A stretch of DNA of 64,000 bases from Pedobacter arcticus A12 (GTDB lineage Bacteria; Bacteroidota; Bacteroidia; Sphingobacteriales; Sphingobacteriaceae), in the NCBI RefSeq assembly GCF_000302595.1, contig NZ_JH947127.1:1-64000 (forward strand). Reading direction: 5' to 3'. Shown in pieces: positions 1-64,000 of the stretch (position 1 is the stretch's first letter; each line of letters begins with the position of its first letter). Under the pieces are notes generated by a model. The model was not told where the DNA came from, did not search any database, and was given only the letters and a program-made list of their open reading frames with translations. A program made the position numbers and the translations under genes.

Positions 1-614
1 CGTTTGCGGAGTGCAAAGGTGTGGCTTTTTTATTTATCCCGCAAGAGATAACCTAACTTATTTCTTGATTTTTTATCCTTTTGCTGTAACTTGCTCTGTA
101 TCTGTACGTTTTTTTTTAACAGAAATGTAAAGAGGAAGGAAACGCTGGGCTAAAGGGTGGTTGTGGGCAATAATCCAACGTGGTGCTCTGGAGAACACCA
201 TAGATTTGAGACTGTTCATATATATTATATGGAATGGGAATCCTAATAGCGGAACGACGGGGATGCTGGTTCAATGGATGGAACTTTTTTTAATAAACGG
301 GATGGAAATGGATACCGGCCTGAGCGGTAGCTTTGTGTGCTTTGGACTGCGCCTAATGCTGTGTTGTGGGTGCGGGCGCTGGAGTGCAGTATGAATGGAC
401 AGCGCGGCTGCCGGCTGCCATGGAAAACGGAACGCTGTTTTTCTGGAAATTTTAACGACATCTTATCACTACTCTTTCATATATATATGAATGGTATTTA
501 AATTTCACTGTTTGTAAAAGCGATTTTCAGCGTTATATCATTTATTGCAAAACATGTAAATTCTTAGCTGGTTTTCCTTAAGATTGTATTGTTATAAATT
601 TTATAGATAAGATT
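1..614. other. Gene-free region with GC-rich repeat-like island
   Basis: I see no convincing gene here. The stretch from about 220 to 460 is clearly richer in G and C than the AT-rich DNA on both sides, and short open frames on both strands show no recognisable protein. A small hairpin with TGGTG and CACCA arms lies at 181-200. The island resembles the dispersed non-coding elements of Sphingobacteriaceae genomes, but that is recollection and not a search result. The AT-rich 480-614 would hold the promoter of the oxidoreductase gene; no clear TAnnTTTG box is visible. Confidence 0.45.
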
Positions 615-1628
615 ATGAAAGCGGTTGGTTTTAAAACATCATTAAATATTACAGACGAGAACAGCTTTGTTGAATTTGAATTGCCGATACCGAAACCGAC
701 TGGTTATGATCTTTTGATTAAGATTAAGGCGGTTGCTGTGAACCCGGTTGATTATAAAATAAGATTAAACAGTGCAAAGGATATTATTTTAGAAGACCCG
801 AAAATTATAGGCTGGGACGCTGTTGGTATAGTGGAGGAAGTTGGGGATTCGGTTTCCTTATTTAAAGTTGGCGATGAGGTTTTTTATGCTGGCGACATTA
901 CAAGACCTGGCTGCAATGCCGCATATCAACTTGTAGACGAGCGAATTGCAGGGAGGAAACCTGCTAATTTTAGTTATGAAGCTACTGCTGCTATGCCACT
1001 GACAAGTTTAACGGCTTGGGAAATTCTTTTTGATCGGATGAAAATAAGCCTTGATAAGGATGCTGGAAAATCGATTTTAATTATTGGTGGAGCTGGAGGT
1101 GTAGGTTCTATAGCTATACAATTGGCAAAGAAAATTGGCGGTTTAAAAGTTGTGGCTACGGCATCAAGACCTAAAACGAGAGATTGGTGCTTGAAATTGG
1201 GCGCTGATGCTGTTATTGACCATACCGACTTAATTGCTAATGCACAAAAAGCAGGCTATCCGAATTTTGATTATATCGCAGACTTTGTAGATTTAAACGC
1301 GTATTGGGATGTGATTGTTGAACTGATAAAACCACAAGGACATATTGCATCAATAACTGGCAGTAATGCTCCTATTGCTTTAAATAAACTAAAGACAAAG
1401 AGCGTATCCTTCTCGTGGGAGTTTATGTTTACTAGACCCATGTTTAAAACTGAAGATATGATTGCTCAACACCATATACTTACACAAATTAGTGAGTTAA
1501 TGCAAAAAGGTGTTATTAAGTCGGCGGTAAATACGGTAATGAACGGATTGAGCGTTGGGAATTTGAAAGAGGCTCACAGGCAACTGGAATCGGGAAAGAC
1601 TATTGGAAAAATTGTGATTTTGTTTTAA
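615..1628 (+). CDS. Zinc-type alcohol dehydrogenase-like / quinone oxidoreductase family protein
   Basis: This is a cytosolic medium-chain dehydrogenase/reductase of 337 residues, the normal length for the zinc-binding alcohol dehydrogenase family protein group. It would use NADPH to reduce quinones or activated carbonyls; the substrate cannot be read from sequence. The N-terminal GroES-like domain carries NPVDYK (43-48) and a GWDAVGIV stretch (66-73). The Rossmann nucleotide-binding loop GGAGGVGS lies at 158-165. The structural-zinc cysteine cluster is absent, as usual in the quinone-oxidoreductase branch. The gene stands alone and ends in a bidirectional terminator shared with the ferritin-like genes. 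Family assignment is secure, substrate unknown. Confidence 0.88.
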   Translation: MKAVGFKTSLNITDENSFVEFELPIPKPTGYDLLIKIKAVAVNPVDYKIRLNSAKDIILEDPKIIGWDAVGIVEEVGDSVSLFKVGDEVFYAGDITRPGCNAAYQLVDERIAGRKPANFSYEATAAMPLTSLTAWEILFDRMKISLDKDAGKSILIIGGAGGVGSIAIQLAKKIGGLKVVATASRPKTRDWCLKLGADAVIDHTDLIANAQKAGYPNFDYIADFVDLNAYWDVIVELIKPQGHIASITGSNAPIALNKLKTKSVSFSWEFMFTRPMFKTEDMIAQHHILTQISELMQKGVIKSAVNTVMNGLSVGNLKEAHRQLESGKTIGKIVILF

Positions 1629-1635
1629 AGTAAAA

Positions 1636-1663
1636 AAGAGGCGAAAACAAATTTTCGCCTCTT
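1636..1663. terminator. Bidirectional rho-independent terminator
   Basis: A perfect 12-bp stem (AAGAGGCGAAAA with TTTTCGCCTCTT) and a 4-nt CAAA loop sit between two convergent genes. A-rich sequence on the left and T-rich sequence on the right allow termination in both directions, for the oxidoreductase gene on + and the ferritin-like gene on -. Confidence 0.88.
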
Positions 1664-1684
1664 CTGATAATTATTTATGTCGTA

Positions 1685-2548
1685 CTATTTTACAATAAAC
1701 AAGTTTGCAATATCTAAAACTGCTTGTGTTGTTAAAGGCTCGTCAAAAGCCTCAACTGCTGCTGAGTATGATATTTTCGAGCCTGGCGTTGCTCCTGTTA
1801 AAGTAGTGATATCTACTGTAGCTTGCATTTTATTATTCTCGCCCATGTAAGTTGCATTAACCGCGGAAACACCAGAATCATTAAAGTTATTAGCATCTCC
1901 GGTAATCCAAGGTTTAAGATTTACTAAATCTCCACCTGTAGCTCTTCTCATTTGACGAATGTGAGAGGCATGACGAGCTTCTACAGAATGGATAGAAAGT
2001 GCTGCAGTTAACACTACTTTATTCCCAATTAAGTTTGGCGCTTGACCTTTATACGCTCTAACACCCGTATCTTCAAAAGCTTGTGAAACTGCTAAGAAAG
2101 TTCCGTAGTTAGAAAAAACAGTTGGAAAAGTTCCCTTTGCCGTAAAATCGAAAGTTGGTTTTGAAACAGCTGTCACTTTTAAAGCTGCTAATGTGTCTTT
2201 CAAGAACTTAACATGCGCATTCTCATCATCTCTAATTCTCTGCAAAGCAGCTAATGCTGGTCCAGCGGGGATTAATGCTAACAAAGCTGGTGAATTAAGT
2301 GCAGTTGTGTAAAATTCTGCCTCAAGATATTCAAGTGTTAACGCAAAATTTAATACATCGCCTACAGAACTGCTGGTTTGAGCGCTAGCTTTGTTAAACA
2401 TTGACCCCATTGCAAAAGGCAATGCAGAAAGTGCTACTTTAGACCCAAAACTGGTGATGTTTTTAATCACGTCTCTTCTTGGACTTATTTTATCTGTAAT
2501 TTCAGGATCAATTGCTTCAATGTCCTTTAATATATTTAAAAAATTCAT
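1685..2548 (-). CDS. Ferritin-like domain protein, exported (Ferritin_2 type)
   Basis: This 287-residue protein has a ferritin-like four-helix domain of the Ferritin_2 (desiccation-related) type. A twin-arginine-like stretch (SPRRDVIKN, about 22-30) before a hydrophobic segment ending ASAQ suggests Tat export to the periplasm. Possible di-metal ligands are in EYLEAEFY (helix 1), DDENAH (helix 2) and SVEARHASH (helix 4). Members are presumed to bind iron or manganese and counter oxidative or drying stress, but their reaction is unknown. It lies 10 bp downstream of a second, divergent copy of the same family on the same strand, so the two are probably one transcript. Its C-terminus is longer than that of its partner. 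Confidence 0.85.
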   Translation of the reverse strand: MNFLNILKDIEAIDPEITDKISPRRDVIKNITSFGSKVALSALPFAMGSMFNKASAQTSSSVGDVLNFALTLEYLEAEFYTTALNSPALLALIPAGPALAALQRIRDDENAHVKFLKDTLAALKVTAVSKPTFDFTAKGTFPTVFSNYGTFLAVSQAFEDTGVRAYKGQAPNLIGNKVVLTAALSIHSVEARHASHIRQMRRATGGDLVNLKPWITGDANNFNDSGVSAVNATYMGENNKMQATVDITTLTGATPGSKISYSAAVEAFDEPLTTQAVLDIANLFIVK

Positions 2549-2558
2549 GTGGTTCTAA

Positions 2559-3263
2559 TTAAGAAGGTAAATTACTTGCGTTAATTTGTGATTTAATATA
2601 GGTTTTTGCGATGCCTAAAACTTCCATCGGAGTACGACTTTTATCAAGTCCGTTAGCATCCACAACATCTGAACCAGCAAAACTACCAGGGGTAATTAAA
2701 TCTCTAATGTAAGCGGCGTGGCGAGCTTCAACAGATACTATTTTTCCGGCTATTGTAAGGTAAGCACCATTTTTTAGCAGATAACCTGCTCCGTTATACG
2801 CAGAAACCCCTAGATCTTCGAAAGCTTTAGAAGCACCTAGAACACTTGTTCTACTTGTGAAATCTATTGAAGAAAAGTCAACCTCTAAAGATGGGATGGC
2901 ATTGCTTCCTAAAACTGCCTTAAAAAACTCTCTGTGAGCAATCTCATGATCGCGTATATCTGTAAAGAGCGCTATTTCTGCAGATGGGATGTCTTTATAA
3001 AAAGACGCAGCCACTTTGGTGTAAAAAGCAGCTTCCAACTGCTCTAAAGCATACGCGTAATTTAAAATACCAATGTCTCCGGAACCTAAGTTGATTCCTT
3101 TATTGAAATCGTTGTTATCTTTTTTGCATCCCGCAGCTACTAAAGCTAAGCCTGCTGCACTTGCGCCAGCGTAAGTTAAAAAATTACGTCGTTGCATTTT
3201 TTTAGACAAAAATGAATCATTTTCAGTCTGCTGTTCTTGGTCGGGGGTTTCAAAAATTTTCAT
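2559..3263 (-). CDS. Ferritin-like domain lipoprotein (Ferritin_2 type)
   Basis: A 234-residue member of the same ferritin-like family as its downstream neighbour, and the first gene of the pair. The sequence MQRRNFLTYAG followed by a hydrophobic run ending ALVAAGC reads as a twin-arginine signal with a lipobox cysteine, so the mature protein is probably a Tat-exported lipoprotein. The ferritin ligand motifs recur as ALEQLEAAFY, RDHEIAHREF and SVEARHAAYIR. Some 22 residues precede the RR motif; the internal methionine of MQRRNF is an alternative start. Such tandem pairs are common in Bacteroidota and may form a hetero-oligomer, which is inference. Confidence 0.85.
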   Translation of the reverse strand: MKIFETPDQEQQTENDSFLSKKMQRRNFLTYAGASAAGLALVAAGCKKDNNDFNKGINLGSGDIGILNYAYALEQLEAAFYTKVAASFYKDIPSAEIALFTDIRDHEIAHREFFKAVLGSNAIPSLEVDFSSIDFTSRTSVLGASKAFEDLGVSAYNGAGYLLKNGAYLTIAGKIVSVEARHAAYIRDLITPGSFAGSDVVDANGLDKSRTPMEVLGIAKTYIKSQINASNLPS

Positions 3264-3514
3264 AATAAATTAATTTAGTTGAACAAATTGTTTGATGATT
3301 GTAAAAACGAAGTATTTTGACACTTGGATTTCAGTTTTTCTAATTATTTTGATATGAACCAACTAGAGAATGTTGAGATTTCATAAAAACCATCATTCAT
3401 AGCATGGTAAGCGATAATCTGAGAGTTAAACTTGATGATAAATAAAATAATAGAATCTCTATTAGAGCTTTCGAATTCAACTAAAACAATTAAATCTGCT
3501 TAACTTGCGGACAA

Positions 3515-5197
3515 ATGGAGAACAAAGAAATTTCTAAAAAATTCAAACTTTTAGGTCAGCTAATGGAGCTGAACGGAGAAAACCCTTTTAAGATAAAATC
3601 TATCAATAACGCATCTTTTAAAATTGACAAACTCCCTTTTAAGTTGAAGGATAAAGCGGTTAATGAATTAGAAAACATTGAAGGTATCGGAAAAAGTACA
3701 GCTTCAAAAATCGTAGAACTGTTAACAGCTGGCAACATTGCTGAGTTGGACGCTTTAATCGACAATACGCCAGAAGGTATATTGGAAATGATGACCATTA
3801 AAGGTTTGGGGCCAAAAAAAGTTAAAGTTGTTTGGGAAGAACTAGGAATTGAAAATGTTGGAGAGTTATATTACGCTTGTAACGAAAACCGACTGATTGA
3901 AGCTAAAGGTTTTGGTTTAAAAACACAGGAAGACATTAAAAAAGCCATTGAGTTTAAAATGGCAAATGCAGGGCGGTTTCTTTATGCGAAGATTGAAAAG
4001 ACTGCGGAAGCCTACCGCTTACAATTTGAAAAGACTTTAACAAAAACAGATAAAAATGCCAAGGTTTTAATCTCTGGCGAACTGAGACGGAAATGCGAAA
4101 TTATTGAATCGTTATCGTACCTGATGGTAAGTACTGAATCTATTTCGGTTATCACATCATTATTTGATACGGAAGTGTTTGAAGTTTCATGTGTGGGAAA
4201 CCAGGTGAATCTGAAAGACCAAACAGGTTTAAATATAGCAGTTGAACTATGTACGCCAAGCGATGAAATATTCAAATTATTTGAGACTACGGGCTGTGAA
4301 GAACATGTTATAAGAGTTAAGGCACTTTTACAGGGGGAAACTGACTTTACTAGCGAAGAGGAATTATACCAAACAGCTGGGATGCAGTTTATAGCTCCAG
4401 AATTAAGAGAAAACAGCAACGAAGTTGAAAAAGCATTGAGAAACCAAATTCCAGATTTGATTGAATATTCGGATTTGAGAGGCGTGTTACACAACCACAG
4501 CACTTGGAGTGACGGAATTCATACTGTAAAAGAAATGGCTTTGTATTGTCGCGATGTTTTGAAATTAGAGTATCTAGGCATCTCTGACCATTCGAAAAGC
4601 GCAGGTTATGCAGGCGGACTAAGTATTGAACGCGTTTTACAACAACATAAAGAAATTGATACGTTAAACAAAGAGCTTGCGCCGTTTAAGATATTTAAGG
4701 GCATTGAATCTGACATTCTAAGCAACGGAAGTCTTGATTATCCCGAAGAAATTCTAAAAAAATTCGATTTCGTGGTTGCTTCTATTCACTCGGCCATGAA
4801 AATGGATGAGGAAAAAGCAACCGAACGTTTAATTAAAGCTATTGAAAATCCATATACCACCATTTTAGGTCATCCAACGGGCAGACTGTTATTGAGTAGA
4901 GCTGGTTATCCAATCAATTATCAAAAAATAATAGATGCATGTGAGGAAAACAATGTGGTAATAGAAATTAATGCAAACCCGTTAAGACTTGATTTAGATT
5001 GGCGGTGGCATCAATACGCTTTAGAAAAAGGGGTTTTATTGGCTGTTAATCCAGATGCACACAGAAATGAAGGTTTTATGGATATGCAGTATGGGATTTA
5101 TGTTGGTAGAAAAGGAGGATTGAGTAAGGAAAAGTGTTTAAATTCTTTTAGTTTAGCTGAAATTTCAAACTTTTTTGAGCAGAAGAAATCTCATTAA
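3515..5197 (+). CDS. polX: PolX-like protein: degenerate polymerase domain, intact PHP nuclease domain
   Basis: A 560-residue cytosolic protein with the family-X DNA polymerase plus PHP architecture and the length usual for bacterial PolX. Residues 1-150 hold helix-hairpin-helix DNA-binding repeats (GIGKSTASK, GLGPKKVK). In the nucleotidyltransferase core, the segment that normally reads GSxRR...DxD reads GELRR...SLS (188-201), and the third aspartate aligns with Glu244. DNA synthesis is therefore probably lost. The PHP domain keeps its metal ligands: H326/H328, D333, H359, E398, H425, H453, D514/H516. The protein is thus more likely a nuclease or repair factor than a polymerase. DUF4254 and a GT9 gene follow closely. 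Confidence 0.87.
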   Translation: MENKEISKKFKLLGQLMELNGENPFKIKSINNASFKIDKLPFKLKDKAVNELENIEGIGKSTASKIVELLTAGNIAELDALIDNTPEGILEMMTIKGLGPKKVKVVWEELGIENVGELYYACNENRLIEAKGFGLKTQEDIKKAIEFKMANAGRFLYAKIEKTAEAYRLQFEKTLTKTDKNAKVLISGELRRKCEIIESLSYLMVSTESISVITSLFDTEVFEVSCVGNQVNLKDQTGLNIAVELCTPSDEIFKLFETTGCEEHVIRVKALLQGETDFTSEEELYQTAGMQFIAPELRENSNEVEKALRNQIPDLIEYSDLRGVLHNHSTWSDGIHTVKEMALYCRDVLKLEYLGISDHSKSAGYAGGLSIERVLQQHKEIDTLNKELAPFKIFKGIESDILSNGSLDYPEEILKKFDFVVASIHSAMKMDEEKATERLIKAIENPYTTILGHPTGRLLLSRAGYPINYQKIIDACEENNVVIEINANPLRLDLDWRWHQYALEKGVLLAVNPDAHRNEGFMDMQYGIYVGRKGGLSKEKCLNSFSLAEISNFFEQKKSH

Positions 5198-5219
5198 CTA
5201 ACAATACATTCTATTAAAA

Positions 5220-5837
5220 ATGATTAGCAATCTTTGTAACCAAATATTTGAACAGTGTATAAATGACTATCATGTAAAAAATGAGATTGATTTTGAGCTG
5301 GTAAATCCTTACCAAACTGCTACAATCGAATTTCTTTTATATAAAAAAAATTGGATAGACACCGCCCAATGGCACATGGAAGACGTTGTAAGAAATCCAA
5401 AAATTGATTGTAGTGAAGGCTTGAAATGGAAACGAAGGATTGACGCTTCTAACCAAGAAAGAACAGACTTGGTTGAATATATAGACAGTTATTTTCTTGA
5501 ACGCTTTAAAGGTGCCGAACCAAAGGCAACGGCAAAAGTAAACACTGAAAGCCCCGCTTGGGCGATTGACAGATTATCTATTTTGGCGTTGAAAATATTT
5601 CATATGCGTGAGGAAGCAGAAAGAACTGGCGCAAGTGAACAGCACAGAGCAAGTTGCGGTGAAAAACTTTCCGTTTTATTACAACAACGAACAGACTTAT
5701 CGCAATCCATTGACGAGTTGCTTAGCGACATTGAAAATGGAGACAAGTATATGAAGGTTTACAAACAATTAAAAATGTACAACGACCCCAATTTAAATCC
5801 GATCTTGTATAACCTAAATAAAGAAAAAAATGGATAA
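5220..5837 (+). CDS. DUF4254 domain-containing protein
   Basis: A 205-residue cytosolic helical protein matching the DUF4254 family of Bacteroidota. The function is not established. The family signature is in the C-terminal half, with AIDRLSILALKIFHM followed by a long helix of alternating charged residues, predicted coiled-coil-like. It begins 22 bp after the PolX-like gene and overlaps the GT9 glycosyltransferase gene by 8 bp, so the last two genes are translationally coupled. That pairing is common in the phylum and suggests a role in lipopolysaccharide or other heptose/sugar transfer, but this is context only. Confidence 0.85.
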   Translation: MISNLCNQIFEQCINDYHVKNEIDFELVNPYQTATIEFLLYKKNWIDTAQWHMEDVVRNPKIDCSEGLKWKRRIDASNQERTDLVEYIDSYFLERFKGAEPKATAKVNTESPAWAIDRLSILALKIFHMREEAERTGASEQHRASCGEKLSVLLQQRTDLSQSIDELLSDIENGDKYMKVYKQLKMYNDPNLNPILYNLNKEKNG

Positions 5838-6867
5838 AAGGCGTAAAGTCCTTATTATTCGATTTTCGGCGATGGGAGATGTTGCTATGACAGCTCCCAT
5901 CGTTAAACAAATAGCAGAACAAAATATTGACATTGAGTTTGTCTACTTAAGTAGGCCGCTTTTTGAACCTTTTTTCGCTAACATACCCAACCTAACTTTC
6001 TATCCTTTTAATCCGAAACTTTATAAAGGTTTAGGTGGATTATTTCGCCTTTATTGGCAATTAAAGAAACTACACGTTACTGAAGTTGCCGACCTACATT
6101 TTAATTTAAGATCGCGGATTATTAGTTTCTTTTTTAAAGCAAACGGTCTTAAAGTAGCGCATTTAGATAAAGGTAGAGCAGAAAAAAAGGACTTAACAGC
6201 CAAACATAATAAAGTTCTGAAACAGCTTAAACCTATGTGGCTTCGCTATCTCGAGGTTTTTGAACATTTGGGAATGAAAACAAGCCTTGTAAACGGGCTT
6301 AGCAAAGCCAAGAGCGAATCTATTTCTGAAATTGTAGAAGCTTTAACCGGAAAAAAAGGTGTTGAAAATTGGGTAGGCGTGTCACCTTTTGCACAACACT
6401 TACAGAAAGTTTATCCCATTGATAAAATGGAAGAAGTTGTCAGGTTTTTGGATGGCCAAAACATCCGCACTTTTATTTTTGGTGGCGGGACTGACGAAAA
6501 AACTATCGGAGAGAGGTGGCAAACAAGCTACCCTAACTGTGTTTCAGTGATTGGGGAAATAAAACTGAAAGAAGAATTGAATTTAATAGCTCAACTTGAC
6601 GTGATGATTAGCATGGACTCTGCAGGCATGCACCTTGCGTCGTTAAAAAACACAGAAGTAGTTTCGGTTTGGGGTGCAACACACCCATTTGCTGGTTTTT
6701 TAGGATTTGGACAGCGTGAAAGCAATTGCGTACAAGCCGATATATCATGTAGACCTTGTTCTGTATACGGAAACAAGCCTTGTTTTAGAGGCGACATCGC
6801 TTGTATGCAACTAATCGATCCAAAACACATAATTGATAAAACACTGCAAATACTTAAAAAACGCTGA
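5830..6867 (+). CDS. Glycosyltransferase family 9 (heptosyltransferase-like)
   Basis: A 345-residue GT9 enzyme, likely acting on the inner face of the cytoplasmic membrane in lipopolysaccharide core assembly with a nucleotide-activated heptose or similar sugar. The N-terminal strand KVLIIRFSAMGDVAMT is the typical GT9 start. The donor-binding half shows FGGGTDEKT, then MDSAGMHLASL and VVSVWGATHP, the conserved (D/M)SAxxHLA element. A C-terminal cysteine group (CRPCSVYGNKPC) is usual in the Bacteroidota branch. Its start lies inside the end of the DUF4254 gene. Acceptor and donor cannot be told from sequence. Confidence 0.88.
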   Translation: MDKRRKVLIIRFSAMGDVAMTAPIVKQIAEQNIDIEFVYLSRPLFEPFFANIPNLTFYPFNPKLYKGLGGLFRLYWQLKKLHVTEVADLHFNLRSRIISFFFKANGLKVAHLDKGRAEKKDLTAKHNKVLKQLKPMWLRYLEVFEHLGMKTSLVNGLSKAKSESISEIVEALTGKKGVENWVGVSPFAQHLQKVYPIDKMEEVVRFLDGQNIRTFIFGGGTDEKTIGERWQTSYPNCVSVIGEIKLKEELNLIAQLDVMISMDSAGMHLASLKNTEVVSVWGATHPFAGFLGFGQRESNCVQADISCRPCSVYGNKPCFRGDIACMQLIDPKHIIDKTLQILKKR

Positions 6868-7062
6868 TAAAACGCTACTACTAGTAGGTCATTCTAAGGC
6901 TAATTACGCCAATATAACTTTTAGGAATTTTAACACATCCTTAAATTTTTATGGCTTAAAAAACAGTTATGGAATGGTTGATCGTAGTTAGATACAAAAC
7001 TTATTATTGAAATTGGTGAGTTTTGCAAATAGTATTAATTAAAAACAATAAATTTTTATCCA

Positions 7063-8184
7063 ATGAATTTAGGTTTTGATGCAAAACGTTTATACCACAA
7101 CACGACAGGTTTAGGTAATTATAGCCGAGATTTGATAAGGATTTTAACAGAATATTACCCAGAAAACACCTATCAATTATTTAATCCTAAAAAAGGAAAA
7201 CATAAGCTTTTTACATCAAATACAAGTAGTATAATAGAAAGGAATCCAGAGGACTTCATCTCTAGATCGATTCCTTCATTTTGGAGATCTTCAGGAATAA
7301 AAAATGACCTTAAAAAACATGAAATCGATCTCTTTCATGGTCTATCTGGAGAACTCCCTTTTGGAATTACAAAAACAAATATTAAATCTGTTGTCACTAT
7401 CCATGATTTAATATTCATAAGATATCCTCATCTTTTTAAATATATAGACAGAAAAACTTATTTAAAAAAATTTTCGTACGCGGCAAAAAATTCAAATAAA
7501 ATAATAGCCATTAGTGAACAAACCAAATTAGATATTATCGATTTTTTAGGGATTAATGAAGATAAAATTGAAGTAATTTATCAAGGTTGTCATCCTGCAT
7601 TCAAGAAAGAGGAAAACAAACAAGAACAAAATAGTTTAATACTCAAATTAGGTTTACCTAAAGATTTTATTTTAAACGTAGGAACAATAGAAGCTCGTAA
7701 AAATGTGTTTAATGTAGTTAAATCTATTAAAGACCTAGATGTTCCATTAGTTATTATAGGGAAAGAAACAAATTACAGCAATGAGATTTATAAATACGTT
7801 GCACAAAATAATTTAACAAAAAGAGTTATTTTTCTAAAAGGTATTTCTATGAACGATTTAGCGTTGATATATAAATCTGCTAAAGCGTTTGTGTATCCAT
7901 CTCTTTTCGAAGGCTTTGGTATTCCAATTATAGAAGCTCTTTATTCAAAAACCCCAGTAATTATTACTGCTGACGGTGTTTTTCCAGAAGCTGGTGGTCC
8001 TAGCTCCTATTATGTTGATCCAAATAATATTGATGAACTTACTCATGCGATTAAAGATGTACTTTCCAATAGTGAATTAAGCTCCAATATGGTTAAAGAC
8101 GGTTTTAGATTTGTTCAAAAATTTAATGATGATGTTATTGCTAAACAAATGAATGATCTTTATACAAAAGTTTCAAATCAGTAA
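7063..8184 (+). CDS. Glycosyltransferase family 4 (GT1-superfamily)
   Basis: A 373-residue retaining GT-B glycosyltransferase, cytosolic or membrane-associated, probably building a surface polysaccharide. The N-terminal GLGNYSRDL loop and the acceptor-domain VTIHDLIF are typical. The donor domain shows NVGTIEARKN and the paired glutamates of FEGFGIPIIE (E283, E291). It stands alone on + with 195 bp before it; its 3' end is followed directly by a MITE-like element and by the remnant of another glycan-modification gene. The locus is very AT-rich even for this genome, a usual feature of exchangeable glycan genes. Confidence 0.85.
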   Translation: MNLGFDAKRLYHNTTGLGNYSRDLIRILTEYYPENTYQLFNPKKGKHKLFTSNTSSIIERNPEDFISRSIPSFWRSSGIKNDLKKHEIDLFHGLSGELPFGITKTNIKSVVTIHDLIFIRYPHLFKYIDRKTYLKKFSYAAKNSNKIIAISEQTKLDIIDFLGINEDKIEVIYQGCHPAFKKEENKQEQNSLILKLGLPKDFILNVGTIEARKNVFNVVKSIKDLDVPLVIIGKETNYSNEIYKYVAQNNLTKRVIFLKGISMNDLALIYKSAKAFVYPSLFEGFGIPIIEALYSKTPVIITADGVFPEAGGPSSYYVDPNNIDELTHAIKDVLSNSELSSNMVKDGFRFVQKFNDDVIAKQMNDLYTKVSNQ

Positions 8185-8190
8185 TACTTT

Positions 8191-8312
8191 AAGAGCCTGT
8201 TTAAAATTTATCTAATAATTTGTTTATGCATATTTTTTTCTACAAAATTTGACTTGTTTCGCTCAAAAATAACCTATAACCATTTTTACAATACAAATTT
8301 AAACAGGTTCTT
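8191..8312. mobile_element. MITE-like element with terminal inverted repeats
   Basis: The left end AAGAGCCTGTTTAAAATTT (8191-8209) is the inverse of the right end AAATTTAAACAGGTTCTT (8295-8312), with one indel and one mismatch. The 122-bp body has no open frame. The arrangement fits a miniature inverted-repeat transposable element. The GAGCCTGTTTAAA end resembles insertion-sequence ends I recall from Bacteroidota, but no parent element is in the window. I cannot define a clear target-site duplication. Confidence 0.65.
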
Positions 8313-8315
8313 ATT

Positions 8316-8660
8316 CTAGTTTTTACAGTTTCTTAAAATGTAGGATGAGAAATTATTTATTTTTTTTGGAGTAGCATAAATATTGATTGTGTGCTTAAAT
8401 CTTAACATATCAGTATTTCTATCAAGTTTTTCTACAACAGCGTTAATATCGAAACCCTCAAAATAAAAGATATCATAACCGTTCTCACAAATCACATCGT
8501 ACAGCTCGGTTTTAGTTTCGTCGCTTGCTTTTCCAAAACTTTCTGTTATAATAACAGGTTTGCATTCTTGTATTAAATCCGTAATCGATTTAATAATTTG
8601 TCTGATAACAACTATTTGAAATATTGATATTTTGAAATTTGATATAATAAATAACCTATC
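8316..8660 (-). pseudogene. Remnant of an FkbM-type methyltransferase (C-terminal part)
   Basis: Reading the minus strand gives an open stretch of 114 codons with no start, ending at a TAG at 8316. The last ~95 residues look like the C-terminus of an FkbM-family SAM-dependent methyltransferase: ECKPVIITESFGKASDE, then GYDIFYFEGFD, then DMLRFKHTINIYATP. The SAM-binding Rossmann part that should precede it is absent and the frame closes with a stop. The MITE-like element ends 3 bp beyond the stop codon. I infer a truncated, non-functional gene of a glycan cluster. The family call rests on remembered motifs. Confidence 0.55.
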
Positions 8661-8694
8661 TTAAAAACAGATAAGCTATTTAGCCTTAATTATT

Positions 8695-9576
8695 CTAATT
8701 TATTTTATTGTAATTTTTGTACTCAAATAGGCGTATACCTGTTTTATCTTCAATTTTTTTCAGAATTCTCCTTCTTAGAGACAGCTTTTTCTTTACCGAA
8801 GTAGGGTCTACTAAAAACTCCCAATTGGTATTTATAATTCTTTGTTGGATGGTTGTGGGATGTGCTAAAGTAAATTTCCTTAATTCATCAGCGTTACCAT
8901 AATCGAAATTTTGTGCTTTAGGAACATTAGTTTCTATCCATTCATCCTCGTGATAAAACTTGTTGAAATTTCTAACTTTACTATTTAATTCATGAGGAGG
9001 TTTTACCCAGCCGTAATGATATATATAGGCGTCAATTTCCTTAACTTTAATTTTTCGGTTATTCAATCTAAATCCCTGCGCATCCCTATAAGAAGAAATC
9101 TCTTTTAAATTTCTAACAATTCTTATTTCTCTCCGATACCATCTTCTAGACACCGCATAATAATCATAAGAACCGTAAAAATGAATATATTTAAATAATA
9201 ACCCTTCTATATCCTTATTAGCTAAACATAACTCCATTTCTTTGCGTATGGTAGGAAGATATTTCTCATGCACAACTTCATCTCCCTGTATATAAAAGGC
9301 CCAATCCGTATCTTTGGAAATGGCTTTAAAAGCCTTATCTGTTTCAAGAGCAAAGGTTCTTCCTCCTTCTCTTTGATTTTCATCCCAAATAGTATCAATA
9401 ATTTTTATTTTTGGACTATCTATACCTTTTAATAATAACAAGGTTTCATCAGATGAATTTCCATAGGCAATAATAAATTCATCACATATCGGTAAGATAG
9501 ATTTTATGGATTCCACTATAGGATAATCATTAATAACAGCATTTCTTATAAATGTAAATCCTGTAACTTTCATCAT
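8695..9576 (-). CDS. Glycosyltransferase family 2-like protein
   Basis: A 293-residue GT-A fold protein. It opens with VTGFTFIRNAV, the usual start of GT2 enzymes that begin with a TFxRN strand. The donor-site DxD position is occupied by FYIQGDEVVHE (about 93-103), with D99/E100. No membrane segment is seen, so it is cytosolic, with an unknown sugar and acceptor. It lies between two gene remnants on the same strand, so it may be the surviving member of a former glycan operon. The family assignment is good, the function open. Confidence 0.75.
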   Translation of the reverse strand: MMKVTGFTFIRNAVINDYPIVESIKSILPICDEFIIAYGNSSDETLLLLKGIDSPKIKIIDTIWDENQREGGRTFALETDKAFKAISKDTDWAFYIQGDEVVHEKYLPTIRKEMELCLANKDIEGLLFKYIHFYGSYDYYAVSRRWYRREIRIVRNLKEISSYRDAQGFRLNNRKIKVKEIDAYIYHYGWVKPPHELNSKVRNFNKFYHEDEWIETNVPKAQNFDYGNADELRKFTLAHPTTIQQRIINTNWEFLVDPTSVKKKLSLRRRILKKIEDKTGIRLFEYKNYNKIN

Positions 9577-9663
9577 TATTCTCTATTAATTATTTTCGGT
9601 TTTAAAACAAAAGTAAGCATATTTATAAGTAAAAATCTCGCCATTTTTCATTAAAACAATCCA

Positions 9664-9965
9664 TCAGAACCATAATTCCCACCTATAATATTCAGATTTC
9701 TGAACAAAATGTACGGTCTCTTTTAAAAGAACAGCTTGATTATAGCTTGGATAACTACACTTATTAAAGACAATAGACTCATTTGCTTCTTGAAAATTGT
9801 ATTAAAAACCGTTTGGTAATAATTTGAAAATTTCATTCACTACAATATCGCTCATATGAGCATAATTTGTGCGTCTCTTAGCAAAGAGAACTTAATTTTT
9901 ATCTCTATATTTGTCTACACATATTCATTAATTTCATCAAAATTGTAATCAATAAGCAAATTATA
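9664..9965 (-). pseudogene. Remnant of an unrecognised protein-coding gene
   Basis: The minus strand shows protein-like sequence broken by stops and a frameshift. One frame reads VLFAKRRTNYAHMSDIVV up to NGF, meets a TAA, then continues in the same frame with SYPSYNQAVLLKETVHF and ends in a TGA at 9664. Upstream, another frame reads NLLIDYNFDEINEYV before a TAG. The composition is that of real protein and unlike random AT-rich DNA. I do not recognise the family. The position, next to a GT2 gene and in the same orientation, suggests a lost glycan gene. The rest of 9577-10052 holds nothing I can name. Confidence 0.45.
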
Positions 9966-10052
9966 TACTTTAGCTTAAAAAATACATCATTTGTTTTCTA
10001 CAGCATAAACATATAACATCTTCTAGAAAAAAGACACCACTACCTAAAAACC

Positions 10053-10550
10053 ATGAGTAAAAAAATATTATTAGTTAGACACGCAAAATCTGATTGGGCA
10101 GATTTAAATTTAAGCGATTTTAACCGACCTTTAAATCCTCGCGGATTAAAAGATAGTGTTGAAATGGCCGGACGTGTGGCCATGCAAAAATTGATTCCTC
10201 AAAGATTAGTAAGTAGTCCTGCTTTAAGAGCAATAAGCACTTGTGAGCTGATGGCGAAAAGCTGGAATAAAGAAACCCAAGAAATTGATTTGGAACCAAA
10301 AATATACGAGGCCAACACTCAGCAGTTACTTAAAATTGTCAATAATTTTGATAATAACGACGATTACATAGCGCTATTTGGACACAACAACGGCATTACC
10401 GATTTAGCAGTATATTTAACTGATGCTGACTTATTTAATATTCCTACCTGTGGTGTTGCTTTAATTGAATTTCCGTTTGATGACTGGAAAGAAGTTAGTA
10501 AGCATAACGGTGATTTGGTAGCTTACGATTACCCGAAACACGAAGCTTAG
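10053..10550 (+). CDS. sixA: SixA-type histidine phosphatase
   Basis: A 165-residue member of the histidine phosphatase (phosphoglycerate-mutase-like) superfamily, in the size class of SixA, which removes phosphate from phosphohistidine proteins. The catalytic RHG-type motif is VRHAKSDW with R9/H10, and the second histidine is H111 in LFGHNNG. A basic DFNRPLNPRG segment binds phosphate. It is cytosolic. Its TAG stop interlocks with the TAA stop of dprA on the other strand (shared bases 10547-10550). The exact substrate in Bacteroidota is not known. Confidence 0.87.
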   Translation: MSKKILLVRHAKSDWADLNLSDFNRPLNPRGLKDSVEMAGRVAMQKLIPQRLVSSPALRAISTCELMAKSWNKETQEIDLEPKIYEANTQQLLKIVNNFDNNDDYIALFGHNNGITDLAVYLTDADLFNIPTCGVALIEFPFDDWKEVSKHNGDLVAYDYPKHEA

Positions 10551-11635
10551 TTTAAACGGTAAACCCTACCCGGAAGTGCGATAATTACCGATTGCATTTC
10601 TAAATTCAGTAATAGCATTGCTAGCTTACTTTGGGGCATTTCTAATTGAAGTTGCAGATCATCTATTGCAATAGAACCTGATTGCGTGATAATATTTACC
10701 ACCGCTAATTCATCTTTATTGAGATCAGCAAATAGCTTTGGACTTGTTGGCTTTTGCACCGCTGTATTTGCCTGCCAACCCATAATATATTCAATATCTT
10801 CCGGCCGTGTAATTAGGTTTGCTCTATTTGTTTTAATCAAAAAATTGCATCCTTCAGAAAATTCATCGTCAATTTTACCGGGCAACGCAAAAACATCTTT
10901 ATTGTAAGAGTTTGCGATTTCTGCTGTTATTAATGCCCCACCCTTTTTTGCTGCTTCAACCACGATAACTGCATCAGCTAGCCCAGCAATTATTCGGTTC
11001 CTTTTCGGGAAGTTTTGACGATCTGGGTTGGTTTGAGATGGAAACTCAGTTAATAAGCCACCATTAGCTAGCATACTCTCTGCAACAGAACGGTGTAAAG
11101 CTGGGTAAATACGGTCTAAACCATGACCTAAAACACCTACTGTTGGTTGATTCATGGCTACTGCCGATTTATGCGCTGCCACATCAATTCCGTACGCCAG
11201 GCCACTTACAATTAATACATTGTGTTCTTTTAAACCATCAATCAATTTTTCGCAAAAGGCTTTACCGTAATTACTGGCGTTACGAGTGCCCACAATGGCT
11301 ACGGTTTTCTGATTATTTAAATTGGCCTTGCCTTTAAAATAAAGTAATGCGGGCGAGTCCGCACAGTTTTTTAAACGTTTGGGATAGTTTTTATCCGTAT
11401 AAAAAATGGGCTGTATCTTATACTTTTCTATAAAGGCTAGCTCTTGTTCCGCTCGTTCAAAAGCCTTATGATTAACAATCAGCTTAGCAGTTTTGGTGCC
11501 TATGCCGGGGATTTTTTCTAAATGGCTTTGTTTGGCTTTAAAAACCTCTTCGGCGCTACCGCAATAACTTATTAAAGATTTTATGGTGATGTCCCCAATT
11601 CCTTTAACAAAAGTAAGTGCGATATTGTGTAGCAT
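10547..11635 (-). CDS. dprA: DNA-processing protein DprA
   Basis: A 362-residue DprA (Smf), which loads RecA on incoming single-stranded DNA during natural transformation and is also kept in species not known to be transformable. The N-terminal helix-hairpin-helix region (IPGIGTKTAKLI) is followed by the Rossmann-like core with SGLAYGIDVAAHKSA, and then KRNRIIAGLADAVIVVEA and GALITA. The C-terminal winged helix starts near residue 300. It is the last gene of a leftward run after rsmG, 2 bp from it. Length and motifs are normal. Confidence 0.93.
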   Translation of the reverse strand: MLHNIALTFVKGIGDITIKSLISYCGSAEEVFKAKQSHLEKIPGIGTKTAKLIVNHKAFERAEQELAFIEKYKIQPIFYTDKNYPKRLKNCADSPALLYFKGKANLNNQKTVAIVGTRNASNYGKAFCEKLIDGLKEHNVLIVSGLAYGIDVAAHKSAVAMNQPTVGVLGHGLDRIYPALHRSVAESMLANGGLLTEFPSQTNPDRQNFPKRNRIIAGLADAVIVVEAAKKGGALITAEIANSYNKDVFALPGKIDDEFSEGCNFLIKTNRANLITRPEDIEYIMGWQANTAVQKPTSPKLFADLNKDELAVVNIITQSGSIAIDDLQLQLEMPQSKLAMLLLNLEMQSVIIALPGRVYRLN

Positions 11636-11637
11636 AT

Positions 11638-12270
11638 CTACTGAGCAGGAAAATATACCACGTATTTGGTTTCGAAAAACTCTTCTGTAAAAAAGTCTGC
11701 TAAGGGGAACAACTGGATTTCCTTTAGTTTTGAAGCCTCTAGCTCTTCCGTTAAATCACCACCTTTTAAATACAGCACCCCGTTTTTAAACTTTCCGTTA
11801 GTGCCTTTTATAAACTTTCCACGAATCCAGGGATAAAAATCTTTCAACTGTGTAACCGCTCTTGAAACTATAAAATCAAACTTTTGATCCACCTGTTCGG
11901 CCCTGCTATGTACACCTACTAAATTTGTTAATCCAATTGCAGTGGCAACTTCGTTAACTACTTTTATTTTTTTTCCGATAGAATCTACCAAAATAAAATT
12001 AGTATCTGGAAAAAGAATAGCTAAAGGGATTCCCGGAAAACCGCCGCCAGTCCCTACATCCAAAACATCTTGACCGGGCAAAAACTCAATCACTTTTGCT
12101 ATCCCTAATGAATGGAGAATATGCCTTTCGTACAGTAAGTCAATATCCTTACGGCTGATCACGTTGATCTGCGAGTTCCAGGTTTGGTACAGGTCAAACA
12201 ACATATCAAACTGCTTAGTTTGTATGGCTGTTAAATTTGGGAAATAATACTGAATTAAACTAGAAGTCAC
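11638..12270 (-). CDS. rsmG: 16S rRNA (guanine-N7) methyltransferase RsmG
   Basis: A 210-residue SAM-dependent methyltransferase that modifies G527 (E. coli numbering) of 16S rRNA. The family signatures are ERHILHSLGIA, then the SAM loop DVGTGGGFPGIPLA (about 73-86) and FILVDSIGKKIKVV. SRAVTQL near residue 134 is also typical. It overlaps the 3' end of the sigma-factor gene by 11 bp, so translation is probably coupled. Length is normal for the family. Confidence 0.95.
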   Translation of the reverse strand: MTSSLIQYYFPNLTAIQTKQFDMLFDLYQTWNSQINVISRKDIDLLYERHILHSLGIAKVIEFLPGQDVLDVGTGGGFPGIPLAILFPDTNFILVDSIGKKIKVVNEVATAIGLTNLVGVHSRAEQVDQKFDFIVSRAVTQLKDFYPWIRGKFIKGTNGKFKNGVLYLKGGDLTEELEASKLKEIQLFPLADFFTEEFFETKYVVYFPAQ

Positions 12271-12874
12271 TTTTTAAGCTTTTTTTTCTGCGGGTAAGTA
12301 CATTAGACAATAGATCTCTTCCTCTAAAAAGTTGTGCCTTAACAGTGCCTAAAGGTAAATCCATTTGCTCAGCAATTTCTTCGTAAGAGAGTTCATCAAA
12401 ATATCGCAGGATAATTAATGTTTTATATCTTGCTGGAAGCTTATCTATTATTTCTTTCAGCTGTTCTGTTTGTTGCTTTTTTATAGAGTATTCTTCTGGA
12501 TTTAGGCCGTCGCTTTTTATTTCGAAAACTTTATCTTCTCCCCCATCATAACCCATCCCATCTATAGATGTCGTTGCAAGTTTCTTTTTACGGATAAAAT
12601 CAATACTGCCGTTTGTCGCAATTCTAAACAGCCATGTACTAAAAGCATAATCTGGGCGGTATTTTTCTAAATTTTCAAATGCTTTAGCAAAAGTGGTAAC
12701 GGTGATATCCATTGCATCATCCTTGTTGTTTACCATTTTAAGCACCATAAAAAATATAGAATCTTTATAACGTTGCATCAACTCTGCGTAAGCTTTTTGG
12801 CTTCCTTCTTTTGCTTTTTCGACTAAAGAAAAATCGTTTTTTGCATTATCAGAGAAATTTGGATTTACTTCCAT
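12260..12874 (-). CDS. ECF-type RNA polymerase sigma factor
   Basis: A 204-residue sigma-70 family factor with region 2 (YRPDYAFSTWLFRIATN, core binding and -10 melting) and region 4 (LSYEEIAEQMDLPLGTVKAQ, helix-turn-helix). Between them lies a linker of about 45 residues, longer than usual. There is no adjacent anti-sigma gene, which argues against classical membrane-signal control. It overlaps the GT2 gene before it by 10 bp and rsmG after it by 11 bp. In this phylum the sigma-rsmG-dprA order is often kept. The regulon is unknown. Confidence 0.9.
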   Translation of the reverse strand: MEVNPNFSDNAKNDFSLVEKAKEGSQKAYAELMQRYKDSIFFMVLKMVNNKDDAMDITVTTFAKAFENLEKYRPDYAFSTWLFRIATNGSIDFIRKKKLATTSIDGMGYDGGEDKVFEIKSDGLNPEEYSIKKQQTEQLKEIIDKLPARYKTLIILRYFDELSYEEIAEQMDLPLGTVKAQLFRGRDLLSNVLTRRKKSLKSDF

Positions 12875-13989
12875 GTCATTTTCTTAATAAAAAGGTTTGC
12901 TACACTTACCAGAATCAAATAAATATAGTAAAATGGATCTAATATTATAAACCACCAGACCAAATCTTTGCACTTTAACTTTTTTAAGGATTGATAATAC
13001 ACGAAAATCTGGCAAAAAAACCGCAATAAAAAAACAATTAAAACTGCAATAGGCTCTACCCTAAAAGCTAAACAAAGCGTTAAAAACAAATAAAAACCCA
13101 CCGCAGATAAAGCTTGTAAGCTTAAATTGAATTTATGATTGCTTTTGTACATTTTTGACGCACTCATGTGTCTGGTCTTTTGCTTCCAATAGCTCGACCA
13201 GGTATCTTTTGGATTGCTCCAGGTATGGGCCTGTGCATCAACTATTATAGCCGTATTGCTTTCCGTTGCATTCTGGTTGACAAATAAATCGTCGTCTCCT
13301 GAAAGAATATGCATGTGGGACGCAAAGCCCTTACCTGCAAAAAAAAGAGATTTCTTATAGGACAGGTTTCTACCAACACCCATATACGGCATGCCACTTA
13401 GCTCGAACGAAAAATAGTTTAATGCAGTTTGGAAAGTCTCATATCTAATTAAAGCATTTAAAAAGCCTCTTATCTTTTGGTATGGGGAATATCCTAAAAC
13501 AATTCCTGTTTGAGAGTTTGAATAAGGTTGAGCCATCAGGCTAATCCAGTTTTTTGACTGAGGCCTACAATCTGCATCCGTGAACAAAAGCAACTCGTAA
13601 CTTGCTGCTTTAATTCCTAAGGTAGCAGCAAACTTTTTACCCGTTTTAAATCGTGGGTGTTCTGTTAGTTTTACTACTTTTAAATTAGTGTATTGCGACT
13701 GAAAAACTCGTAAAACATCCTCACTATCATCTACAGAACAATCATTTACTACAATTACCTCATACGTTGGATAGTTCTGCGTTAGAATTTCAGGCAGGTA
13801 TTTGGTTAGGTTTTTTGCTTCGTTTCTGGCACAGATAATAACAGATACTGGTTCTTGAACAGTAGTTAAATCGGCATCTTTTATTTTGTATCCTCTAAAT
13901 TTATTTTGAATTACCAGCAGGTAATAAAGCTGTATAATTAAGCAAATTAGTAAAAACAAAAAGAAACCGTAATTGATATATATTTCCAA
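12865..13989 (-). CDS. Membrane glycosyltransferase family 2
   Basis: A 374-residue processive-type GT2. One N-terminal transmembrane helix (about 6-27), a cytosolic GT-A domain and two or three C-terminal helices (about 295-365) fit enzymes that make membrane-linked or secreted glycans. The catalytic domain begins PVSVIICARNEAKNL; the donor aspartates are in VVNDCSVDD and FTDADCRP; SGDDDLFVNQ follows, and the last motif is KQKTRH in place of QxxRW. It is the first gene of the leftward operon with the sigma factor, rsmG and dprA. Substrate unknown. Confidence 0.85.
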   Translation of the reverse strand: MEIYINYGFFLFLLICLIIQLYYLLVIQNKFRGYKIKDADLTTVQEPVSVIICARNEAKNLTKYLPEILTQNYPTYEVIVVNDCSVDDSEDVLRVFQSQYTNLKVVKLTEHPRFKTGKKFAATLGIKAASYELLLFTDADCRPQSKNWISLMAQPYSNSQTGIVLGYSPYQKIRGFLNALIRYETFQTALNYFSFELSGMPYMGVGRNLSYKKSLFFAGKGFASHMHILSGDDDLFVNQNATESNTAIIVDAQAHTWSNPKDTWSSYWKQKTRHMSASKMYKSNHKFNLSLQALSAVGFYLFLTLCLAFRVEPIAVLIVFLLRFFCQIFVYYQSLKKLKCKDLVWWFIILDPFYYIYLILVSVANLFIKKMTWK

Positions 13990-14244
13990 TTAAATTGAGT
14001 TGAGCGTTAAGTCGCAAATTTCATAAAAATAGCTTAATATCAAACAGCTAATTAGGAATTCTTTTAATTGGTTAATACGTGAAATAATTAGGCAACTACT
14101 GCAATCTCTTTATAAAATAGATTCATATAATAATTAGCCCTAACGGTTTAATTTACTGTCTAAAAACAGCTTCTTTTTCCTCCGCAAAAAAAATCGACCA
14201 AAACCGGTTTGTTTAAATTTATAATCTCGGAAAACGTTACCATA

Positions 14245-14496
14245 TTATTTTACCTCTTCAAAGTTGACATCCTTTACATTGTTGTTGGCATTAGCTTTGG
14301 TTTCCACACGACAGCTACCGCCGAAGCAATTCCCTGCTGCACAACCGAAAGCAAACAGACCCATAGACGCAAAATATCCTCCAAACAATACACCTAACCA
14401 TTGCCCATTCCATGCAGATTGTATAACAATTACCAACCCTAAAACTAGGTAAACTCCACGACCAAATGTCCAGCCGGTTAAAATTCGCTGTTTCAT
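14245..14496 (-). CDS. Small membrane protein with CxGxC-type cysteine cluster
   Basis: An 83-residue protein of unknown family, last gene of the sulfur operon, starting 1 bp after the second rhodanese. Two hydrophobic helices (about 13-28 and 34-50) are followed by a glycine- and cysteine-rich loop, GCAAGNCFGGSC (51-62), and a polar tail. The three cysteines near the membrane could bind a metal or carry persulfide; that is inferred from the neighbours. No catalytic motif can be seen. Confidence 0.72.
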   Translation of the reverse strand: MKQRILTGWTFGRGVYLVLGLVIVIQSAWNGQWLGVLFGGYFASMGLFAFGCAAGNCFGGSCRVETKANANNNVKDVNFEEVK

Positions 14497-14497
14497 A

Positions 14498-14812
14498 TTA
14501 ACTGATTTTATGCTGTAAACTCATCCACGATCCGCCGTTATAAACTTCTGTAAAACCTTGAGCTTTCAATAAGTTTTTTGCAGATCCACTGCGTACCCCA
14601 GAAGCGCAACATACAATAACAGGCTTATCTTTTCTAATCTTGCCTAAATTACCCGACAAGGTTTGTAAAGAAAGATTTAAAGACCCCTTAATATGTCCGC
14701 TTTGAAATTCGGCTTTTGTACGCACATCAATTAATTGTGCGCCTCGTTGTAAAAGTTCTTTATAATCCGTTTTAGGACCAAAACCTAATAAATTCTTTAG
14801 TGCCTGTAACAT
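14498..14812 (-). CDS. Rhodanese-like sulfurtransferase (single domain)
   Basis: A 104-residue single-domain rhodanese, moving sulfane sulfur through a cysteine persulfide. IDVRTKAEFQSGHIKGSLN is the substrate-side signature, and the catalytic loop is CCASGVRSG with the second Cys-type position of the CxxGxR motif. I take the start at MLQALKNLLGF (14812): a longer frame reaches back to 14869, but its first 19 residues translate the end of the preceding rhodanese gene in another frame. It lies 4 bp after that gene. It is presumably cytosolic, with no signal peptide. Confidence 0.9.
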   Translation of the reverse strand: MLQALKNLLGFGPKTDYKELLQRGAQLIDVRTKAEFQSGHIKGSLNLSLQTLSGNLGKIRKDKPVIVCCASGVRSGSAKNLLKAQGFTEVYNGGSWMSLQHKIS

Positions 14813-14816
14813 TGTA

Positions 14817-15071
14817 TTAACTGTTTTGATAATTATGGTTAACATCTGTCCAGCTTCCGCCGTTTTCACAATTTATACCTAAACTTTTTAGATAAGCGTT
14901 CGCTTGTCCGCTACGGTTACCGCTTGCACAGCACAATATTATCGGCTCATCTACGGCCTTAATTTCCTGTATCCGTTGTTCAATTTCTTGCAGAGGAATA
15001 TTGACACTTCCTGCAACATTTCCTCCCATAAACTCTTCGGGGGTTCTTACATCTATGATTTTAATTTTCAT
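14817..15071 (-). CDS. Rhodanese-like sulfurtransferase (single domain)
   Basis: An 84-residue minimal rhodanese, shorter than its neighbour because it lacks the N-terminal helix. It starts directly with MKIKIIDVRTPEEF, and the active-site loop is CCASGNRSG. The start at 15071 is preferred because it matches the family's beginning; a longer frame to 15128 only reads through the end of the DUF6132 gene, which it overlaps by 11 bp. Two tandem copies with the same CCASGxRSG loop suggest a sulfur relay. Confidence 0.9.
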   Translation of the reverse strand: MKIKIIDVRTPEEFMGGNVAGSVNIPLQEIEQRIQEIKAVDEPIILCCASGNRSGQANAYLKSLGINCENGGSWTDVNHNYQNS

Positions 15072-15282
15072 CTTCTTCTTTATTTTTTTGTGCTTTGCTT
15101 TTATTATCTCCAATAAATAAAATTCCACCCATTATAGCGCCGTATAAAGTACTATTTAAAGGTTTTGACGTAATGGAACAAGTACCAGTTGTACAACCAA
15201 CAAAGTGGTAATAGGCATAACCTGCGATTGAACCTATTACTATTCCAAGGAAAACCAGTTTATTGTTAATCAGAAATTTCAT
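15061..15282 (-). CDS. DUF6132 family small membrane protein
   Basis: A 73-residue inner-membrane protein with two hydrophobic helices (8-27 and 46-57). Between them lies a conserved cysteine motif, GCTTGTCSITSKP (29-41), which is the family hallmark. A charged C-terminal tail follows. The family has no known activity. Its constant company here with rhodaneses and OsmC points to sulfur or metal handling at the membrane. It starts 2 bp after the OsmC gene and overlaps the first rhodanese by 11 bp. Confidence 0.85.
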   Translation of the reverse strand: MKFLINNKLVFLGIVIGSIAGYAYYHFVGCTTGTCSITSKPLNSTLYGAIMGGILFIGDNKSKAQKNKEEDEN

Positions 15283-15284
15283 AG

Positions 15285-15746
15285 CTAATTAGCTTTTTCG
15301 GCAACAACTGATGCGTTGTTAAAAATTTGTTCGCCATTATAACTGACTTCCCATGTAACTGGCATCACTTTTTTAAGCATATCACTCACACCACAATATT
15401 TTTCTTGCGAATCGTTTACTGCATCTAAAGCGGCTTGTTGGCTTTCAACCGGACCTTTAAAATCGTATTTTATATGGATAGCAATATATTGCATAGGTGC
15501 CTGCTTGCTTAATTCTCCAACAACATTCATTGTAAAACCATCAATCTGCTTTGCTGCTTTTCTTAAAATAGCGACAATATCCATCCCGGTACAACCCGAA
15601 AGTGCTGATAAAACAAACGGTTTGGGAATAGGACCTTGATCCTCACCTCCTACTCGTTCTGGCGCATCCATTATTACGGTATGTCCATTAATTAATGCGT
15701 TGAATTGCATTTTTCCCATCCATTGGGTCTCAATTTCGTGGTTCAT
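15285..15746 (-). CDS. OsmC family peroxiredoxin-like protein
   Basis: A 153-residue OsmC/Ohr-fold protein, a cytosolic thiol peroxidase-like enzyme that can act on organic hydroperoxides and, in some members, on persulfides. The two redox cysteines are in ALSGCTGMDIV (about 50-60) and EKYCGVSDML (about 115-124), with the usual spacing of roughly 60 residues. It is the second gene of the six-gene operon. The company of rhodaneses favours a reactive-sulfur role over a plain peroxide role, but this is context. Confidence 0.9.
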   Translation of the reverse strand: MNHEIETQWMGKMQFNALINGHTVIMDAPERVGGEDQGPIPKPFVLSALSGCTGMDIVAILRKAAKQIDGFTMNVVGELSKQAPMQYIAIHIKYDFKGPVESQQAALDAVNDSQEKYCGVSDMLKKVMPVTWEVSYNGEQIFNNASVVAEKAN

Positions 15747-15749
15747 AGC

Positions 15750-15953
15750 TTATGATTTTGTTTTAGTTGAAATTCCGAAAGGTAAATACAGGGAGCAAAA
15801 ACTTGCTATGCTGGCTGCCACAAAGATTATGGCTAAAACATCAAGAATTATAGCTGCCGTTCCTGTAATTTGATTGGTATAATAAAGAATCATGATTAAC
15901 AGAGCGGCCAGGATCCTGATTACGCTATCTGTGGTACCTATGTTTGCTTTCAT
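15750..15953 (-). CDS. DUF2892 (YgaP-like) inner-membrane protein
   Basis: A 67-residue membrane protein starting MKANIGTTDSVIRI, the standard beginning of DUF2892 proteins, which also form the membrane half of the rhodanese YgaP. Two hydrophobic helices (about 10-24 and 30-48) are followed by SLYLPFGIST, also typical. I place the start at 15953; an upstream in-frame codon at 15998 would run through the presumed promoter. It is the first gene of the sulfur operon and lies just downstream of the palindrome at 16018-16031. Confidence 0.88.
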   Translation of the reverse strand: MKANIGTTDSVIRILAALLIMILYYTNQITGTAAIILDVLAIIFVAASIASFCSLYLPFGISTKTKS

Positions 15954-16017
15954 TGCTACTGTGTTTTGTTCTAATTTCCTTACAAAACAAAGGTGCAATA
16001 ATCATAAATATCAGTCA

Positions 16018-16031
16018 GTGACTATTGTCAC
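16018..16031. promoter_or_regulatory. Palindromic candidate Crp/Fnr operator
   Basis: GTGACTATTGTCAC is a perfect 5-4-5 palindrome close in form to Crp/Fnr half-sites (TGA...TCA). It lies 65 bp before the DUF2892 start codon and only 14 bp after the stop of the Crp/Fnr gene. A near-match to the -7 box, CACCTTTG on the minus strand (15995-15988), would put the transcription start near 15982, so the palindrome would be centred about 42 bp upstream, the place used by class II activators. Binding by the neighbouring regulator is inference. Confidence 0.55.
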
Positions 16032-16045
16032 ATGATTAGTTGAAT

Positions 16046-16672
16046 TTACCACAAATTAGCTAACAGCTCGATCTGGTTTCGGTAAAGGAGTAGCTTATTC
16101 TCGTTTTCTAAACGTTTTAGAAGTCTGGAGATTACTTCGCGAGAGCTTGCCATTTCGTTTGCAATTTGCTCATGCGACATGTTAATTAGGGTTGAGCCCG
16201 TTGTTTTAGATTTTTCTTTGAGGTAGTGGATTAAACGTTCGTCTAATTTTTGAAAAGCTAATTGATCAATGGATTTCAATAATTCATTAAACCGAGTACG
16301 GATGGTTCTCATCACAAAACTTTTCCAGGTTGAATATTTCATCATCCAATCGTCCATTAACGCAATCGGAAGAGCTAAAAACTCGGTATCTTCATCGGCT
16401 GTTGCTTTAATTTCACTCGGAAACTGTTGCATGCAACAAGTAAAAGTCATGGCGCAACTTTCTTTAGCGCTTACATAATAAAGCAATAATTCGTTACCCG
16501 CATCATCTAACCTCGATATTTTTAACGTTCCGGATAAAACGATGGGTATGATACGAACGGTTTGTCCAAAATCTAAAATTACATCACCTTCTTTTACAGA
16601 TACAGTTTTTGCTTTTTGCTGAAACTCTGTGATCAGTTCTGGTTCAAAGATGTGTTCAAATAGTTCAACCAT
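16046..16672 (-). CDS. Crp/Fnr family transcription regulator with sensor-type cysteines
   Basis: A 208-residue regulator with an N-terminal cNMP-binding-type beta-roll (about 1-115), a dimer helix and a C-terminal winged helix (SHEQIANEMASSREVISRLL, 166-185). The arginine/glutamate set for cAMP is not apparent. Instead cysteines C73, C79 and C80 lie around a TFTCCMQQ turn in the sensor domain. No Fnr-type N-terminal cysteine cluster is present. It sits directly upstream of, and on the same strand as, an operon of rhodaneses and OsmC. I infer a thiol-based sensor of reactive sulfur or redox stress; a cyclic-nucleotide role is less likely. Confidence 0.87.
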   Translation of the reverse strand: MVELFEHIFEPELITEFQQKAKTVSVKEGDVILDFGQTVRIIPIVLSGTLKISRLDDAGNELLLYYVSAKESCAMTFTCCMQQFPSEIKATADEDTEFLALPIALMDDWMMKYSTWKSFVMRTIRTRFNELLKSIDQLAFQKLDERLIHYLKEKSKTTGSTLINMSHEQIANEMASSREVISRLLKRLENENKLLLYRNQIELLANLW

Positions 16673-16702
16673 GTTAATATTATAATGGAGCTAATTGATT
16701 AT

Positions 16703-16821
16703 GGGCGTTTTAACACGCTTTCCGCTATATCTTTTTGGCTTAGTTTCGACTCCCTCTTCGACTTCGCTCAGAATCACAATTCTTAGGCTGGCCAAAAAGG
16801 ATGACGCTTCAATCGTTACGC
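16703..16821. repeat. Dispersed non-coding repeat with inverted arms
   Basis: Between the Crp/Fnr gene and the helicase gene is a 119-bp element starting GGGCGTTTTAACACGC and ending GCTTCAATCGTTACGC. It contains a perfect 9-bp inverted pair, CTTTTTGGC (16731-16739) and GCCAAAAAG (16791-16799). The order of segments resembles a repeat I recall in many Sphingobacteriaceae genomes (GGGCG ... CGCTATATCTTTTT ... AAAAAGGAT ... ACGC). No coding function is seen. A genome-wide copy count would settle it. Confidence 0.5.
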
Positions 16822-16868
16822 TTACAAAGTGTAAAACACCTAAAAATACAATTTTGAGGTAATAAACT

Positions 16869-18191
16869 TTATTCGTCAACCCCCAACTTATATTTCTTTC
16901 CTTTTATTTTTTCGGGTTTCAGTAACTGTACCACTGCATTTATTTTTTTACGTTTAACAGCAACGTAAGCCATATGGTCAAAAACCTCAATCCGTCCAAT
17001 TTCTTCTTTTTGTAGGTTTGCTTTTTTATACAGCAAGCCAACTACATCAATTTTGTTGACCTTATCTTTTTTGCCTGCCGCAATATAAAGGGTTGCCCAC
17101 GGGCTGGCATCAAACATTTTAAACTCTTCTGTAACGGCAACCTCTTCTACTTCTTCTTCAATGTAAGCTGGTTTGTATTCTTCATCGCTCAATAGTAAAT
17201 ACGCTTTTCCACTCGATTTCATACGGGCAGTACGTCCGTTACGGTGCGTGAAAGATTCTTCGGTAAACGGAATTTGATAATGGATTACTTGCTGAACATC
17301 CGGAATATCCAAACCTCTAGACGCTAAATCCGTTGTAACCAAAACTGCATGAGTACCGTTTCTAAATTTTACCAATGCTTTTTCTCTATCTGGCTGATCC
17401 ATGCCTCCATGGTAAATCCCGTTCGACATTCCTTTATCCCACAATAAATCACTTACCCGACCTGCCGCTTCTCTGTGGTTGCAAAAAATCAAAGTCGGCC
17501 CTTCCGGATGTTCGGCAACAACTTGCATTAACAACTTCAACTTATCTTTAGAAGGCGTATGCAAAACTTTCAATGCCAACTCTGGCTTGTTAGCCTGATC
17601 TTTTAAAAAATCAACAACTGCTAGATTATCTACCCTCGCAAATATTGGAAGTTCATCCATTTTGGTGGCAGAAGTCAGTATCTTTTGTTTAAGCCCTGTT
17701 AAACCTTCAATAATCAGTTCCATTTCATCCTGAAAACCTAATTCTAAAGATTTATCAAACTCATCTAAAACCAAGAATTCTACCTCTGTTGGGTCAATAT
17801 TTTCATTACGGATATGATAGCTGATTTTACCGGGTGTACCAATAATTACAGCTGGCGTTTCTGACAAACTCTGCTCTTCTGTTCGGGTAGAATGACCACC
17901 ATAAATACAACTTACTTTAAATCCCGATTGTAACGACCTAAAAACCTGCTCTATCTGTAAAGCTAATTCACGAGACGGCACAATTACCATAACCTGAACT
18001 TTTTTAAAATCTTTTTTAAGATGCGCAACCAAAGGCAAGAAAAAAGCCAATGTTTTTCCAGAGCCGGTCGCCGATAAAACCATTACATCTTTACCCGAAG
18101 CAATTGCATTTTCTGTGCTCAACTGCATCTCATTAAGTGCAGTAATATTTAGTCGCTCTAAAAACTGAGCTTTGCTGTTTAAGTCTGTCAT
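16869..18191 (-). CDS. dbpA: DEAD-box-type RNA helicase with DbpA RNA-binding domain
   Basis: A 440-residue helicase acting on ribosomal RNA during large-subunit assembly, if it works like DbpA. RecA domain 1 has the Q-motif region (EMQLSTENAI), motif I SATGSGKT (40-47), PSREL, and motif III SAT (174-176). Motif II reads DEFD (143-146) in place of DEAD, a variant that I recall as usual in the Bacteroidota form. Motif VI is HRNGRTAR. The last ~70 residues match the DbpA RNA-binding domain, with VGLLYKKANL and RIEVFDHMAYVAV. It is monocistronic and divergent from the thioesterase gene. Confidence 0.88.
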   Translation of the reverse strand: MTDLNSKAQFLERLNITALNEMQLSTENAIASGKDVMVLSATGSGKTLAFFLPLVAHLKKDFKKVQVMVIVPSRELALQIEQVFRSLQSGFKVSCIYGGHSTRTEEQSLSETPAVIIGTPGKISYHIRNENIDPTEVEFLVLDEFDKSLELGFQDEMELIIEGLTGLKQKILTSATKMDELPIFARVDNLAVVDFLKDQANKPELALKVLHTPSKDKLKLLMQVVAEHPEGPTLIFCNHREAAGRVSDLLWDKGMSNGIYHGGMDQPDREKALVKFRNGTHAVLVTTDLASRGLDIPDVQQVIHYQIPFTEESFTHRNGRTARMKSSGKAYLLLSDEEYKPAYIEEEVEEVAVTEEFKMFDASPWATLYIAAGKKDKVNKIDVVGLLYKKANLQKEEIGRIEVFDHMAYVAVKRKKINAVVQLLKPEKIKGKKYKLGVDE

Positions 18192-18239
18192 TTCTGCAAA
18201 TATCCTTAATAAAAATCACAATGAGCTTGTGAAATTAAA

Positions 18240-18267
18240 TTGGCTTTTAAACATTATCTTATATTTG
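18240..18267 (+). promoter_or_regulatory. Bacteroidota-type promoter of the thioesterase gene
   Basis: TTGG at 18240 and TATATTTG at 18260-18267 match the TTTG / TAnnTTTG consensus with a 17-bp gap. The start of transcription would be near 18274, leaving a leader of about 11 nt before the ATG at 18285. The box lies inside a possible longer frame from 18240 and so supports the later start codon. Confidence 0.7.
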
Positions 18268-18284
18268 TATATAAACGTACACAG

Positions 18285-18806
18285 ATGAACAGCAAGACTC
18301 CTGAAAACTCTCTCACAATGATGAACCAATTGGTGTTACCCAATGACACCAATCCATTAAATAATCTCATGGGTGGGCGCTTATTGCATTGGATGGATAT
18401 TGCGGCCGCTATTTCGGCTCAAAAGCATTGCAACAGAGTGGTTGTTACTGCTTCGGTTGATAATGTTTCGTTCCAACACCCTATAAAGTTGGGAGATGTG
18501 GTCACAATTCATGCAAGGGTAACAAGGGCATTTAACACTTCTGTTGAAGTTAGGTTGGTGGTTTGGGCAGAGAATATCCCGTCGGGAGAAAAGATAAAAT
18601 CTAACGAAGCCTACTATACTTTTGTAGCGTTGGATGAGCATGGAAAAACCGTTCCTGTACCCGCTGTGAATCCACAATCAGAAAAAGAAAAAGAGCTTTT
18701 TGAAGGAGCTTTAAGACGCCGACAACTTCGTTTGATTTTAGCTGGAAGGATGAATCCGGATGAAGCTACGGAATTGAAAGCGTTGTTTACGGCTGCGAAA
18801 CAATAG
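18285..18806 (+). CDS. Acyl-CoA thioesterase, hotdog fold
   Basis: A 173-residue hotdog-fold thioesterase of the YciA/ACOT type, which hydrolyses acyl-CoA to free acid and CoA in the cytosol. MMNQLVLPNDTNPLNNLMGG is the conserved N-terminal segment with the catalytic-loop asparagine and aspartate; GGRLLHWMDIAAAIS is the hotdog helix; and VSFQHPIKLGDVV is the second signature. A basic C-terminal helix (about 130-170) is typical. I place the start at 18285, just after the promoter box. The chain-length preference cannot be judged. Confidence 0.9.
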   Translation: MNSKTPENSLTMMNQLVLPNDTNPLNNLMGGRLLHWMDIAAAISAQKHCNRVVVTASVDNVSFQHPIKLGDVVTIHARVTRAFNTSVEVRLVVWAENIPSGEKIKSNEAYYTFVALDEHGKTVPVPAVNPQSEKEKELFEGALRRRQLRLILAGRMNPDEATELKALFTAAKQ

Positions 18807-18911
18807 ATTTTTATATTTACAGTCCAAACAAGGTTTCTCTTTTTCGAAAACCCTGCTTTTTTTTCGCTAAATCCTGCTGAAATCTGAACAAGAAAAAACA
18901 AACTCCATAAA

Positions 18912-18935
18912 AAAAGCCACCCAAAGGTGGCTTTT
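18912..18935. terminator. Bidirectional rho-independent terminator
   Basis: A perfect 10-bp stem (AAAAGCCACC with GGTGGCTTTT) and a CAAA loop lie between the convergent thioesterase (+) and aldolase (-) genes. A-tract and T-tract flanks allow use from both sides. Confidence 0.87.
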
Positions 18936-18957
18936 CAAATATCGTATAATCAAAAGA

Positions 18958-20037
18958 TTATAATTTAGAATTCGCATCGATGCAATTCAAATCGCCGAAA
19001 GCTTCGGTTAATCTCTTAACAAACTGATCTTCGCCTTTTCGTAACCAAACACGTGGATCGTAATATTTTTTGTTTGGAGAATCGTCGCCATCTGGGCTAC
19101 CAATCTGAGCTTGTAAATAAGCTTCTTTAGATTTGTAGTAATTTAAAACACCTTCCCACATTGCCCATTGCATGTCGGTATCAATGTTCATTTTAATAGC
19201 TCCGTAAGAAATAGCTTCTCTAATTTCTTCTTGTGAAGAACCAGAACCACCGTGGAAAACAAAATTAATTGGCTTTTCTGCAGTTAAGCTATATTTTTCT
19301 TTAACGTATTCTTGTGAGTTGTGTAAAATAACTGGTTGCAATTTAACATTACCTGGTTTGTAAACACCATGTACGTTACCAAAAGCAGCCGCAATTGTAA
19401 ACTTGTCGCTAATTTTGCTTAGTTCTTCATATGCATAAGCAACCTCTTCTGGTTGGGTATATAATTTTGATGAATCAACATCTGTATTATCTACACCATC
19501 TTCCTCGCCACCTGTAACACCAAGTTCAATCTCTAAAGTCATACCCATTTTGCTCATGCGCTCAAGGTAAGTTTTACAAATTTCTATATTTTCTTCGATT
19601 GGCTCTTCAGATAAATCAATCATGTGCGAAGAAAAAAGTGGCTTACCATGTAATGCAAAGTGCTTTTCACTGGCATCCAACAATCCATCTATCCAAGGCA
19701 ATAATTTTTTAGCGCAATGGTCTGTATGTAAAATAACTGCAACACCATAATGTTCTGCAACCAAATGTACGTGTTGTGCTGCAGAAATAGCCCCTAATAT
19801 ACAAGCCTGTAATTTGTCGTTTTGTAATGATTTACCTGCGTAAAACTGTGCACCACCGTTTGAAAGCTGCACAATAACAGGTGAATTTACAGCTTTCGCC
19901 GTTTCTAAAACTGCATTCAAAGAATCAGTTCCAATAATATTTACAGCAGGCAAAGCAAATTGGTGCTTCTTAGCAACTTCAAAAAGTTCCTGAACCTGGT
20001 CTCCTGTAACAACTCCTTTAAAATCTTTTAAGCTCAT
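18958..20037 (-). CDS. fbaA: Class II fructose-bisphosphate aldolase
   Basis: A 359-residue zinc-dependent aldolase of glycolysis and gluconeogenesis, cleaving fructose 1,6-bisphosphate to dihydroxyacetone phosphate and glyceraldehyde 3-phosphate. It is the long (E. coli FbaA-like) class IIA form. Zinc and catalytic residues are in ILHTDHCAKKL (D106, H107). FHGGSGSSQEEI binds phosphate, and NIDTDMQWA near residue 288 is conserved. The start MSLKDFKGVVTG at 20037 fits the family; a longer frame to 20082 adds 15 unlikely residues. It is monocistronic with a strong shared terminator. Confidence 0.95.
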   Translation of the reverse strand: MSLKDFKGVVTGDQVQELFEVAKKHQFALPAVNIIGTDSLNAVLETAKAVNSPVIVQLSNGGAQFYAGKSLQNDKLQACILGAISAAQHVHLVAEHYGVAVILHTDHCAKKLLPWIDGLLDASEKHFALHGKPLFSSHMIDLSEEPIEENIEICKTYLERMSKMGMTLEIELGVTGGEEDGVDNTDVDSSKLYTQPEEVAYAYEELSKISDKFTIAAAFGNVHGVYKPGNVKLQPVILHNSQEYVKEKYSLTAEKPINFVFHGGSGSSQEEIREAISYGAIKMNIDTDMQWAMWEGVLNYYKSKEAYLQAQIGSPDGDDSPNKKYYDPRVWLRKGEDQFVKRLTEAFGDLNCIDANSKL

Positions 20038-20195
20038 TTTTGTTAATTGTTTCTTAGGCTCGAAGTTATGAAAAAATATCAATAGCCTAAATATAAGCCA
20101 TAAATAAAGCAGGAAGGTCTATTTCAATAGTTAAACAGAAGATTTTAACAATTTCGTCAAATTTTTGTTTCTTTGTAGCCACACTATTTTAATAT

Positions 20196-21041
20196 ATGGC
20201 TTGGTTTAAAAGAAATACAAAAGGCATTTCCACCTCTACTGAAGAGAAAAAAGAAGCCCCTGATGGAGTTTGGAATAAATGCCCGAACTGCAAAAAAGCA
20301 TTACATTACTCTGAACAAGTTGAAAATAAATACGTTTGCCAATACTGTGATTATCATTTAAGAGTTGGCTCTAAAGAATATTTTGAGGTACTTTTTGATA
20401 ATAATAGCTTTGTTGAACTGTTTGGTAATTTAACTTCTGGCGATCCTTTAGATTTTACCGATTCTAAAACTTACCCAGAACGTTTAGCAGACTCTTACAA
20501 AAAAACAGGTTTAAAAGATGCATTACGAGCAGCACACGGAAAAATTGACGGACAGGATTTAGTAATTGCCTGTATGGATTTCAGTTTTATTGGTGGTTCG
20601 ATGGGTTCTGTTGTTGGAGAAAAAATTGCAAGAAGTATTGATTACAGCATCAAAAATAAAATTCCTTTCTTGATGATTTCAAAGTCTGGCGGTGCTAGGA
20701 TGATGGAGGCTGCATTTTCATTAATGCAGATGGCCAAAACATCAGCAAAACTAGCACTTTTAGGGCAGGCGAAGGTACCTTATATATCATTACTTACAGA
20801 CCCTACAACAGGTGGAGTAACAGCGTCTTACGCGATGCTTGGCGATATCAACATTGCTGAACCTGGCGCATTGATTGGTTTTGCAGGACCAAGGGTTATT
20901 AAAGAAACAATTAAAAAAGATTTACCGAAAGGTTTCCAGACTTCTGAATTTGTTTTGGAGCATGGTTTCCTAGACTTTATTGTAGATCGAAGAAAAATGA
21001 AAGAGAAACTATCATCATTCATAAAAATGATGCATAACTAA
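20196..21041 (+). CDS. accD: Acetyl-CoA carboxylase carboxyltransferase subunit beta
   Basis: A 281-residue AccD, which with AccA transfers the carboxyl group from biotin to acetyl-CoA in the first step of fatty-acid synthesis. The N-terminal zinc ribbon has C29, C32, C48 and C51 in the usual CxxC...CxxC pattern. The carboxyltransferase core shows [35 protein letters not shown] and [14 protein letters not shown]. Length is normal. It is a single-gene unit ending in a strong terminator; accA is not in the window. Confidence 0.96.
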
Positions 21042-21054
21042 TGCCATAATAGAG

Positions 21055-21090
21055 CAAGCTTCTTACTAAAATAAGAAGCTTGTTTCGTTT
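21055..21090 (+). terminator. Rho-independent terminator of accD
   Basis: A perfect 11-bp stem (CAAGCTTCTTA with TAAGAAGCTTG, loop CTAAAA) begins 14 bp after the accD stop and is followed by TTTCGTTTT. Confidence 0.88.
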
Positions 21091-21230
21091 TAAGACATTG
21101 CGTTACTCTTTTAAACAGCTTTAATTTACAAGGAAAAACAACCTTGATTAACTACACAATCCAAATTATTTAAATAAACGTTAATGCGTTAAAATTTGGG
21201 ATTACTAAATTTATTATCCTTTATTTGCGT

Positions 21231-21244
21231 AAAATCTAAAATCT
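21231..21244 (+). repeat. Two perfect 7-bp repeats in the topA leader
   Basis: AAAATCT occurs twice in direct tandem immediately before the topA start codon, and a third imperfect unit runs into the ATG. The 7-bp period matches the longer arrays elsewhere in this window, though two copies alone could be chance. Confidence 0.5.
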
Positions 21245-21246
21245 AA

Positions 21247-23814
21247 ATGGCAAAAAACTTACTTATTGTAGAATCTCCGGCGAAAGCGAAAACCATCGAA
21301 GGATATTTGGGCAAAGATTTTTTAGTAAAATCAAGCTACGGACATATTCGTGATTTAAAGAAAGATGACAGTGCCATTGAAGTAAATAATGGATTTAAGC
21401 AACATTACGAGATTTCGCCAGATAAGAAAGCTTTAGTTGCCGAATTAAAAAAACTAGCGAAGTCTGCAGAGATGGTATGGCTAGCATCCGATGAGGACCG
21501 CGAAGGAGAAGCCATTTCTTGGCATTTATTTGAGTCTTTAGGTTTAAAAGAAGAAAACACAAAACGTATTGTTTTTCACGAGATTACCAAACCTGCTATT
21601 TTAAAGGCAATTGAGAATCCTCGACAAATCAATTATAATTTAGTAAACGCACAACAAGCCAGACGAGTTTTAGACCGATTGGTTGGTTTTGAGCTTTCTC
21701 CTGTTTTATGGAAAAAAGTAAAACCATCTTTATCTGCAGGTCGTGTACAATCTGTTGCTGTTAGGTTGATTGTTGACCGAGAAAGAGAAGTTAATGCTTT
21801 TGAAAGCACCGCTGCTTACCGGGTTGTCGCTGTTTTTTCTACTGATAAAAAAGAACTTTTCAAAGCTGAACTATCTGGTAAATTTGATAAAGAAGCTGAT
21901 GCACAAAAATTTTTAGAAGATTGTGCAAAGGCAAATTTCAAAATAAACAGCTTAGATATTAAGCCGTTAAAAAGAAATCCGGCAGCACCGTTTACTACTT
22001 CTACTTTACAGCAAGAAGCAAGTAGAAAATTAGGTTTTTCTGTATCCAGAACCATGACGGTTGCCCAAAAGCTTTATGAAACTGGTAAAATCACCTATAT
22101 GCGTACGGATTCTGTGAACTTATCAGAAACTGCTATACAAGGTGCTGCGCAAGAAATCAAATCTGCTTACGGCGAAAAATACCTGGAGCCAAGAAAATTC
22201 AAAACCAAATCTGCAGGAGCGCAAGAAGCTCACGAAGCAATACGTCCAACTCATTTTGAATGGCATACTTTAACGGATGGAGATGCATCGGAAAAACGTT
22301 TGTACGAACTGATCTGGAAAAGATCAATTGCATCACAAATGAGTGAAGCAATCATAGAGAAAACGACCGCAAAAGTTGGCATCAGCACCAGAAAAGAAGA
22401 ATTAACTGCTAGTGGCGAAGTCATAAAATTCGATGGCTTTCTAAAAGTTTATTTAGAGAGTGATGATGAAGAATCAGATGCTCATTTAGATGAGAAATCG
22501 GATAACGCAATTCTTCCTCCGCTAAGTCAAGGACAAAATTTAAACTTGGTTGAGCTAAATGCGACCCAACGTTTTAGTCGCCCACCAGCTAGATATAGTG
22601 AAGCTGCTTTAGTTAAAAAACTGGAAGAACTGGGAATTGGTCGTCCATCAACCTACGCTCCTACTATTTCAACGGTACAAAACCGCGGTTACGTAGTTAA
22701 AGAAGAACGTGATGGAAAAAAACGCGATTACCAAGTTATCCAACTAAAAAATGGAGAAATAAAAAAACAGACAAAATCTGAAATTACTGGAGCCGAAAAA
22801 GGAAAGTTGTTCCCTACAGATATAGGTTCTGTAGTAAATGACTTTTTGGTAGAGCACTTTAAAGGAATTGTAGACTTCCACTTTACGGCAAATGTTGAAA
22901 AGGAGTTTGATGAAATTGCGCAAGGTTATAAAGAGTGGACTACCATGCTTAAAAACTTTTACCAGCCATTTCATTTAGAAGTTGAAGACACTTTAGCTAA
23001 TGCCGAAAGGGCAAGTGGCGAACGTTTCTTGGGTGTTGATCCAAAATCTGGCAAGAATGTTTATACCAGAGTAGGGAAATTTGGTCCAATTGTACAGATT
23101 GGCGAAGCGGACGACGATGAAAAAACGTATGCCAGCTTATTAAAATCACAATCTATAGAATCGGTTAAGTTAGAAGATGCTTTAGAGCTTTTTAAGCTGC
23201 CATTTGCATTAAATAGCTATCAAGATAAAGACGTTTCCGTTGGTGTAGGTAGATTTGGTCCTTATGTTAAATGGGGCGAAACCTATATCTCTATCCCTAA
23301 AAACGAAAATGCTTTAGAAGTAGATCAAAAAAGAGCTCAAGAAATTATTGATGAGAAAATTATAGCTGACGCTCCGGTTGCCAGTTTCCAAGGTGAGCCT
23401 GTTACGAAAGGAAGAGGTAGATTTGGACCTTTTTTAAAATGGAAGGATCTGTTTATAAATGTTCCGGTTAGGTACGATTTTGAAAACCTATCTAAGGCTG
23501 AAATCGACGAGTTAATCTCTGCCAAAGTAGAAAAAGAAGCAAACCGTTATATCCAACAATGGGAAAAAGAAAAAATCGCCATTGAAAACGGACGTTGGGG
23601 ACCTTTTATTAGATTTGGTAAATTGATGCTGAAACTGAGCAAAAACCCAACAACGGGAGAAAAATATACACCCGAAGATTTGAAACAAGTCTCTTTTGAC
23701 GACGTCAAAAAATTGATTACTGACCAAATACCAGATGCATTTGAAGCTAAAGCTAAAAAAGCACCTGCTAAAAAGAAAGCGGTGGCTAAAAAAGTTGTAG
23801 CGAAGAAGAAATAG
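21247..23814 (+). CDS. topA: DNA topoisomerase I (type IA)
   Basis: An 855-residue type IA topoisomerase that relaxes negative supercoils. The TOPRIM domain runs from LLIVESPAKAKTIEGYLG and carries E9 and the acidic triad D82/D84/E86 (SDEDREGE). The catalytic tyrosine is Y284 in TGKITYMRTDS. In place of C-terminal zinc fingers it has four glycine-rich repeats (RVGKFGPIV, GVGRFGPYV, GRGRFGPFL, NGRWGPFIR) of the topoisomerase C-terminal repeat type, and then a lysine/alanine-rich tail that should contact DNA. This architecture is normal for the phylum. Two 7-bp repeats precede the start, and a period-7 array directly follows the stop. Confidence 0.96.
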   Translation: MAKNLLIVESPAKAKTIEGYLGKDFLVKSSYGHIRDLKKDDSAIEVNNGFKQHYEISPDKKALVAELKKLAKSAEMVWLASDEDREGEAISWHLFESLGLKEENTKRIVFHEITKPAILKAIENPRQINYNLVNAQQARRVLDRLVGFELSPVLWKKVKPSLSAGRVQSVAVRLIVDREREVNAFESTAAYRVVAVFSTDKKELFKAELSGKFDKEADAQKFLEDCAKANFKINSLDIKPLKRNPAAPFTTSTLQQEASRKLGFSVSRTMTVAQKLYETGKITYMRTDSVNLSETAIQGAAQEIKSAYGEKYLEPRKFKTKSAGAQEAHEAIRPTHFEWHTLTDGDASEKRLYELIWKRSIASQMSEAIIEKTTAKVGISTRKEELTASGEVIKFDGFLKVYLESDDEESDAHLDEKSDNAILPPLSQGQNLNLVELNATQRFSRPPARYSEAALVKKLEELGIGRPSTYAPTISTVQNRGYVVKEERDGKKRDYQVIQLKNGEIKKQTKSEITGAEKGKLFPTDIGSVVNDFLVEHFKGIVDFHFTANVEKEFDEIAQGYKEWTTMLKNFYQPFHLEVEDTLANAERASGERFLGVDPKSGKNVYTRVGKFGPIVQIGEADDDEKTYASLLKSQSIESVKLEDALELFKLPFALNSYQDKDVSVGVGRFGPYVKWGETYISIPKNENALEVDQKRAQEIIDEKIIADAPVASFQGEPVTKGRGRFGPFLKWKDLFINVPVRYDFENLSKAEIDELISAKVEKEANRYIQQWEKEKIAIENGRWGPFIRFGKLMLKLSKNPTTGEKYTPEDLKQVSFDDVKKLITDQIPDAFEAKAKKAPAKKKAVAKKVVAKKK

Positions 23815-23820
23815 CTTTGT

Positions 23821-23927
23821 TAAGCTTAAAGCAGAAAGCTAAAAGCATTGAAACTAAACACGGAGATAGTAATAAATTATAAACCAATGAAAGCTTTAAG
23901 CATTTGGCTTTAAGCTTTTTTAGCCTT
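23821..23927. repeat. Period-7 arrays in inverted orientation
   Basis: Four 7-bp units (for example AAAGCAG and AAAGCTA) occupy 23821-23848, and five more (for example GCTTTAA and GCATTTG) occupy 23893-23927. The second group is roughly the reverse complement of the first, so the RNA could fold into a long imperfect hairpin. The stretch lies between the topA stop and the next gene, whose ATG follows at 23934. Confidence 0.6.
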
Positions 23928-23933
23928 TTTAAA

Positions 23934-24341
23934 ATGAAGAAAGACATTCCAGAACATGTTGTTGAAGACATCGCAATTGCGGTAGTTTTAGAAGGTGAAA
24001 CTCCTGCAAGCAAAAACTGGAATGTCTACATCATCAACCTAAAAAATGTTGCTATTGAAACCGTTTTAATTACGTCTAAAGGTTATGGCTTAAAAAATGG
24101 TGAAGATGTAAAAACTTCTACCTTGAGGCACATGATTGAAAAAGTGGAACCCCACTCCTCTTCTAGAATTGAAGCTATTGACGAGGAAGTTTTTGGATTA
24201 AACAATGAATATTGGATTAGCTATTACATTGGCAGTGAAATCTATGACAAGAAGTTTATCTTTTTACCCGAAAGCATTGTTGAATCTAATTTGATTAAAG
24301 TGCCCCTTGTTAATAAGCCTGGGGTTATGGTAGGGCAATAG
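23934..24341 (+). CDS. Conserved hypothetical cytosolic protein
   Basis: A 135-residue protein of no family that I can name with assurance. It starts MKKDIPEHVVEDIAIAVV, has alternating hydrophobic beta-strand-like segments (WNVYIINLKNVAIETVLITS), a central PHSSSRIEAIDEE stretch and an aromatic IFLPESIVESNL near the end. No signal peptide, membrane segment or catalytic motif is seen. The ATG at 23934 is chosen because the frame back to 23904 runs into the repeat array. It follows topA on the same strand and converges with the phosphatase-fold gene. Confidence 0.72.
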   Translation: MKKDIPEHVVEDIAIAVVLEGETPASKNWNVYIINLKNVAIETVLITSKGYGLKNGEDVKTSTLRHMIEKVEPHSSSRIEAIDEEVFGLNNEYWISYYIGSEIYDKKFIFLPESIVESNLIKVPLVNKPGVMVGQ

Positions 24342-24367
24342 CTATTGATAATATAATCTTCTGTTGG

Positions 24368-25600
24368 TCAATTTTTAATGTATAAGATACCTTTATAAGT
24401 ATCTTCAATATTAATACCAGGATATCTGATCCCATGATCTGAAGTTACAATAATTTTAGCATTGGGCTTTGCTTCTAAAATCATTTTTACCGCTTTAATA
24501 CCTACAATATCCGCTTTTGCTAATTCTAGCGTTGTTTGAGTTTCAGTATTAATATCATAATAAGAATTATGGAAAGTTAGAAAATGAAAAAATGAGATTT
24601 TTTTCTGACCGTCTGCTAAATCAGATTTGAGTTGGTTGAAACGATAATCTATTTGTTCATTTACTTCCCTATTATTCCAATCCTCTAAGAAAGGACAGTA
24701 ATTTAACACACGGTTGATTATTGGGTACCAATAAATGCTGAAATCACTTCCTCTTCCAAAGTATAATTTTGTAAGGTTATTATCCTCTTCTAAAAGCAAA
24801 GAGTTCATCTCTATTTCATATTTATACTTTTTTGAAAACTGTTGTATAAAGTCTCCTGGAATAAGACTTTTCATTGCTGCAATATCTTTAATAAAATAAT
24901 CCGAATTTCCCTTAAATATAATACCTGAAAACAGATTAGGAATTGATTGTTGGGTAGCTGTGTATTTGGTAATGTGCTTTTCTTCAGTAAAACCTTCGGC
25001 AAGCAAAACCGTATGTAACCTAGATTGGATACCAAAGTACTTCTCAAGAACCTCATTTGATGGAAAAGCGTCTAACAGAATGATATAGACATCTTTACTA
25101 CTGTCGCTCGGAGAAATGATTTTAGAAATTGGCGGCGTTTTACTCGTGTTAAATTGAAATCTTGTACTGTAATAAAAGGGGATCAGTGTTAAACAAAAAA
25201 CAATATTCATAACCAGTATTAACTTTGTTATTTTCAATACGGTTTTACCCCTAATCAAACATATCGTTAATACCAATAAAGATAAAATCCCTAATTTTAT
25301 AAACCTGTTGCTACCACTGTAAAAAAGGGAATTAATTAATGGATTTGTAAGTATTAAAATGGAAACCAGCTTTATCCTTAATAAAAACGCATTATTAAAT
25401 AAGGCAAAACTCGCTAAAACTACAAATACACCATAGGTAACATATTGATTAATATCACTGTAGGAAACCCAGATACTTAAATATAAACCTATAAACAGCA
25501 TATACAGAAGTGACCATAGGTCTATCTTCTTCTTATCCTCTTTTGAAACAGATAAATAATTCTCTAGTTGAGATAACTTGTTTAGCATCCAAGATTTCAT
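24368..25600 (-). CDS. Membrane-anchored alkaline-phosphatase-superfamily (sulfatase-like) protein
   Basis: A 410-residue protein with about five N-terminal transmembrane helices (26-45, 51-73, 77-95, 100-117, 122-142) and a periplasmic alkaline-phosphatase-fold domain. That domain opens KDVYIILLDAFPSNEVL, where the aspartate binds metal, and carries VTSDHG near the end, the second metal site. The likely nucleophile is a Ser/Thr in TKYTATQQSIPNL. The protein stops about 20 residues after SDHG; relatives as I recall continue for some 80 more, so it may be truncated. The first 68 bp overlap the upstream gene. Likely role: phosphoryl or sulfate transfer on a surface glycan, inferred. Confidence 0.75.
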   Translation of the reverse strand: MKSWMLNKLSQLENYLSVSKEDKKKIDLWSLLYMLFIGLYLSIWVSYSDINQYVTYGVFVVLASFALFNNAFLLRIKLVSILILTNPLINSLFYSGSNRFIKLGILSLLVLTICLIRGKTVLKITKLILVMNIVFCLTLIPFYYSTRFQFNTSKTPPISKIISPSDSSKDVYIILLDAFPSNEVLEKYFGIQSRLHTVLLAEGFTEEKHITKYTATQQSIPNLFSGIIFKGNSDYFIKDIAAMKSLIPGDFIQQFSKKYKYEIEMNSLLLEEDNNLTKLYFGRGSDFSIYWYPIINRVLNYCPFLEDWNNREVNEQIDYRFNQLKSDLADGQKKISFFHFLTFHNSYYDINTETQTTLELAKADIVGIKAVKMILEAKPNAKIIVTSDHGIRYPGINIEDTYKGILYIKN

Positions 25601-26894
25601 AATGTTTGTTTATGCTCTTTACAAAGTAATCTCTAGATAAAGAGTAGGGATAATTAGGGTTTTTAATCAATTGGTGGCGCGGGTCTTCATCATTGATAAA
25701 CTCAATCAACAAATAAGATTTCGGCTTGGCGCACCCAGCGAAGAAATCAATAATGGTTTCAAAAGATAAATTTTCTTGATGTATTAAATGATGTATCAAG
25801 CCTAAACAAAGCTGAAAGTCGTTAACCTTGTTCAATCTGCTTTTCAGCGACTCTCTTTCGCCATCAAAACCTAAATTAGGTGTGAGGTTTAGAATATCTG
25901 CATATATTGGTATAATCCGTTTTGCTTTATATCTTACGTAAAGTTGGTTAACAGCATTATAGTCACTCTCTACACTTAAAACTATCGCTTTTTTGAATAC
26001 GTTTAAAAGTAAAACAGAAAATTTACCATCATTTGCACCCCAATCAGTTGCATAAATTACATCAAATTCTGAATTAACCTTTTTTAAAAAGTCTTCAACT
26101 ATCTCCTCTTTTTTAGCAACATAACCATCTCTCAAAACAGTTTGCGAGTAATAATCATCCCATTTTGTCTTTTGTTTTGGGGGGTTAAATGTATTTATTT
26201 CTGCTTTTAATAATGCTATATTATTTATTACCTGTTGCTTAGATACTTTAATAGAAATCTCTCTGGTTTTATTTTCTAACTTTCTTATTCTAGATTTTTT
26301 ATAAAAAACATAATGAATGTTGAATCCAGGTTTCAAATAGTTATTCCATCTAAATTTATAATGATGGATCCACTGTTGATCAAATTGCAGTTTCACCAAG
26401 TCCGCACCATAAATACCTCCATTTTCTTTTAGATATATTAGTGGAAAATAAAATTCTGATAAAAACTGGCGATAGGCTTTCCAGCCTGTTGTAGAGTCAT
26501 ATTTTTCGATAGAGCCTATATCAAAGTGCAACAACCTATTTTCACCTGTATATGCTATATTAAAAGGTGTGGCATCTTTTAAAGCAAAATCTTTAGCTAA
26601 TAATCTTTCTAAGCATCGAAGATAAAAGAGTGCGTAGTCTTTGTAGAGCTGAAATGGGAGTTCATAAGGAAGAACAATAAACGGTATTTTTTCAATTTCG
26701 AAATACCCTGTGTGTTCAAAATTTTCGGGCTGATATTTTAATACCTCTGGGAAGCTTTTCGATTTTTGGTTAAGATTTTCCAAAATCTCCTCTTGATCTG
26801 GATTAACGAATCTTATGATTTTCCCATTAACCTCAAAAACGCTAAATTCGGGATCTCTTCTTGATGATTTAATACGAGATTCTTCAAGATTCAT
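25533..26894 (-). CDS. Kinase-like / SAM methyltransferase fusion (NoeA-like)
   Basis: A 453-residue protein resembling nodulation protein NoeA-like methyltransferases. The N-terminal half has a small-molecule-kinase-like catalytic loop, LKDATPFNIAY (105-115), and a FDIGS (124-128) in the place of the metal-binding DFG. The C-terminal half is a class I methyltransferase with motif I DWGANDGKFS (284-293), VLSVESD and CLGLIHHL. The start at 26894 is preferred: its ATG overlaps the end of the small YLDPG gene, and the longer frame to 26963 reads through that gene. The next gene begins inside its 3' end. Substrate unknown; surface-glycan modification is plausible. Confidence 0.75.
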   Translation of the reverse strand: MNLEESRIKSSRRDPEFSVFEVNGKIIRFVNPDQEEILENLNQKSKSFPEVLKYQPENFEHTGYFEIEKIPFIVLPYELPFQLYKDYALFYLRCLERLLAKDFALKDATPFNIAYTGENRLLHFDIGSIEKYDSTTGWKAYRQFLSEFYFPLIYLKENGGIYGADLVKLQFDQQWIHHYKFRWNNYLKPGFNIHYVFYKKSRIRKLENKTREISIKVSKQQVINNIALLKAEINTFNPPKQKTKWDDYYSQTVLRDGYVAKKEEIVEDFLKKVNSEFDVIYATDWGANDGKFSVLLLNVFKKAIVLSVESDYNAVNQLYVRYKAKRIIPIYADILNLTPNLGFDGERESLKSRLNKVNDFQLCLGLIHHLIHQENLSFETIIDFFAGCAKPKSYLLIEFINDEDPRHQLIKNPNYPYSLSRDYFVKSINKHYEILDAKQVISTRELFICFKRG

Positions 26895-27063
26895 CCTCTG
26901 TATTTTTTTTCTTCTTAAAAAAACCAAATAAATAGTTTTTAGCAATATAATAAGACCCAGCAATCGCCGCTAATACTTGAGCTATAACAGCTCCGTTTCC
27001 GGGATCGAGGTACAAAAGATGTGGCATAATCATAAACAAGCAAATAGCTAAAGTTAATTTCAC
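26884..27063 (-). CDS. Small YLDPG-type membrane protein
   Basis: A 59-residue gene that is easily missed. From a GTG at 27063 it reads MKLTLAICLF (GTG read as Met), a signal-like helix, then YLDPGNGAVIAQVLAAIAG (about 18-36), a further hydrophobic stretch and a lysine-rich end FFKKKKNTEDES. The YLDPG(N/T)G motif followed by one helix marks a widespread family of tiny membrane proteins near polysaccharide genes. In-frame ATGs at 27033 and 27027 are alternative starts. The stop overlaps the start of the kinase-like/methyltransferase gene (ATGAATCTTGA), so the two are translationally coupled. Function unknown. Confidence 0.72.
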   Translation of the reverse strand: MKLTLAICLFMIMPHLLYLDPGNGAVIAQVLAAIAGSYYIAKNYLFGFFKKKKNTEDES

Positions 27064-27213
27064 TAAATTATTATTTATTATTTAGTAATGAAAGATGTTT
27101 CGTTTAGAATGGGCTAAACAATGGTAAAATAAACACAGAAGGTTTTTAATCCCGAGATTTCACCCTTTAATCACAGCGGAAAGCTTAATTTTTTACAGCT
27201 AACGGTTTAACTT

Positions 27214-28569
27214 TTAAATTGCAGAAGGTATAAAAATAAAAAACTGACTGCCAGTACCTTCCTCGCTTTCAAACCCTATCCTACCCCCCTGTCGTTCTGT
27301 GTATTCTTTACAAAGCACTAGACCTAATCCAGCACCTTTTTCGTTATTCGTACCAAAAGTTGGATTTGTAGTGACGGAAAAAATATCATCTTTTTTAGTT
27401 TGGGGAATTCCACTGCCATTATCGCTCACGGTTATTTTACACTCCTTATCCAGCAATTGGGCTTCTAACTTTATCAAACCTCCTTTTTCTGTAAACTTTA
27501 TTGCATTACTGATAAGGTTACGTACCACTAATTGAAGCATATCTTTATCAGCAGTAATCAATAGTTGAGCAGGGATATCATAACTTAGCGTAATCCCCTT
27601 TTTGAAGGCATGCAAGCTTTCCATCTCTAACGTACTCTCTAACGCACAAAGAAGGTTTAACTCAACCATATTCACATTAGCACCTTCCATCTGCGATTTT
27701 GACCAGTGCAATACATTGGTCAGCATTTCCATGGCATTATTTGTTGCATTTAGCAAATTTTTCTCAAGTGCCAAACGTTCTGCGCTATCAAGACCGTACT
27801 CGTTTATGAGTTCCAAGTAATTTTGAACGTTGAGAAGTGGCGTACGAAAATCATGAGATATGATGGACATTAGTTTATTTTTCTCGATGTTACTTTTTTC
27901 CAACTGATCTTTTTGCAACGTAATCTGTTCATTACTCACCTCAATAGCTAAATTTTTCTCTTCCGCAATTTTTCGCTCTTTGTCATAACTTTTTCTAATG
28001 AAATTAATAATGATGTAAACAACAAAAATCGGCATCGGAAAAGCGGTAATTCGATCTATCAACTGTGCCTTACCCGCAGAAAAAGGATGCTTTACGAGTG
28101 CAGGAAACTGATATGCAAAAATATGTAATGCCGTAAAAAACAAAAGATAAAGTACTCCCCATTTTAGGTGTTGCCTGTAAGGTGTAATCGCCAGAACCAA
28201 TAAAAGATGAATAGGCCATATCAAATCAGTTGAGCCGTTAATACCCGAGTTTGAAAAATAGTTGACTCCGAAAATCAACATCCCGACCAGTCCGAAAGCG
28301 ATATTGCTATGCGCAACATTTAAAAACCTAGAATAGTAATATTGCTGGGTAAAAAATAGCGCAATTAAAAGAGCAGATAAAGACGAAACATACAATCCTG
28401 CAAAAAAATTATACGGAATATATACCACAGCCACCACAATCAAACCTAAACTGATGGAATGAAATATTCGGGTTTCTAGCGGAAATTTAGAAGAACGTCC
28501 TATTAAACGAGACCAAAAAGTATATTTCCCTTTTAAAAGTGTTGAGATTGAAAGTTTAAATGTTGGCAT
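27214..28569 (-). CDS. Membrane sensor histidine kinase (orphan)
   Basis: A 451-residue inner-membrane kinase with about six N-terminal helices (36-190) and no periplasmic sensor loop of note. A coiled-coil linker (about 196-232) leads to the HisKA domain with H239 in SHDFRTPLL. The ATPase domain has NLISNAIKFTEKGG (N box), VSDNGSGIP (G1) and GAGLGLVLCKE (G2), all complete. No response-regulator gene is adjacent, so its partner must be elsewhere. The membrane part suggests sensing of a lipid or membrane state, which is inference. Confidence 0.9.
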   Translation of the reverse strand: MPTFKLSISTLLKGKYTFWSRLIGRSSKFPLETRIFHSISLGLIVVAVVYIPYNFFAGLYVSSLSALLIALFFTQQYYYSRFLNVAHSNIAFGLVGMLIFGVNYFSNSGINGSTDLIWPIHLLLVLAITPYRQHLKWGVLYLLFFTALHIFAYQFPALVKHPFSAGKAQLIDRITAFPMPIFVVYIIINFIRKSYDKERKIAEEKNLAIEVSNEQITLQKDQLEKSNIEKNKLMSIISHDFRTPLLNVQNYLELINEYGLDSAERLALEKNLLNATNNAMEMLTNVLHWSKSQMEGANVNMVELNLLCALESTLEMESLHAFKKGITLSYDIPAQLLITADKDMLQLVVRNLISNAIKFTEKGGLIKLEAQLLDKECKITVSDNGSGIPQTKKDDIFSVTTNPTFGTNNEKGAGLGLVLCKEYTERQGGRIGFESEEGTGSQFFIFIPSAI

Positions 28570-28829
28570 AAAATAATGGGGTCATATCTGGATTAATCCT
28601 TCAAGACTATTAAGTATCACGTAGAAACTTTAAGGTTAATTCTCAAATATATAATTGCAATATTTATTATTAATATATATGTAATACGAGTTTTTTAAAA
28701 TTATGTTCGGATAAAAATCACTTATTACCTACCAATTCCATCAAAAATCAAAACGGCAATCATATAAAAATTACAATACTTCAAGCCTAAACTTGCCAAA
28801 ACTATTAAAATCTGTTTTTCTTTTAATTT

Positions 28830-29219
28830 TCACTTTAAAATCAACGCTATTACCTTCGGTACTAAAATCAACAAACCAACGGTCACAGCAGTCACGGCGC
28901 TCAACAAAACAGCTAAGGCTGCTAAATCCTTAACTTTCTTGATTTTCGAATTTTGTTCTGGGCAAATGAAATTACAAATCTCCTCCACGCAGGTGTTAAA
29001 AACCTCGGCAACAAACACAAATCCAATGGCGAAAACAATCAACGCCCATTCCAGAGCCGAAATACCCAATAAAAAACCTACAATTATTACAAAAACAGTG
29101 AACAGCAAGTGAACTCGAGCGTTGTGCTCATATTCCAATAAAGTTCTAAATCCGTTGATAGCGTATTTAAAACTAGCGACCCGACTTTTTAATGAAAACT
29201 TTTGATTTGATTTCTCCAT
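28830..29219 (-). CDS. dgkA: Diacylglycerol/undecaprenol kinase family protein
   Basis: A 129-residue integral membrane lipid kinase of the DgkA family, which in Gram-negative bacteria of this phylum may act on undecaprenol or diacylglycerol. The N-terminal amphipathic helix FKYAINGFRTLLEYEHNAR is followed by three transmembrane helices, with catalytic acidic residues in AEVFNTCVEEI (usually ExxNTAxE) and the KVKDLAA element. The usual glycine after KDLAA is a leucine here. It is a single gene, divergent from cydA. Length is normal. Confidence 0.88.
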   Translation of the reverse strand: MEKSNQKFSLKSRVASFKYAINGFRTLLEYEHNARVHLLFTVFVIIVGFLLGISALEWALIVFAIGFVFVAEVFNTCVEEICNFICPEQNSKIKKVKDLAALAVLLSAVTAVTVGLLILVPKVIALILK

Positions 29220-29328
29220 TTTTACCGCTTAGTTGCTGTTTATCAATAAAACAACAATAAAATTAAATTAGAAACGCTACAAATTAGTGAAGTTAAGGTA
29301 ATTTTAAATTTTAATAATTGATTATAAT

Positions 29329-29336
29329 TATGTTTG
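29329..29336 (+). promoter_or_regulatory. Candidate -7 box for cydAB
   Basis: TATGTTTG fits the TAnnTTTG consensus and lies 20 bp before the cydA ATG. No clear TTTG -33 element is found at the proper distance, so support is partial. Confidence 0.4.
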
Positions 29337-29356
29337 AACCTAATCATATTTAAAAA

Positions 29357-30688
29357 ATGGATGATTTTATAGCTGCCAGATCTCAAATGGCACTGTCTCT
29401 TGGCTTTCACATCATTTTCTCTTGTATTGGTATGGTAATGCCGTTTTTTATGGCGGTTTCCCATTATTTGTACCTCAAAACAAATAACATCACCTACAGA
29501 AACATTACCCACGCATGGACCAAAGGTGTGGCGATATTTTTTGCTACCGGGGCAGTTTCGGGTACGGTATTATCTTTTGAATTGGGTTTGTTGTGGCCTA
29601 AATTTATGGAGCATGCAGGTCCAATTTTCGGAATGCCTTTTTCTTTAGAAGGAACCGCATTTTTCATCGAAGCAATTGCTCTAGGGTTTTACTTGTATGG
29701 CTGGGATAGATTCAATAAATGGTTTCACTGGTTCACGGGAGTTGTTGTGGGTATCAGCGGCTTAGCTTCTGGCATATTAGTGGTTGCTGCCAACGCTTGG
29801 ATGAATAGCCCGGCTGGTTTTGATTATATAGATGGACAGTATTTAAACATTGACCCTATCGCCGCAATGTTTAATGATGCATGGTTCTCCCAAGCTTTAC
29901 ACATGTGCATTGCCGCGTTTGTTGCCACTGGGTTTGCGGTTGCAGGCGTCCACGCTTTAATGATTTTAAAGAAACAAAGTGTCGACTTTCATACCAAATC
30001 TTTTAGAATTGCAGCCATTTTCGGGACCATTGCCGCTATTTTGCAACCGCTTAGTGGAGATATTTCTGCAAAATTTGTCGCTAAAAACCAACCAGCAAAA
30101 CTGGCTGCGATGGAAGCTCACTTCCATACCGAAAAAAATGCACCGTTAATTATTGGAGGTATCCCAAATACAGAAACTGGCGAAGTTAAATATGCTTTAA
30201 AAATACCGGGTGCGTTAAGCTTTATGGCTCATGGCGATTTTAATGCTGAAGTTATTGGTTTAGATCAAATCCCAAAAGAGAACCAACCCCCAATAGCAAT
30301 TACGCATTATGCTTTTCAGATTATGGTGGGTATCGGAATGCTTTTAATGGCTGTGAGTTTTGCTTATTTTATCGCCTTATGGAAAAAGAAAAACTGGCTT
30401 ACAAAAAATTGGCTGTTAAAATTATTTGTTTTTTCAACGCCATTGGGCTTTATAGCAGTTGAAGCCGGCTGGACCGTTACAGAAGTTGGTCGCCAACCTT
30501 GGATTATTAAAGATGTAATGCGAACGATAGATGCAGTTACACCGATGCCCGGCATTATCTATTCATTCTATATGTTTACGGCAGTTTATATTTCGCTCTC
30601 AATTATTGTGGTATTTATGCTTTACCGACAGATAAAAATGGTTCCGCAACTGTATGATTTACCAAAAACAATCGACGACAAGCCATGA
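29357..30688 (+). CDS. cydA: Cytochrome bd ubiquinol oxidase subunit I
   Basis: A 443-residue CydA of the short form, lacking the C-terminal Q-loop extension of E. coli (about 520 residues). It binds hemes b558, b595 and d and oxidises quinol with high oxygen affinity at the inner membrane. The heme ligand H18 lies in SLGFHIIFS; a further histidine is in SQALHMCIAAF; and GRQPW (378-382) is the strongest family signature. About nine transmembrane helices are evident. It overlaps cydB by 4 bp (ATGA). No cydX-like small gene follows. Confidence 0.95.
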   Translation: MDDFIAARSQMALSLGFHIIFSCIGMVMPFFMAVSHYLYLKTNNITYRNITHAWTKGVAIFFATGAVSGTVLSFELGLLWPKFMEHAGPIFGMPFSLEGTAFFIEAIALGFYLYGWDRFNKWFHWFTGVVVGISGLASGILVVAANAWMNSPAGFDYIDGQYLNIDPIAAMFNDAWFSQALHMCIAAFVATGFAVAGVHALMILKKQSVDFHTKSFRIAAIFGTIAAILQPLSGDISAKFVAKNQPAKLAAMEAHFHTEKNAPLIIGGIPNTETGEVKYALKIPGALSFMAHGDFNAEVIGLDQIPKENQPPIAITHYAFQIMVGIGMLLMAVSFAYFIALWKKKNWLTKNWLLKLFVFSTPLGFIAVEAGWTVTEVGRQPWIIKDVMRTIDAVTPMPGIIYSFYMFTAVYISLSIIVVFMLYRQIKMVPQLYDLPKTIDDKP

Positions 30689-31698
30689 TATACGTTGTTA
30701 TTATATTTCTTTGGACTGCAATTCTGCTGTATTTAACTTTAGGTGGTGCCGATTTTGGCGCTGGTATTTTAGAGCTTTTTACTTCGGATAAAAACAAAAA
30801 CAAAACCCGGAAAACCATGTACCGGGCTATTGGTCCGATTTGGGAAGCAAACCATATGTGGTTGATTATTGCCATCGTAATTTTATTTGTGGGCTTTCCG
30901 AAAATATACACTACCATGTCTATCCACATGCATATCCCATTAGTATTGATGCTGTTAGGTATTATTGCTAGAGGTACAGCTTTTACTTTTAGGCATTACG
31001 ATGCGGTTAAAGATGAAATGCAGGAGGTTTACAATAAGATATTTGTTTACTCGAGTTTTATCACACCGCTATTTCTGGGAATTATAGCAGGAAGTACAGT
31101 TACAGGAAGAATAGATCCAAATGCAACAAACTTTTTGGATGCCTATATATTCAGTTGGTTCAACTGGTTCTCGTTTGCTGTGGGCTTGTTTACGGTTACC
31201 ATTTGTGGATTTTTGGCGGCCGTTTTTATTATTGGGCAAACACCAGAAACATCAGAAAAAGAAAGGTTTATTAAAAAGGCTAAAGCATTCAACATTATGG
31301 CGGTAATAGCCGGATTATTGGTTTTTGTAATTTCCTTGATTGAGAAGATACCTTTAACAACTTGGGTTTTTGATAACTGGCCTGGAGCTTTGGCGTTTGG
31401 CTTAGCAACAATATCTGTAGTTATATTATGGTCAATCTGGAATACTGAACGTACCAACCTAATGCGGTTTTTAGCTGGATTTCAAGTCACCATGATTTTG
31501 TTTATCACCACTTGGAAGCATTATCCAAATATTGTATTGCTGAAAAATGGCGAAGCGCTTTCGTTATTGCAAGAACAAGGCAGTGAAAAAACCATTGATA
31601 CACTAGCTTGGGCTTTATTGTTGGGCAGTATTTTTATTCTACCAACACTGGTTTATCTGATTTATAGTTTTCAGGTTAAGCAACCGAAATCGGTATAA
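30685..31698 (+). CDS. cydB: Cytochrome bd ubiquinol oxidase subunit II
   Basis: A 337-residue CydB with eight or nine transmembrane helices, the partner of CydA in the terminal oxidase for microaerobic growth. The beginning YVVIIFLWTAILLYLTLGGA, then DFGAGILELF, and further on GPIWEANHMWLI (about 51-62) are standard family sequence. It starts within the stop codon of cydA, so the subunits are translated together. A 23-bp tandem repeat begins 13 bp after the stop. Confidence 0.95.
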   Translation: MIYVVIIFLWTAILLYLTLGGADFGAGILELFTSDKNKNKTRKTMYRAIGPIWEANHMWLIIAIVILFVGFPKIYTTMSIHMHIPLVLMLLGIIARGTAFTFRHYDAVKDEMQEVYNKIFVYSSFITPLFLGIIAGSTVTGRIDPNATNFLDAYIFSWFNWFSFAVGLFTVTICGFLAAVFIIGQTPETSEKERFIKKAKAFNIMAVIAGLLVFVISLIEKIPLTTWVFDNWPGALAFGLATISVVILWSIWNTERTNLMRFLAGFQVTMILFITTWKHYPNIVLLKNGEALSLLQEQGSEKTIDTLAWALLLGSIFILPTLVYLIYSFQVKQPKSV

Positions 31699-31710
31699 AT
31701 TAGATTTAAG

Positions 31711-31767
31711 AATAAAGACCGCTTCGCTGAAAGAACAAAGACCGCTCCGCTGAAAGAATAAAGACTG
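31711..31767. repeat. 23-bp tandem repeat after cydB
   Basis: Two full units (31711-31733 and 31734-31756) differ at two positions, and an 11-bp third copy follows. Each contains AAAGACCGCT and CCGCTGAAAG-like sequence. The array lies between the cydB stop and the bioA stop. It forms no ORF, and I see no strong hairpin. Confidence 0.75.
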
Positions 31768-31800
31768 ATGTAAATAATGAAGAAAATTCTATTTCCACTT

Positions 31801-31849
31801 AACACCTACAACTTAAAACCTATAACCTATAACTTAACACCTAAAACTT
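31801..31849. repeat. Seven-unit period-7 array at the bioA 3' end
   Basis: Seven contiguous heptamers of consensus AWAACYT (for example ATAACCT, then ATAACTT) fill exactly 49 bp. The array runs into the bioA coding sequence: the bioA stop codon (31841-31843) and the last two codons are made of repeat units. Confidence 0.8.
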
Positions 31850-33106
31850 TTCTAAAGCCAATCTAATTTTTTCGTAGATATAATCCAAATCATCATCAGA
31901 TATGCAGTAAGGCGGTAAAATATATAAAATATTGCCCAGAGGCCTTAATATAATGCCTTGTTCTAAAAAGAAATTATAGAGTAAATCTCTGATGTTACTA
32001 AAATACGAAGTGGCATCTGTATTCCATTCAAACGCGATGATTGTGCCGGTTTGGCGAACATTTTTTAATTTAGGATGATTTTCTATTGCTTGCTTAAAAG
32101 TTTGATGTTTTTGTTCGACGCGCTGAATGTTTGCTAATGTTTCGGGCTTGGTCAACAAATCGAAACTAGCGTTAGCTACAGCACACGCAATGGGATTTGC
32201 AGTAAATGAATGGCCATGAAATAAGGTTTTCATCTTATCATCAGATAAAAAAGCTTGGTAAATTTCATCTGTGCAAGATGTTACGCCCAAAGCCATTGTT
32301 CCACCGGTTAAACCTTTAGAAAAGCACATGATATCAGGTTCTGCGGTTACATGGTCCATTGCGAATAGCTTACCTGTACGTCCGAACCCTGTCATCACCT
32401 CATCGGCTATTGTAAGCACATTTTCATGCCTGCAGTGCAACATCAGTTCATTTAACAGTTTTGCATCATACATCAACATTCCGCCAGAACCTAAAATTAA
32501 GGGCTCAAATATAAAACAGGCTAAATCTGATTTAAGGTTTGAGATTTGAGATTTGAGGTCTTCTAGGTTTTCCTTTGTAGGCAAATCAATAAATTCAACA
32601 TCAAATAAAAGACTGTCGAACGGAGCTGTCCAAGCGCTTCTTCCGCTCACCGCCATTGCGCCAAAAGTATCACCATGGTAAGCATCTTTAAATGCCAAAA
32701 TCTTTTGACGATGCACTCCTTTATTAAACCAATATTGCAGACACATCTTTAACGCAACCTCTATCGCAGTTGAACCATTATCAGAATAGAATATTTTTTT
32801 TTGATTATCAGGAATGATACTCAACAGGTTTTCGGCTAATTTAACAGCTTGTGGATGTGTAAAACCTGCAAATATTACATGCTCTAAAGTTTGTAATTGC
32901 TCAAACGCTTTTTGTGCAATATAAGGATGGCTATGCCCATGAAGGTTTACCCACCACGATGAAACCGCATCGATTAACTTTCCACCATCAGCGGTGTATA
33001 AATAAACTCCTTCTCCCTTTATAATAGGGATTGGTTTTGCTGCAGTTTTCATCTGCGTATATGGATGCCAAATCTTATCTAAATCTCTTTCAACTAAATT
33101 ATTCAT
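31841..33106 (-). CDS. bioA: Adenosylmethionine-8-amino-7-oxononanoate aminotransferase
   Basis: A 421-residue PLP-dependent class III aminotransferase that makes 7,8-diaminopelargonate for biotin, using S-adenosylmethionine as amino donor. WHPYTQMK at 14-21 and SWWVNLHGHSHP are BioA-specific. The PLP lysine is K264 in FSKGLTGG, and DEVMTGFGRTG lies upstream of it. Residues about 180-194 (EDLKSQISNLKSDL) are encoded by a period-7 repeat that looks like an in-frame insertion. It is the last gene of the CDF-NUDIX-bioA operon, overlapping the NUDIX gene by 4 bp. Other biotin genes are not in the window. Confidence 0.93.
   Translation of the reverse strand: MNNLVERDLDKIWHPYTQMKTAAKPIPIIKGEGVYLYTADGGKLIDAVSSWWVNLHGHSHPYIAQKAFEQLQTLEHVIFAGFTHPQAVKLAENLLSIIPDNQKKIFYSDNGSTAIEVALKMCLQYWFNKGVHRQKILAFKDAYHGDTFGAMAVSGRSAWTAPFDSLLFDVEFIDLPTKENLEDLKSQISNLKSDLACFIFEPLILGSGGMLMYDAKLLNELMLHCRHENVLTIADEVMTGFGRTGKLFAMDHVTAEPDIMCFSKGLTGGTMALGVTSCTDEIYQAFLSDDKMKTLFHGHSFTANPIACAVANASFDLLTKPETLANIQRVEQKHQTFKQAIENHPKLKNVRQTGTIIAFEWNTDATSYFSNIRDLLYNFFLEQGIILRPLGNILYILPPYCISDDDLDYIYEKIRLALEKF
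32527..32567. repeat. In-frame period-7 repeat inside bioA
   Basis: Direct tandem heptamers (GAGATTT twice, flanked by AAGGTTT and GAGGTCT) lie within the coding sequence and are translated as a hydrophilic KSQISNLKS-type segment between two conserved parts of BioA. The unit resembles intergenic arrays of the same window in period but not in sequence. Confidence 0.65.
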
Positions 33107-33558
33107 AAAAATTGTTCTTTTATTAACTTAACAACATGTTGATCAACCGGAAAAGTCACCGAATCTTCATGTAAGTCTTTAATATTTACCAACCTAAAAC
33201 ACTGTTTGCTATCGCTCGTTTGCTCCTCGAAATCAAATTCACTGGTTGATATTTTAAATTGAAAATTTTGAAGTGCTTTTACCAGGTAATAAACAGAAAT
33301 CAACTGCCCTCCGCCAAAGGCAGAAGCAACAAAAAAGTCTGTTGTGTAAAAATGGCTTATAATTTCAACCTGCAAATCGCACTCTTCTATAAACTCTCGT
33401 TTTAAAGCATCTATTAAACCTTCTCCAAACTCTAAGCCTCCACCTGGAAACTTACTGTATCTGATTCCCTTCTCCTCCTCATCACTAAGCAAAACGTTTT
33501 TACCTTTATCAATCAATAAACCATAAACTCTAAAATTAAACTTTTTATCATTGATCAT
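33103..33558 (-). CDS. NUDIX hydrolase
   Basis: A 151-residue NUDIX-fold protein hydrolysing a nucleoside diphosphate linked to another moiety. The Nudix box is partly matched: GGGLEFGEGLIDALKREFIEE (about 39-59) corresponds to the consensus Gx5Ex7REUxEExGU, with R-E-x-x-E-E kept as REFIEE. The substrate cannot be predicted. It lies between the CDF transporter gene and bioA, overlapping each by 4 bp, so all three are one operon. Length is normal. Confidence 0.88.
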   Translation of the reverse strand: MINDKKFNFRVYGLLIDKGKNVLLSDEEEKGIRYSKFPGGGLEFGEGLIDALKREFIEECDLQVEIISHFYTTDFFVASAFGGGQLISVYYLVKALQNFQFKISTSEFDFEEQTSDSKQCFRLVNIKDLHEDSVTFPVDQHVVKLIKEQFL

Positions 33559-34532
33559 TTTTCAAAATGCTTTTGGTTTTTTGTAATGTTATCTAGCGTC
33601 CAGGCGATAATTTCAGTTTGGGGTTGGGAACGCACTGTACAGTTTTTTACGCTACAATAATGGCAACATTGCGGTATACATGGGTCGGCGTGGATAAAAA
33701 ACTCCGTTTTATCGCCAATATTTCTACCAACAGAACGGTCAATTTCAGAAATCTCATCATGCACTTGGTTAAGGTCCAAATAATAAGGTAAAGTTACATG
33801 GCAATCGATATGCGTTTCTGCGCCATAGCGTTGTGCCCTCAAATTGTGAACATCTATCCAAGCATCTTTTCGGGTGCTATTTAAAAACTGAACCACCTTG
33901 CCTACCACTTCCGTATCTACCTCGTCCATAAGGCCAGAAACAGACTTGCGCACTAAGCGATATCCAGAATAAATAATATAAAAACCGAGCGCAATAGAAA
34001 TTAAACTATCCAAAACAAATACACCCGTGAAATAAATCACAACCAAGCCAAGCATCAAACCAAAAGTACTTATCGCGTCGGTAATCAAGTGTTTACCTTC
34101 GGCACTTAAAGTGATAGATCTAAAGCGTTTCCCTTTTTTAACTAAATAAAGACCTAAGACACCATTCACTACACCGGTAATTCCTATAAGTAGCACTCCA
34201 TCTAAAATAGCATGTAGCTGTTGCGGATAAAAAATATTATACACAGATTTTGCAACAATCAATAAGCCCGCTAAAACAATCAACAACCCCTCTACAAAGG
34301 CCGAGAAGAATTCCACTTTACCATGCCCGTAAGGATGATTTTTATCTTTAGGCTGCGACGCCAGATAGATACTATAAAATGCGAATGCACTTGCCAAAAC
34401 GTTTACGATACTTTCCGCCGCATCTGTTAAAATAGCATTAGAATGAGTGGCAAAATATGCAACAAACTTTACCGACATCAGCAAAATGCTAATGACTAAT
34501 GATGCTAAGATGATTTTTTGTTTTGCTTGCAA
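33555..34532 (-). CDS. Cation diffusion facilitator family transporter
   Basis: A 325-residue inner-membrane CDF antiporter exporting Zn2+ or another divalent metal. Six transmembrane helices include LTDAAESIVN with a site-A acidic residue and HPYGHGKVEFF (about 68-78). The cytosolic ferredoxin-like domain (about 210-290) contains THIDCHVTLP. The C-terminus carries an extra cysteine/histidine cluster, CIPQCCHYCSVKNC (about 290-305), likely a further metal site. It is the first gene of the operon with NUDIX and bioA. The transported ion is not certain. Confidence 0.9.
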   Translation of the reverse strand: MQAKQKIILASLVISILLMSVKFVAYFATHSNAILTDAAESIVNVLASAFAFYSIYLASQPKDKNHPYGHGKVEFFSAFVEGLLIVLAGLLIVAKSVYNIFYPQQLHAILDGVLLIGITGVVNGVLGLYLVKKGKRFRSITLSAEGKHLITDAISTFGLMLGLVVIYFTGVFVLDSLISIALGFYIIYSGYRLVRKSVSGLMDEVDTEVVGKVVQFLNSTRKDAWIDVHNLRAQRYGAETHIDCHVTLPYYLDLNQVHDEISEIDRSVGRNIGDKTEFFIHADPCIPQCCHYCSVKNCTVRSQPQTEIIAWTLDNITKNQKHFEK

Positions 34533-34622
34533 TGTTTTATCTAAGATATGATCGTTCGATATTTCAATGAGATTACAAACTTATTGAATTTAGATTCCTT
34601 TACGTCATAAAAACTATTTTTA

Positions 34623-34630
34623 TATATTTG
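34623..34630 (+). promoter_or_regulatory. Candidate -7 box for the aminotransferase gene
   Basis: TATATTTG is a perfect TAnnTTTG match and lies 16 bp before the ATG, predicting a leader of about 10 nt. No good TTTG is found at -33. Confidence 0.5.
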
Positions 34631-34646
34631 CACCACAAAGAAAACC

Positions 34647-35840
34647 ATGAGTATTTTATCTAACAGAATCAATAATTTGGCAGAAAGCCAAACTATTAAA
34701 ATGGCCAAACTAGGTCGTGAATTATCTGCAAAAGGCATTAATGTAATTAGCCTTAGTTTTGGTGAGCCTGATTTCCATACACCGCAATTTATTAAAGATG
34801 CTGCGGTTGAAGCAATGGATAAAAACTTCACTTACTATACGCCTGTTTCTGGTTACCCAGATTTGAGAAAGGCAATTGCAGAGAAGCTTAAAAGAGAAAA
34901 TAATTTAGATTACAATTTTGATCAGATTGTTGTTTCTACAGGTGCAAAACAAGCTTTAACTAATGCATTAATGGTAATGATCAACCCTGGAGAAGAGGTG
35001 ATTATTCCAACTCCTTATTGGGTATCATACTCAGAAATGGTGAAATTAGCAGAAGGTGAATCGGTTTTTATTAATGCTACGGCAGAAAACAACTTTAAAA
35101 TAACTGCTGAAGAATTAGAAGCTGCCATTACACCGAAGACCAAAATGTTTATGTTTTCTTCGCCATGTAACCCTACCGGCAGTGTTTACAGCAGAGAAGA
35201 ACTAGCTTCTTTGGTTAAAGTTTTTGAAAAACATCCACAGATCTACATTCTTTCTGATGAGATTTATGAGCACATCAATTTTATTGGAGGTCACGTTTCT
35301 ATTGCAGAATTCCCATCGGTAAAAGAAAGAACTATTGTTATCAACGGTTTTTCCAAAGCTTATGCGATGACGGGTTGGAGAATTGGTTATTTGGCCGCTC
35401 CGAAAGCGATAGCAGACGCTGCTGATAAACTACAAGGTCAGATTACTTCTGGCTCTTGCTCAATTACCCAAAAAGCTGGTTTAGCCGCTTTAAATGGTGG
35501 TTTAAAAGAAGTTCACGAAATGCGTGATGCATTTTTGAAAAGACGTGGAATCGTTTATGACCTATTGAGTAAAATTGAAGGATTAAAAGTTAACCTACCA
35601 GACGGAGCATTCTATTTTTTCCCAGACGTTTCTTCTTATTTTGGAAAATCTGTTGACGGACAAATCATGAACAATGCCGAAGACATATCCCTGTACTTAC
35701 TTAACACGGGCCACGTTTCTACCGTTACCGGTGAAGCATTTGGTAATGAAAACTGTATCAGAATTTCTTATGCAGCTTCTGAAGATGAATTGCGTGAAGC
35801 CTGCAAGCGAATTGCATCAGCTTTAGAAAAGTTAAAATAG
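34647..35840 (+). CDS. aspC: PLP-dependent aminotransferase (aspartate aminotransferase type)
   Basis: A 397-residue fold-type I, class I/II aminotransferase of the AspB/AspC group, probably interconverting aspartate and 2-oxoglutarate with oxaloacetate and glutamate. SFGEPDFHTP near the N-terminus, PTPYWVSYSEM, SPCNPTGSVYS and LSDEIYEHI are conserved, the PLP lysine is K237 in GFSKAYAMTGWR, and R-binding NENCIRISYA lies at the end. It is a single gene with its own promoter box and terminator. The symbol is by family; substrate specificity may include other amino acids. Confidence 0.9.
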   Translation: MSILSNRINNLAESQTIKMAKLGRELSAKGINVISLSFGEPDFHTPQFIKDAAVEAMDKNFTYYTPVSGYPDLRKAIAEKLKRENNLDYNFDQIVVSTGAKQALTNALMVMINPGEEVIIPTPYWVSYSEMVKLAEGESVFINATAENNFKITAEELEAAITPKTKMFMFSSPCNPTGSVYSREELASLVKVFEKHPQIYILSDEIYEHINFIGGHVSIAEFPSVKERTIVINGFSKAYAMTGWRIGYLAAPKAIADAADKLQGQITSGSCSITQKAGLAALNGGLKEVHEMRDAFLKRRGIVYDLLSKIEGLKVNLPDGAFYFFPDVSSYFGKSVDGQIMNNAEDISLYLLNTGHVSTVTGEAFGNENCIRISYAASEDELREACKRIASALEKLK

Positions 35841-35872
35841 TCTTCGCCTTTTTAGGCAAAGAAATGTTCAAT

Positions 35873-35904
35873 AAAAAAAGAGGATGGTTTAATCCTCTTT
35901 TTTT
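35873..35904. terminator. Bidirectional rho-independent terminator
   Basis: A perfect 13-bp stem (AAAAAAAGAGGAT with ATCCTCTTTTTTT, loop GGTTTA) lies between the aminotransferase gene (+) and the PAS kinase gene (-). Confidence 0.9.
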
Positions 35905-35923
35905 ATTTGACAAAATACAGTGT

Positions 35924-37021
35924 TTACGGTTTAAATGTAATTGTAAAAGTAGTTCCTATATTCTTTTTACTTTCCACAACAACGCTACCTCCCATTTCTG
36001 TAACCTGTTTTTTAACCAAAAACAAGCCTACTCCTTTTGCATCAGTATTGGTATGAAAAGTTTGGTTTAAGCCAAATATTCTATCTTTTGCTTTATCTGC
36101 ATCAAAGCCAATACCGTTATCAGAAACAATCAACTGATGAAGATTGCCATTAATTAAAGTTTTAAAAACAATGTGTGGAGCAATCTTTGGCTTACGGTAT
36201 TTCAACGCATTTGTAAGCAAATTAAGCAGAATACTTTCAAAATAACTTTTGTTAAAAACTATCTCATTAAAAGCAGTAAAGTCAGAATCAATAATTGCAT
36301 TACTATTTCTAATTATCGCACTTACAGATTCACAAACATCTCTTAAACAAGTTTCAATAGACAAATTCTCTATATGAAGCTTTGCGTTCACATCTTTTTG
36401 AACCAGTTCATTGATGTAATTCTCAAGGGTTTCGTTTACTTTATCGGTAGATTGCTTAATAAGATTGATTAACTTTAAATTATCTTGGTTCTCGATTTCA
36501 TCATAATTAAGCAAATCAAACAAGCCTCTAATATTAGCTAAAGGTGAACGTAAATTATGCGAAGCTAAACGGACAAAATGCTCTAGGTCTTTATTGATAC
36601 GCGAAACCTCTTCAAAAAGAAGTTTTTGCTGCTTTTCTGCTTCTTTACGTTTGGTTACGTTTTTGGCGATAGCAAAAATATAACGATTTTCATAGACGGG
36701 AATTGATGTCCAAGAAAGCCAAACAATTTCGCCGGTTTTGGTTTTATAACGATTCTCGAAATTTATAAGTGGCACACCTTCTAACATTTGGTTACGTGTA
36801 AGCCTTGTTATCGCCTTATCTTCTTCAAAAATTAAATCTGTAATAGCAATACTCAATAATTCTTCTTCACTATAACCTAACACCCTTGAAACCGACGGGT
36901 TAATTTTTAAAAAATAACCTTCAAAGCTCGCTATACATAACAAATCGGGAGTATGATAAAAAAACTGACTAAGCAAAGTAAATTCGTCAGTTTTAAAAGA
37001 AGCTAAATTTAAAGAGCGCAT
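35924..37021 (-). CDS. PAS-domain sensor histidine kinase (soluble)
   Basis: A 365-residue cytosolic kinase with no membrane segment. The PAS domain (about 17-125) starts FYHTPDLLCIASFEGYFLKIN and ends with the PAC-like FAIAKNVTKRKEAEK. A short coiled coil leads to HisKA with H155 in RLASHNLRSPLANI. The ATPase domain has LLTNALKYRKP, VSDNGIGFD and KGVGLFLVKKQ. No partner response regulator is near. It is a single gene with a terminator shared with the aminotransferase gene. The signal bound by PAS is unknown. Confidence 0.9.
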   Translation of the reverse strand: MRSLNLASFKTDEFTLLSQFFYHTPDLLCIASFEGYFLKINPSVSRVLGYSEEELLSIAITDLIFEEDKAITRLTRNQMLEGVPLINFENRYKTKTGEIVWLSWTSIPVYENRYIFAIAKNVTKRKEAEKQQKLLFEEVSRINKDLEHFVRLASHNLRSPLANIRGLFDLLNYDEIENQDNLKLINLIKQSTDKVNETLENYINELVQKDVNAKLHIENLSIETCLRDVCESVSAIIRNSNAIIDSDFTAFNEIVFNKSYFESILLNLLTNALKYRKPKIAPHIVFKTLINGNLHQLIVSDNGIGFDADKAKDRIFGLNQTFHTNTDAKGVGLFLVKKQVTEMGGSVVVESKKNIGTTFTITFKP

Positions 37022-37097
37022 ATTATCAAATTTTAAAATATAAATTAATGATGATTATGCTTTTTCTAGGGATATAACAAAAGTAGCGCTTTAATCT

Positions 37098-37131
37098 AAA
37101 ATAAAGCCCCAAATAAATGAGGCTTTATTTT
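37098..37131 (-). terminator. Rho-independent terminator of ppc
   Basis: An 11-bp stem (AAAATAAAGCC with GGCTTTATTTT) lies at the 3' end of ppc; read on the minus strand it begins at the stop codon. The A-tract on the left gives the U-tract of the minus transcript. Confidence 0.75.
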
Positions 37132-39719
37132 TATGCAGAATTCCTTGCTGCGTTTACAATTCCGTAAAGAGTCCGTAGAATTAACTTGTTATAAATTGTT
37201 CTGTGTGCATCACTCGTATTCTTATCTAAACAACGTATAATTGCATAACGTTGGATAATTACCAAGGGATGTGTGATTTTCTCTCGTACTTGGATAGACT
37301 GGCGATCTAAAGGATACTTCTGCATTAAAACTTGTGTATCGCTTAAATCTAACAACAGCTCTTCTGTTAAAACAAACTCTGCTTTTAATTTTTTCCAGAA
37401 GTTACCAAAAGTTTCATCGTTTTCTAAATAAGCTGTTAACCTAAAATCTGCTTTAGTCATGGACATCATGCAGTTATCAATCACAGCTCTAAAAAAACCA
37501 TTAGTAGCATAAAAGTCTTTAACCTGTTGCCAACCACCTTCTTTTTTAAGCTTAGCCAAGGCAGTACCTACACCGTAAAAACCTGGGATATTTTGTTTTA
37601 ACTGACTCCACGACGTAACAAAACTAATTGCTCTTAAATCTTCTAATTTAAGTTCTGCATCTGAGTTTCGCTTAACCGGACGACTGCTGATATTGATCTG
37701 CGACAGCATTTTAAGCGGACTTTGAACTTCCAAAAACTTAAGGAACAACGGATCTCTCCTTAATTCCATAAATGCATCGTAACTGGTATCAGCAATATCA
37801 CTAAAAAGCGTTCTTTCGGCTGGAGTCATTGTATCGCTATCTTTTTTATTGATTGCTGATGATATCCCGGCATTTATTAATTGCTCCATGTTATTTCTAG
37901 CACTTTCAAAAGTACCAAACTGCGAGCTTATGGTTTGACCTTGTACAGTTACCTGGATTTGCTTATTGGCAACATCCTTACCAAACGAAGCGTAAAACTT
38001 GTGTGTTTTACCCCCACCCCTTGCTGGTGGACCTCCTCTTCCATCAAAAAATGCTAAATCAATTCCGTTTTTTCTCGAAACTTCAGTAAGTGTATATTTT
38101 GCATAATATAAAGACCAGTTTGCCATTAAATAACCGCCGTCTTTTGTACTGTCAGAGAAACCTAACATCACCACTTGGCGTGTTTTGCGACGCTCTAAAT
38201 GTTTCTGGTAAATAGGGTGATCGTAAAGAATCTGCATCACCTCGCTAGAATCCTTTAAATCGTCGATGGTTTCAAAAAGTGGTACAAAATCGATATCTAA
38301 TTCATCCATTTTCCAACCACTCCATAAAAACAATTGCATCAACTGTAGAATATCAGATGCTTTTTGGCAGTTACTAATGATAAAACGGTGGCAAGCTCTT
38401 TTTCCCTGATGCTTTTGGATATCTTTAATCAATCTTATCACATCTAAACTGTCTTTACTAAGCTCTGCAAAAGAACCGTAATTCTCCAAACTAAGCTCGT
38501 TTAACGGAATAGCTTTTACTTTCTCTTCTTCAGACAGTTCCATATAGTTAGCAGGAATAGTACCTTTCACTGGCGCTGTAGCCATACATTCAGCAAACAA
38601 GGTGCGCAGTATCCGGCTATCCTGTCTGATATCAAGAGAGGCGAAATGACAACCAAACAGCTTCACTTTCCAAATCAGATCATCAACCACACTTGCGAAT
38701 AAACCATCGTGATAATCTTTTAAAACGCGTTTGATATTTCTTAGATTATCAAGCAGTTCCTCTTTAATGTTTGTTCCTTCGCCGTTAGATTCAAAAGCAT
38801 TGTCATAAATCAATTTCTCTAAAACATCCATGTACTTTTCAACACCGTTGAAAGTTACCCTACGTTTCATGTTTTTGAAATCGCGGTAGTAGCACCTAAA
38901 TAATGCTTGTCTTAAAAAAGCGGAAACTTTTTTAGTAGTTTCAGTAGTCACATACGGATTCCCGTCTCTATCTCCTCCGGGCCAAAACCCAAGTTCGATC
39001 AAACTGTGGTTGCCTAAGTCTAGTTTAAATACATCTTCTAGGTTTTTATGAACGTTAGACGCGGTTTGGTAAAAAATATTTTCAAGATACCAGGTTAAGC
39101 TAACCGCTTCGTCAACTGGTGTAGGTTTTTCTTTTTTGAAAAAAGGTGTTTTCCCCAACTGTTTTAAAAGGAGGTTGATTGCGTTGACGTCGTTTTCTTT
39201 GATGGCATCCGTCAAATCGGTCATAATTCCTAAAATGGGACCTGGATAAAACTGCGTTGGGTGGGCGGTTAACACCAATCGCAATTTAAATTCCGACAGC
39301 GCATCTTGGATATGCTTGTAAAGGCTTTCATCTTCCACAGCCTTATTCATTAAGCTGTTTAATGATGTCGCATCGTCTAGGTCAGTTATTTTTGAGAAAG
39401 CAGCATCTTCGACCGCATCAAAAAGAACCACCTGCCTTTCAATGTATTGGATAAACCTGAAGAGTAGATCAAAAATCTCTTTTTGATCGGTTATCTCAAC
39501 CTGTTTAGAAAAAAATGATTCGATGATATCATCGGGTCTCAAGCTCTTCTCTATTCCTTCTTCGCAATATTTAAAAAAATAAGGTAACGCTAAACCAGTA
39601 TTTTTCACACTATAAAAAGGAAGTGTTAGAAAAAGACTGTTATAAAGTTCGAATTTTGTAGTGACTTCGTTTTTAAAGACTGTTTCTTTTGAACGTAGTG
39701 GTGTATTTAATTTCAACAT
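37131..39719 (-). CDS. ppc: Phosphoenolpyruvate carboxylase, Bacteroidota-type
   Basis: An 862-residue PEP carboxylase, adding bicarbonate to PEP to give oxaloacetate for the TCA cycle. The catalytic histidine motif is LTAHPTQ (H153; most relatives have HPTE), and the second region reads GFSDSTKDGGYL and DGRGGPPARGGGKTH with a PPARGG in place of SVGRGG. NMEQLINAGISS-type sequence follows. The C-terminus ends RNSA and lacks the final glycine that is nearly invariant in classical enzymes. I recall this divergent form as usual in the phylum. Activity is likely, but regulation may differ. It is a single gene. Confidence 0.92.
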   Translation of the reverse strand: MLKLNTPLRSKETVFKNEVTTKFELYNSLFLTLPFYSVKNTGLALPYFFKYCEEGIEKSLRPDDIIESFFSKQVEITDQKEIFDLLFRFIQYIERQVVLFDAVEDAAFSKITDLDDATSLNSLMNKAVEDESLYKHIQDALSEFKLRLVLTAHPTQFYPGPILGIMTDLTDAIKENDVNAINLLLKQLGKTPFFKKEKPTPVDEAVSLTWYLENIFYQTASNVHKNLEDVFKLDLGNHSLIELGFWPGGDRDGNPYVTTETTKKVSAFLRQALFRCYYRDFKNMKRRVTFNGVEKYMDVLEKLIYDNAFESNGEGTNIKEELLDNLRNIKRVLKDYHDGLFASVVDDLIWKVKLFGCHFASLDIRQDSRILRTLFAECMATAPVKGTIPANYMELSEEEKVKAIPLNELSLENYGSFAELSKDSLDVIRLIKDIQKHQGKRACHRFIISNCQKASDILQLMQLFLWSGWKMDELDIDFVPLFETIDDLKDSSEVMQILYDHPIYQKHLERRKTRQVVMLGFSDSTKDGGYLMANWSLYYAKYTLTEVSRKNGIDLAFFDGRGGPPARGGGKTHKFYASFGKDVANKQIQVTVQGQTISSQFGTFESARNNMEQLINAGISSAINKKDSDTMTPAERTLFSDIADTSYDAFMELRRDPLFLKFLEVQSPLKMLSQINISSRPVKRNSDAELKLEDLRAISFVTSWSQLKQNIPGFYGVGTALAKLKKEGGWQQVKDFYATNGFFRAVIDNCMMSMTKADFRLTAYLENDETFGNFWKKLKAEFVLTEELLLDLSDTQVLMQKYPLDRQSIQVREKITHPLVIIQRYAIIRCLDKNTSDAHRTIYNKLILRTLYGIVNAARNSA

Positions 39720-39945
39720 GATGCGTGAAAATTACGTTAAACTTTGGGGTTACACAAATAAATATTAAAAAGAATGAAAAAGGTTTTTGCAAAATTACGC
39801 GGTTTAAAGCGCTTAAACCAAGATTCTGTATAGTCGATTATCTCGTTTAACGATGTTTTTAATAGATAAAATACAGGTAATTCAAAAATTAATATTCTGA
39901 TGATTAATTGGTTACAGTATTTATTGCATTTTTTATCAAAATAAA

Positions 39946-39976
39946 TTTGCCAGAATGATTCACTTTTGTACTTTTG
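39946..39976 (+). promoter_or_regulatory. Promoter of the tRNA-Ser gene
   Basis: TTTG (39946-39949), a 19-bp gap and TACTTTTG (39969-39976) match the Bacteroidota TTTG / TAnnTTTG consensus and end 5 bp before the tRNA. Confidence 0.8.
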
Positions 39977-39981
39977 CCCTC

Positions 39982-40066
39982 GGAGAGTTGGCAGAGTGGT
40001 CGATTGCGGCAGTCTTGAAAACTGTTGACTGTTACAGGTCCGCGGGTTCGAATCCCCCACTCTCCG
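39982..40066 (+). tRNA. serT: tRNA-Ser(TGA)
   Basis: An 85-nt tRNA with a long variable arm, as in the serine class. The acceptor stem pairs GGAGAGT with ACTCTCC, the discriminator is G, the anticodon loop CTTGAAA gives TGA (40016-40018), and the T arm contains GGTTCGAATCC. It reads UCA and other UCN serine codons. The 3' CCA is not encoded. It has its own promoter and terminator. Confidence 0.96.
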
Positions 40067-40076
40067 CATCAAATTA

Positions 40077-40118
40077 GAAAGCCTGAAATCGTAAAGATTT
40101 CGGGCTTCTTTTTTTTTA
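40077..40118 (+). terminator. Rho-independent terminator of tRNA-Ser
   Basis: GAAAGCCTGAAATC and GATTTCGGGCTTC form a stem of about 12 bp (one G-T pair and one bulge) with loop GTAAA, followed by a run of T from 40108. Confidence 0.88.
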
Positions 40119-40235
40119 TGCAGTTTCAAGAGACTGATGACCAATCGTTTCTACGATCTCTTAAGGACAAAATGATGGTTCGATTTTGCAGATAAATATC
40201 TATCACCTCAAACTCTAAAAACTAAGCTTTTAATT

Positions 40236-40243
40236 TATCTTTG
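40236..40243 (+). promoter_or_regulatory. Candidate -7 box placed for a leaderless transcript
   Basis: TATCTTTG matches TAnnTTTG exactly and ends only 5 bp before the ATG at 40249. Transcription would begin at or next to the start codon. No clear -33 TTTG is found. Confidence 0.5.
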
Positions 40244-40248
40244 CCGAC

Positions 40249-40968
40249 ATGAAGATTCCGAAGCTCCAAGACTTGATCATATTTGAGAACGAAAACATAA
40301 TTGTGGTCAACAAACCGCCTTTTATTTCCTCTTTAGATGAACGAGAAGGCGGAGATGTCAATATTTTAAGATTAGCGAAGCAGTATCACGAGGATGCACA
40401 AATATGCCATCGTTTAGATAAAGAAACATCTGGTGTAATGATCATCGCCAAAAATCCAGAAACCTACCGTTTTATTTCCATGCAATTTGAGCATCGTGAA
40501 GTAAAAAAGGTTTACCATGCTGTTGTTGATGGAACACATAGTTTTAACGATATACTTGTAGACTTGCCGATTTTGAACATTGGAAAAGGGAATGTTTTGA
40601 TTAGTAAAAACGAAGGTAAAAAAGCCGACACCTACTTTAAATCTTTGGTGTATTTTAAGCACTACACTTTGATAGAAGCTAGACCAGTAACTGGACGTAT
40701 GCACCAAATCAGGATTCATCTAGCTACACAAAAAGCATCAATTAGTGGCGACGAGATGTATGGTGGCAAACCAGTCTTTCTATCGCAAATCAAAAGAAAC
40801 TACCGTATTAGCAAGAATGAAGAAGAACAACCGATTATGAAGCGCTTTGCGTTGCACTCTAGAGAGGTAACGTTTAAAATCTCTGAAACCGAAACCAAAA
40901 CTTTTACAGCAGAATATCCAAAAGACTTCGCCGTATTGTTAAAGTTATTGGAGAAAAACGATAGTTAG
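40249..40968 (+). CDS. RluA-family RNA pseudouridine synthase
   Basis: A 239-residue pseudouridine synthase of the RluA family, converting uridine to pseudouridine in rRNA or tRNA. The catalytic aspartate is D57 in CHRLDKETSGVMI, the second motif is KKVYHAVVDG, and the third is RPVTGRMHQIRIHLA. There is no N-terminal S4 domain, as in RluA and RluC-short types. Its RNA target cannot be chosen from sequence. The promoter box suggests a leaderless message. The gene ends at a strong terminator shared with the symporter gene. Confidence 0.92.
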   Translation: MKIPKLQDLIIFENENIIVVNKPPFISSLDEREGGDVNILRLAKQYHEDAQICHRLDKETSGVMIIAKNPETYRFISMQFEHREVKKVYHAVVDGTHSFNDILVDLPILNIGKGNVLISKNEGKKADTYFKSLVYFKHYTLIEARPVTGRMHQIRIHLATQKASISGDEMYGGKPVFLSQIKRNYRISKNEEEQPIMKRFALHSREVTFKISETETKTFTAEYPKDFAVLLKLLEKNDS

Positions 40969-41005
40969 CATAACGTGATAACATTTTTTAAATAAACGCT
41001 AAATA

Positions 41006-41037
41006 AAAAAATCCCCAACAATTGCTGGGGATTTTTT
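41006..41037. terminator. Bidirectional rho-independent terminator
   Basis: A perfect 12-bp stem (AAAAAATCCCCA with TGGGGATTTTTT) with an 8-nt loop lies between the pseudouridine synthase gene (+) and the symporter gene (-). Confidence 0.9.
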
Positions 41038-41055
41038 ATTGCTAGCAAAATTAGT

Positions 41056-42720
41056 TTACCAGAATACTGTATATAGTGCAATCAAAATACCTATAATCAA
41101 CAATGCTCCTACTGTAAAAGCCGGAGTAGGTTTAAACATGCTTGCGTCAACTTCTAAGCCTTTAGGATTTGGAGTAGATTTGTATTCTAATTTACTGATA
41201 AAGAACATCCCGATAACCGAAAAAAGAAATACAAAGCCCATTCTATCTAAGAATGGAATTTCATATACTCCGTTTGCTGGCACAGCAAATCCGGTAGAGT
41301 ACAGGAATGAAAGATCCATAAACTCCGGAAGAAATTTTAAGACAACAGAAAGAATAAATCCACCGATTGTTGCAAAAAGTGCGGCCGAAGAAGTTGTACG
41401 TTTCCAGAAGAAACCTAAAATAAACATGGCAAAGATACCTGGAGATACAAAACCTGTGTACTCCTGAATAAACTTGAAACCACCTTTTTCGATTCCTAGG
41501 AATGGAGAGATTACTACGGCTAACAATATTGCAACCACTACCGTAATTTTACCTGTAATTACTAAGTTTTTTTCTGATGCGTTTTTGTTAAAAGCTTTTC
41601 TGTAAACATCTAAAGTAAAAATGGTTGCGATACTATTTGCTTTACCCGCTAAGGAGGCTACTACCGCAGCTGTTAAGGCTGCAAAAGAAAGTCCTTTTAA
41701 ACCGCTTGGTAACAAATTCAATAAAACTGGGTAAGCTCTATCTGCTTGTAATTTACCATTTACCAACATTTCTGTAGTAAATACCTCTTGCTTGTATAAT
41801 AAATACGCTGCTATACCCGGTAAAACCACAATCAGGGGCATTAAAAGTTTTAAGAAAGCTGCAAACAAAATACCGCCACGGGCAGTTTTCAAATCAGCAC
41901 CTAAAGCTCTTTGAGTAATGTACTGGTTACATCCCCAATAGTTTAAGTTTACAATCCACATACCACCCAATAAAACGGTTAAACCCGGAAGCTCAATGTA
42001 GTTTTCGTTCTCTTTATCAAAAATCATATGGAAGTGTTCTCCCGCCTGTGAGGTTAGATGGGTAAAACCTTTTATTACACCTGTATCTCCATAATGTTCT
42101 GCTACTAAGTTTAATGCTAAGTAGGTTGTGGCTAAACCTCCTAAAATCAAGAAAAACACCTGAATAACGTCTGTATAACCAATTACCTTCATCCCACCTA
42201 AAGTGATAATGATTGCAAATATGGCCATGCCTAGCATACAAACTGTGAAGTTGATGCCCGATATACTACTTACGGCAATAGCTCCTAAAAATAAAATAGA
42301 AGTTAAGTTAACAACTACATAAAGTAACAACCAAAAAACGGCCATAATCATAGCAACTGTTTCGTTATACCGTTGACTCAAAAATTGTGGCATAGTAAAA
42401 ATGCCGTTCTTAAGATAAACTGGGATAAAGAATACAGCTACAATCACTAAGGTAATGGCGGCCATCCATTCATAGGTAGCAATTGCCAAACCTAACTGAA
42501 AACCAGACCCACTCATCCCGATGAATTGCTCGGCAGAAATATTTGAAGCAATTAAAGAAGCTCCGATTGCCCACCATGTTAGCGAGCCTTCTGCTAAAAA
42601 ATAATCCTTCGAATCATTTTTCTCGCTCTTCTTCTTCCGATATATCCAGAGTCCGTAGCCGGCTACGATCACAAAATAAGTCAGGAATACAATGTAATCC
42701 GCTGTTGAAAGTGTTTTCAT
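41056..42720 (-). CDS. Sodium/solute symporter (SSS family)
   Basis: A 554-residue inner-membrane symporter of the SSS (sodium/sugar) family with about 14 helices. The N-terminus ADYIVFLTYFVIVAGYG, the GSLTWWAIGASLIASNISAE segment (about 46-65) containing the sodium-site serine, and SGKANS-like LAGKANSIATIFTLD are family marks. A final helix (about 533-552) closes the protein. It lies after uxuA and the SDR gene, on the same strand, so glucuronate, galacturonate or an oligosaccharide thereof is the likely substrate. A terminator-like hairpin separates it from uxuA, so expression may be partly independent. Confidence 0.88.
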   Translation of the reverse strand: MKTLSTADYIVFLTYFVIVAGYGLWIYRKKKSEKNDSKDYFLAEGSLTWWAIGASLIASNISAEQFIGMSGSGFQLGLAIATYEWMAAITLVIVAVFFIPVYLKNGIFTMPQFLSQRYNETVAMIMAVFWLLLYVVVNLTSILFLGAIAVSSISGINFTVCMLGMAIFAIIITLGGMKVIGYTDVIQVFFLILGGLATTYLALNLVAEHYGDTGVIKGFTHLTSQAGEHFHMIFDKENENYIELPGLTVLLGGMWIVNLNYWGCNQYITQRALGADLKTARGGILFAAFLKLLMPLIVVLPGIAAYLLYKQEVFTTEMLVNGKLQADRAYPVLLNLLPSGLKGLSFAALTAAVVASLAGKANSIATIFTLDVYRKAFNKNASEKNLVITGKITVVVAILLAVVISPFLGIEKGGFKFIQEYTGFVSPGIFAMFILGFFWKRTTSSAALFATIGGFILSVVLKFLPEFMDLSFLYSTGFAVPANGVYEIPFLDRMGFVFLFSVIGMFFISKLEYKSTPNPKGLEVDASMFKPTPAFTVGALLIIGILIALYTVFW

Positions 42721-42906
42721 TAATTTCTAAATTGGTTTAGGTTTTAAAAAAATCTTATAAATCAAACTAAAGAAAATTGGGGTAATTTACTCGCAATTTG
42801 ATTTGCAAAAGCTAATATGCAAAATAATTTTTAATACATCGTGTATATTTTACAATAAGTAAAACATAAGATCACGATCTTATCAAAATATCTTTCAAAA
42901 AAACAA

Positions 42907-42935
42907 CCCCAACTATTTACTTATCAAATAGTTGG
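42907..42935 (-). terminator. Terminator-like hairpin after uxuA
   Basis: A perfect 11-bp stem (CCCAACTATTT with AAATAGTTGGG) lies 73 bp beyond the uxuA stop on the minus strand and is followed by a run of T in the minus reading (A-tract at 42896-42905). Confidence 0.8.
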
Positions 42936-43008
42936 GATTTTGTTATAAGAATACATTTTTTTTATAACACTTTTATTTAGATCTAAGCAATCGAATGCTT
43001 TGCGCCTG

Positions 43009-44187
43009 TTAAACCAATAAAGAACGTGAAATTCCGAGCTCTAAACCTCTTAGTTCTGCCAGGCCACGCAACCTTCCAATACCAGAATAACCCGGGTTGG
43101 TTTTTTTATTTAAATCATCTAACATTTGATGACCATGATCTGGACGCATTGGAATATTTACCTTGCGTTCTTGCATCAGTAAAACAACTTCTTTCACAAC
43201 CGCAAACATATCAACGTTTCCTTCTAAGTGATTGTCTTCGTAAAAATCGCCTAATTCGTTTCTTCTGGTGCTTCTTAAATGCAAAAAGTTAATCCGCTCA
43301 CCAAATTGCTTAACCATAGCTGGCAAGTTATTATCTGCCCGCACACCAAAAGAACCTGTACAGAAACATAATCCGTTATTTAAAGATGGTACTTCTTTTA
43401 TCAGATAGCTGATATCAGCGGCAGTACTCACTACTCTGGGTAAACCCAAAATGGCATAAGGAGGGTCGTCTGGATGGATTACCATTTGTAGGCCATTTGC
43501 TTCGGCAACCGGAACTACTTCTTTTAAGAAAGCAACTAGGTTTTTACGGAGTTGATCCGCATCAATATCTGCGTAAGGATCTAAGGCTTCCTGAAACTTC
43601 TCAATGGTAAAGCTTTCCTCGCTTCCGGGCAAACCTGCAATAATATTGCGTTGCAGTGTTTGTTTCTCAACAGCATTCATTTCTTCGAAACGGACTTTTG
43701 CTCTTGAAACCTCCTCTGCATTGTAATCTTGTGCCGCATTTTTCCTTTTCAGGATAAACAGATCAAATGCAACAAAGGCAGCTTTCTCAAACTTTAGCGC
43801 TTTAGAACCATCTTGTACTGTAAACTCAAGATCGGTACGTGTCCAGTCTAAAACCGGCATAAAATTATACGTTACCACGTAAATTCCACAGCTAGCCAGG
43901 TTAATTATACTTTGCTTATAGTTTTGGATGTGAAGTTCAAAATTTCCAGTACGTGTTTTAATAGCCTCAGAAACTGGAACACTTTCAACCACATTCCAAA
44001 TTAAGCCAGCATCGGCAATAAGTTGTTGACGCTCCTTAATATCGGCAACAGTCCAGATTTGTCCGTTAGGGATTTGATGTAAAGCCGAAACAACACCTTT
44101 ACAACCTGCCTGCAATATATCGCTTAGTTTTACAGGGTCTTTTGGACCGTACCAACGCATGGTTGGCATCATTTGATAATTACTCAT
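43009..44187 (-). CDS. uxuA: Mannonate dehydratase
   Basis: A 392-residue UxuA, which dehydrates D-mannonate to 2-keto-3-deoxygluconate in hexuronate breakdown. The family start [16 protein letters not shown], the [11 protein letters not shown]-type segment, and [13 protein letters not shown] (about 98-110) are standard. Metal ligands lie in MVIHPDDPP (about 260), [10 protein letters not shown] and [11 protein letters not shown], with RPDHGHQM near the end. It sits after the SDR mannonate reductase gene and before the symporter gene, the three acting on one pathway. A period-7 repeat separates it from the SDR gene. Confidence 0.95.
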
Positions 44188-44264
44188 TTTTATTTTAAGG
44201 AATGAATTTTGAATGAATGAAAAAGCTTATTGAGTTTATTAGTTCATTAGTCTTAAGCAAATCA

Positions 44265-44313
44265 ATCTTGATACTTGATACTCATATCTTGATACTCTAT
44301 ACTACTTGATACT
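44265..44313. repeat. Period-7 array between the SDR and uxuA genes
   Basis: Six or seven heptamers of varied sequence (for example ATCTTGA, TACTTGA, TACTCAT) run in register from 44265 to about 44313, 7 bp short of the SDR stop codon at 44320. Confidence 0.7.
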
Positions 44314-44319
44314 TAAAAA

Positions 44320-45141
44320 CTAAACCCCGCTGAAAACAGCAAAACCACCGTCGACATTAACTACACTACCGGTTACAAATTTAGAGGCATCGCTTAATAA
44401 CCAAATTAAAGCACCTTCTAATTCTTGCGGTGTACCAAATCTACTAAATGGCGTTTGTTTAACTACTAAATTACCTCTGTCTGTATATGTCCCGTCTTCT
44501 TTGGTCAATAAAGTTCTGTTTTGTTCTGTTAAAAAGAACCCTGGTGCAATCGCATTCATACGCATTTTATCACCATACCTATTCGCCATTTCAACAGCAA
44601 ACCATTTGGTATAGCCATCAATAGCACATTTTGCAACAGTATATCCTAATACTTTGGTAATAGAACGTTGTGAGGCCATTGAGGAAATATTTACAATGCT
44701 ACCTCCCCCATTTTTCGCTATTTCTTCACCAAAAATCTGTGTTGGCAAAATAGTTCCGAAAAGGTTAAGGTTCATAACTTTGGTTAAAGCATCAATATCT
44801 AAAGTAAAAACCGATGCACTTGGATCAACAACAGCACCTGGCATATTGCCTCCAGCACCATTTACTAACCCATCTATCTTACCAAAAGCCGTCAAAATCT
44901 CTTCTTTTGCTTTGGTTAACGAAGCTTCGTCCAAAACATCAGCAATCACTGCCAGTGCTTTGCCACCTTTATCATTGATTTCTTTTGCTCTTAATTCTGC
45001 AGTTTCTTTATTTCTACCTAAAATGGCTACACTTGCGCCAGCAGCGGAAATCGCTTTCACAAAAGATTCTCCTAAGACACCTGTACCACCAGTAACCACA
45101 ATCACCTTTCCTGAAAGATCAAACAGGTTTACATTTTCCAT
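44320..45141 (-). CDS. SDR family reductase, likely fructuronate/mannonate oxidoreductase
   Basis: A 273-residue classical short-chain dehydrogenase. The cofactor loop is TGGTGVLG (17-24), the catalytic serine is S154 in NISSMA, and the YxxxK pair is Y167/K171 (YTVAK). VNGAGGNMPG replaces the usual NNAG. The company of uxuA and a sugar symporter marks it as the SDR-type D-mannonate oxidoreductase reducing D-fructuronate, taking the place of UxuB. It is the first gene of the unit. No regulator gene or clear operator is seen upstream. Confidence 0.88.
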   Translation of the reverse strand: MENVNLFDLSGKVIVVTGGTGVLGESFVKAISAAGASVAILGRNKETAELRAKEINDKGGKALAVIADVLDEASLTKAKEEILTAFGKIDGLVNGAGGNMPGAVVDPSASVFTLDIDALTKVMNLNLFGTILPTQIFGEEIAKNGGGSIVNISSMASQRSITKVLGYTVAKCAIDGYTKWFAVEMANRYGDKMRMNAIAPGFFLTEQNRTLLTKEDGTYTDRGNLVVKQTPFSRFGTPQELEGALIWLLSDASKFVTGSVVNVDGGFAVFSGV

Positions 45142-45278
45142 ATCGTTTTTTATTAATTATAAAATTGGTTGTAATGACCCTAAAATTGGCGAAAATAAAT
45201 GTTACTACCCGCTTTTTTACTTCATAAAACTACGCAACCGTTCCCAATACCTAAAAACTAAAAGTTTTATCATAAAAA

Positions 45279-45308
45279 TGCCCCCAATAGTTCGAAACTT
45301 TGGGGGCA
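45279..45308 (-). terminator. Rho-independent terminator of the S8 protease gene
   Basis: A 9-bp stem (TGCCCCCAA with TTGGGGGCA) lies 27 bp past the stop of the protease gene on the minus strand, with an A-tract to its left. Confidence 0.82.
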
Positions 45309-45334
45309 CTTCAAAAGACGAAAATCGTCCTCAA

Positions 45335-46939
45335 CTATTGATAATTAGCCACAGTTCCGTTAACCAAACTAGCTGCCATTTTTATTGCATTATAAGCATT
45401 TACTACACCGCCACTAATACTTAAATCAGAAAAATTAATTTGCGCTGCTTTATTATCAACCATCAAATCAACCGAATGATTTATTTTAACACTAGAATCC
45501 ATAATAATCTTTTTCACCTGCGTTGCAGTTAAACTTGGGTAATAGCTGCGGATTAAAGCGGCAATACCACTAACCACTGGCGATGCCATACTGGTACCAT
45601 TTAAACTTTCGTATTTTGAACCTGGTACCGTTGAATAAATTTCGACACCTGGTGCAAAAACATCAACTGTTGTTTTCCCATAATTGGAGAAACTGGCTTT
45701 TAAGCTTTCATTATTTTTTGGACCAGATGCGCCAACTTCTAACCATGACGAAGCAATACCGCTATTACCTTCGTAATTTCTGTTTGGAAAATTATTATCG
45801 ATATCAAGATTTTTATTGTCGTTACCGGCTGCATGTACCAACAAAACATCTTTAGAAACTGCATATTTTACGGCATCATCCACTATTTTCTTGTCATCTG
45901 AATATGATTTGCCAAAACTCATATTAATAACCTTTGCGCCTTGATCTACAGCATATCTAATTGCATTTGCTACGTCCTTATCACGTTCATCACCGTTAGG
46001 CACCATACGTACACCTAATATCTTTACATTATTAGCTACGCCATTGATCCCTATTCTGTTTTTACGATCAGCGGCAATTATTCCTGCAACATGAGTTCCA
46101 TGTAATGCATCCGGACCGGTAACATGGTTATTTCCGTAAAAAGCAGTGTTATCATTGATCCCTAACGCTGTTCTGGGCGAATAATTTAGGTTTAGGTGAT
46201 AGTTTAGTTTTTCGTAATAATAATTATAGGCTTTGTCAATTTCATTGGCTTTAAACGTGGAGTAGTCTATGCTTTCGTCCTCTAGCGTTTCTAAAACTGC
46301 TTTTCTAGTAAATGCTTCTGCTGGGTCTGTTGTTTTATATTTTGTAAATCCACTAATGTTAAGCGAATCTTTATTCATTTTACTTTCCATCTGATCTAGC
46401 GTTTTTTTAAACCCCGCTACACCAATGAATGTACGATTGGCAGTTTCGTACTGTTTAATATAATCATCCTGCATTAAAAGCAACTTTTTGTATTCGGGAT
46501 TACTTACTTTTTCGGCGCTATCTAAATTACTTTCAGCAAATTTGCGCTTTAACTTTCTAATCTGTCGTACCAGTTCTAAGGTCTCAAAATCTACGTCTTG
46601 TGTAGCATTTCCTAAAAAGTTCCAGCCATTAACATCATCTATGTAACCGTTATGGTCATCATCCTTACCGTTAAGTTTCTCTTTTTTACTCTTATAGATT
46701 ACTCGCTTTAAATCTTTATGGCTTATCTCCACACCACCATCTAACACCGCTACAATTACAGGTTCTGATTTTTTGCCTTTTAGTAACTCGGCATAAGCTT
46801 TCTCTACGCTAACACCCATTACCGAATCTTTGGCATAATCTAGGTTTTGCCAGTTTCGATTTTCTTGCGCAAAAACTCCGGCAGTAATGGAGAAAATAAA
46901 AAGGAACGATAATAAAAATTTTGATTTGCAGAAATTCAT
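45335..46939 (-). CDS. Secreted S8 (subtilisin-like) serine protease
   Basis: A 534-residue subtilase. A signal peptide (about 1-25, ending VFAQ) directs export. The catalytic triad is D67 (VAVLDGGV), H280 (HGTHVAG) and S450 (NGTSMASP). More than 200 residues lie between D and H, where subtilisin has about 30; this inserted region holds EF-like DDDHNGYIDDVNGW (Ca2+ type) and a long helical part. The protein lacks an obvious type IX secretion C-terminal domain, so it may remain periplasmic or be anchored otherwise. It is monocistronic. Confidence 0.93.
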   Translation of the reverse strand: MNFCKSKFLLSFLFIFSITAGVFAQENRNWQNLDYAKDSVMGVSVEKAYAELLKGKKSEPVIVAVLDGGVEISHKDLKRVIYKSKKEKLNGKDDDHNGYIDDVNGWNFLGNATQDVDFETLELVRQIRKLKRKFAESNLDSAEKVSNPEYKKLLLMQDDYIKQYETANRTFIGVAGFKKTLDQMESKMNKDSLNISGFTKYKTTDPAEAFTRKAVLETLEDESIDYSTFKANEIDKAYNYYYEKLNYHLNLNYSPRTALGINDNTAFYGNNHVTGPDALHGTHVAGIIAADRKNRIGINGVANNVKILGVRMVPNGDERDKDVANAIRYAVDQGAKVINMSFGKSYSDDKKIVDDAVKYAVSKDVLLVHAAGNDNKNLDIDNNFPNRNYEGNSGIASSWLEVGASGPKNNESLKASFSNYGKTTVDVFAPGVEIYSTVPGSKYESLNGTSMASPVVSGIAALIRSYYPSLTATQVKKIIMDSSVKINHSVDLMVDNKAAQINFSDLSISGGVVNAYNAIKMAASLVNGTVANYQ

Positions 46940-47096
46940 AAAATTAGTTGATGTTATTAATTGACTATAAACCTCAAAAGTTTAAGTTTATTTTGATTAA
47001 AGAAAATAATGCACACTATTTTTACAAAAAAAGGTTAAACACAAATTATCAACGATAATCCGCATTTAACCTTTAAGCTATACTAGTATAAAAAAA

Positions 47097-48713
47097 TTAT
47101 ACGAACACTCTCTTTATCGCAGCCATATATCGGACCATTTCTGCTTTAACTTTTGGAGACAATAATATCAACCCAATCATGTTAGGGAAAACCATGGCTA
47201 AAATCATCGCATCGGAGAACTTAATTACCGAGTCCAATGTTGCGGCCGCACCAATTACCACAAATATTAAGAAAAGAATTTTATAAGTAATATCAGATGT
47301 TTTAGACTTACCAAAAAGGTATTTCCAAGCTTGCAAACCATAGTAAGACCAAGAAATCATGGTGCTGAATGCAAATAGTACAATGGCAACGGTTAATACG
47401 TAAGAAAAATGTGGAATTACAGCATCAAAAGCTAAAGTAGTTAAATCTACGCCACCCACAGATTGACCTGTAGATTTTAAAACCACATTTCCGGTTGCAT
47501 CTGTTAAGCCGTAAGCAAAAGCACCATCTTTGTTAAATAGGATAATTACCAGCGCTGTCATGGTGCAAATAACCACAGTATCAATAAAAGGTTCTAATAA
47601 CGACACTACTCCTTCACTCGCTGGGTAGCGTGTTCTCACAGCCGCATGCGCAATAGATGCTGAACCAACACCAGCTTCGTTAGAAAAGGCTGCTCTACGG
47701 AACCCTGTAATCAATACCCCTAAAAAGCCCCCTAAACCAGCTGACGGAGAAAAAGCTTCAGAAATGATTAACCTAAATGCTTCGCCGATATAGCTAAAAT
47801 GTGCAAATATGATGATCAAACAAGCCAACATGTAAAGACCTGCCATAAAAGGCACCAAGCGTTCGGTCCAAACGGCAATTCTTTTAATACCACCAATGAT
47901 TACAACAGCAACTACACCTGCAATAATTAACCCTAGCAAACTTTTGATAAAACCACCTTCCAAATTGAAAGTAGAGGTAATCTGTGCAACGGCTTGGTTT
48001 GATTGAAATGCATTACCGCCACCAAAAGAAGCACCTACGCATAATACAGCAAACAAAACAGCCAACATTTTACCAAAAGCACTCATTTTAAGTTCTTTCA
48101 GCCCTTTTGCTAAATAATACATCGGGCCACCGTGTACTGTCCCATCTGGGTCAACATCTCGATATTTTACACCTAAAGTACATTCAACAAACTTTGAGGA
48201 CATCCCAAGTAGACCTGCTATAATTAGCCAAAAAGTTGCTCCCGGCCCACCAACCGCAATTGCAACAGCAACACCAGCTATATTACCTAAACCAACTGTA
48301 CCGGAAACGGCCGCAGTTAAAGCTTGGAAATGACTTACTTCACCATGTCGTTGTTCTTCTTCGGACATTGGAAGGGGCTGATCACTATCTGGATGGGCTT
48401 TAATACTCTCATTCCCTTCAACAAAATCATATTTTCCCTGTACTACTTTAATAGCCATTGGAAATCTACGGATGTTAACAAAAGAAAAATAAAAGGTAAA
48501 AAAAACGGCGCCACCAATTAAAACCACAAGAACAATTGGTACACTTAAATCTTTTGTAAGTGGAATTGAAGTAAAAACAAAGGCTTCCCAAGTATCTGCA
48601 ACAGGCGCAAATGCTTTGTTTATTTTATCGTCAAGGCCTTCAGCGGCGAAAATTGTAGTAGAAGATGTTAATAATGTGAGGAGCGCAAAAAGTTTAAATA
48701 AGCTTTTTTTCAT
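47097..48713 (-). CDS. Alanine/glycine:cation symporter (AGCS family)
   Basis: A 538-residue inner-membrane Na+/alanine or glycine symporter with about eleven helices. The N-terminus has a cleavable-looking signal (LLTSSTTIFAAEG) found in the Bacteroidota branch. Family motifs: SHFQALTAAVSGTVGLGNIAG (about 128-148), then GPGATFWLI, KFVECTLG and GFRRAAFSNEAGVGSASIAH (about 350-369). It stands alone with no near regulator. Substrate assignment is by family only. Confidence 0.9.
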   Translation of the reverse strand: MKKSLFKLFALLTLLTSSTTIFAAEGLDDKINKAFAPVADTWEAFVFTSIPLTKDLSVPIVLVVLIGGAVFFTFYFSFVNIRRFPMAIKVVQGKYDFVEGNESIKAHPDSDQPLPMSEEEQRHGEVSHFQALTAAVSGTVGLGNIAGVAVAIAVGGPGATFWLIIAGLLGMSSKFVECTLGVKYRDVDPDGTVHGGPMYYLAKGLKELKMSAFGKMLAVLFAVLCVGASFGGGNAFQSNQAVAQITSTFNLEGGFIKSLLGLIIAGVVAVVIIGGIKRIAVWTERLVPFMAGLYMLACLIIIFAHFSYIGEAFRLIISEAFSPSAGLGGFLGVLITGFRRAAFSNEAGVGSASIAHAAVRTRYPASEGVVSLLEPFIDTVVICTMTALVIILFNKDGAFAYGLTDATGNVVLKSTGQSVGGVDLTTLAFDAVIPHFSYVLTVAIVLFAFSTMISWSYYGLQAWKYLFGKSKTSDITYKILFLIFVVIGAAATLDSVIKFSDAMILAMVFPNMIGLILLSPKVKAEMVRYMAAIKRVFV

Positions 48714-48903
48714 CTAGTAAATTTTAGGTTTAAGATTGTTAAGGTATTTAGAAAAAAATGAAATCGCAATTTTTTATTGCCTAATTCAATTTTTTATCAA
48801 TAAAAAAACAACTTCACTACCCAATAAAACATACCTAGTTGACATGGCTAGCTGAGGAATGCAACCCAACCAATTATCCAGAGTTTAATTACGCTATAAG
48901 CTT

Positions 48904-49752
48904 TTATTTAGCCGATTTTGGGCTTTCATCAGTTAACACTTCAAACAGCATTTCCGGATAATCTGTAGTGATATAGTCTACACCTTCTTTAATAAAGTAA
49001 TCCATATCTTCTTTCTTGTTTACGGTCCAAACATTTACCGAAAGTCCCAATTTATGTGAATTTCCAATCCAAGTATCATTTTCTTTATATACGGACATAC
49101 GGTAATCAATGCCTGTTAGGTTATCAGATTTAATCTGTTGTGGAGCCTTTGCATCGCCTCTTGGCCCTACGTAAGACACGCGAGCATTTGGCATTAGTTC
49201 TTTTATCTTTTTTAAAGCATCGTAATCAAAAGAAATAAATTCCACCATGCTATTTTTATCATATTTCTTTACCAACTGAACAGCTAATTCTGCTGCCTTT
49301 AAAGTCCGGATCTTACTTATTTCCGAAGCTTTTAATTCATATATTAATTTAGTATGATTTTGCTTTAAGCCCTCTATAAAATATTCTTCAGCAGTTGGAA
49401 TAGATTCTCCGTTAGGGTGCGCTTTACTTAACAATTGCTTGTAAGTGGACCTTTCCACATCCAAACCGTAAAAGGTTTGATCATGATTTACTACTAAAAC
49501 ATCGTCTGCAGTTAAATGTACATCAAATTCAGACCCTCTACATCCTAAATTAATTGCTTCTTTTAAAGATGCTATCGAATTTTCAGGAAGATTCTTCGCT
49601 TTCCATGCACCACGATGGGCAATTACTGGGTTCGCCACAACACTACTATTTTCTTTTTTCACCGACTGCTTTTTTTGAGCACATCCTACACAAAAACCAA
49701 GAATGGCTAGCGATGTTATTAAACCTAACGCTTTTCTACTAATTTTCAACAT
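48904..49752 (-). CDS. Glycerophosphodiester phosphodiesterase, lipoprotein
   Basis: A 282-residue GDPD-family enzyme that cleaves glycerophosphodiesters to glycerol 3-phosphate and an alcohol. The N-terminal signal ends in a lipobox (ILGFCVGCAQ), so it is a membrane-attached periplasmic lipoprotein. The TIM-barrel catalytic residues are in VIAHRGAW (about 42-49), LPENSIASLKEAI, and EFDVHLTADDVLVVNHD (about 77-93). ITTDYPE near the end is typical. Single gene. Confidence 0.92.
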   Translation of the reverse strand: MLKISRKALGLITSLAILGFCVGCAQKKQSVKKENSSVVANPVIAHRGAWKAKNLPENSIASLKEAINLGCRGSEFDVHLTADDVLVVNHDQTFYGLDVERSTYKQLLSKAHPNGESIPTAEEYFIEGLKQNHTKLIYELKASEISKIRTLKAAELAVQLVKKYDKNSMVEFISFDYDALKKIKELMPNARVSYVGPRGDAKAPQQIKSDNLTGIDYRMSVYKENDTWIGNSHKLGLSVNVWTVNKKEDMDYFIKEGVDYITTDYPEMLFEVLTDESPKSAK

Positions 49753-49872
49753 CTGATAAAGCTATTGTTTTTTTTCAAAATGTTTCTTTTTTTTTACTCT
49801 AAAATCTTATTTAACAACAAAAGAAAAGATTAACAAACACATAAACTTACTAAACCTTTTGGATAAAAGTGT

Positions 49873-50694
49873 TTAAACCGCAACCGCTCCCTTAATATGC
49901 GGATGTGGATCATAACCTACCAACTCAAAATCCTCAAATTTAAACCCAAAAATATCTTTTACTGCGGGGTTTATTTTCATGGTAGGCAAGGCTCTTGGTT
50001 CCCTGGTCAGTTGCAGTTCCGATTGTGTAATGTGATTATTGTACAGATGAGCATCGCCCAAAGTATGTACAAAATCGCCCACCTCTAAATCACAGACCTG
50101 AGCTACCATCATAGTTAGCAAAGCATACGAAGCAATATTGAAAGGTACACCCAAAAATATATCTGCACTACGTTGGTAAAGTTGGCAACTCAATTTACCT
50201 TTCTCTTCTCCTTTAGTAGAATCTGGCGGTGCAACGTAAAACTGGAAAAAACTATGACAAGGTGGTAAAGCCATATTTTCAATTTCGGCAACATTCCAAG
50301 CAGAAACAATAATTCTACGGCTATCGGGGTTATTTTTTATCTGATTGATGATATTTGTAATCTGATCGATATGTTTTCCATCTGGGGTTGGCCAAGAACG
50401 CCACTGCGACCCATAAACCGGGCCCAAATTTCCATCTTCATCTGCCCATTCGTCCCAAATTTTTACGCCGTTTTCTTTTAAATATTTAATATTTGTATCG
50501 CCACTCAAAAACCAGATCAGCTCGTGTATAATAGATTTTAAATGTAGCTTTTTGGTAGTTATCATCGGGAAACCCTCAGCTAAATTAAATCGCATCTGAT
50601 GTCCAAATACACTTAACGTTCCGGTTCCGGTTCTATCATGTTTTTGGGTGCCATCTGTCAACACATGTCTCATTAAATCTAAATACTGCTTCAT
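49873..50694 (-). CDS. thyA: Thymidylate synthase
   Basis: A 273-residue ThyA converting dUMP to dTMP with methylene-tetrahydrofolate. The catalytic cysteine is C146 in [10 protein letters not shown]21-type phosphate-binding [12 protein letters not shown] is at 20-31; [11 protein letters not shown] (91-101) and GDAHLYNNH follow. The C-terminus ends GAVAV. Slightly longer than E. coli ThyA (264) through a small insertion at [10 protein letters not shown]. It is divergent from ispE, the two sharing a short control region. Confidence 0.96.
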
Positions 50695-50728
50695 TGATTT
50701 GGGTTTTAACCTACAAATTAAATTAATC

Positions 50729-50736
50729 TATATTTG
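50729..50736 (+). promoter_or_regulatory. Candidate -7 box for ispE
   Basis: TATATTTG is a perfect TAnnTTTG match, 42 bp before the ispE ATG in the thyA-ispE divergent region. The nearest TTTG (50698-50701) is too far for a standard gap (27 bp). Confidence 0.4.
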
Positions 50737-50778
50737 CTATCCTATTAATATATAAAAAAGACACTGATATTATAATAG

Positions 50779-51582
50779 ATGATCACTTTTCCCTCGGCAA
50801 AAATCAATATTGGCTTAAACATAACCAGCAGACGGACAGACGGCTACCATAATTTAGAAACCGTATTTTATCCGATAAAAATAAAAGATGCTTTAGAGGT
50901 GATTGAAGGTCCAGCAATGAGTTTTGAAACTTCTGGCATCGAAATACCGGGCCATGCGAATGAGAATCTGTGTTTACAGGCTTATGATTTAATGCGTGGA
51001 GATTTTGACCTGCCTAATATCAATATCCATTTACATAAAAACATTCCTATTGGTGCTGGTTTAGGTGGCGGTTCTGCCGATGCCGCGTTTTTTATAAAAC
51101 TCATTAATCAAAAATTTGATTTAGGTTTAAGTAAAGAAGTAATACAAAATTATTGCAGAAAGCTTGGTGCAGATTGCGCTTTTTTTATAGCTAACAAACC
51201 GGTTTTTGCTTTTGGCAAAGGAGACGAATTTGAAAACATCAATTTAGATTTAGATAAATACTTTATTGCTTTGATAATGCCACCCGTATACGTATCAACT
51301 GGCGAGGCTTACCGAGGCGTACAACCAAAAACGCCATCGCAAAGCTTAAAAGAGCTTATCAAGCTACCTATTGAACAATGGCAAGGGAAAATCACCAACG
51401 ATTTTGAAAACCATATTTTAAAAAACCATCCAACTATTAGGGGCGTAAAAGCATCTTTGTTAGAAGCAGGTGCGCTATTTGCGTTAATGAGCGGTAGTGG
51501 AGCTTCCGTTTACGGGATATTTAAAGACATTACAGATTTAAGCAGTTTAGAAAAAAACAACCTCGTTTTTAGTGGGATTTGA
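50779..51582 (+). CDS. ispE: 4-diphosphocytidyl-2-C-methyl-D-erythritol kinase
   Basis: A 267-residue GHMP kinase of the non-mevalonate isoprenoid pathway. It starts MITFPSAKINIGLNI with the substrate-binding lysine and RRTDGYHNLETVF; the ATP loop is PIGAGLGGGSADAA (90-103); SGSGASVYGIF near the C-terminus is motif 3. It overlaps the following glycosyltransferase gene by 4 bp (ATGA), so both are co-translated. Length is normal. Confidence 0.95.
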   Translation: MITFPSAKINIGLNITSRRTDGYHNLETVFYPIKIKDALEVIEGPAMSFETSGIEIPGHANENLCLQAYDLMRGDFDLPNINIHLHKNIPIGAGLGGGSADAAFFIKLINQKFDLGLSKEVIQNYCRKLGADCAFFIANKPVFAFGKGDEFENINLDLDKYFIALIMPPVYVSTGEAYRGVQPKTPSQSLKELIKLPIEQWQGKITNDFENHILKNHPTIRGVKASLLEAGALFALMSGSGASVYGIFKDITDLSSLEKNNLVFSGI

Positions 51583-52826
51583 TGATACAAGCACAAGCTA
51601 AACTCTTAATTATCGGTTCGGTTTGGCCCGAACCCAATTCTTCTGCAGCCGGAATTCGCATGCTACAGCTTATAGAAGTATTTTCGGCACATCATTACCA
51701 AATCACTTTTGCAAGCGCAACAGCCGATAGCGAGTTCGCGGTGAATTTGGCAGATTATGGTGTAGAAAAGGTAAACATAAAGCTCAATCACCACAGTTTT
51801 GATGACTTTATTAGCGAATTAAATCCTACGATTGTGCTGTTCGACAGGTTTATAACGGAAGAACAATACGGTTGGCGAGTAAGCGAAAATTGTCCGCATG
51901 CATTAAAAGTTTTAGATACCGAAGACCTGCATTGCTTAAGAGCTGCTAGACACAAAGCTTGGAAGTTAAATCAGACTTTCAACATTAGATTCTTACTAAA
52001 AGAAGATATAGCTAAACGTGAAATAGCTAGTGTTTTAAGGTGTGATTTATCTTTGATGATCTCTACTTTTGAAATGGAAGTTTTAAGCACTGTATTTAAT
52101 ACAGATTCTTCATTATTGCTTTACTTACCGTTTATGTTAAACGGGATTTCCAACGCAGAGACACAGCATTTACCTTCTTTTGAGGAGCGCACAAATTTCA
52201 TCAGCATTGGCAATTTTTTACATGAACCCAATTGGCAGTCGGTACTAAATTTAAAAAACCATATTTGGCCACTCATCAGAAAAGCCTTGCCAAAAGCAGA
52301 ACTTCATGTTTATGGCGCTTATCCGTCGGCTAAAGTGTTACAGCTAAACAATCCAAAAGATGGCTTTTTAATTAAGGGTAGAGCAGTAGATGTTGCTTCT
52401 GTTATGCAAACTGCTAAGGTATGTCTTGCTCCTCTTTTATTTGGTGCAGGTTTAAAAGGCAAATTGATTGATGCCATGCAAAACGGTGCGCCAAATATCA
52501 CAACTGCTATTGGTGCAGAAGGCATGCATCAAAACTTAGCTTGGAGCGGTATTATTGCAGAAGGCGCAGAGAGTTTTGCAAACGCTGCTGTTTCACTCTA
52601 TAACGAGAAGCAAACTTGGTTGAATGCTCAAAAAAATGGTTTCGAAATCATTAATCAGGTTTATCCGAAAGTGAAATATGCAAATCTGCTAATGAATACG
52701 ATTAACCAACTTTTAAAAAACCTGGAACTACATCGCCAACAAAATTTTTACGGTGCAATGCTACAGCACCACACCTTAGCCAGCACCAAATACCTGGCAA
52801 AATGGATACAAGAGAAGAACAAATAA
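51579..52826 (+). CDS. Glycosyltransferase (GT-B, family 4-like)
   Basis: A 415-residue GT-B glycosyltransferase of unclear specificity. The N-terminal domain begins LLIIGSVWPEPNSSAAGIRM, with VLDTEDLHCLRAARH in the middle; the C-terminal donor domain has ISIGNFLHEPN, LHVYGAYPS and FGAGLKGKLIDAM, in place of the usual FEGFG. It follows ispE with a 4-bp overlap. I recall this pairing in related genomes but see no metabolic link, except that isoprenoid carriers serve glycan assembly. Cytosolic or peripheral. Confidence 0.78.
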   Translation: MMIQAQAKLLIIGSVWPEPNSSAAGIRMLQLIEVFSAHHYQITFASATADSEFAVNLADYGVEKVNIKLNHHSFDDFISELNPTIVLFDRFITEEQYGWRVSENCPHALKVLDTEDLHCLRAARHKAWKLNQTFNIRFLLKEDIAKREIASVLRCDLSLMISTFEMEVLSTVFNTDSSLLLYLPFMLNGISNAETQHLPSFEERTNFISIGNFLHEPNWQSVLNLKNHIWPLIRKALPKAELHVYGAYPSAKVLQLNNPKDGFLIKGRAVDVASVMQTAKVCLAPLLFGAGLKGKLIDAMQNGAPNITTAIGAEGMHQNLAWSGIIAEGAESFANAAVSLYNEKQTWLNAQKNGFEIINQVYPKVKYANLLMNTINQLLKNLELHRQQNFYGAMLQHHTLASTKYLAKWIQEKNK

Positions 52827-52932
52827 GATAAAAGCCCAAAGCCAACCTCATCTCTTAAAAATGCAAATATTTCGCTCAAATCTGGACTGATAATTGTTTA
52901 ACCACCAAAAAACCAAAATCAGTTTAATATAT

Positions 52933-53598
52933 ATGGAGCATTTTTTTATTGTTGGCGATGTACATGGATGCTTTCATACCTTACAAACACTTCTAAAGAG
53001 CTGGAAACCTAAAACGCAACAGCTGATTTTTGTAGGCGACCTAATAGATAACGGACTTTACGGTCCGCAAGTGGTAGCACATATTTTAGATCTTCAAAAA
53101 AAACATCCCAAAACGGTTGTTATTAGAGGTAATCACGAGCAGTTATTTATGCAACATTGCTTAGAAGAATTTAATAAAGATTGGTACGAAAAGTCTGGAG
53201 AAGCAACTTTTTACCAGTATTTACAAGCAGGCAGGGCGATAGATCCAGACGCAGCATGGTTTGCTGATTTACCACTCTATTTCGAAACTCCAAATTTTAT
53301 CGTTTCCCATGCTGGTATTTCTGATACCAAAGATCCGTTTGATGCCAATAATCCAGAAGGTGTAGTTTGGCAACGCAATGAAACCAAAAAACTAGAACAG
53401 CTACAGATTTACGGTCATACACCTAAAGAAAGTGCACTTTACGACATCAACACCCACTCTATAAATATTGACACGGGCGCTTATAAATGCAATAAACTGA
53501 GTGCTTTGATTATTGATGGCAAAGCAAGCATACAAGAAATTTTTAGTGTGAACACGGATGAGCGGGATTGTGAAAAAATTTTGCCTTATCTCTTATAA
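52933..53598 (+). CDS. Metallophosphoesterase (PPP-family serine/threonine phosphatase-like)
   Basis: A 221-residue phosphatase of the calcineurin-like superfamily. All metal-binding blocks are present: VGDVHGC (7-13), FVGDLIDNG, RGNHE, VSHAG and GHTP. This set matches the bacterial PPP type (PrpA / ApaH-like), acting on phosphoproteins or dinucleoside polyphosphates in the cytosol. The start at MEHFFIVGDVHG (52933) is chosen because the motif must lie near the N-terminus; an upstream start at 52894 adds 13 residues. Substrate unresolved. Confidence 0.9.
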   Translation: MEHFFIVGDVHGCFHTLQTLLKSWKPKTQQLIFVGDLIDNGLYGPQVVAHILDLQKKHPKTVVIRGNHEQLFMQHCLEEFNKDWYEKSGEATFYQYLQAGRAIDPDAAWFADLPLYFETPNFIVSHAGISDTKDPFDANNPEGVVWQRNETKKLEQLQIYGHTPKESALYDINTHSINIDTGAYKCNKLSALIIDGKASIQEIFSVNTDERDCEKILPYLL

Positions 53599-53633
53599 TC
53601 TAGATCTACACAAACGCACCATAAAGATAAATC

Positions 53634-54395
53634 TTAAATATCAAGTTTCAGACCATCGTAGGCTAATGAGATATTTTCGGGAAGCTCTCTTGAAACATCT
53701 TCAAACTTCCCTAAACGATGGCTGATATGCGTAAAGTAGGTCTGCTCCGCTCCTATTTTCTGCGCAAATGCGATTGCTTCTGTTAAAGTAAAATGCGAGA
53801 TGTGCTCTTCTCTTTGTAGCGCATTTAAAACCAGAATTTTTGTGCCCTTAATTTTCTCTTGTTCGGCTTCGTTGACGGTTTTGGCATCCGTAATATAAGT
53901 GAAGTCCTTTATCCTAAACCCTAAAACGGGCATTTTAAAATGAACAACCTCAATGGGTTGGAATTCAATATCTCCAACAGAAAACCGTTCGTTTCCGATA
54001 CGGTGAATGTTTAATAAAGGAATGCCTGGGTACTTAAAATCAGCAAAGATATAATGAAACTCTCGTTTCAAACCTTCTTCAACAGCTATTGTGGCATAAA
54101 TATCCATAGCTCCTTTTTGCTTAAAATTAAAGGCTCGCACATCGTCTAACCCGGCGATATGGTCTTTATGTTCGTGGGTAAAAACTACAGCATCTAAATG
54201 TTGAACGTTTCCTCGCAACATCTGTTGACGAAAATCCGGACCGGTATCTATAATTACAGTTTTCTCGTCGGATTCAATTAAGATACTGCTTCTTAGGCGC
54301 TTGTCGCGGAAATCTGCAGACTGGCATACTTCGCAGTTACAAGCGATAACTGGTACTCCTTGTGATGTTCCGGTGCCTAAGAATGTAACTCTCAA
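53634..54395 (-). CDS. MBL-fold metallo-hydrolase (PhnP-like)
   Basis: A 253-residue metallo-beta-lactamase-fold phosphodiesterase similar to PhnP. The metal site HEHKDH is at 74-79 (H74, H76, D78, H79). GTGTSQGVP and a cysteine set C19/C21/C24 near the N-terminus give the PhnP-type structural zinc. TGPDFR (51-56) and THISHRLG (near 225) complete the site. PhnP opens cyclic ribosyl phosphates, but no phosphonate genes are here, so the substrate may be another cyclic phosphodiester. Single gene. Confidence 0.88.
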   Translation of the reverse strand: MRVTFLGTGTSQGVPVIACNCEVCQSADFRDKRLRSSILIESDEKTVIIDTGPDFRQQMLRGNVQHLDAVVFTHEHKDHIAGLDDVRAFNFKQKGAMDIYATIAVEEGLKREFHYIFADFKYPGIPLLNIHRIGNERFSVGDIEFQPIEVVHFKMPVLGFRIKDFTYITDAKTVNEAEQEKIKGTKILVLNALQREEHISHFTLTEAIAFAQKIGAEQTYFTHISHRLGKFEDVSRELPENISLAYDGLKLDI

Positions 54396-54521
54396 ATTTC
54401 TAATTAAGTTTTTTTGATGGCGTAATAAAACGCTTTCTATTTTTTTAACGGTTTATTCAGTTTAAAAGTTTTCTAAGTTTACCACCGCTTTTATATGTTC
54501 GAGCAAAACGAAGCTCAACAC

Positions 54522-55172
54522 TTATCTTAAATCAACAACCTCTACTCCAGGATGCGCCTTTGGATCAAAAGAAAAAATAGTGTCGCTCACTTTTACATTT
54601 GGTATAAACGATTTGATCAAATAGGTATAAACACTTCCGTTTTTGTCATTAACAACAATGTTTGAGATTTGCTTATTTACCTTATCAATTCTTAATTTAA
54701 TTTTAGAAAAAGAGCGGGTTTGCAGTGGAGCAAGTTCTATGTTTTGATATTTTTTCCCTCCAATAGTGGTTTCACCTAAATAAACATATTTAAAACCTTT
54801 CTCATACATGGTAAAGATTTTAGCAGGATTTAGGGCTGTCGAACTATCGTCAATCTCACTCACTTGCACTTCGTTATCTTCCTTTAAATAAGTCCATTGC
54901 ACCTTACCATCAGAAATCAGTTCCTGATTAGCAATTGCAACTTTATACTTATTAGATTTTGACTTTGAGTACAAAACACCACTTTGACTATCGCTGATAT
55001 TGGCTTGTGGATTTTTAATAGTGTAAGTAAAATCTGCTTTTATAACATCGTACGAACGATATTTTTTGCTGACCCCTGCTAAAATGGCCTTCGCCGTAGC
55101 ATCCGACTGTGCAAATGCCAAGTTACTAGCAAATAAAAATGTTATTAATAAATAAACAATATTTTTTTTCAT
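54522..55172 (-). CDS. lolA: Outer-membrane lipoprotein carrier protein LolA-like
   Basis: A 216-residue periplasmic protein with a signal peptide (ending LAFAQ at about 21) and the unclosed beta-barrel pattern of LolA, which ferries lipoproteins to the outer membrane. The repeated beta strands with VIKADFTYTIKNP and QSGVLYSKSK are typical, as is FDPKAHPGVEVVDLR at the end. It begins 4 bp after ftsK, an arrangement that I recall as conserved in Bacteroidota. LolB is generally missing in this phylum, so handling at the outer membrane may differ. Confidence 0.9.
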   Translation of the reverse strand: MKKNIVYLLITFLFASNLAFAQSDATAKAILAGVSKKYRSYDVIKADFTYTIKNPQANISDSQSGVLYSKSKSNKYKVAIANQELISDGKVQWTYLKEDNEVQVSEIDDSSTALNPAKIFTMYEKGFKYVYLGETTIGGKKYQNIELAPLQTRSFSKIKLRIDKVNKQISNIVVNDKNGSVYTYLIKSFIPNVKVSDTIFSFDPKAHPGVEVVDLR

Positions 55173-55176
55173 TATG

Positions 55177-57768
55177 TTATTCTTTGTTGTTCAAACCAGC
55201 CAAGAATTGTTCCAAATGATATTCATCCAAAATTAAAACCTCCCTGGCCTTGCTTCCTTCAAACGGACCAACTACGCCACAAGCCTCAAGCTGATCAATA
55301 ATTCTGCCTGCTCTGTTATAGCCCAATTTCAATTTTCTTTGGATTAAAGAAGTAGAACCTTGCTGATGCATTACTATTAAACGAGCGGCATCTTCAAACA
55401 TTGCATCCCTATCTTTCGGGTCAAAATCTTTGATGCTTCCACCATCAGCTTCGTCACCAACATACTCCGGCAATTCGTAAGCAGACGCATAGCCACGTTG
55501 TTCTCCGATAAAATCAGTCACTCGATCAACTTCTGGCGTATCTACGAAAGCACACTGCAAACGAATTAAGTCGCTTCCGGTTGATAAAAGCATATCTCCT
55601 TTACCAATCAACTGATCTGCACCGCCAGAATCTAAAATGGTACGTGAATCTATTTTTGAAGTTACCCTGAACGCCAATCTTGCTGGGAAGTTAGCTTTAA
55701 TTGTACCTGTAATGATATTTACTGATGGCCGTTGCGTAGCCAAAACCAAGTGGATTCCAATTGCTCTAGCTAATTGTGCCAACCTAGCAATGGGCGTTTC
55801 CACTTCTTTACCGGCCGTCATCATTAAATCGGCAAACTCATCAATTACCAAAACAATAAAAGGTAAAAATTTATGCCCGTTATTCGGATTCAGCTTTCGC
55901 TTGATGAATTTCTCATTGTACTCCTTTAGATTTCTAACGCCTGCATCTTTCAATAAATCATAACGCTGATCCATCTCAATACATAAAGAATTAAGTGTGT
56001 TGATTACTTTCTTGGTATCAGTAATAATGGCATCGTCTTCTCCAGGTAACTTGGCTAAAAAGTGGCGCTCAATTTTCTTAAATAAGGAAAGTTCTACTTT
56101 TTTTGGATCCACCAACACAAACTTCAACTGCGAAGGATGCTTTTTATAAAGCAAGGAAACCAAAATGGTGTTGATACCTACAGACTTACCCTGCCCCGTT
56201 GCACCAGCTACCAACATGTGAGGCATTTTAGCCAAATCGGCGATAAAAACTTCGTTAGAAATAGTTTTACCCAAAGCAATTGGTAAATCCATGGTGGTAT
56301 TCTGAAATTTTTCCGTTGCGATGATGGAACGCATAGAAACCATTTCGGGATGTGAATTCGGCACCTCAATACCAATAGTTCCTTTACCCGGCATTGGAGC
56401 AATAATCCTGATTCCTAAGGCGGCCAAACTTAACGCAATATCATCCTCTAAGTTTTTAATCTTAGAAATCCGAACTCCCGGAGCAGGAATAATCTCGTAT
56501 AGGGTTACCGTGGGACCGATAGTCGCTTTTATTTTATCGATATCGATATTATAATTGCTTAAAGTCTCCACAATTTTATTCTTGTTGTTCTCTAACTCGG
56601 TGGTATCAACAGCTATTTTACCAGATCCATATTGTTCTAATAATTCTAGCGTAGGGTTTTTGTACGATGCTAAATCCAAAGTTGGATCGTAAGCACCAAA
56701 TTGCTCCACCAAATTCTCAGACTTTATTTCGTCCTCTGTTTTTTCGATGCTTAGCGCTATTTCTTCTGGTTCAATAATTTCCAGTTCCTTAGCTTCTGGC
56801 TTTTTCACATCGTCAAAAACTGGCTTAACTACCTCTTCAAATCCATCGTTTTCTAAGGTATTATTTACTTCAAAGCTATTTTTAGCAGGTTCTGGTTCTA
56901 CAACCTCTACTTTTGGAGGCAAAGGTGTATTCACAAAAGCAGGCCTTTTTATTTCTTCCCGAGCAACCGCTTGATAATCATTTTCAGCAATTTCTTCCTC
57001 TTCTTCCAAGTCAGCTGCGTAATTATCAGCTGCTGCTAAATCCGCATCAGCTAATGTATCGGGCTTCACTGCTCTTTCTGGCAGTTTAAAATCTATATTG
57101 TAAGCCATTACCAAACAGGCTAAACCGGCAAAAAGCAAAACACCTCCCACTCCTGCTCTACCTATCTGAGCTTCTAAAAGCATATTGGCATAGTAGCCAA
57201 ATTCACCTTCTAAATAGTGCGGATATTCCGCAATAAAAGCGTGTAAAAAGGCTAAAGTAATTGATGTAAACACCAGTAAGAAAAAACAGTAAGCGAGTGT
57301 TTTAGGAATAGATACCAACTTAACCTTAAACAGTAAACGATATCCTAAAATGATGAAAATAAAAACAAAAATAAAGGACGCAATACCAAACCACTCAAAC
57401 ATAAATTGATGTGATAGCAAAGCACCCAGTTTACCCGCCCAATTTTGGATATTAGGATCTAAAACTCCGTTTGATTTAAGTTCTGCACTGGTTTTAAAAA
57501 AATTGCTCCAGCCACCGTTTGCATCTACTACATAGCTTTGGTCATCTTGCCAAGTAAAAATATACGAGGTAAATGATACCAAAAAGTATAAAGCCAGCAA
57601 GAGCAAAAACAACCCACTGATTTTTATAAACCTGTCGTTATTGAAATTTAATTTCGGAAAACTGCTTACAGTGCCTCCACCTTCAGATTTCTTTTTAAAA
57701 GGTTCGGCACCTGCTTTCTCCTCGCCCCTAAATGTATTTGCTTTAAATTGATTTCCTCTACCGAGCAT
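55177..57768 (-). CDS. ftsK: DNA translocase FtsK
   Basis: An 863-residue FtsK/SpoIIIE translocase that moves chromosome ends through the closing septum. Four transmembrane helices occur in residues 48-228. An acidic linker (about 240-370, many E and D) follows. The motor has the alpha domain (APGVRISKIKNLEDDIALSL), Walker A GATGQGKS (522-529), Walker B FIVLVIDEFADLMM, and the C-terminal gamma winged helix that reads KOPS-like sites (LIQRKLKLGYNRAGRIIDQL). All parts are complete. It forms an operon with lolA. Confidence 0.96.
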   Translation of the reverse strand: MLGRGNQFKANTFRGEEKAGAEPFKKKSEGGGTVSSFPKLNFNNDRFIKISGLFLLLLALYFLVSFTSYIFTWQDDQSYVVDANGGWSNFFKTSAELKSNGVLDPNIQNWAGKLGALLSHQFMFEWFGIASFIFVFIFIILGYRLLFKVKLVSIPKTLAYCFFLLVFTSITLAFLHAFIAEYPHYLEGEFGYYANMLLEAQIGRAGVGGVLLFAGLACLVMAYNIDFKLPERAVKPDTLADADLAAADNYAADLEEEEEIAENDYQAVAREEIKRPAFVNTPLPPKVEVVEPEPAKNSFEVNNTLENDGFEEVVKPVFDDVKKPEAKELEIIEPEEIALSIEKTEDEIKSENLVEQFGAYDPTLDLASYKNPTLELLEQYGSGKIAVDTTELENNKNKIVETLSNYNIDIDKIKATIGPTVTLYEIIPAPGVRISKIKNLEDDIALSLAALGIRIIAPMPGKGTIGIEVPNSHPEMVSMRSIIATEKFQNTTMDLPIALGKTISNEVFIADLAKMPHMLVAGATGQGKSVGINTILVSLLYKKHPSQLKFVLVDPKKVELSLFKKIERHFLAKLPGEDDAIITDTKKVINTLNSLCIEMDQRYDLLKDAGVRNLKEYNEKFIKRKLNPNNGHKFLPFIVLVIDEFADLMMTAGKEVETPIARLAQLARAIGIHLVLATQRPSVNIITGTIKANFPARLAFRVTSKIDSRTILDSGGADQLIGKGDMLLSTGSDLIRLQCAFVDTPEVDRVTDFIGEQRGYASAYELPEYVGDEADGGSIKDFDPKDRDAMFEDAARLIVMHQQGSTSLIQRKLKLGYNRAGRIIDQLEACGVVGPFEGSKAREVLILDEYHLEQFLAGLNNKE

Positions 57769-57789
57769 TCTTAACGTATATTTTCACAA

Positions 57790-57797
57790 CAAATATA
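57790..57797 (-). promoter_or_regulatory. Candidate -7 box for ftsK-lolA
   Basis: On the minus strand the sequence reads TATATTTG, a perfect TAnnTTTG match, about 22 bp before the ftsK start codon. The nearest upstream TTG is 23 bp away, at the long end of the allowed gap. Confidence 0.5.
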
Positions 57798-58047
57798 ATT
57801 TAATGATTAGGCTTTGCGAACAATAATCTCTTTAATTCTGGAAAACGTTCTGCCTTTTCTTTTAAATGCATTTTACAATTAAAAATTGAATAAAAACAAT
57901 ATATCCATACAAAGCCTATTAATTACCATTATTAACAGGAAGATTTGAATTGGCAGACTTTAAATATTCCACTTTCATACTTAAAAAGTACATTATATTT
58001 TTTTGAACTGTAATTTATTTATAATATTACTCTCTTAAACCACAAAC

Positions 58048-58695
58048 ATGCCAGCGGATTTGTTAGAAGAGTTAATTATTAATAGCGATAAGGAGGGAAT
58101 AAGAAAAATGCTTTTAGAGAATCCGTCTTTAATAAACGGAAGTACCAGCCACGGTGTTTCACCCTTGATGCTGTCCTGTTTTTTCAACAAACCCGATATT
58201 ACTCCAGTCCTTTTAGATTTTGTAAAAGAACTATCACTGTTTGAAGCCGCTTCTGTAGGTAAATTTGATGAAGTTGCACACCAAGTTTACCAACAGCCAG
58301 ATGATATTAACAAATTTTCTGAAGATGGCTTTACCGCTTTGGGCTTAGCTTGCTATTTTGGCAAAGAAGAGGTAGCCCGTTACCTCGTTCTAAAAGGCGC
58401 AGAAGTAAATTTACCCTCAAAAAATGGCTTCAATGTTTTTCCGTTACACGCTGCAGTAGCTGGTAATTTTGTAGGCATCAGTAAAATGTTACTCGAAAAT
58501 AGTGCAGAAGTAAACATTGTACAACAATCTGGATTGACTCCTTTGCATTCTGCTGCACAAAATGGCAATATAGAACTTATCATTCTTTTGCTAGAGAAAG
58601 GTGCCGATGTTAAAATTAGAATGGAAGGTGGTAAACTAGCATCTGATTTGGCGAAAGAAAAAGGTTACGACGAAATAGCTGATATCTTAAGCTAA
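58048..58695 (+). CDS. Ankyrin-repeat protein
   Basis: A 215-residue cytosolic protein made almost wholly of ankyrin repeats. From about residue 90 three or four full repeats are visible: DGFTALGLACYFGKEEVARY, NVFPLHAAVAGNFVGISKML and SGLTPLHSAAQNGNIELIIL. A partial one (HGVSPLMLSC) lies near residue 30. No signal peptide or catalytic domain is present, so the protein probably mediates binding to another protein. It converges with the SdiA-regulated gene with 9 bp between the stops. Confidence 0.92.
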   Translation: MPADLLEELIINSDKEGIRKMLLENPSLINGSTSHGVSPLMLSCFFNKPDITPVLLDFVKELSLFEAASVGKFDEVAHQVYQQPDDINKFSEDGFTALGLACYFGKEEVARYLVLKGAEVNLPSKNGFNVFPLHAAVAGNFVGISKMLLENSAEVNIVQQSGLTPLHSAAQNGNIELIILLLEKGADVKIRMEGGKLASDLAKEKGYDEIADILS

Positions 58696-58704
58696 ACCGC
58701 CATT

Positions 58705-59562
58705 TTAGTTCTGAAGCACAACCTCTAAAATGTTAGCTTTACTATTTTTGCCTGCTTCATTTGAAATAAACATTCTACCATCTGGACTAAAAGTTAAACC
58801 TTCTGGTTGCGTAAAAATAGCTTTATCTAACATATAAAGCTTTTTTAGTTGACCATTAATCCCTAAAGTTAAAAGTTTAGGACGCTTACCTTCCAACACA
58901 AAAACATCGTTAGTTTTGGGGTTGATTGCAATTTCTGATGGATTTAAAGTTTTGTAGACTTTTTTATCCTTAAAACTTTTAAAAAGCGCTGCTTCCATCG
59001 AAATTTTAGTGAATATTTTTGTCTCTGCCTTTTCGGTATTCAAAGCGATCTGATAGATATTCTTGTATTGATCATCTTCGTCCCTTTCTTTTGGTATGCT
59101 TAACAATGAGTTGTTTTTCTGATCAAAAAATAATGATTCCATATTGTTTTTCGCAACGAACCTTGTTTGGCTTGCACTAACTTTTTTATTGCTGTTTAGG
59201 TAATTTTTGACGTGGTACAATAGCCCGTCGCTCCGCATTACATATGCATCTTTACCAACTACAGCAATGCCTTCATAATCTCCAGCTCCGGCAAAAGATA
59301 TCTCTTTTACTATTTTCTTTTGCTTCAAGTCATAGATAAAGATTGTCCCCTGCTCATCTTGTACACATGCAATTAAATCATCAGCAACCCAGCTAATACC
59401 ACTCACTTCATTTAGCTCAGCAGGAAGTTCCCAAGTATTGGTAATGCTATAATCTACTTTTAACTGCTCTTTGTTTTCCTGATGCCTTTTGTCAAAGGTA
59501 AATGCAGTGATAATGATTAGGGATACAAGAGCTATTGCGTATAATTTGGTTTTGTTTCTCAT
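58705..59562 (-). CDS. SdiA-regulated domain-containing protein
   Basis: A 285-residue protein with an N-terminal signal or anchor helix (about 6-22) and a periplasmic beta-propeller of the SdiA-regulated family. Blade-like segments: VSGISWVADDLIACVQDEQG, EGIAVVGKDAYVM, LNPSEIAINPKTNDVFVLEG and QPEGLTFSPDGRMFISNEAG. The name derives from an E. coli quorum-regulated homologue; no function is established. Possibly binds a ligand or a phytase-like substrate. Single gene. Confidence 0.87.
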   Translation of the reverse strand: MRNKTKLYAIALVSLIIITAFTFDKRHQENKEQLKVDYSITNTWELPAELNEVSGISWVADDLIACVQDEQGTIFIYDLKQKKIVKEISFAGAGDYEGIAVVGKDAYVMRSDGLLYHVKNYLNSNKKVSASQTRFVAKNNMESLFFDQKNNSLLSIPKERDEDDQYKNIYQIALNTEKAETKIFTKISMEAALFKSFKDKKVYKTLNPSEIAINPKTNDVFVLEGKRPKLLTLGINGQLKKLYMLDKAIFTQPEGLTFSPDGRMFISNEAGKNSKANILEVVLQN

Positions 59563-59641
59563 CTTCAGGTATTATTGTTAAACACAATGATAACACCCAA
59601 TACTGGAAACATTTTGGATAAATATTGCCGTGAAACAAAAG

Positions 59642-60907
59642 CTAAGGAAAAACGACTATAAAATTGTGGATGGTGGAATAAGTATAGTTAAGCTGTAATT
59701 GATATTTCTGTGTAATGGCTTTTGCAATTGCTAAACCCAATCCGGTTGACCTTGAGTCTGTATTCATTTTTTCAAATCTCGAAAACAGTTTGTCATCATC
59801 CAATGCATGGTTTACGCCGTAATTACTCAGAATTAATTGCTTGCCTAAAATAACAATATTTATTGTCCCTTGTTTTACACCGTGTACAATTGCGTTCTTC
59901 ATTAAATTCGTTAACATAATAATTGCTAAATCCTTATTCATTTGATACTGCAATTCATTTTTAACAACGATATTCAAAGTAGTGCCTTTATGCAACAGCA
60001 AATCTTCAAAATCCTGAGCGATATGATTAACTAAACTTTCAAAATCAACACGTTCCACTTCTACAAACTGCTGGTTTTCTATTTTAGAAAGTAATAAAAG
60101 TGATTTATTCAATCGGGTTAAACGAGCAAGGTTATCCAAAACAAAGCCTACGTCTTTAAGCTGTTCCTCAGTTAAGTCATTTTTTTCTGAAAAAAGTTCG
60201 AGCTTGTTGATGCTAATTGCTAAAGGAGTTTGTAATTCATGCGATGCATTCTCGATGAAATGCTTTTGGTTTAAATAACTTTTTCTCGACTTTTCTGTCA
60301 GCTGCTCCATGGTTTGGTTCAACAGTTCAAACTCGTCAATATCTGTTTTGTTAATTTTAAGGGTTGTTTCATTTTCAATACGGAAGCTTTTCAATTGATC
60401 AATTAAACTATAGAAAGGCTTCCAGATTTTACGTAGCACAAAGTTGTTTAATGAAACGATGCTGATAAGTATTAGAAGGTAAAGAATGATTAAATAAGTC
60501 GCCAGATTTTTGATCAAATCATCCTCCTCTACCATAGAAGTGATGATTTTAATTTTATAGTATGCTCCGCTATCTTTAAAAGTACTTTCAAAAACCCGTA
60601 CCGGCTCATAGTCCTTTTCGTTTTGCATATACATCAAACTATCCCTATAGCTTTCTTCGAAATTATGATACTCCTGCTCCCCAATCTTTTCAATCACATG
60701 ATTGCCTTTTTTGAAGTTTTGGTTTTCAAAAGCGCTTTCTATCAGTTCCGGATGTTCTAAAACCATCACTTTCTGATTTTCTAGGCCATCATCTAAACTA
60801 TCATAAATTTCATCTAATAAAGCGTAATAAAAAATTACTGCCCAAATTGTAATCAATGGAACCAGTAAAATCAACAGGTATTTTGATGTATAATTTAAGA
60901 GCTTCAT
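59642..60907 (-). CDS. Sensor histidine kinase (two-transmembrane)
   Basis: A 421-residue inner-membrane kinase. Helix 1 at about 11-30 and helix 2 at about 136-155 flank a periplasmic sensor of some 105 residues. HAMP-like linker sequence is followed by HisKA with H223 in ENASHELQTPLAI and an ATPase domain with NLMKNAIVHG, LSNYGV and STGLGLAIAKA. The G1 box lacks its DxGxG aspartate (LSNYGVNH), which is common in this subfamily. It overlaps its response-regulator gene by 4 bp. The signal is unknown; neighbouring PepSY-like and DUF2490 genes are candidate targets. Confidence 0.92.
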   Translation of the reverse strand: MKLLNYTSKYLLILLVPLITIWAVIFYYALLDEIYDSLDDGLENQKVMVLEHPELIESAFENQNFKKGNHVIEKIGEQEYHNFEESYRDSLMYMQNEKDYEPVRVFESTFKDSGAYYKIKIITSMVEEDDLIKNLATYLIILYLLILISIVSLNNFVLRKIWKPFYSLIDQLKSFRIENETTLKINKTDIDEFELLNQTMEQLTEKSRKSYLNQKHFIENASHELQTPLAISINKLELFSEKNDLTEEQLKDVGFVLDNLARLTRLNKSLLLLSKIENQQFVEVERVDFESLVNHIAQDFEDLLLHKGTTLNIVVKNELQYQMNKDLAIIMLTNLMKNAIVHGVKQGTINIVILGKQLILSNYGVNHALDDDKLFSRFEKMNTDSRSTGLGLAIAKAITQKYQLQLNYTYSTIHNFIVVFP

Positions 60908-61578
60908 TTTACAAAATCCAGTTTATAGCCTATCCCATAAACAGCTTCAATGGTTAACGTGGCTTTTTCCAATTTCTTTCTAAGGTTTTTAATCTGCGAA
61001 TATATAAAGTCGAAACTGTCAGCTTGGTCAATATGATCTCCCCAAACATGTTCTGCTAACGCTGCTTTGGTAACCAATCGAGATTTGTTAGTCATCAAAT
61101 ACAAAAGAATATCAAATTCTTTCCTATTTAAAACAATTTCTTCTCCATCTATATTCGTATTTCTGTTTTCAGGTTCTATCTGTAAATTACCTACTTGCAT
61201 TAATTTGTTACCTTCAAAATACTTCCGCCTTAATACAGCTTTAACCCTTGCATGCAACTCCGCCATATGAAAAGGTTTGGCTAAATAATCATCTGCACCG
61301 TTATTAAGCCCAAACAGTTTATCATCTAAAGAATTTTTTGCAGATACTACAATTACAGCATCAGCTTTTTTCATAGTTTTCAATTTAGTTAGCAAATCAA
61401 ATCCATTACCATCTGGAAGATTGATATCCAACAAAATACAATCATAATCATAGTTGCTGATTTTGTTAACTGCAACACTGTAGTCAGACGCAGATTCTAC
61501 TGTATAATGCTCCAACTCTAAAGTCTGCTTCATATTTTCGAGCATTTGTGGCTCATCTTCAACAATTAAAATTTTCAT
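60904..61578 (-). CDS. OmpR-family response regulator
   Basis: A 224-residue DNA-binding response regulator. The receiver domain has the acidic pair in VEDEPQM, the phosphorylation site D51 in LLDINLPDG, and the conserved lysine in LAKPFHMAELHARV. The C-terminal winged helix (about 130-222) shows NRKEFDILLYL and DFIYSQIKNLRKKLEK. It is the first gene of the pair with the kinase, and divergent from the PepSY-like gene at 61713, which it may control. Confidence 0.94.
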   Translation of the reverse strand: MKILIVEDEPQMLENMKQTLELEHYTVESASDYSVAVNKISNYDYDCILLDINLPDGNGFDLLTKLKTMKKADAVIVVSAKNSLDDKLFGLNNGADDYLAKPFHMAELHARVKAVLRRKYFEGNKLMQVGNLQIEPENRNTNIDGEEIVLNRKEFDILLYLMTNKSRLVTKAALAEHVWGDHIDQADSFDFIYSQIKNLRKKLEKATLTIEAVYGIGYKLDFVK

Positions 61579-61712
61579 AAAATCTGCATTTTGTCTACAA
61601 TAATATAGGTTGTTTCTAAAAACAAATGGGAAAACACTATAACTTATATTTCTATGTTCCCAACTTATTCCAGTTTTAGCAAGTTCCTTTGAAGGAAATT
61701 AAACAAAAAATC

Positions 61713-62153
61713 ATGAAAACATTAAAAATAGCAACCCTAATTACATTTGTAAGTTTGGCTGTAAATGCGCAAAACTTACCTACTTCACAAGTACCGCTCA
61801 AGGCGCTTACAGCTTTTGAAAACGTTTACCCTCAAGTAATAAATGCAGAATGGGAATTAAAAGGTGAAAATTATGAAGTAGAGTTTGAGATAGGCAGACT
61901 AGACCACGAAATCCGGTACAATAAAGAAGGGAAATTAATAAAGATGAAGAAAGAAATAGAAGCAAAAGATCTTCCGAAAAGTATCACTAACGCTGTAAAG
62001 GTTAAATATCCCAAATATAAGATAGACGAGATTGAGACTACTCAGTTTAATAGCAAAACAACTTATAAGGTTGAAATAGCACAATTTTTAGGTAAAGAAA
62101 GGACTTTGCTTTTTGAGCAGGCCGGCAAATTAGTGAGTGATTTAGCAAATTAA
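61713..62153 (+). CDS. PepSY-like (DUF2874) periplasmic protein
   Basis: A 146-residue exported protein with a signal peptide ending VNAQ (about residue 20) and two PepSY-like repeats, each with an aromatic-rich AF(x)ENVYPQ / AVKVKYPKYKI helix and a following beta-hairpin. Such proteins are related to BLIP and are thought to bind or inhibit periplasmic enzymes; the function is not proven. The ATG at 61713 is chosen over a TTG upstream because it begins the signal peptide. It lies divergent to a two-component system, a common arrangement in the phylum. Confidence 0.87.
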   Translation: MKTLKIATLITFVSLAVNAQNLPTSQVPLKALTAFENVYPQVINAEWELKGENYEVEFEIGRLDHEIRYNKEGKLIKMKKEIEAKDLPKSITNAVKVKYPKYKIDEIETTQFNSKTTYKVEIAQFLGKERTLLFEQAGKLVSDLAN

Positions 62154-62173
62154 TTTTACTTACTTTACAAATC

Positions 62174-62202
62174 AAAAGACCCAAATTCTGGGTCTTTTTT
62201 TA
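62174..62202 (+). terminator. Rho-independent terminator of the PepSY-like gene
   Basis: A perfect 10-bp stem (AAAAGACCCA with TGGGTCTTTT, loop AATTC) followed by a run of T, 20 bp after the stop codon. Confidence 0.9.
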
Positions 62203-62215
62203 ATTAAATATAAAA

Positions 62216-62878
62216 ATGAAAAGCTTAAAGCGTTTTCTAGTTATTATTATAATGACGTTGGTTACCAAATCAAGTCTTGCGCAAAGCAACTTTACGGGTT
62301 ATTTTATGCCCACTGTTACCCTAAACCATTCTTTAAGCAAAACCATTAGTCAAAGTTTTGAGATAGAAAACAGGAATTTTATTTTTCAAGAGAACGAACT
62401 AGATTTTAAGGTAAAACACCTTGAATTTGGTTACCAGGCTAAATATCGCTTAGGGGCAAACGAACATTTAGGGTTTGGAATAAGATACCGTACTGAGATG
62501 GAAGAAGGGGAAGAGAATGAACTACGCTTAATACAGCAGTATGAATGGAAAAAACACGATAAAGCCTTACTAAAGCATCGGATAAGGGTTGAAGAAAGAA
62601 TTTATGATTCAAACGTTAAATTTCGCTTCCGTTATAAAGCTGGAGCAAGTTTTAAAACTAAGGTATTCTGTGATCAAGTTTACATTGCTAATGAGCTGGT
62701 TTTGACTATGGCAAAGCCGATTAAACCTAAGTATGAAAACCGGTTTTATGCGGAGGCCTCATGGGATTTATCTCCAAAATCGAAACTGATGCTGGGTGCA
62801 CAGTATCGTTTAGAAAACTTTACGCACACTGCACATCATAATCTATTTCTAACTACGGGTTTAACCTTTGACCTTTAG
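62216..62878 (+). CDS. DUF2490 domain-containing protein
   Basis: A 220-residue protein with a signal peptide (ending SLAQ, about residue 23) and a beta-strand-rich body of alternating aromatic and charged residues (EHLGFGIRYRTEMEE, RFYAEASWDLSPKSKLMLGA), ending in GLTFDL. This is the DUF2490 pattern, probably a small outer-membrane barrel of about ten strands. No function is known. It follows the PepSY-like gene after a terminator; both may respond to the adjacent two-component system, which is inference. Confidence 0.85.
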   Translation: MKSLKRFLVIIIMTLVTKSSLAQSNFTGYFMPTVTLNHSLSKTISQSFEIENRNFIFQENELDFKVKHLEFGYQAKYRLGANEHLGFGIRYRTEMEEGEENELRLIQQYEWKKHDKALLKHRIRVEERIYDSNVKFRFRYKAGASFKTKVFCDQVYIANELVLTMAKPIKPKYENRFYAEASWDLSPKSKLMLGAQYRLENFTHTAHHNLFLTTGLTFDL

Positions 62879-62890
62879 TATAAAACAAAA

Positions 62891-62925
62891 AAAGCCCGAT
62901 TAAACAGTAAATTTAACCGGGCTTT
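62891..62925. terminator. Bidirectional terminator between DUF2490 and lysA
   Basis: AAAGCCCG and CGGGCTTT pair over 8 bp and further A/T pairing extends inward (ATTAAA with TTTAA). It lies between convergent genes with A- and T-rich flanks. Confidence 0.75.
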
Positions 62926-62945
62926 GTATTAGAAATTAATGTGTC

Positions 62946-64000
62946 TTAATCCTCGGAAAATACATGTCTAATATCCGGACGTAAGTTATAAGCTGATGCC
63001 ATTACCTCTCCGTAGGCTCCCGCGGTTCTTAACGCAATTAAATCACCACGTTTAGTCTCGGGCATTGCTACATCTTTACCAAAACAGTCTGACGATTCGC
63101 AAATTGGTCCAACAACATCGTAAAGTATAGTGGAAGGTTGAAAGTTCAAAGTGGAGGAGTCAGCATCTTCTAACTTTTGACTTCCTACTTTTAACTTAGA
63201 AATATTTTCAATTTTATGATAAGCCTGATATAAAGCTGGACGCATTAATTCCGTCATCCCTGCATCTAATACGGCAAAGTTCTTTTTAATTCCGTTCTTG
63301 ATATATAAAACCTTAGAAACCAAACTACTGCACTGAGCAACTAAAGCTCTACCTAACTCGAAATGAACTTCTTGATGAGGTTTTACTGTTAAAAAATCTG
63401 CGAAGATTTTAAAATAAGCTTCAAAATCTGGAATCGGGTTTTCATCGGGCTGTTGATAGTCAACACCCAAACCACCTCCTACGTTAAGTACCTTAACCGG
63501 CATTCCGCGTTCTTCAAACCACGCCTGCATTTCATTCACTTTAACACATAAACTTTTAAAAACATTCATGTCTAAAATCTGTGAACCCACATGAAAATGA
63601 ATACCCAAGAAGCTTAAATTCTTAGACTTTTTAAGCATTTCAACAACAGCAGGTAAATCCCAAGAGTTTATACCGAACTTATTTTCATCTAAGCCTGTGG
63701 TAATGTAATGGTGCGTATGCGCATCAACATTTGGATTGATTCTTACAGCTACTTTGGCAGTTTTCCCTTTTGCTGCTGCCAGCTCATTAATTACCTCTAA
63801 CTCTTGTATAGATTCTACGTTGAAAGCAAATATATTCTGATCTAAAGCGTAATTAATTTCACGATCAGACTTCCCTACCCCGGCAAAAACAACTTGTTGC
63901 GGTGTAAATCCTGTTTCAACGGCTTTTTTAACTTCACCGCCAGAAACACAGTCGGCACCAAAACCTTGCGCTTTTATGGCTGCTAAGACTTTGTCGTTAA
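62946..64000 (-). CDS. lysA: Diaminopimelate decarboxylase (partial, 5' end beyond window)
   Basis: The frame stays open to the right edge of the window: 351 codons are visible and the N-terminal part with the PLP lysine is missing. LysA decarboxylates meso-diaminopimelate to lysine. Visible motifs: SGGEVKKA, GKSDREI, HTHHYITTG, GIHFHVGSQ, LNVGGGLGVDY, FELGRALVAQ and the active-site cysteine in GPICESSD. Between HKIENIS and ILYDVVGP lies an insertion of about 22 residues encoded by a period-7 repeat (KLKVGSQKLEDADSSTLNF). The protein is otherwise of usual form. The convergent neighbour is the DUF2490 gene. Confidence 0.93.
   Translation of the reverse strand, partial: NDKVLAAIKAQGFGADCVSGGEVKKAVETGFTPQQVVFAGVGKSDREINYALDQNIFAFNVESIQELEVINELAAAKGKTAKVAVRINPNVDAHTHHYITTGLDENKFGINSWDLPAVVEMLKKSKNLSFLGIHFHVGSQILDMNVFKSLCVKVNEMQAWFEERGMPVKVLNVGGGLGVDYQQPDENPIPDFEAYFKIFADFLTVKPHQEVHFELGRALVAQCSSLVSKVLYIKNGIKKNFAVLDAGMTELMRPALYQAYHKIENISKLKVGSQKLEDADSSTLNFQPSTILYDVVGPICESSDCFGKDVAMPETKRGDLIALRTAGAYGEVMASAYNLRPDIRHVFSED
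63131..63200. repeat. In-frame period-7 array inside lysA
   Basis: Ten heptamers in exact register fill 70 bp of coding sequence. The left units (such as TTGAAAG) are near reverse complements of the right ones (such as ACTTTTG), so the message can form a hairpin with a loop near 63159-63165. The translated segment falls between two conserved parts of LysA. Confidence 0.7.

Follow-up and report, generated by a model that had tools for sequence, protein, structure and literature searches.

Three genes lie in succession on the minus strand of the 64-kb stretch of DNA analysed here (the window), each overlapping the next. They encode a microprotein (P0003), a NoeA-family fusion of a kinase-like and a methyltransferase half (P0001), and a NoeB-like membrane protein (P0002). 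Features are listed in gene order.

26884..27063, minus strand: microprotein gene P0003 (59 aa; GTG start; leave-one-out profile E 2.7e-14)
26992..27012, minus strand: codons of the YLDPGNG motif, which is probably outside the membrane
26884..26894, minus strand: 11-nt overlap of the microprotein end and the NoeA-like start (sequence, translation)
25533..26894, minus strand: NoeA-family kinase-like/methyltransferase fusion gene P0001 (453 aa; leave-one-out profile E 4.2e-79)
26559..26576, minus strand: kinase-like catalytic loop D107...N112 (D and N kept in 95/95 members; strand-loop-strand order in the model)
26511..26522, minus strand: DFG-like D125-I-G-S128 (D and S kept in 95/95 members)
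25788..25793, minus strand: H368-H369, aligned with WbdD H132-H133 by two profiles
25533..25600, minus strand: 68-nt overlap of the NoeA-like and NoeB-like genes (sequence)
24368..25600, minus strand: NoeB-like membrane protein gene P0002 (410 aa; leave-one-out profile E 1.8e-13)
24953..24955, minus strand: T216, candidate nucleophile (T in 49/50 members)
24431..24439, minus strand: D388-H389-G390, putative metal-site motif (D 50/50, H 46/50, G 49/50)

Tight coupling of the three genes had been noted in a preliminary description of the locus and was confirmed (overlaps of 11 nt and 68 nt), with a corrected start for the middle gene. A program-made list of open reading frames begins P0001 at a TTG at 26963; we took the ATG at 26894 because it agrees with the N-termini of relatives. 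In-frame ATGs at 27033 and 27027 are possible alternative starts for the microprotein. Leave-one-out profiles, from which sequences of the window itself were excluded, singled out exactly P0003, P0001 and P0002 among the 917 stop-to-stop frames of at least 30 aa in the window, with the next best frames at E 0.12 or worse. Together with co-occurrence in a phylum sample (below), these matches rule out a chance neighbourhood. No Pfam or NCBIfam model scored above its cut-off for any of the three proteins, and matches below the cut-off (Polysacc_synt and NodU for the microprotein, DUF5398 for P0002, FkbM for P0001) were disregarded. Promoter-like sites at the unit did not exceed the level of shuffled sequence, and no terminator-like site was found there.

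The predicted proteins

P0003 is built of a short hydrophobic leader, the YLDPGNG motif, a single hydrophobic stretch and a tail with a KKKK run. The hydrophobic stretch follows the motif in all 78 members of the microprotein family (78/78), and A-x-A-like residues immediately precede the motif in 36 of the 44 members with a long leader. We predict a single-pass membrane protein of the YxDPGxGS type. Literature searches found no role for the YxDPGxGS microprotein, and a search on motif strings returned nothing related to it.

P0001 aligns with Sinorhizobium meliloti NoeA over residues 6-452 (BLASTP, 23% identity, E 1e-24), and S. meliloti NoeA scores 410 bits on the NoeA-family profile A5. In the AlphaFold model (pLDDT 87.6, pTM 0.90), the kinase-like half runs in the order helix, strand, D..N loop, two strands, D. 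R28, D107, N112 and D125 are present in P0001 and in 95/95 family members; on our reading of the alignment they would be equivalents of R38 and of PKA D166, N171 and D184 in PMC9758233, where the analysis as published also reads a NoeA homologue as a kinase. Used alone as a query, the kinase half gave zero PDB sequence matches at E values up to 10 and only stray Pfam matches, none of them meaningful. The WbdD kinase loop aligns at only -1.9 bits.

For the methyltransferase half, the best PDB match by sequence is WbdD (E 8.6e-5, or 2.8e-4 with this half alone as query), a weak match that spans the methyltransferase core only; NodS (3ofj) is at E 0.44. By structure comparison (VIA-align, P0001 residues 241-453), the top match is NodS, which methylates chitooligosaccharides (Z 18.4, rmsd 2.9, 182 residues aligned). 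The HH pair is conserved in the NoeA family (H368 in 95/95 members, H369 in 94/95), and the HH block alone aligns weakly to WbdD (5.2-5.5 bits). In the mutant data reported in PMC3482155, WbdD H132 and H133 are needed for phosphate methylation.

WbdD is the chain terminator that caps the Escherichia coli O9a antigen with methyl phosphate. Like P0001, it joins a kinase and a SAM-methyltransferase in one protein, with the methyltransferase HH pairs aligned, but sequence similarity is weak and the domain order is opposite. P0001 has the kinase half first and ends with the methyltransferase half within 453 aa, whereas WbdD runs methyltransferase-kinase-coiled-coil, the coiled coil being C-terminal. 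The wbdD gene adjoins wzm-wzt exporter genes; such adjacency is absent at the window and present at three loci of a sister branch (below). No microprotein or AP partner is described for WbdD in the portions of the literature covered here. The Klebsiella O7 terminator ORF6 is also a methyltransferase-kinase pair that makes a methylphosphate end group; it is a coiled-coil protein whose kinase domain is, according to the authors' account, quite unlike that of WbdD (PMC11231755).

P0002 has hydrophobic N-terminal helices (residues 2-153 of the model, mean pLDDT 73) followed by an AP-superfamily domain. Its top structural match is the YejM/PbgA domain (VIA-align, Z 15.6, rmsd 2.9, 199 residues aligned), and EptA and LtaS are also listed. 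These three proteins share with P0002 the combination of membrane helices and AP domain, although identity is about 10-17% and the C-terminal part is missing from P0002. Z scores of 13-14 are reached by ENPP phosphodiesterases and sulfatases as well as by LtaS and EptC, and comparison of the modelled structure does not separate a putative transferase from a hydrolase. P0002 carries D177, T216, D388 and H389, kept in 49, 49, 50 and 46 of 50 members, respectively; by comparison with EptA and LtaS, we presume a metal-site role for this Asp/Thr/Asp-His set. The sulfatase nucleophile is Cys or Ser, versus Thr at the candidate nucleophile position in 49 of 50 NoeB-like members. Prediction supports all three protein types first proposed for the locus: a membrane-bound microprotein, a fusion of kinase-like and methyltransferase halves, and a membrane protein with an AP fold.

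Distribution and known relatives

Across a phylum sample of 395 genomes, the microprotein occurs in 13, each of which also has a NoeA-type gene on the same strand, within about 180 nt in 12 of them. An AP match at 1e-10 is absent in 4 of the 13. One genome of the sample (G596) has a NoeA-type gene and no microprotein match, and another (G501) has a methyltransferase-only match. In nine of the 29 rows of the NoeA-type neighbourhood table, no microprotein lies within 300 nt. A sister branch (L008, L053, L055 twice, L057) accounts for five, one (L045) has a microprotein 1.7 kb upstream with an AP gene in between, and one (L061), at the end of a contig, is a fragment of 57 aa. For the other two, L048 and L059, nothing comparable explains the absence. 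For L046, the AP gene is counted among the 29 rows, yet another gene intervenes.

A profile scan of contigs gave at least 587 NoeA-type matches. The best 80 were kept, so rates in this set are skewed toward relatives of the query (L040). An adjacent microprotein is absent at 12 of these best 80 loci: three are cut by contig edges, three have the microprotein elsewhere in the locus, and in six none was found, one of which (L081) has only 253 nt of upstream sequence. Profile A4 found no AP gene within 500 nt downstream at 35 of the best 80 loci, six of them at contig edges; at three of the 35 (L117, L134, L135), the downstream protein is a longer one with a Sulfatase fold. Among 124 neighbouring ORFs scanned, glycosyltransferases were commonest (7), followed by DprA (5) and HD (5), as raw counts. 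The NoeA-family matches listed span archaea, CPR bacteria and many other lineages. A pattern scan of genome contigs with P0001 alone gave no relative among 26 pattern matches, and a phage collection held no match to the L040 protein. The three families therefore occur together in many genomes; a lack of such joint occurrence, which the preliminary description had named as the outcome that would count against it, is not what was found.

The sister branch was defined on a quick NoeA-type tree with long branches. At L008, L053 and L057, the NoeA-type gene comes immediately after ABC2_membrane and ABC_tran genes, and at L008 and L053 the ATPase carries a Wzt_C domain; judged by their domains, these exporters are of the Wzm-Wzt kind. 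Neither L055 member follows exporter genes.

Contrary to the initial view that none of the three genes has a known function, noeA and noeB are known as Sinorhizobium host-range genes affecting which legumes are infected, known since 1995 (cited in PMC9758233). The order on S. meliloti pSymA is an unnamed YLDPGTGS protein, noeA and noeB, and all three match the family profiles, the microprotein (P0004) at E 1.9e-12 in a three-sequence search. Families, order and strand agreement are the same as in the window, but there the annotated microprotein and noeA genes overlap by 23 nt, a 6-nt gap separates noeA from noeB, and the operon is preceded by nodL on the symbiosis plasmid. NoeB has 553 aa versus 410 aa for P0002, and NoeA is, as given above, 23% identical to P0001. 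The shortness of the microprotein lets annotation leave its gene unnamed, as in the S. meliloti record.

The neighbourhood was also already published. A 2022 kinome survey reported it as conserved, with no function given in the text covered (PMC9758233). There, Lani_1193-1194-1195 includes, as in the window, a NoeA-homologous kinase-methyltransferase with an AP-fold neighbour; of 816 neighbourhoods, 65% and 38% contain the two neighbours, and a further 1201 species, Archaea among them, have homologues. Neither the identity of Lani_1193 nor the YxDPG motif is given in the main text (PMC9758233). The literature covered here gives the role of noeA/noeB as a hypothesis. By sequence, the window unit is a divergent copy of this widespread, little-studied NoeA-NoeB-type operon.

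Possible functions of the operon

By analogy, the likeness to WbdD and the exporter synteny of the sister branch make a role in surface glycans plausible. Our preferred reading, held tentatively and with a little less than even confidence, is that the operon would phosphorylate a surface carbohydrate and then methylate the phosphate, with the microprotein linking the inner and outer enzymes. In the cytoplasm, the kinase half of the NoeA-like protein would use ATP to phosphorylate a hydroxyl on a membrane-linked carbohydrate or lipid-linked precursor, and the SAM half would methylate the newly added phosphate as WbdD does on O9a antigen. The microprotein, with the YxDPGxGS end facing outward and the tail inward, would keep the NoeA-like enzyme at the membrane beside the NoeB-like protein, whose outer AP-fold domain may, by way of a threonine-phosphate intermediate, transfer or trim a phospho-group on the finished surface carbohydrate. 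An extension that we consider unlikely is that these parts form a three-part, multi-phylum membrane machine for methyl-phosphorylating surface carbohydrates, with a kinase/phosphate-methyltransferase inside, an AP-type transferase outside, and a nearly constant microprotein; the exposed YxDPGxGS end of this microprotein, together with a conserved Gln where its membrane helix begins, would join both enzymes or carry the group across. Literature searches found no split inside/outside capping route of this kind.

The kinase-like half could instead be a pseudokinase or small-molecule binder, with the methyltransferase targeting a sugar hydroxyl, amine or carboxyl while the AP-fold protein separately adds a phospho-group from phospholipid in the style of EptA and LtaS. 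This is consistent with NodS being the top structural match (Z 18.4), with the lack of a detectable sequence relative of the kinase half in PDB or Pfam, and with the resemblance of the AP half to EptA/LtaS-type transferases, among others. However, R28, D107, N112, D125 and S128 are kept in 95/95 members, which we judge to be more than a pseudokinase usually keeps, and the best sequence match is WbdD rather than NodS (E 0.44); we think this alternative improbable. That the products are themselves secreted, or act on secreted signalling molecules and not on the cell's own envelope, seems still less probable. Published proposals point that way for a Legionella homologue and Nod factors, the S. 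meliloti genes adjoin nodL, and noeA is reported as truncated in a strain failing to nodulate 17 of 27 Medicago truncatula genotypes. Against it, the family matches listed include archaea, CPR bacteria and many lineages for which we know of no host association, and a membrane location is predicted for both the microprotein and the AP partner.

The window operon itself may be altered or decaying, because it is the most diverged of the copies compared and its third protein is about 60 residues shorter at the C-terminus than the median relative. From DHG to its end, P0002 has 23 residues, the shortest of 50 (median 87, range 50-127, in 49 relatives), and no continuation was seen downstream in the three minus-strand frames. 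P0001 has the longest of 96 branches (5.45) and has lost a W kept by 94/95 members. Horizontal acquisition of a copy since decaying or repurposed would fit the G+C content of the unit (31.2%, at the 4.5th percentile of stretches of equal size, versus 35.7% for the window) and the outcome of a single-sequence search, in which 2 of 18 congeneric genomes have a NoeA-type match, the other being of the exporter-linked type (G010). In an empty-site comparison, the two flanking genes are not neighbours in relatives that have both. The window neighbours scanned are topA, a histidine kinase, a diacylglycerol kinase, cydA, an aldolase and a carboxyl transferase, with no glycan genes among them. We nevertheless regard a remnant as doubtful: three intact frames overlap, both enzymes keep their conserved catalytic-type residues, and the stretch missing from P0002 lies past the metal-site motif.

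Under the preferred reading of phosphorylation followed by phosphate methylation, the WbdD-like chemistry, the exporter-linked sister branch and the microprotein partner lead to a concrete prediction, namely that methyl phosphate would be found on a surface carbohydrate or Nod factor. This prediction would apply to a gene set found in both Bacteria and Archaea.

Layout and recurrence of the three-gene unit

The three genes of the unit lie on the reverse strand:

26884-27063 (-), microprotein gene (P0003)
25533-26894 (-), NoeA-like middle gene (P0001)
24368-25600 (-), NoeB-like third gene (P0002)

The ATG at 26894 is the likely start of the middle gene and gives an 11-nt overlap with the end of the microprotein gene. 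The 68-nt overlap between the second and third genes reported in the preliminary description was confirmed from coordinates. When the 917 frames of the window were screened by profiles built without window sequences, exactly the three unit frames were selected. The source genome (4.2 Mb, 16 contigs) looks like that of a Bacteroidota, judged from its genes. A prokaryotic-type diacylglycerol kinase gene (28830-29219, -) lies two genes from the unit. Since phospholipid-using transferases of the alkaline-phosphatase (AP) type release diacylglycerol, this may be more than coincidence, though a histidine kinase gene intervenes.

We searched two genome samples, which overlap in some genomes. In the class-level sample, the NoeA-type family is present in 26 of 395 genomes. 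Among 29 neighbourhoods (28 places from this search, including the window, and one genus relative), a YxDPG microprotein lies within 300 nt upstream of the NoeA-type gene in 20, and a DHG-bearing gene of more than 250 aa within 2 kb downstream in 14. In the phylum sample, the microprotein is present in 13/395 genomes and the NoeA-type family in 15/395, counting one genome (G501) whose match covers the methyltransferase half only. The preliminary description had treated the three families as one system, and they are indeed found together across genomes: all 13 microprotein-bearing genomes have a NoeA-type gene, on the same strand. By printed coordinates the spacing is at most 173 nt in 12 of the 13; in the other (G404) the two genes are 1.7 kb apart with an AP gene in between. 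An AP search (profile A6) of 13 genomes, 12 of them microprotein-bearing plus G596, found matches in nine. The match adjoins the unit by coordinates in seven of these, is partial and beside the unit in G702, and lies elsewhere in the genome in G134.

A further set took the top 80 from among at least 587 named loci in many phyla, one of them labelled archaeal. Among these best 80, the microprotein is directly upstream (by motif or profile) in 68 and an AP gene is within 500 nt downstream in 45; the strict microprotein motif occurs in 59 of 6821 small frames, 56 of which are the unit-adjacent ones. It should also be noted that a metagenome bin titled Rickettsia typhi (L079) carries the full unit; it clusters with Gastranaerophilales in the tree, and the title is probably a mislabel.

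The microprotein and the AP-fold protein

The microprotein motif pattern, with Pro fixed and Y, F or W allowed first, matched 78 of 88 collected microproteins; ten more carry variants such as YLDAGTGS and YLDPSTGS. All 78 begin the motif with Y, have Q eleven residues after that Y, and have a hydrophobic stretch C-terminal to the motif. The leader is short in 25 and long and hydrophobic in 44, with an A-x-A-like site immediately preceding the motif in 36 of the 44, and basic residues outnumber acidic ones in the tail in 51/78. We infer that in both leader forms the motif sits at the outer end of a single membrane helix. The noe operon is given as nodL-noeA-noeB in the published descriptions consulted; a microprotein gene, labelled only hypothetical in CP140953.1, sits between nodL and noeA.

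Pfam Sulfatase matches 10 of 14 AP family members and also NoeB, and gave no match to P0002 itself. Structure prediction for P0002 was moderately confident (pLDDT 73.2, pTM 0.71), and the model comes closest to YejM/PbgA (Z 15.6, rmsd 2.9, 199 aligned). LtaS (Z 13.9, rmsd 3.9, 213 aligned) and EptC (Z 13.2, rmsd 3.5, 204 aligned) appear among ENPP phosphodiesterases and sulfatases with similar scores, and Foldseek matches include EptA and MCR-type transferases. P0002 retains D177, T216, H339, H344, D388 and H389. Its C-terminus is short by about 60 residues (23 from DHG to the end, where 49 relatives have a median length of 87), and the VNxF-like motif that follows DHG in 40 of 50 members is absent from its post-DHG stretch.

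Elsewhere, other genes occupy this position or adjoin the unit. In Chloroflexota loci (L102, L111, L116, L125 and others), the AP gene is replaced directly downstream of the NoeA-type gene by one for a ~330-aa protein whose N-terminus has a membrane stretch and whose copies share the segment 'YLRxDLQEDYLRM'; a Pfam search with the L102 copy gave no match. In L117, L134 and L135, a Sulfatase-fold protein of 711-856 aa replaces the usual ~500-aa AP protein. A CAAX-protease (Rce1-like) gene directly follows the NoeA-type gene at L137:5318-6151 (+). At L006:11318-13644 (-), the unit is adjoined convergently by genes for an MBOAT acyltransferase and for a 332-aa partner that has no Pfam match, a pair reminiscent of AlgI/AlgJ-type glycan O-acetylation.

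The NoeA-like protein and a possible role in methylphosphate capping

P0001 belongs to the NoeA family, and its AlphaFold model is confident (pLDDT 87.6, pTM 0.90). Across 95 members, R28, D107, N112, D125 and S128 are invariant in the kinase-like first half and H368, E398 and R444 in the second, methyltransferase half; H369 is H in 94. A 2022 Legionella kinase survey likewise read a NoeA homologue as a kinase-methyltransferase, and reported conserved neighbours and an occurrence in 1201 further species, Archaea among them (PMC9758233). In a comparison with viral structures, A0A481Z196, named 'methyltransferase domain protein' in Mimivirus LCMiAC01, resembles the P0001 model over most of the length (TM 0.62/0.68), suggesting that a giant virus may carry a NoeA-type fusion.

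A separate branch of five NoeA-type members without the microprotein has an SH-aLRT of 100 in a quick tree. At three of their loci the gene comes straight after ABC2_membrane and ABC_tran genes, with a Wzt_C domain at two of the three; wbdD in E. coli O9a likewise comes after wzm-wzt. The remaining two members, both in one locus (L055), are near Polysacc_synt and sulfotransferase genes, not exporter genes; the sulfotransferase gene (L055:5199-6107, +) is upstream of one of the two copies.

NodS, a sugar-amine methyltransferase, is the top structural match to the methyltransferase half of P0001. By sequence, the best solved-structure match to the NoeA-type protein is WbdD, weakly and over the methyltransferase core only. 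WbdD H132-H133 (4uw0 numbering) align with the NoeA-family HH in two alignments; a WbdD study reports that the H132A, H133A, R203A and Y16F proteins keep acceptor phosphorylation, with in vitro methylation absent (PMC3482155). The Klebsiella O7 terminator is also a kinase-methyltransferase making a methylphosphate cap, and its authors describe its kinase domain as very unlike that of WbdD (PMC11231755). With at least two methylphosphate-capping systems known whose kinase domains differ markedly, it is reasonable to propose that NoeA-type proteins may be a third such kinase-methyltransferase solution.

Searches of a mainly open-access literature for noeA/noeB, the motif strings and Lani_1194/NoeA since 2018 turned up no experimentally tested biochemical function among the papers listed. 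The unit in the window adds a strongly diverged copy to this known kind of operon, and in the proposed mechanism a methyl-phosphate step is the most favoured part.
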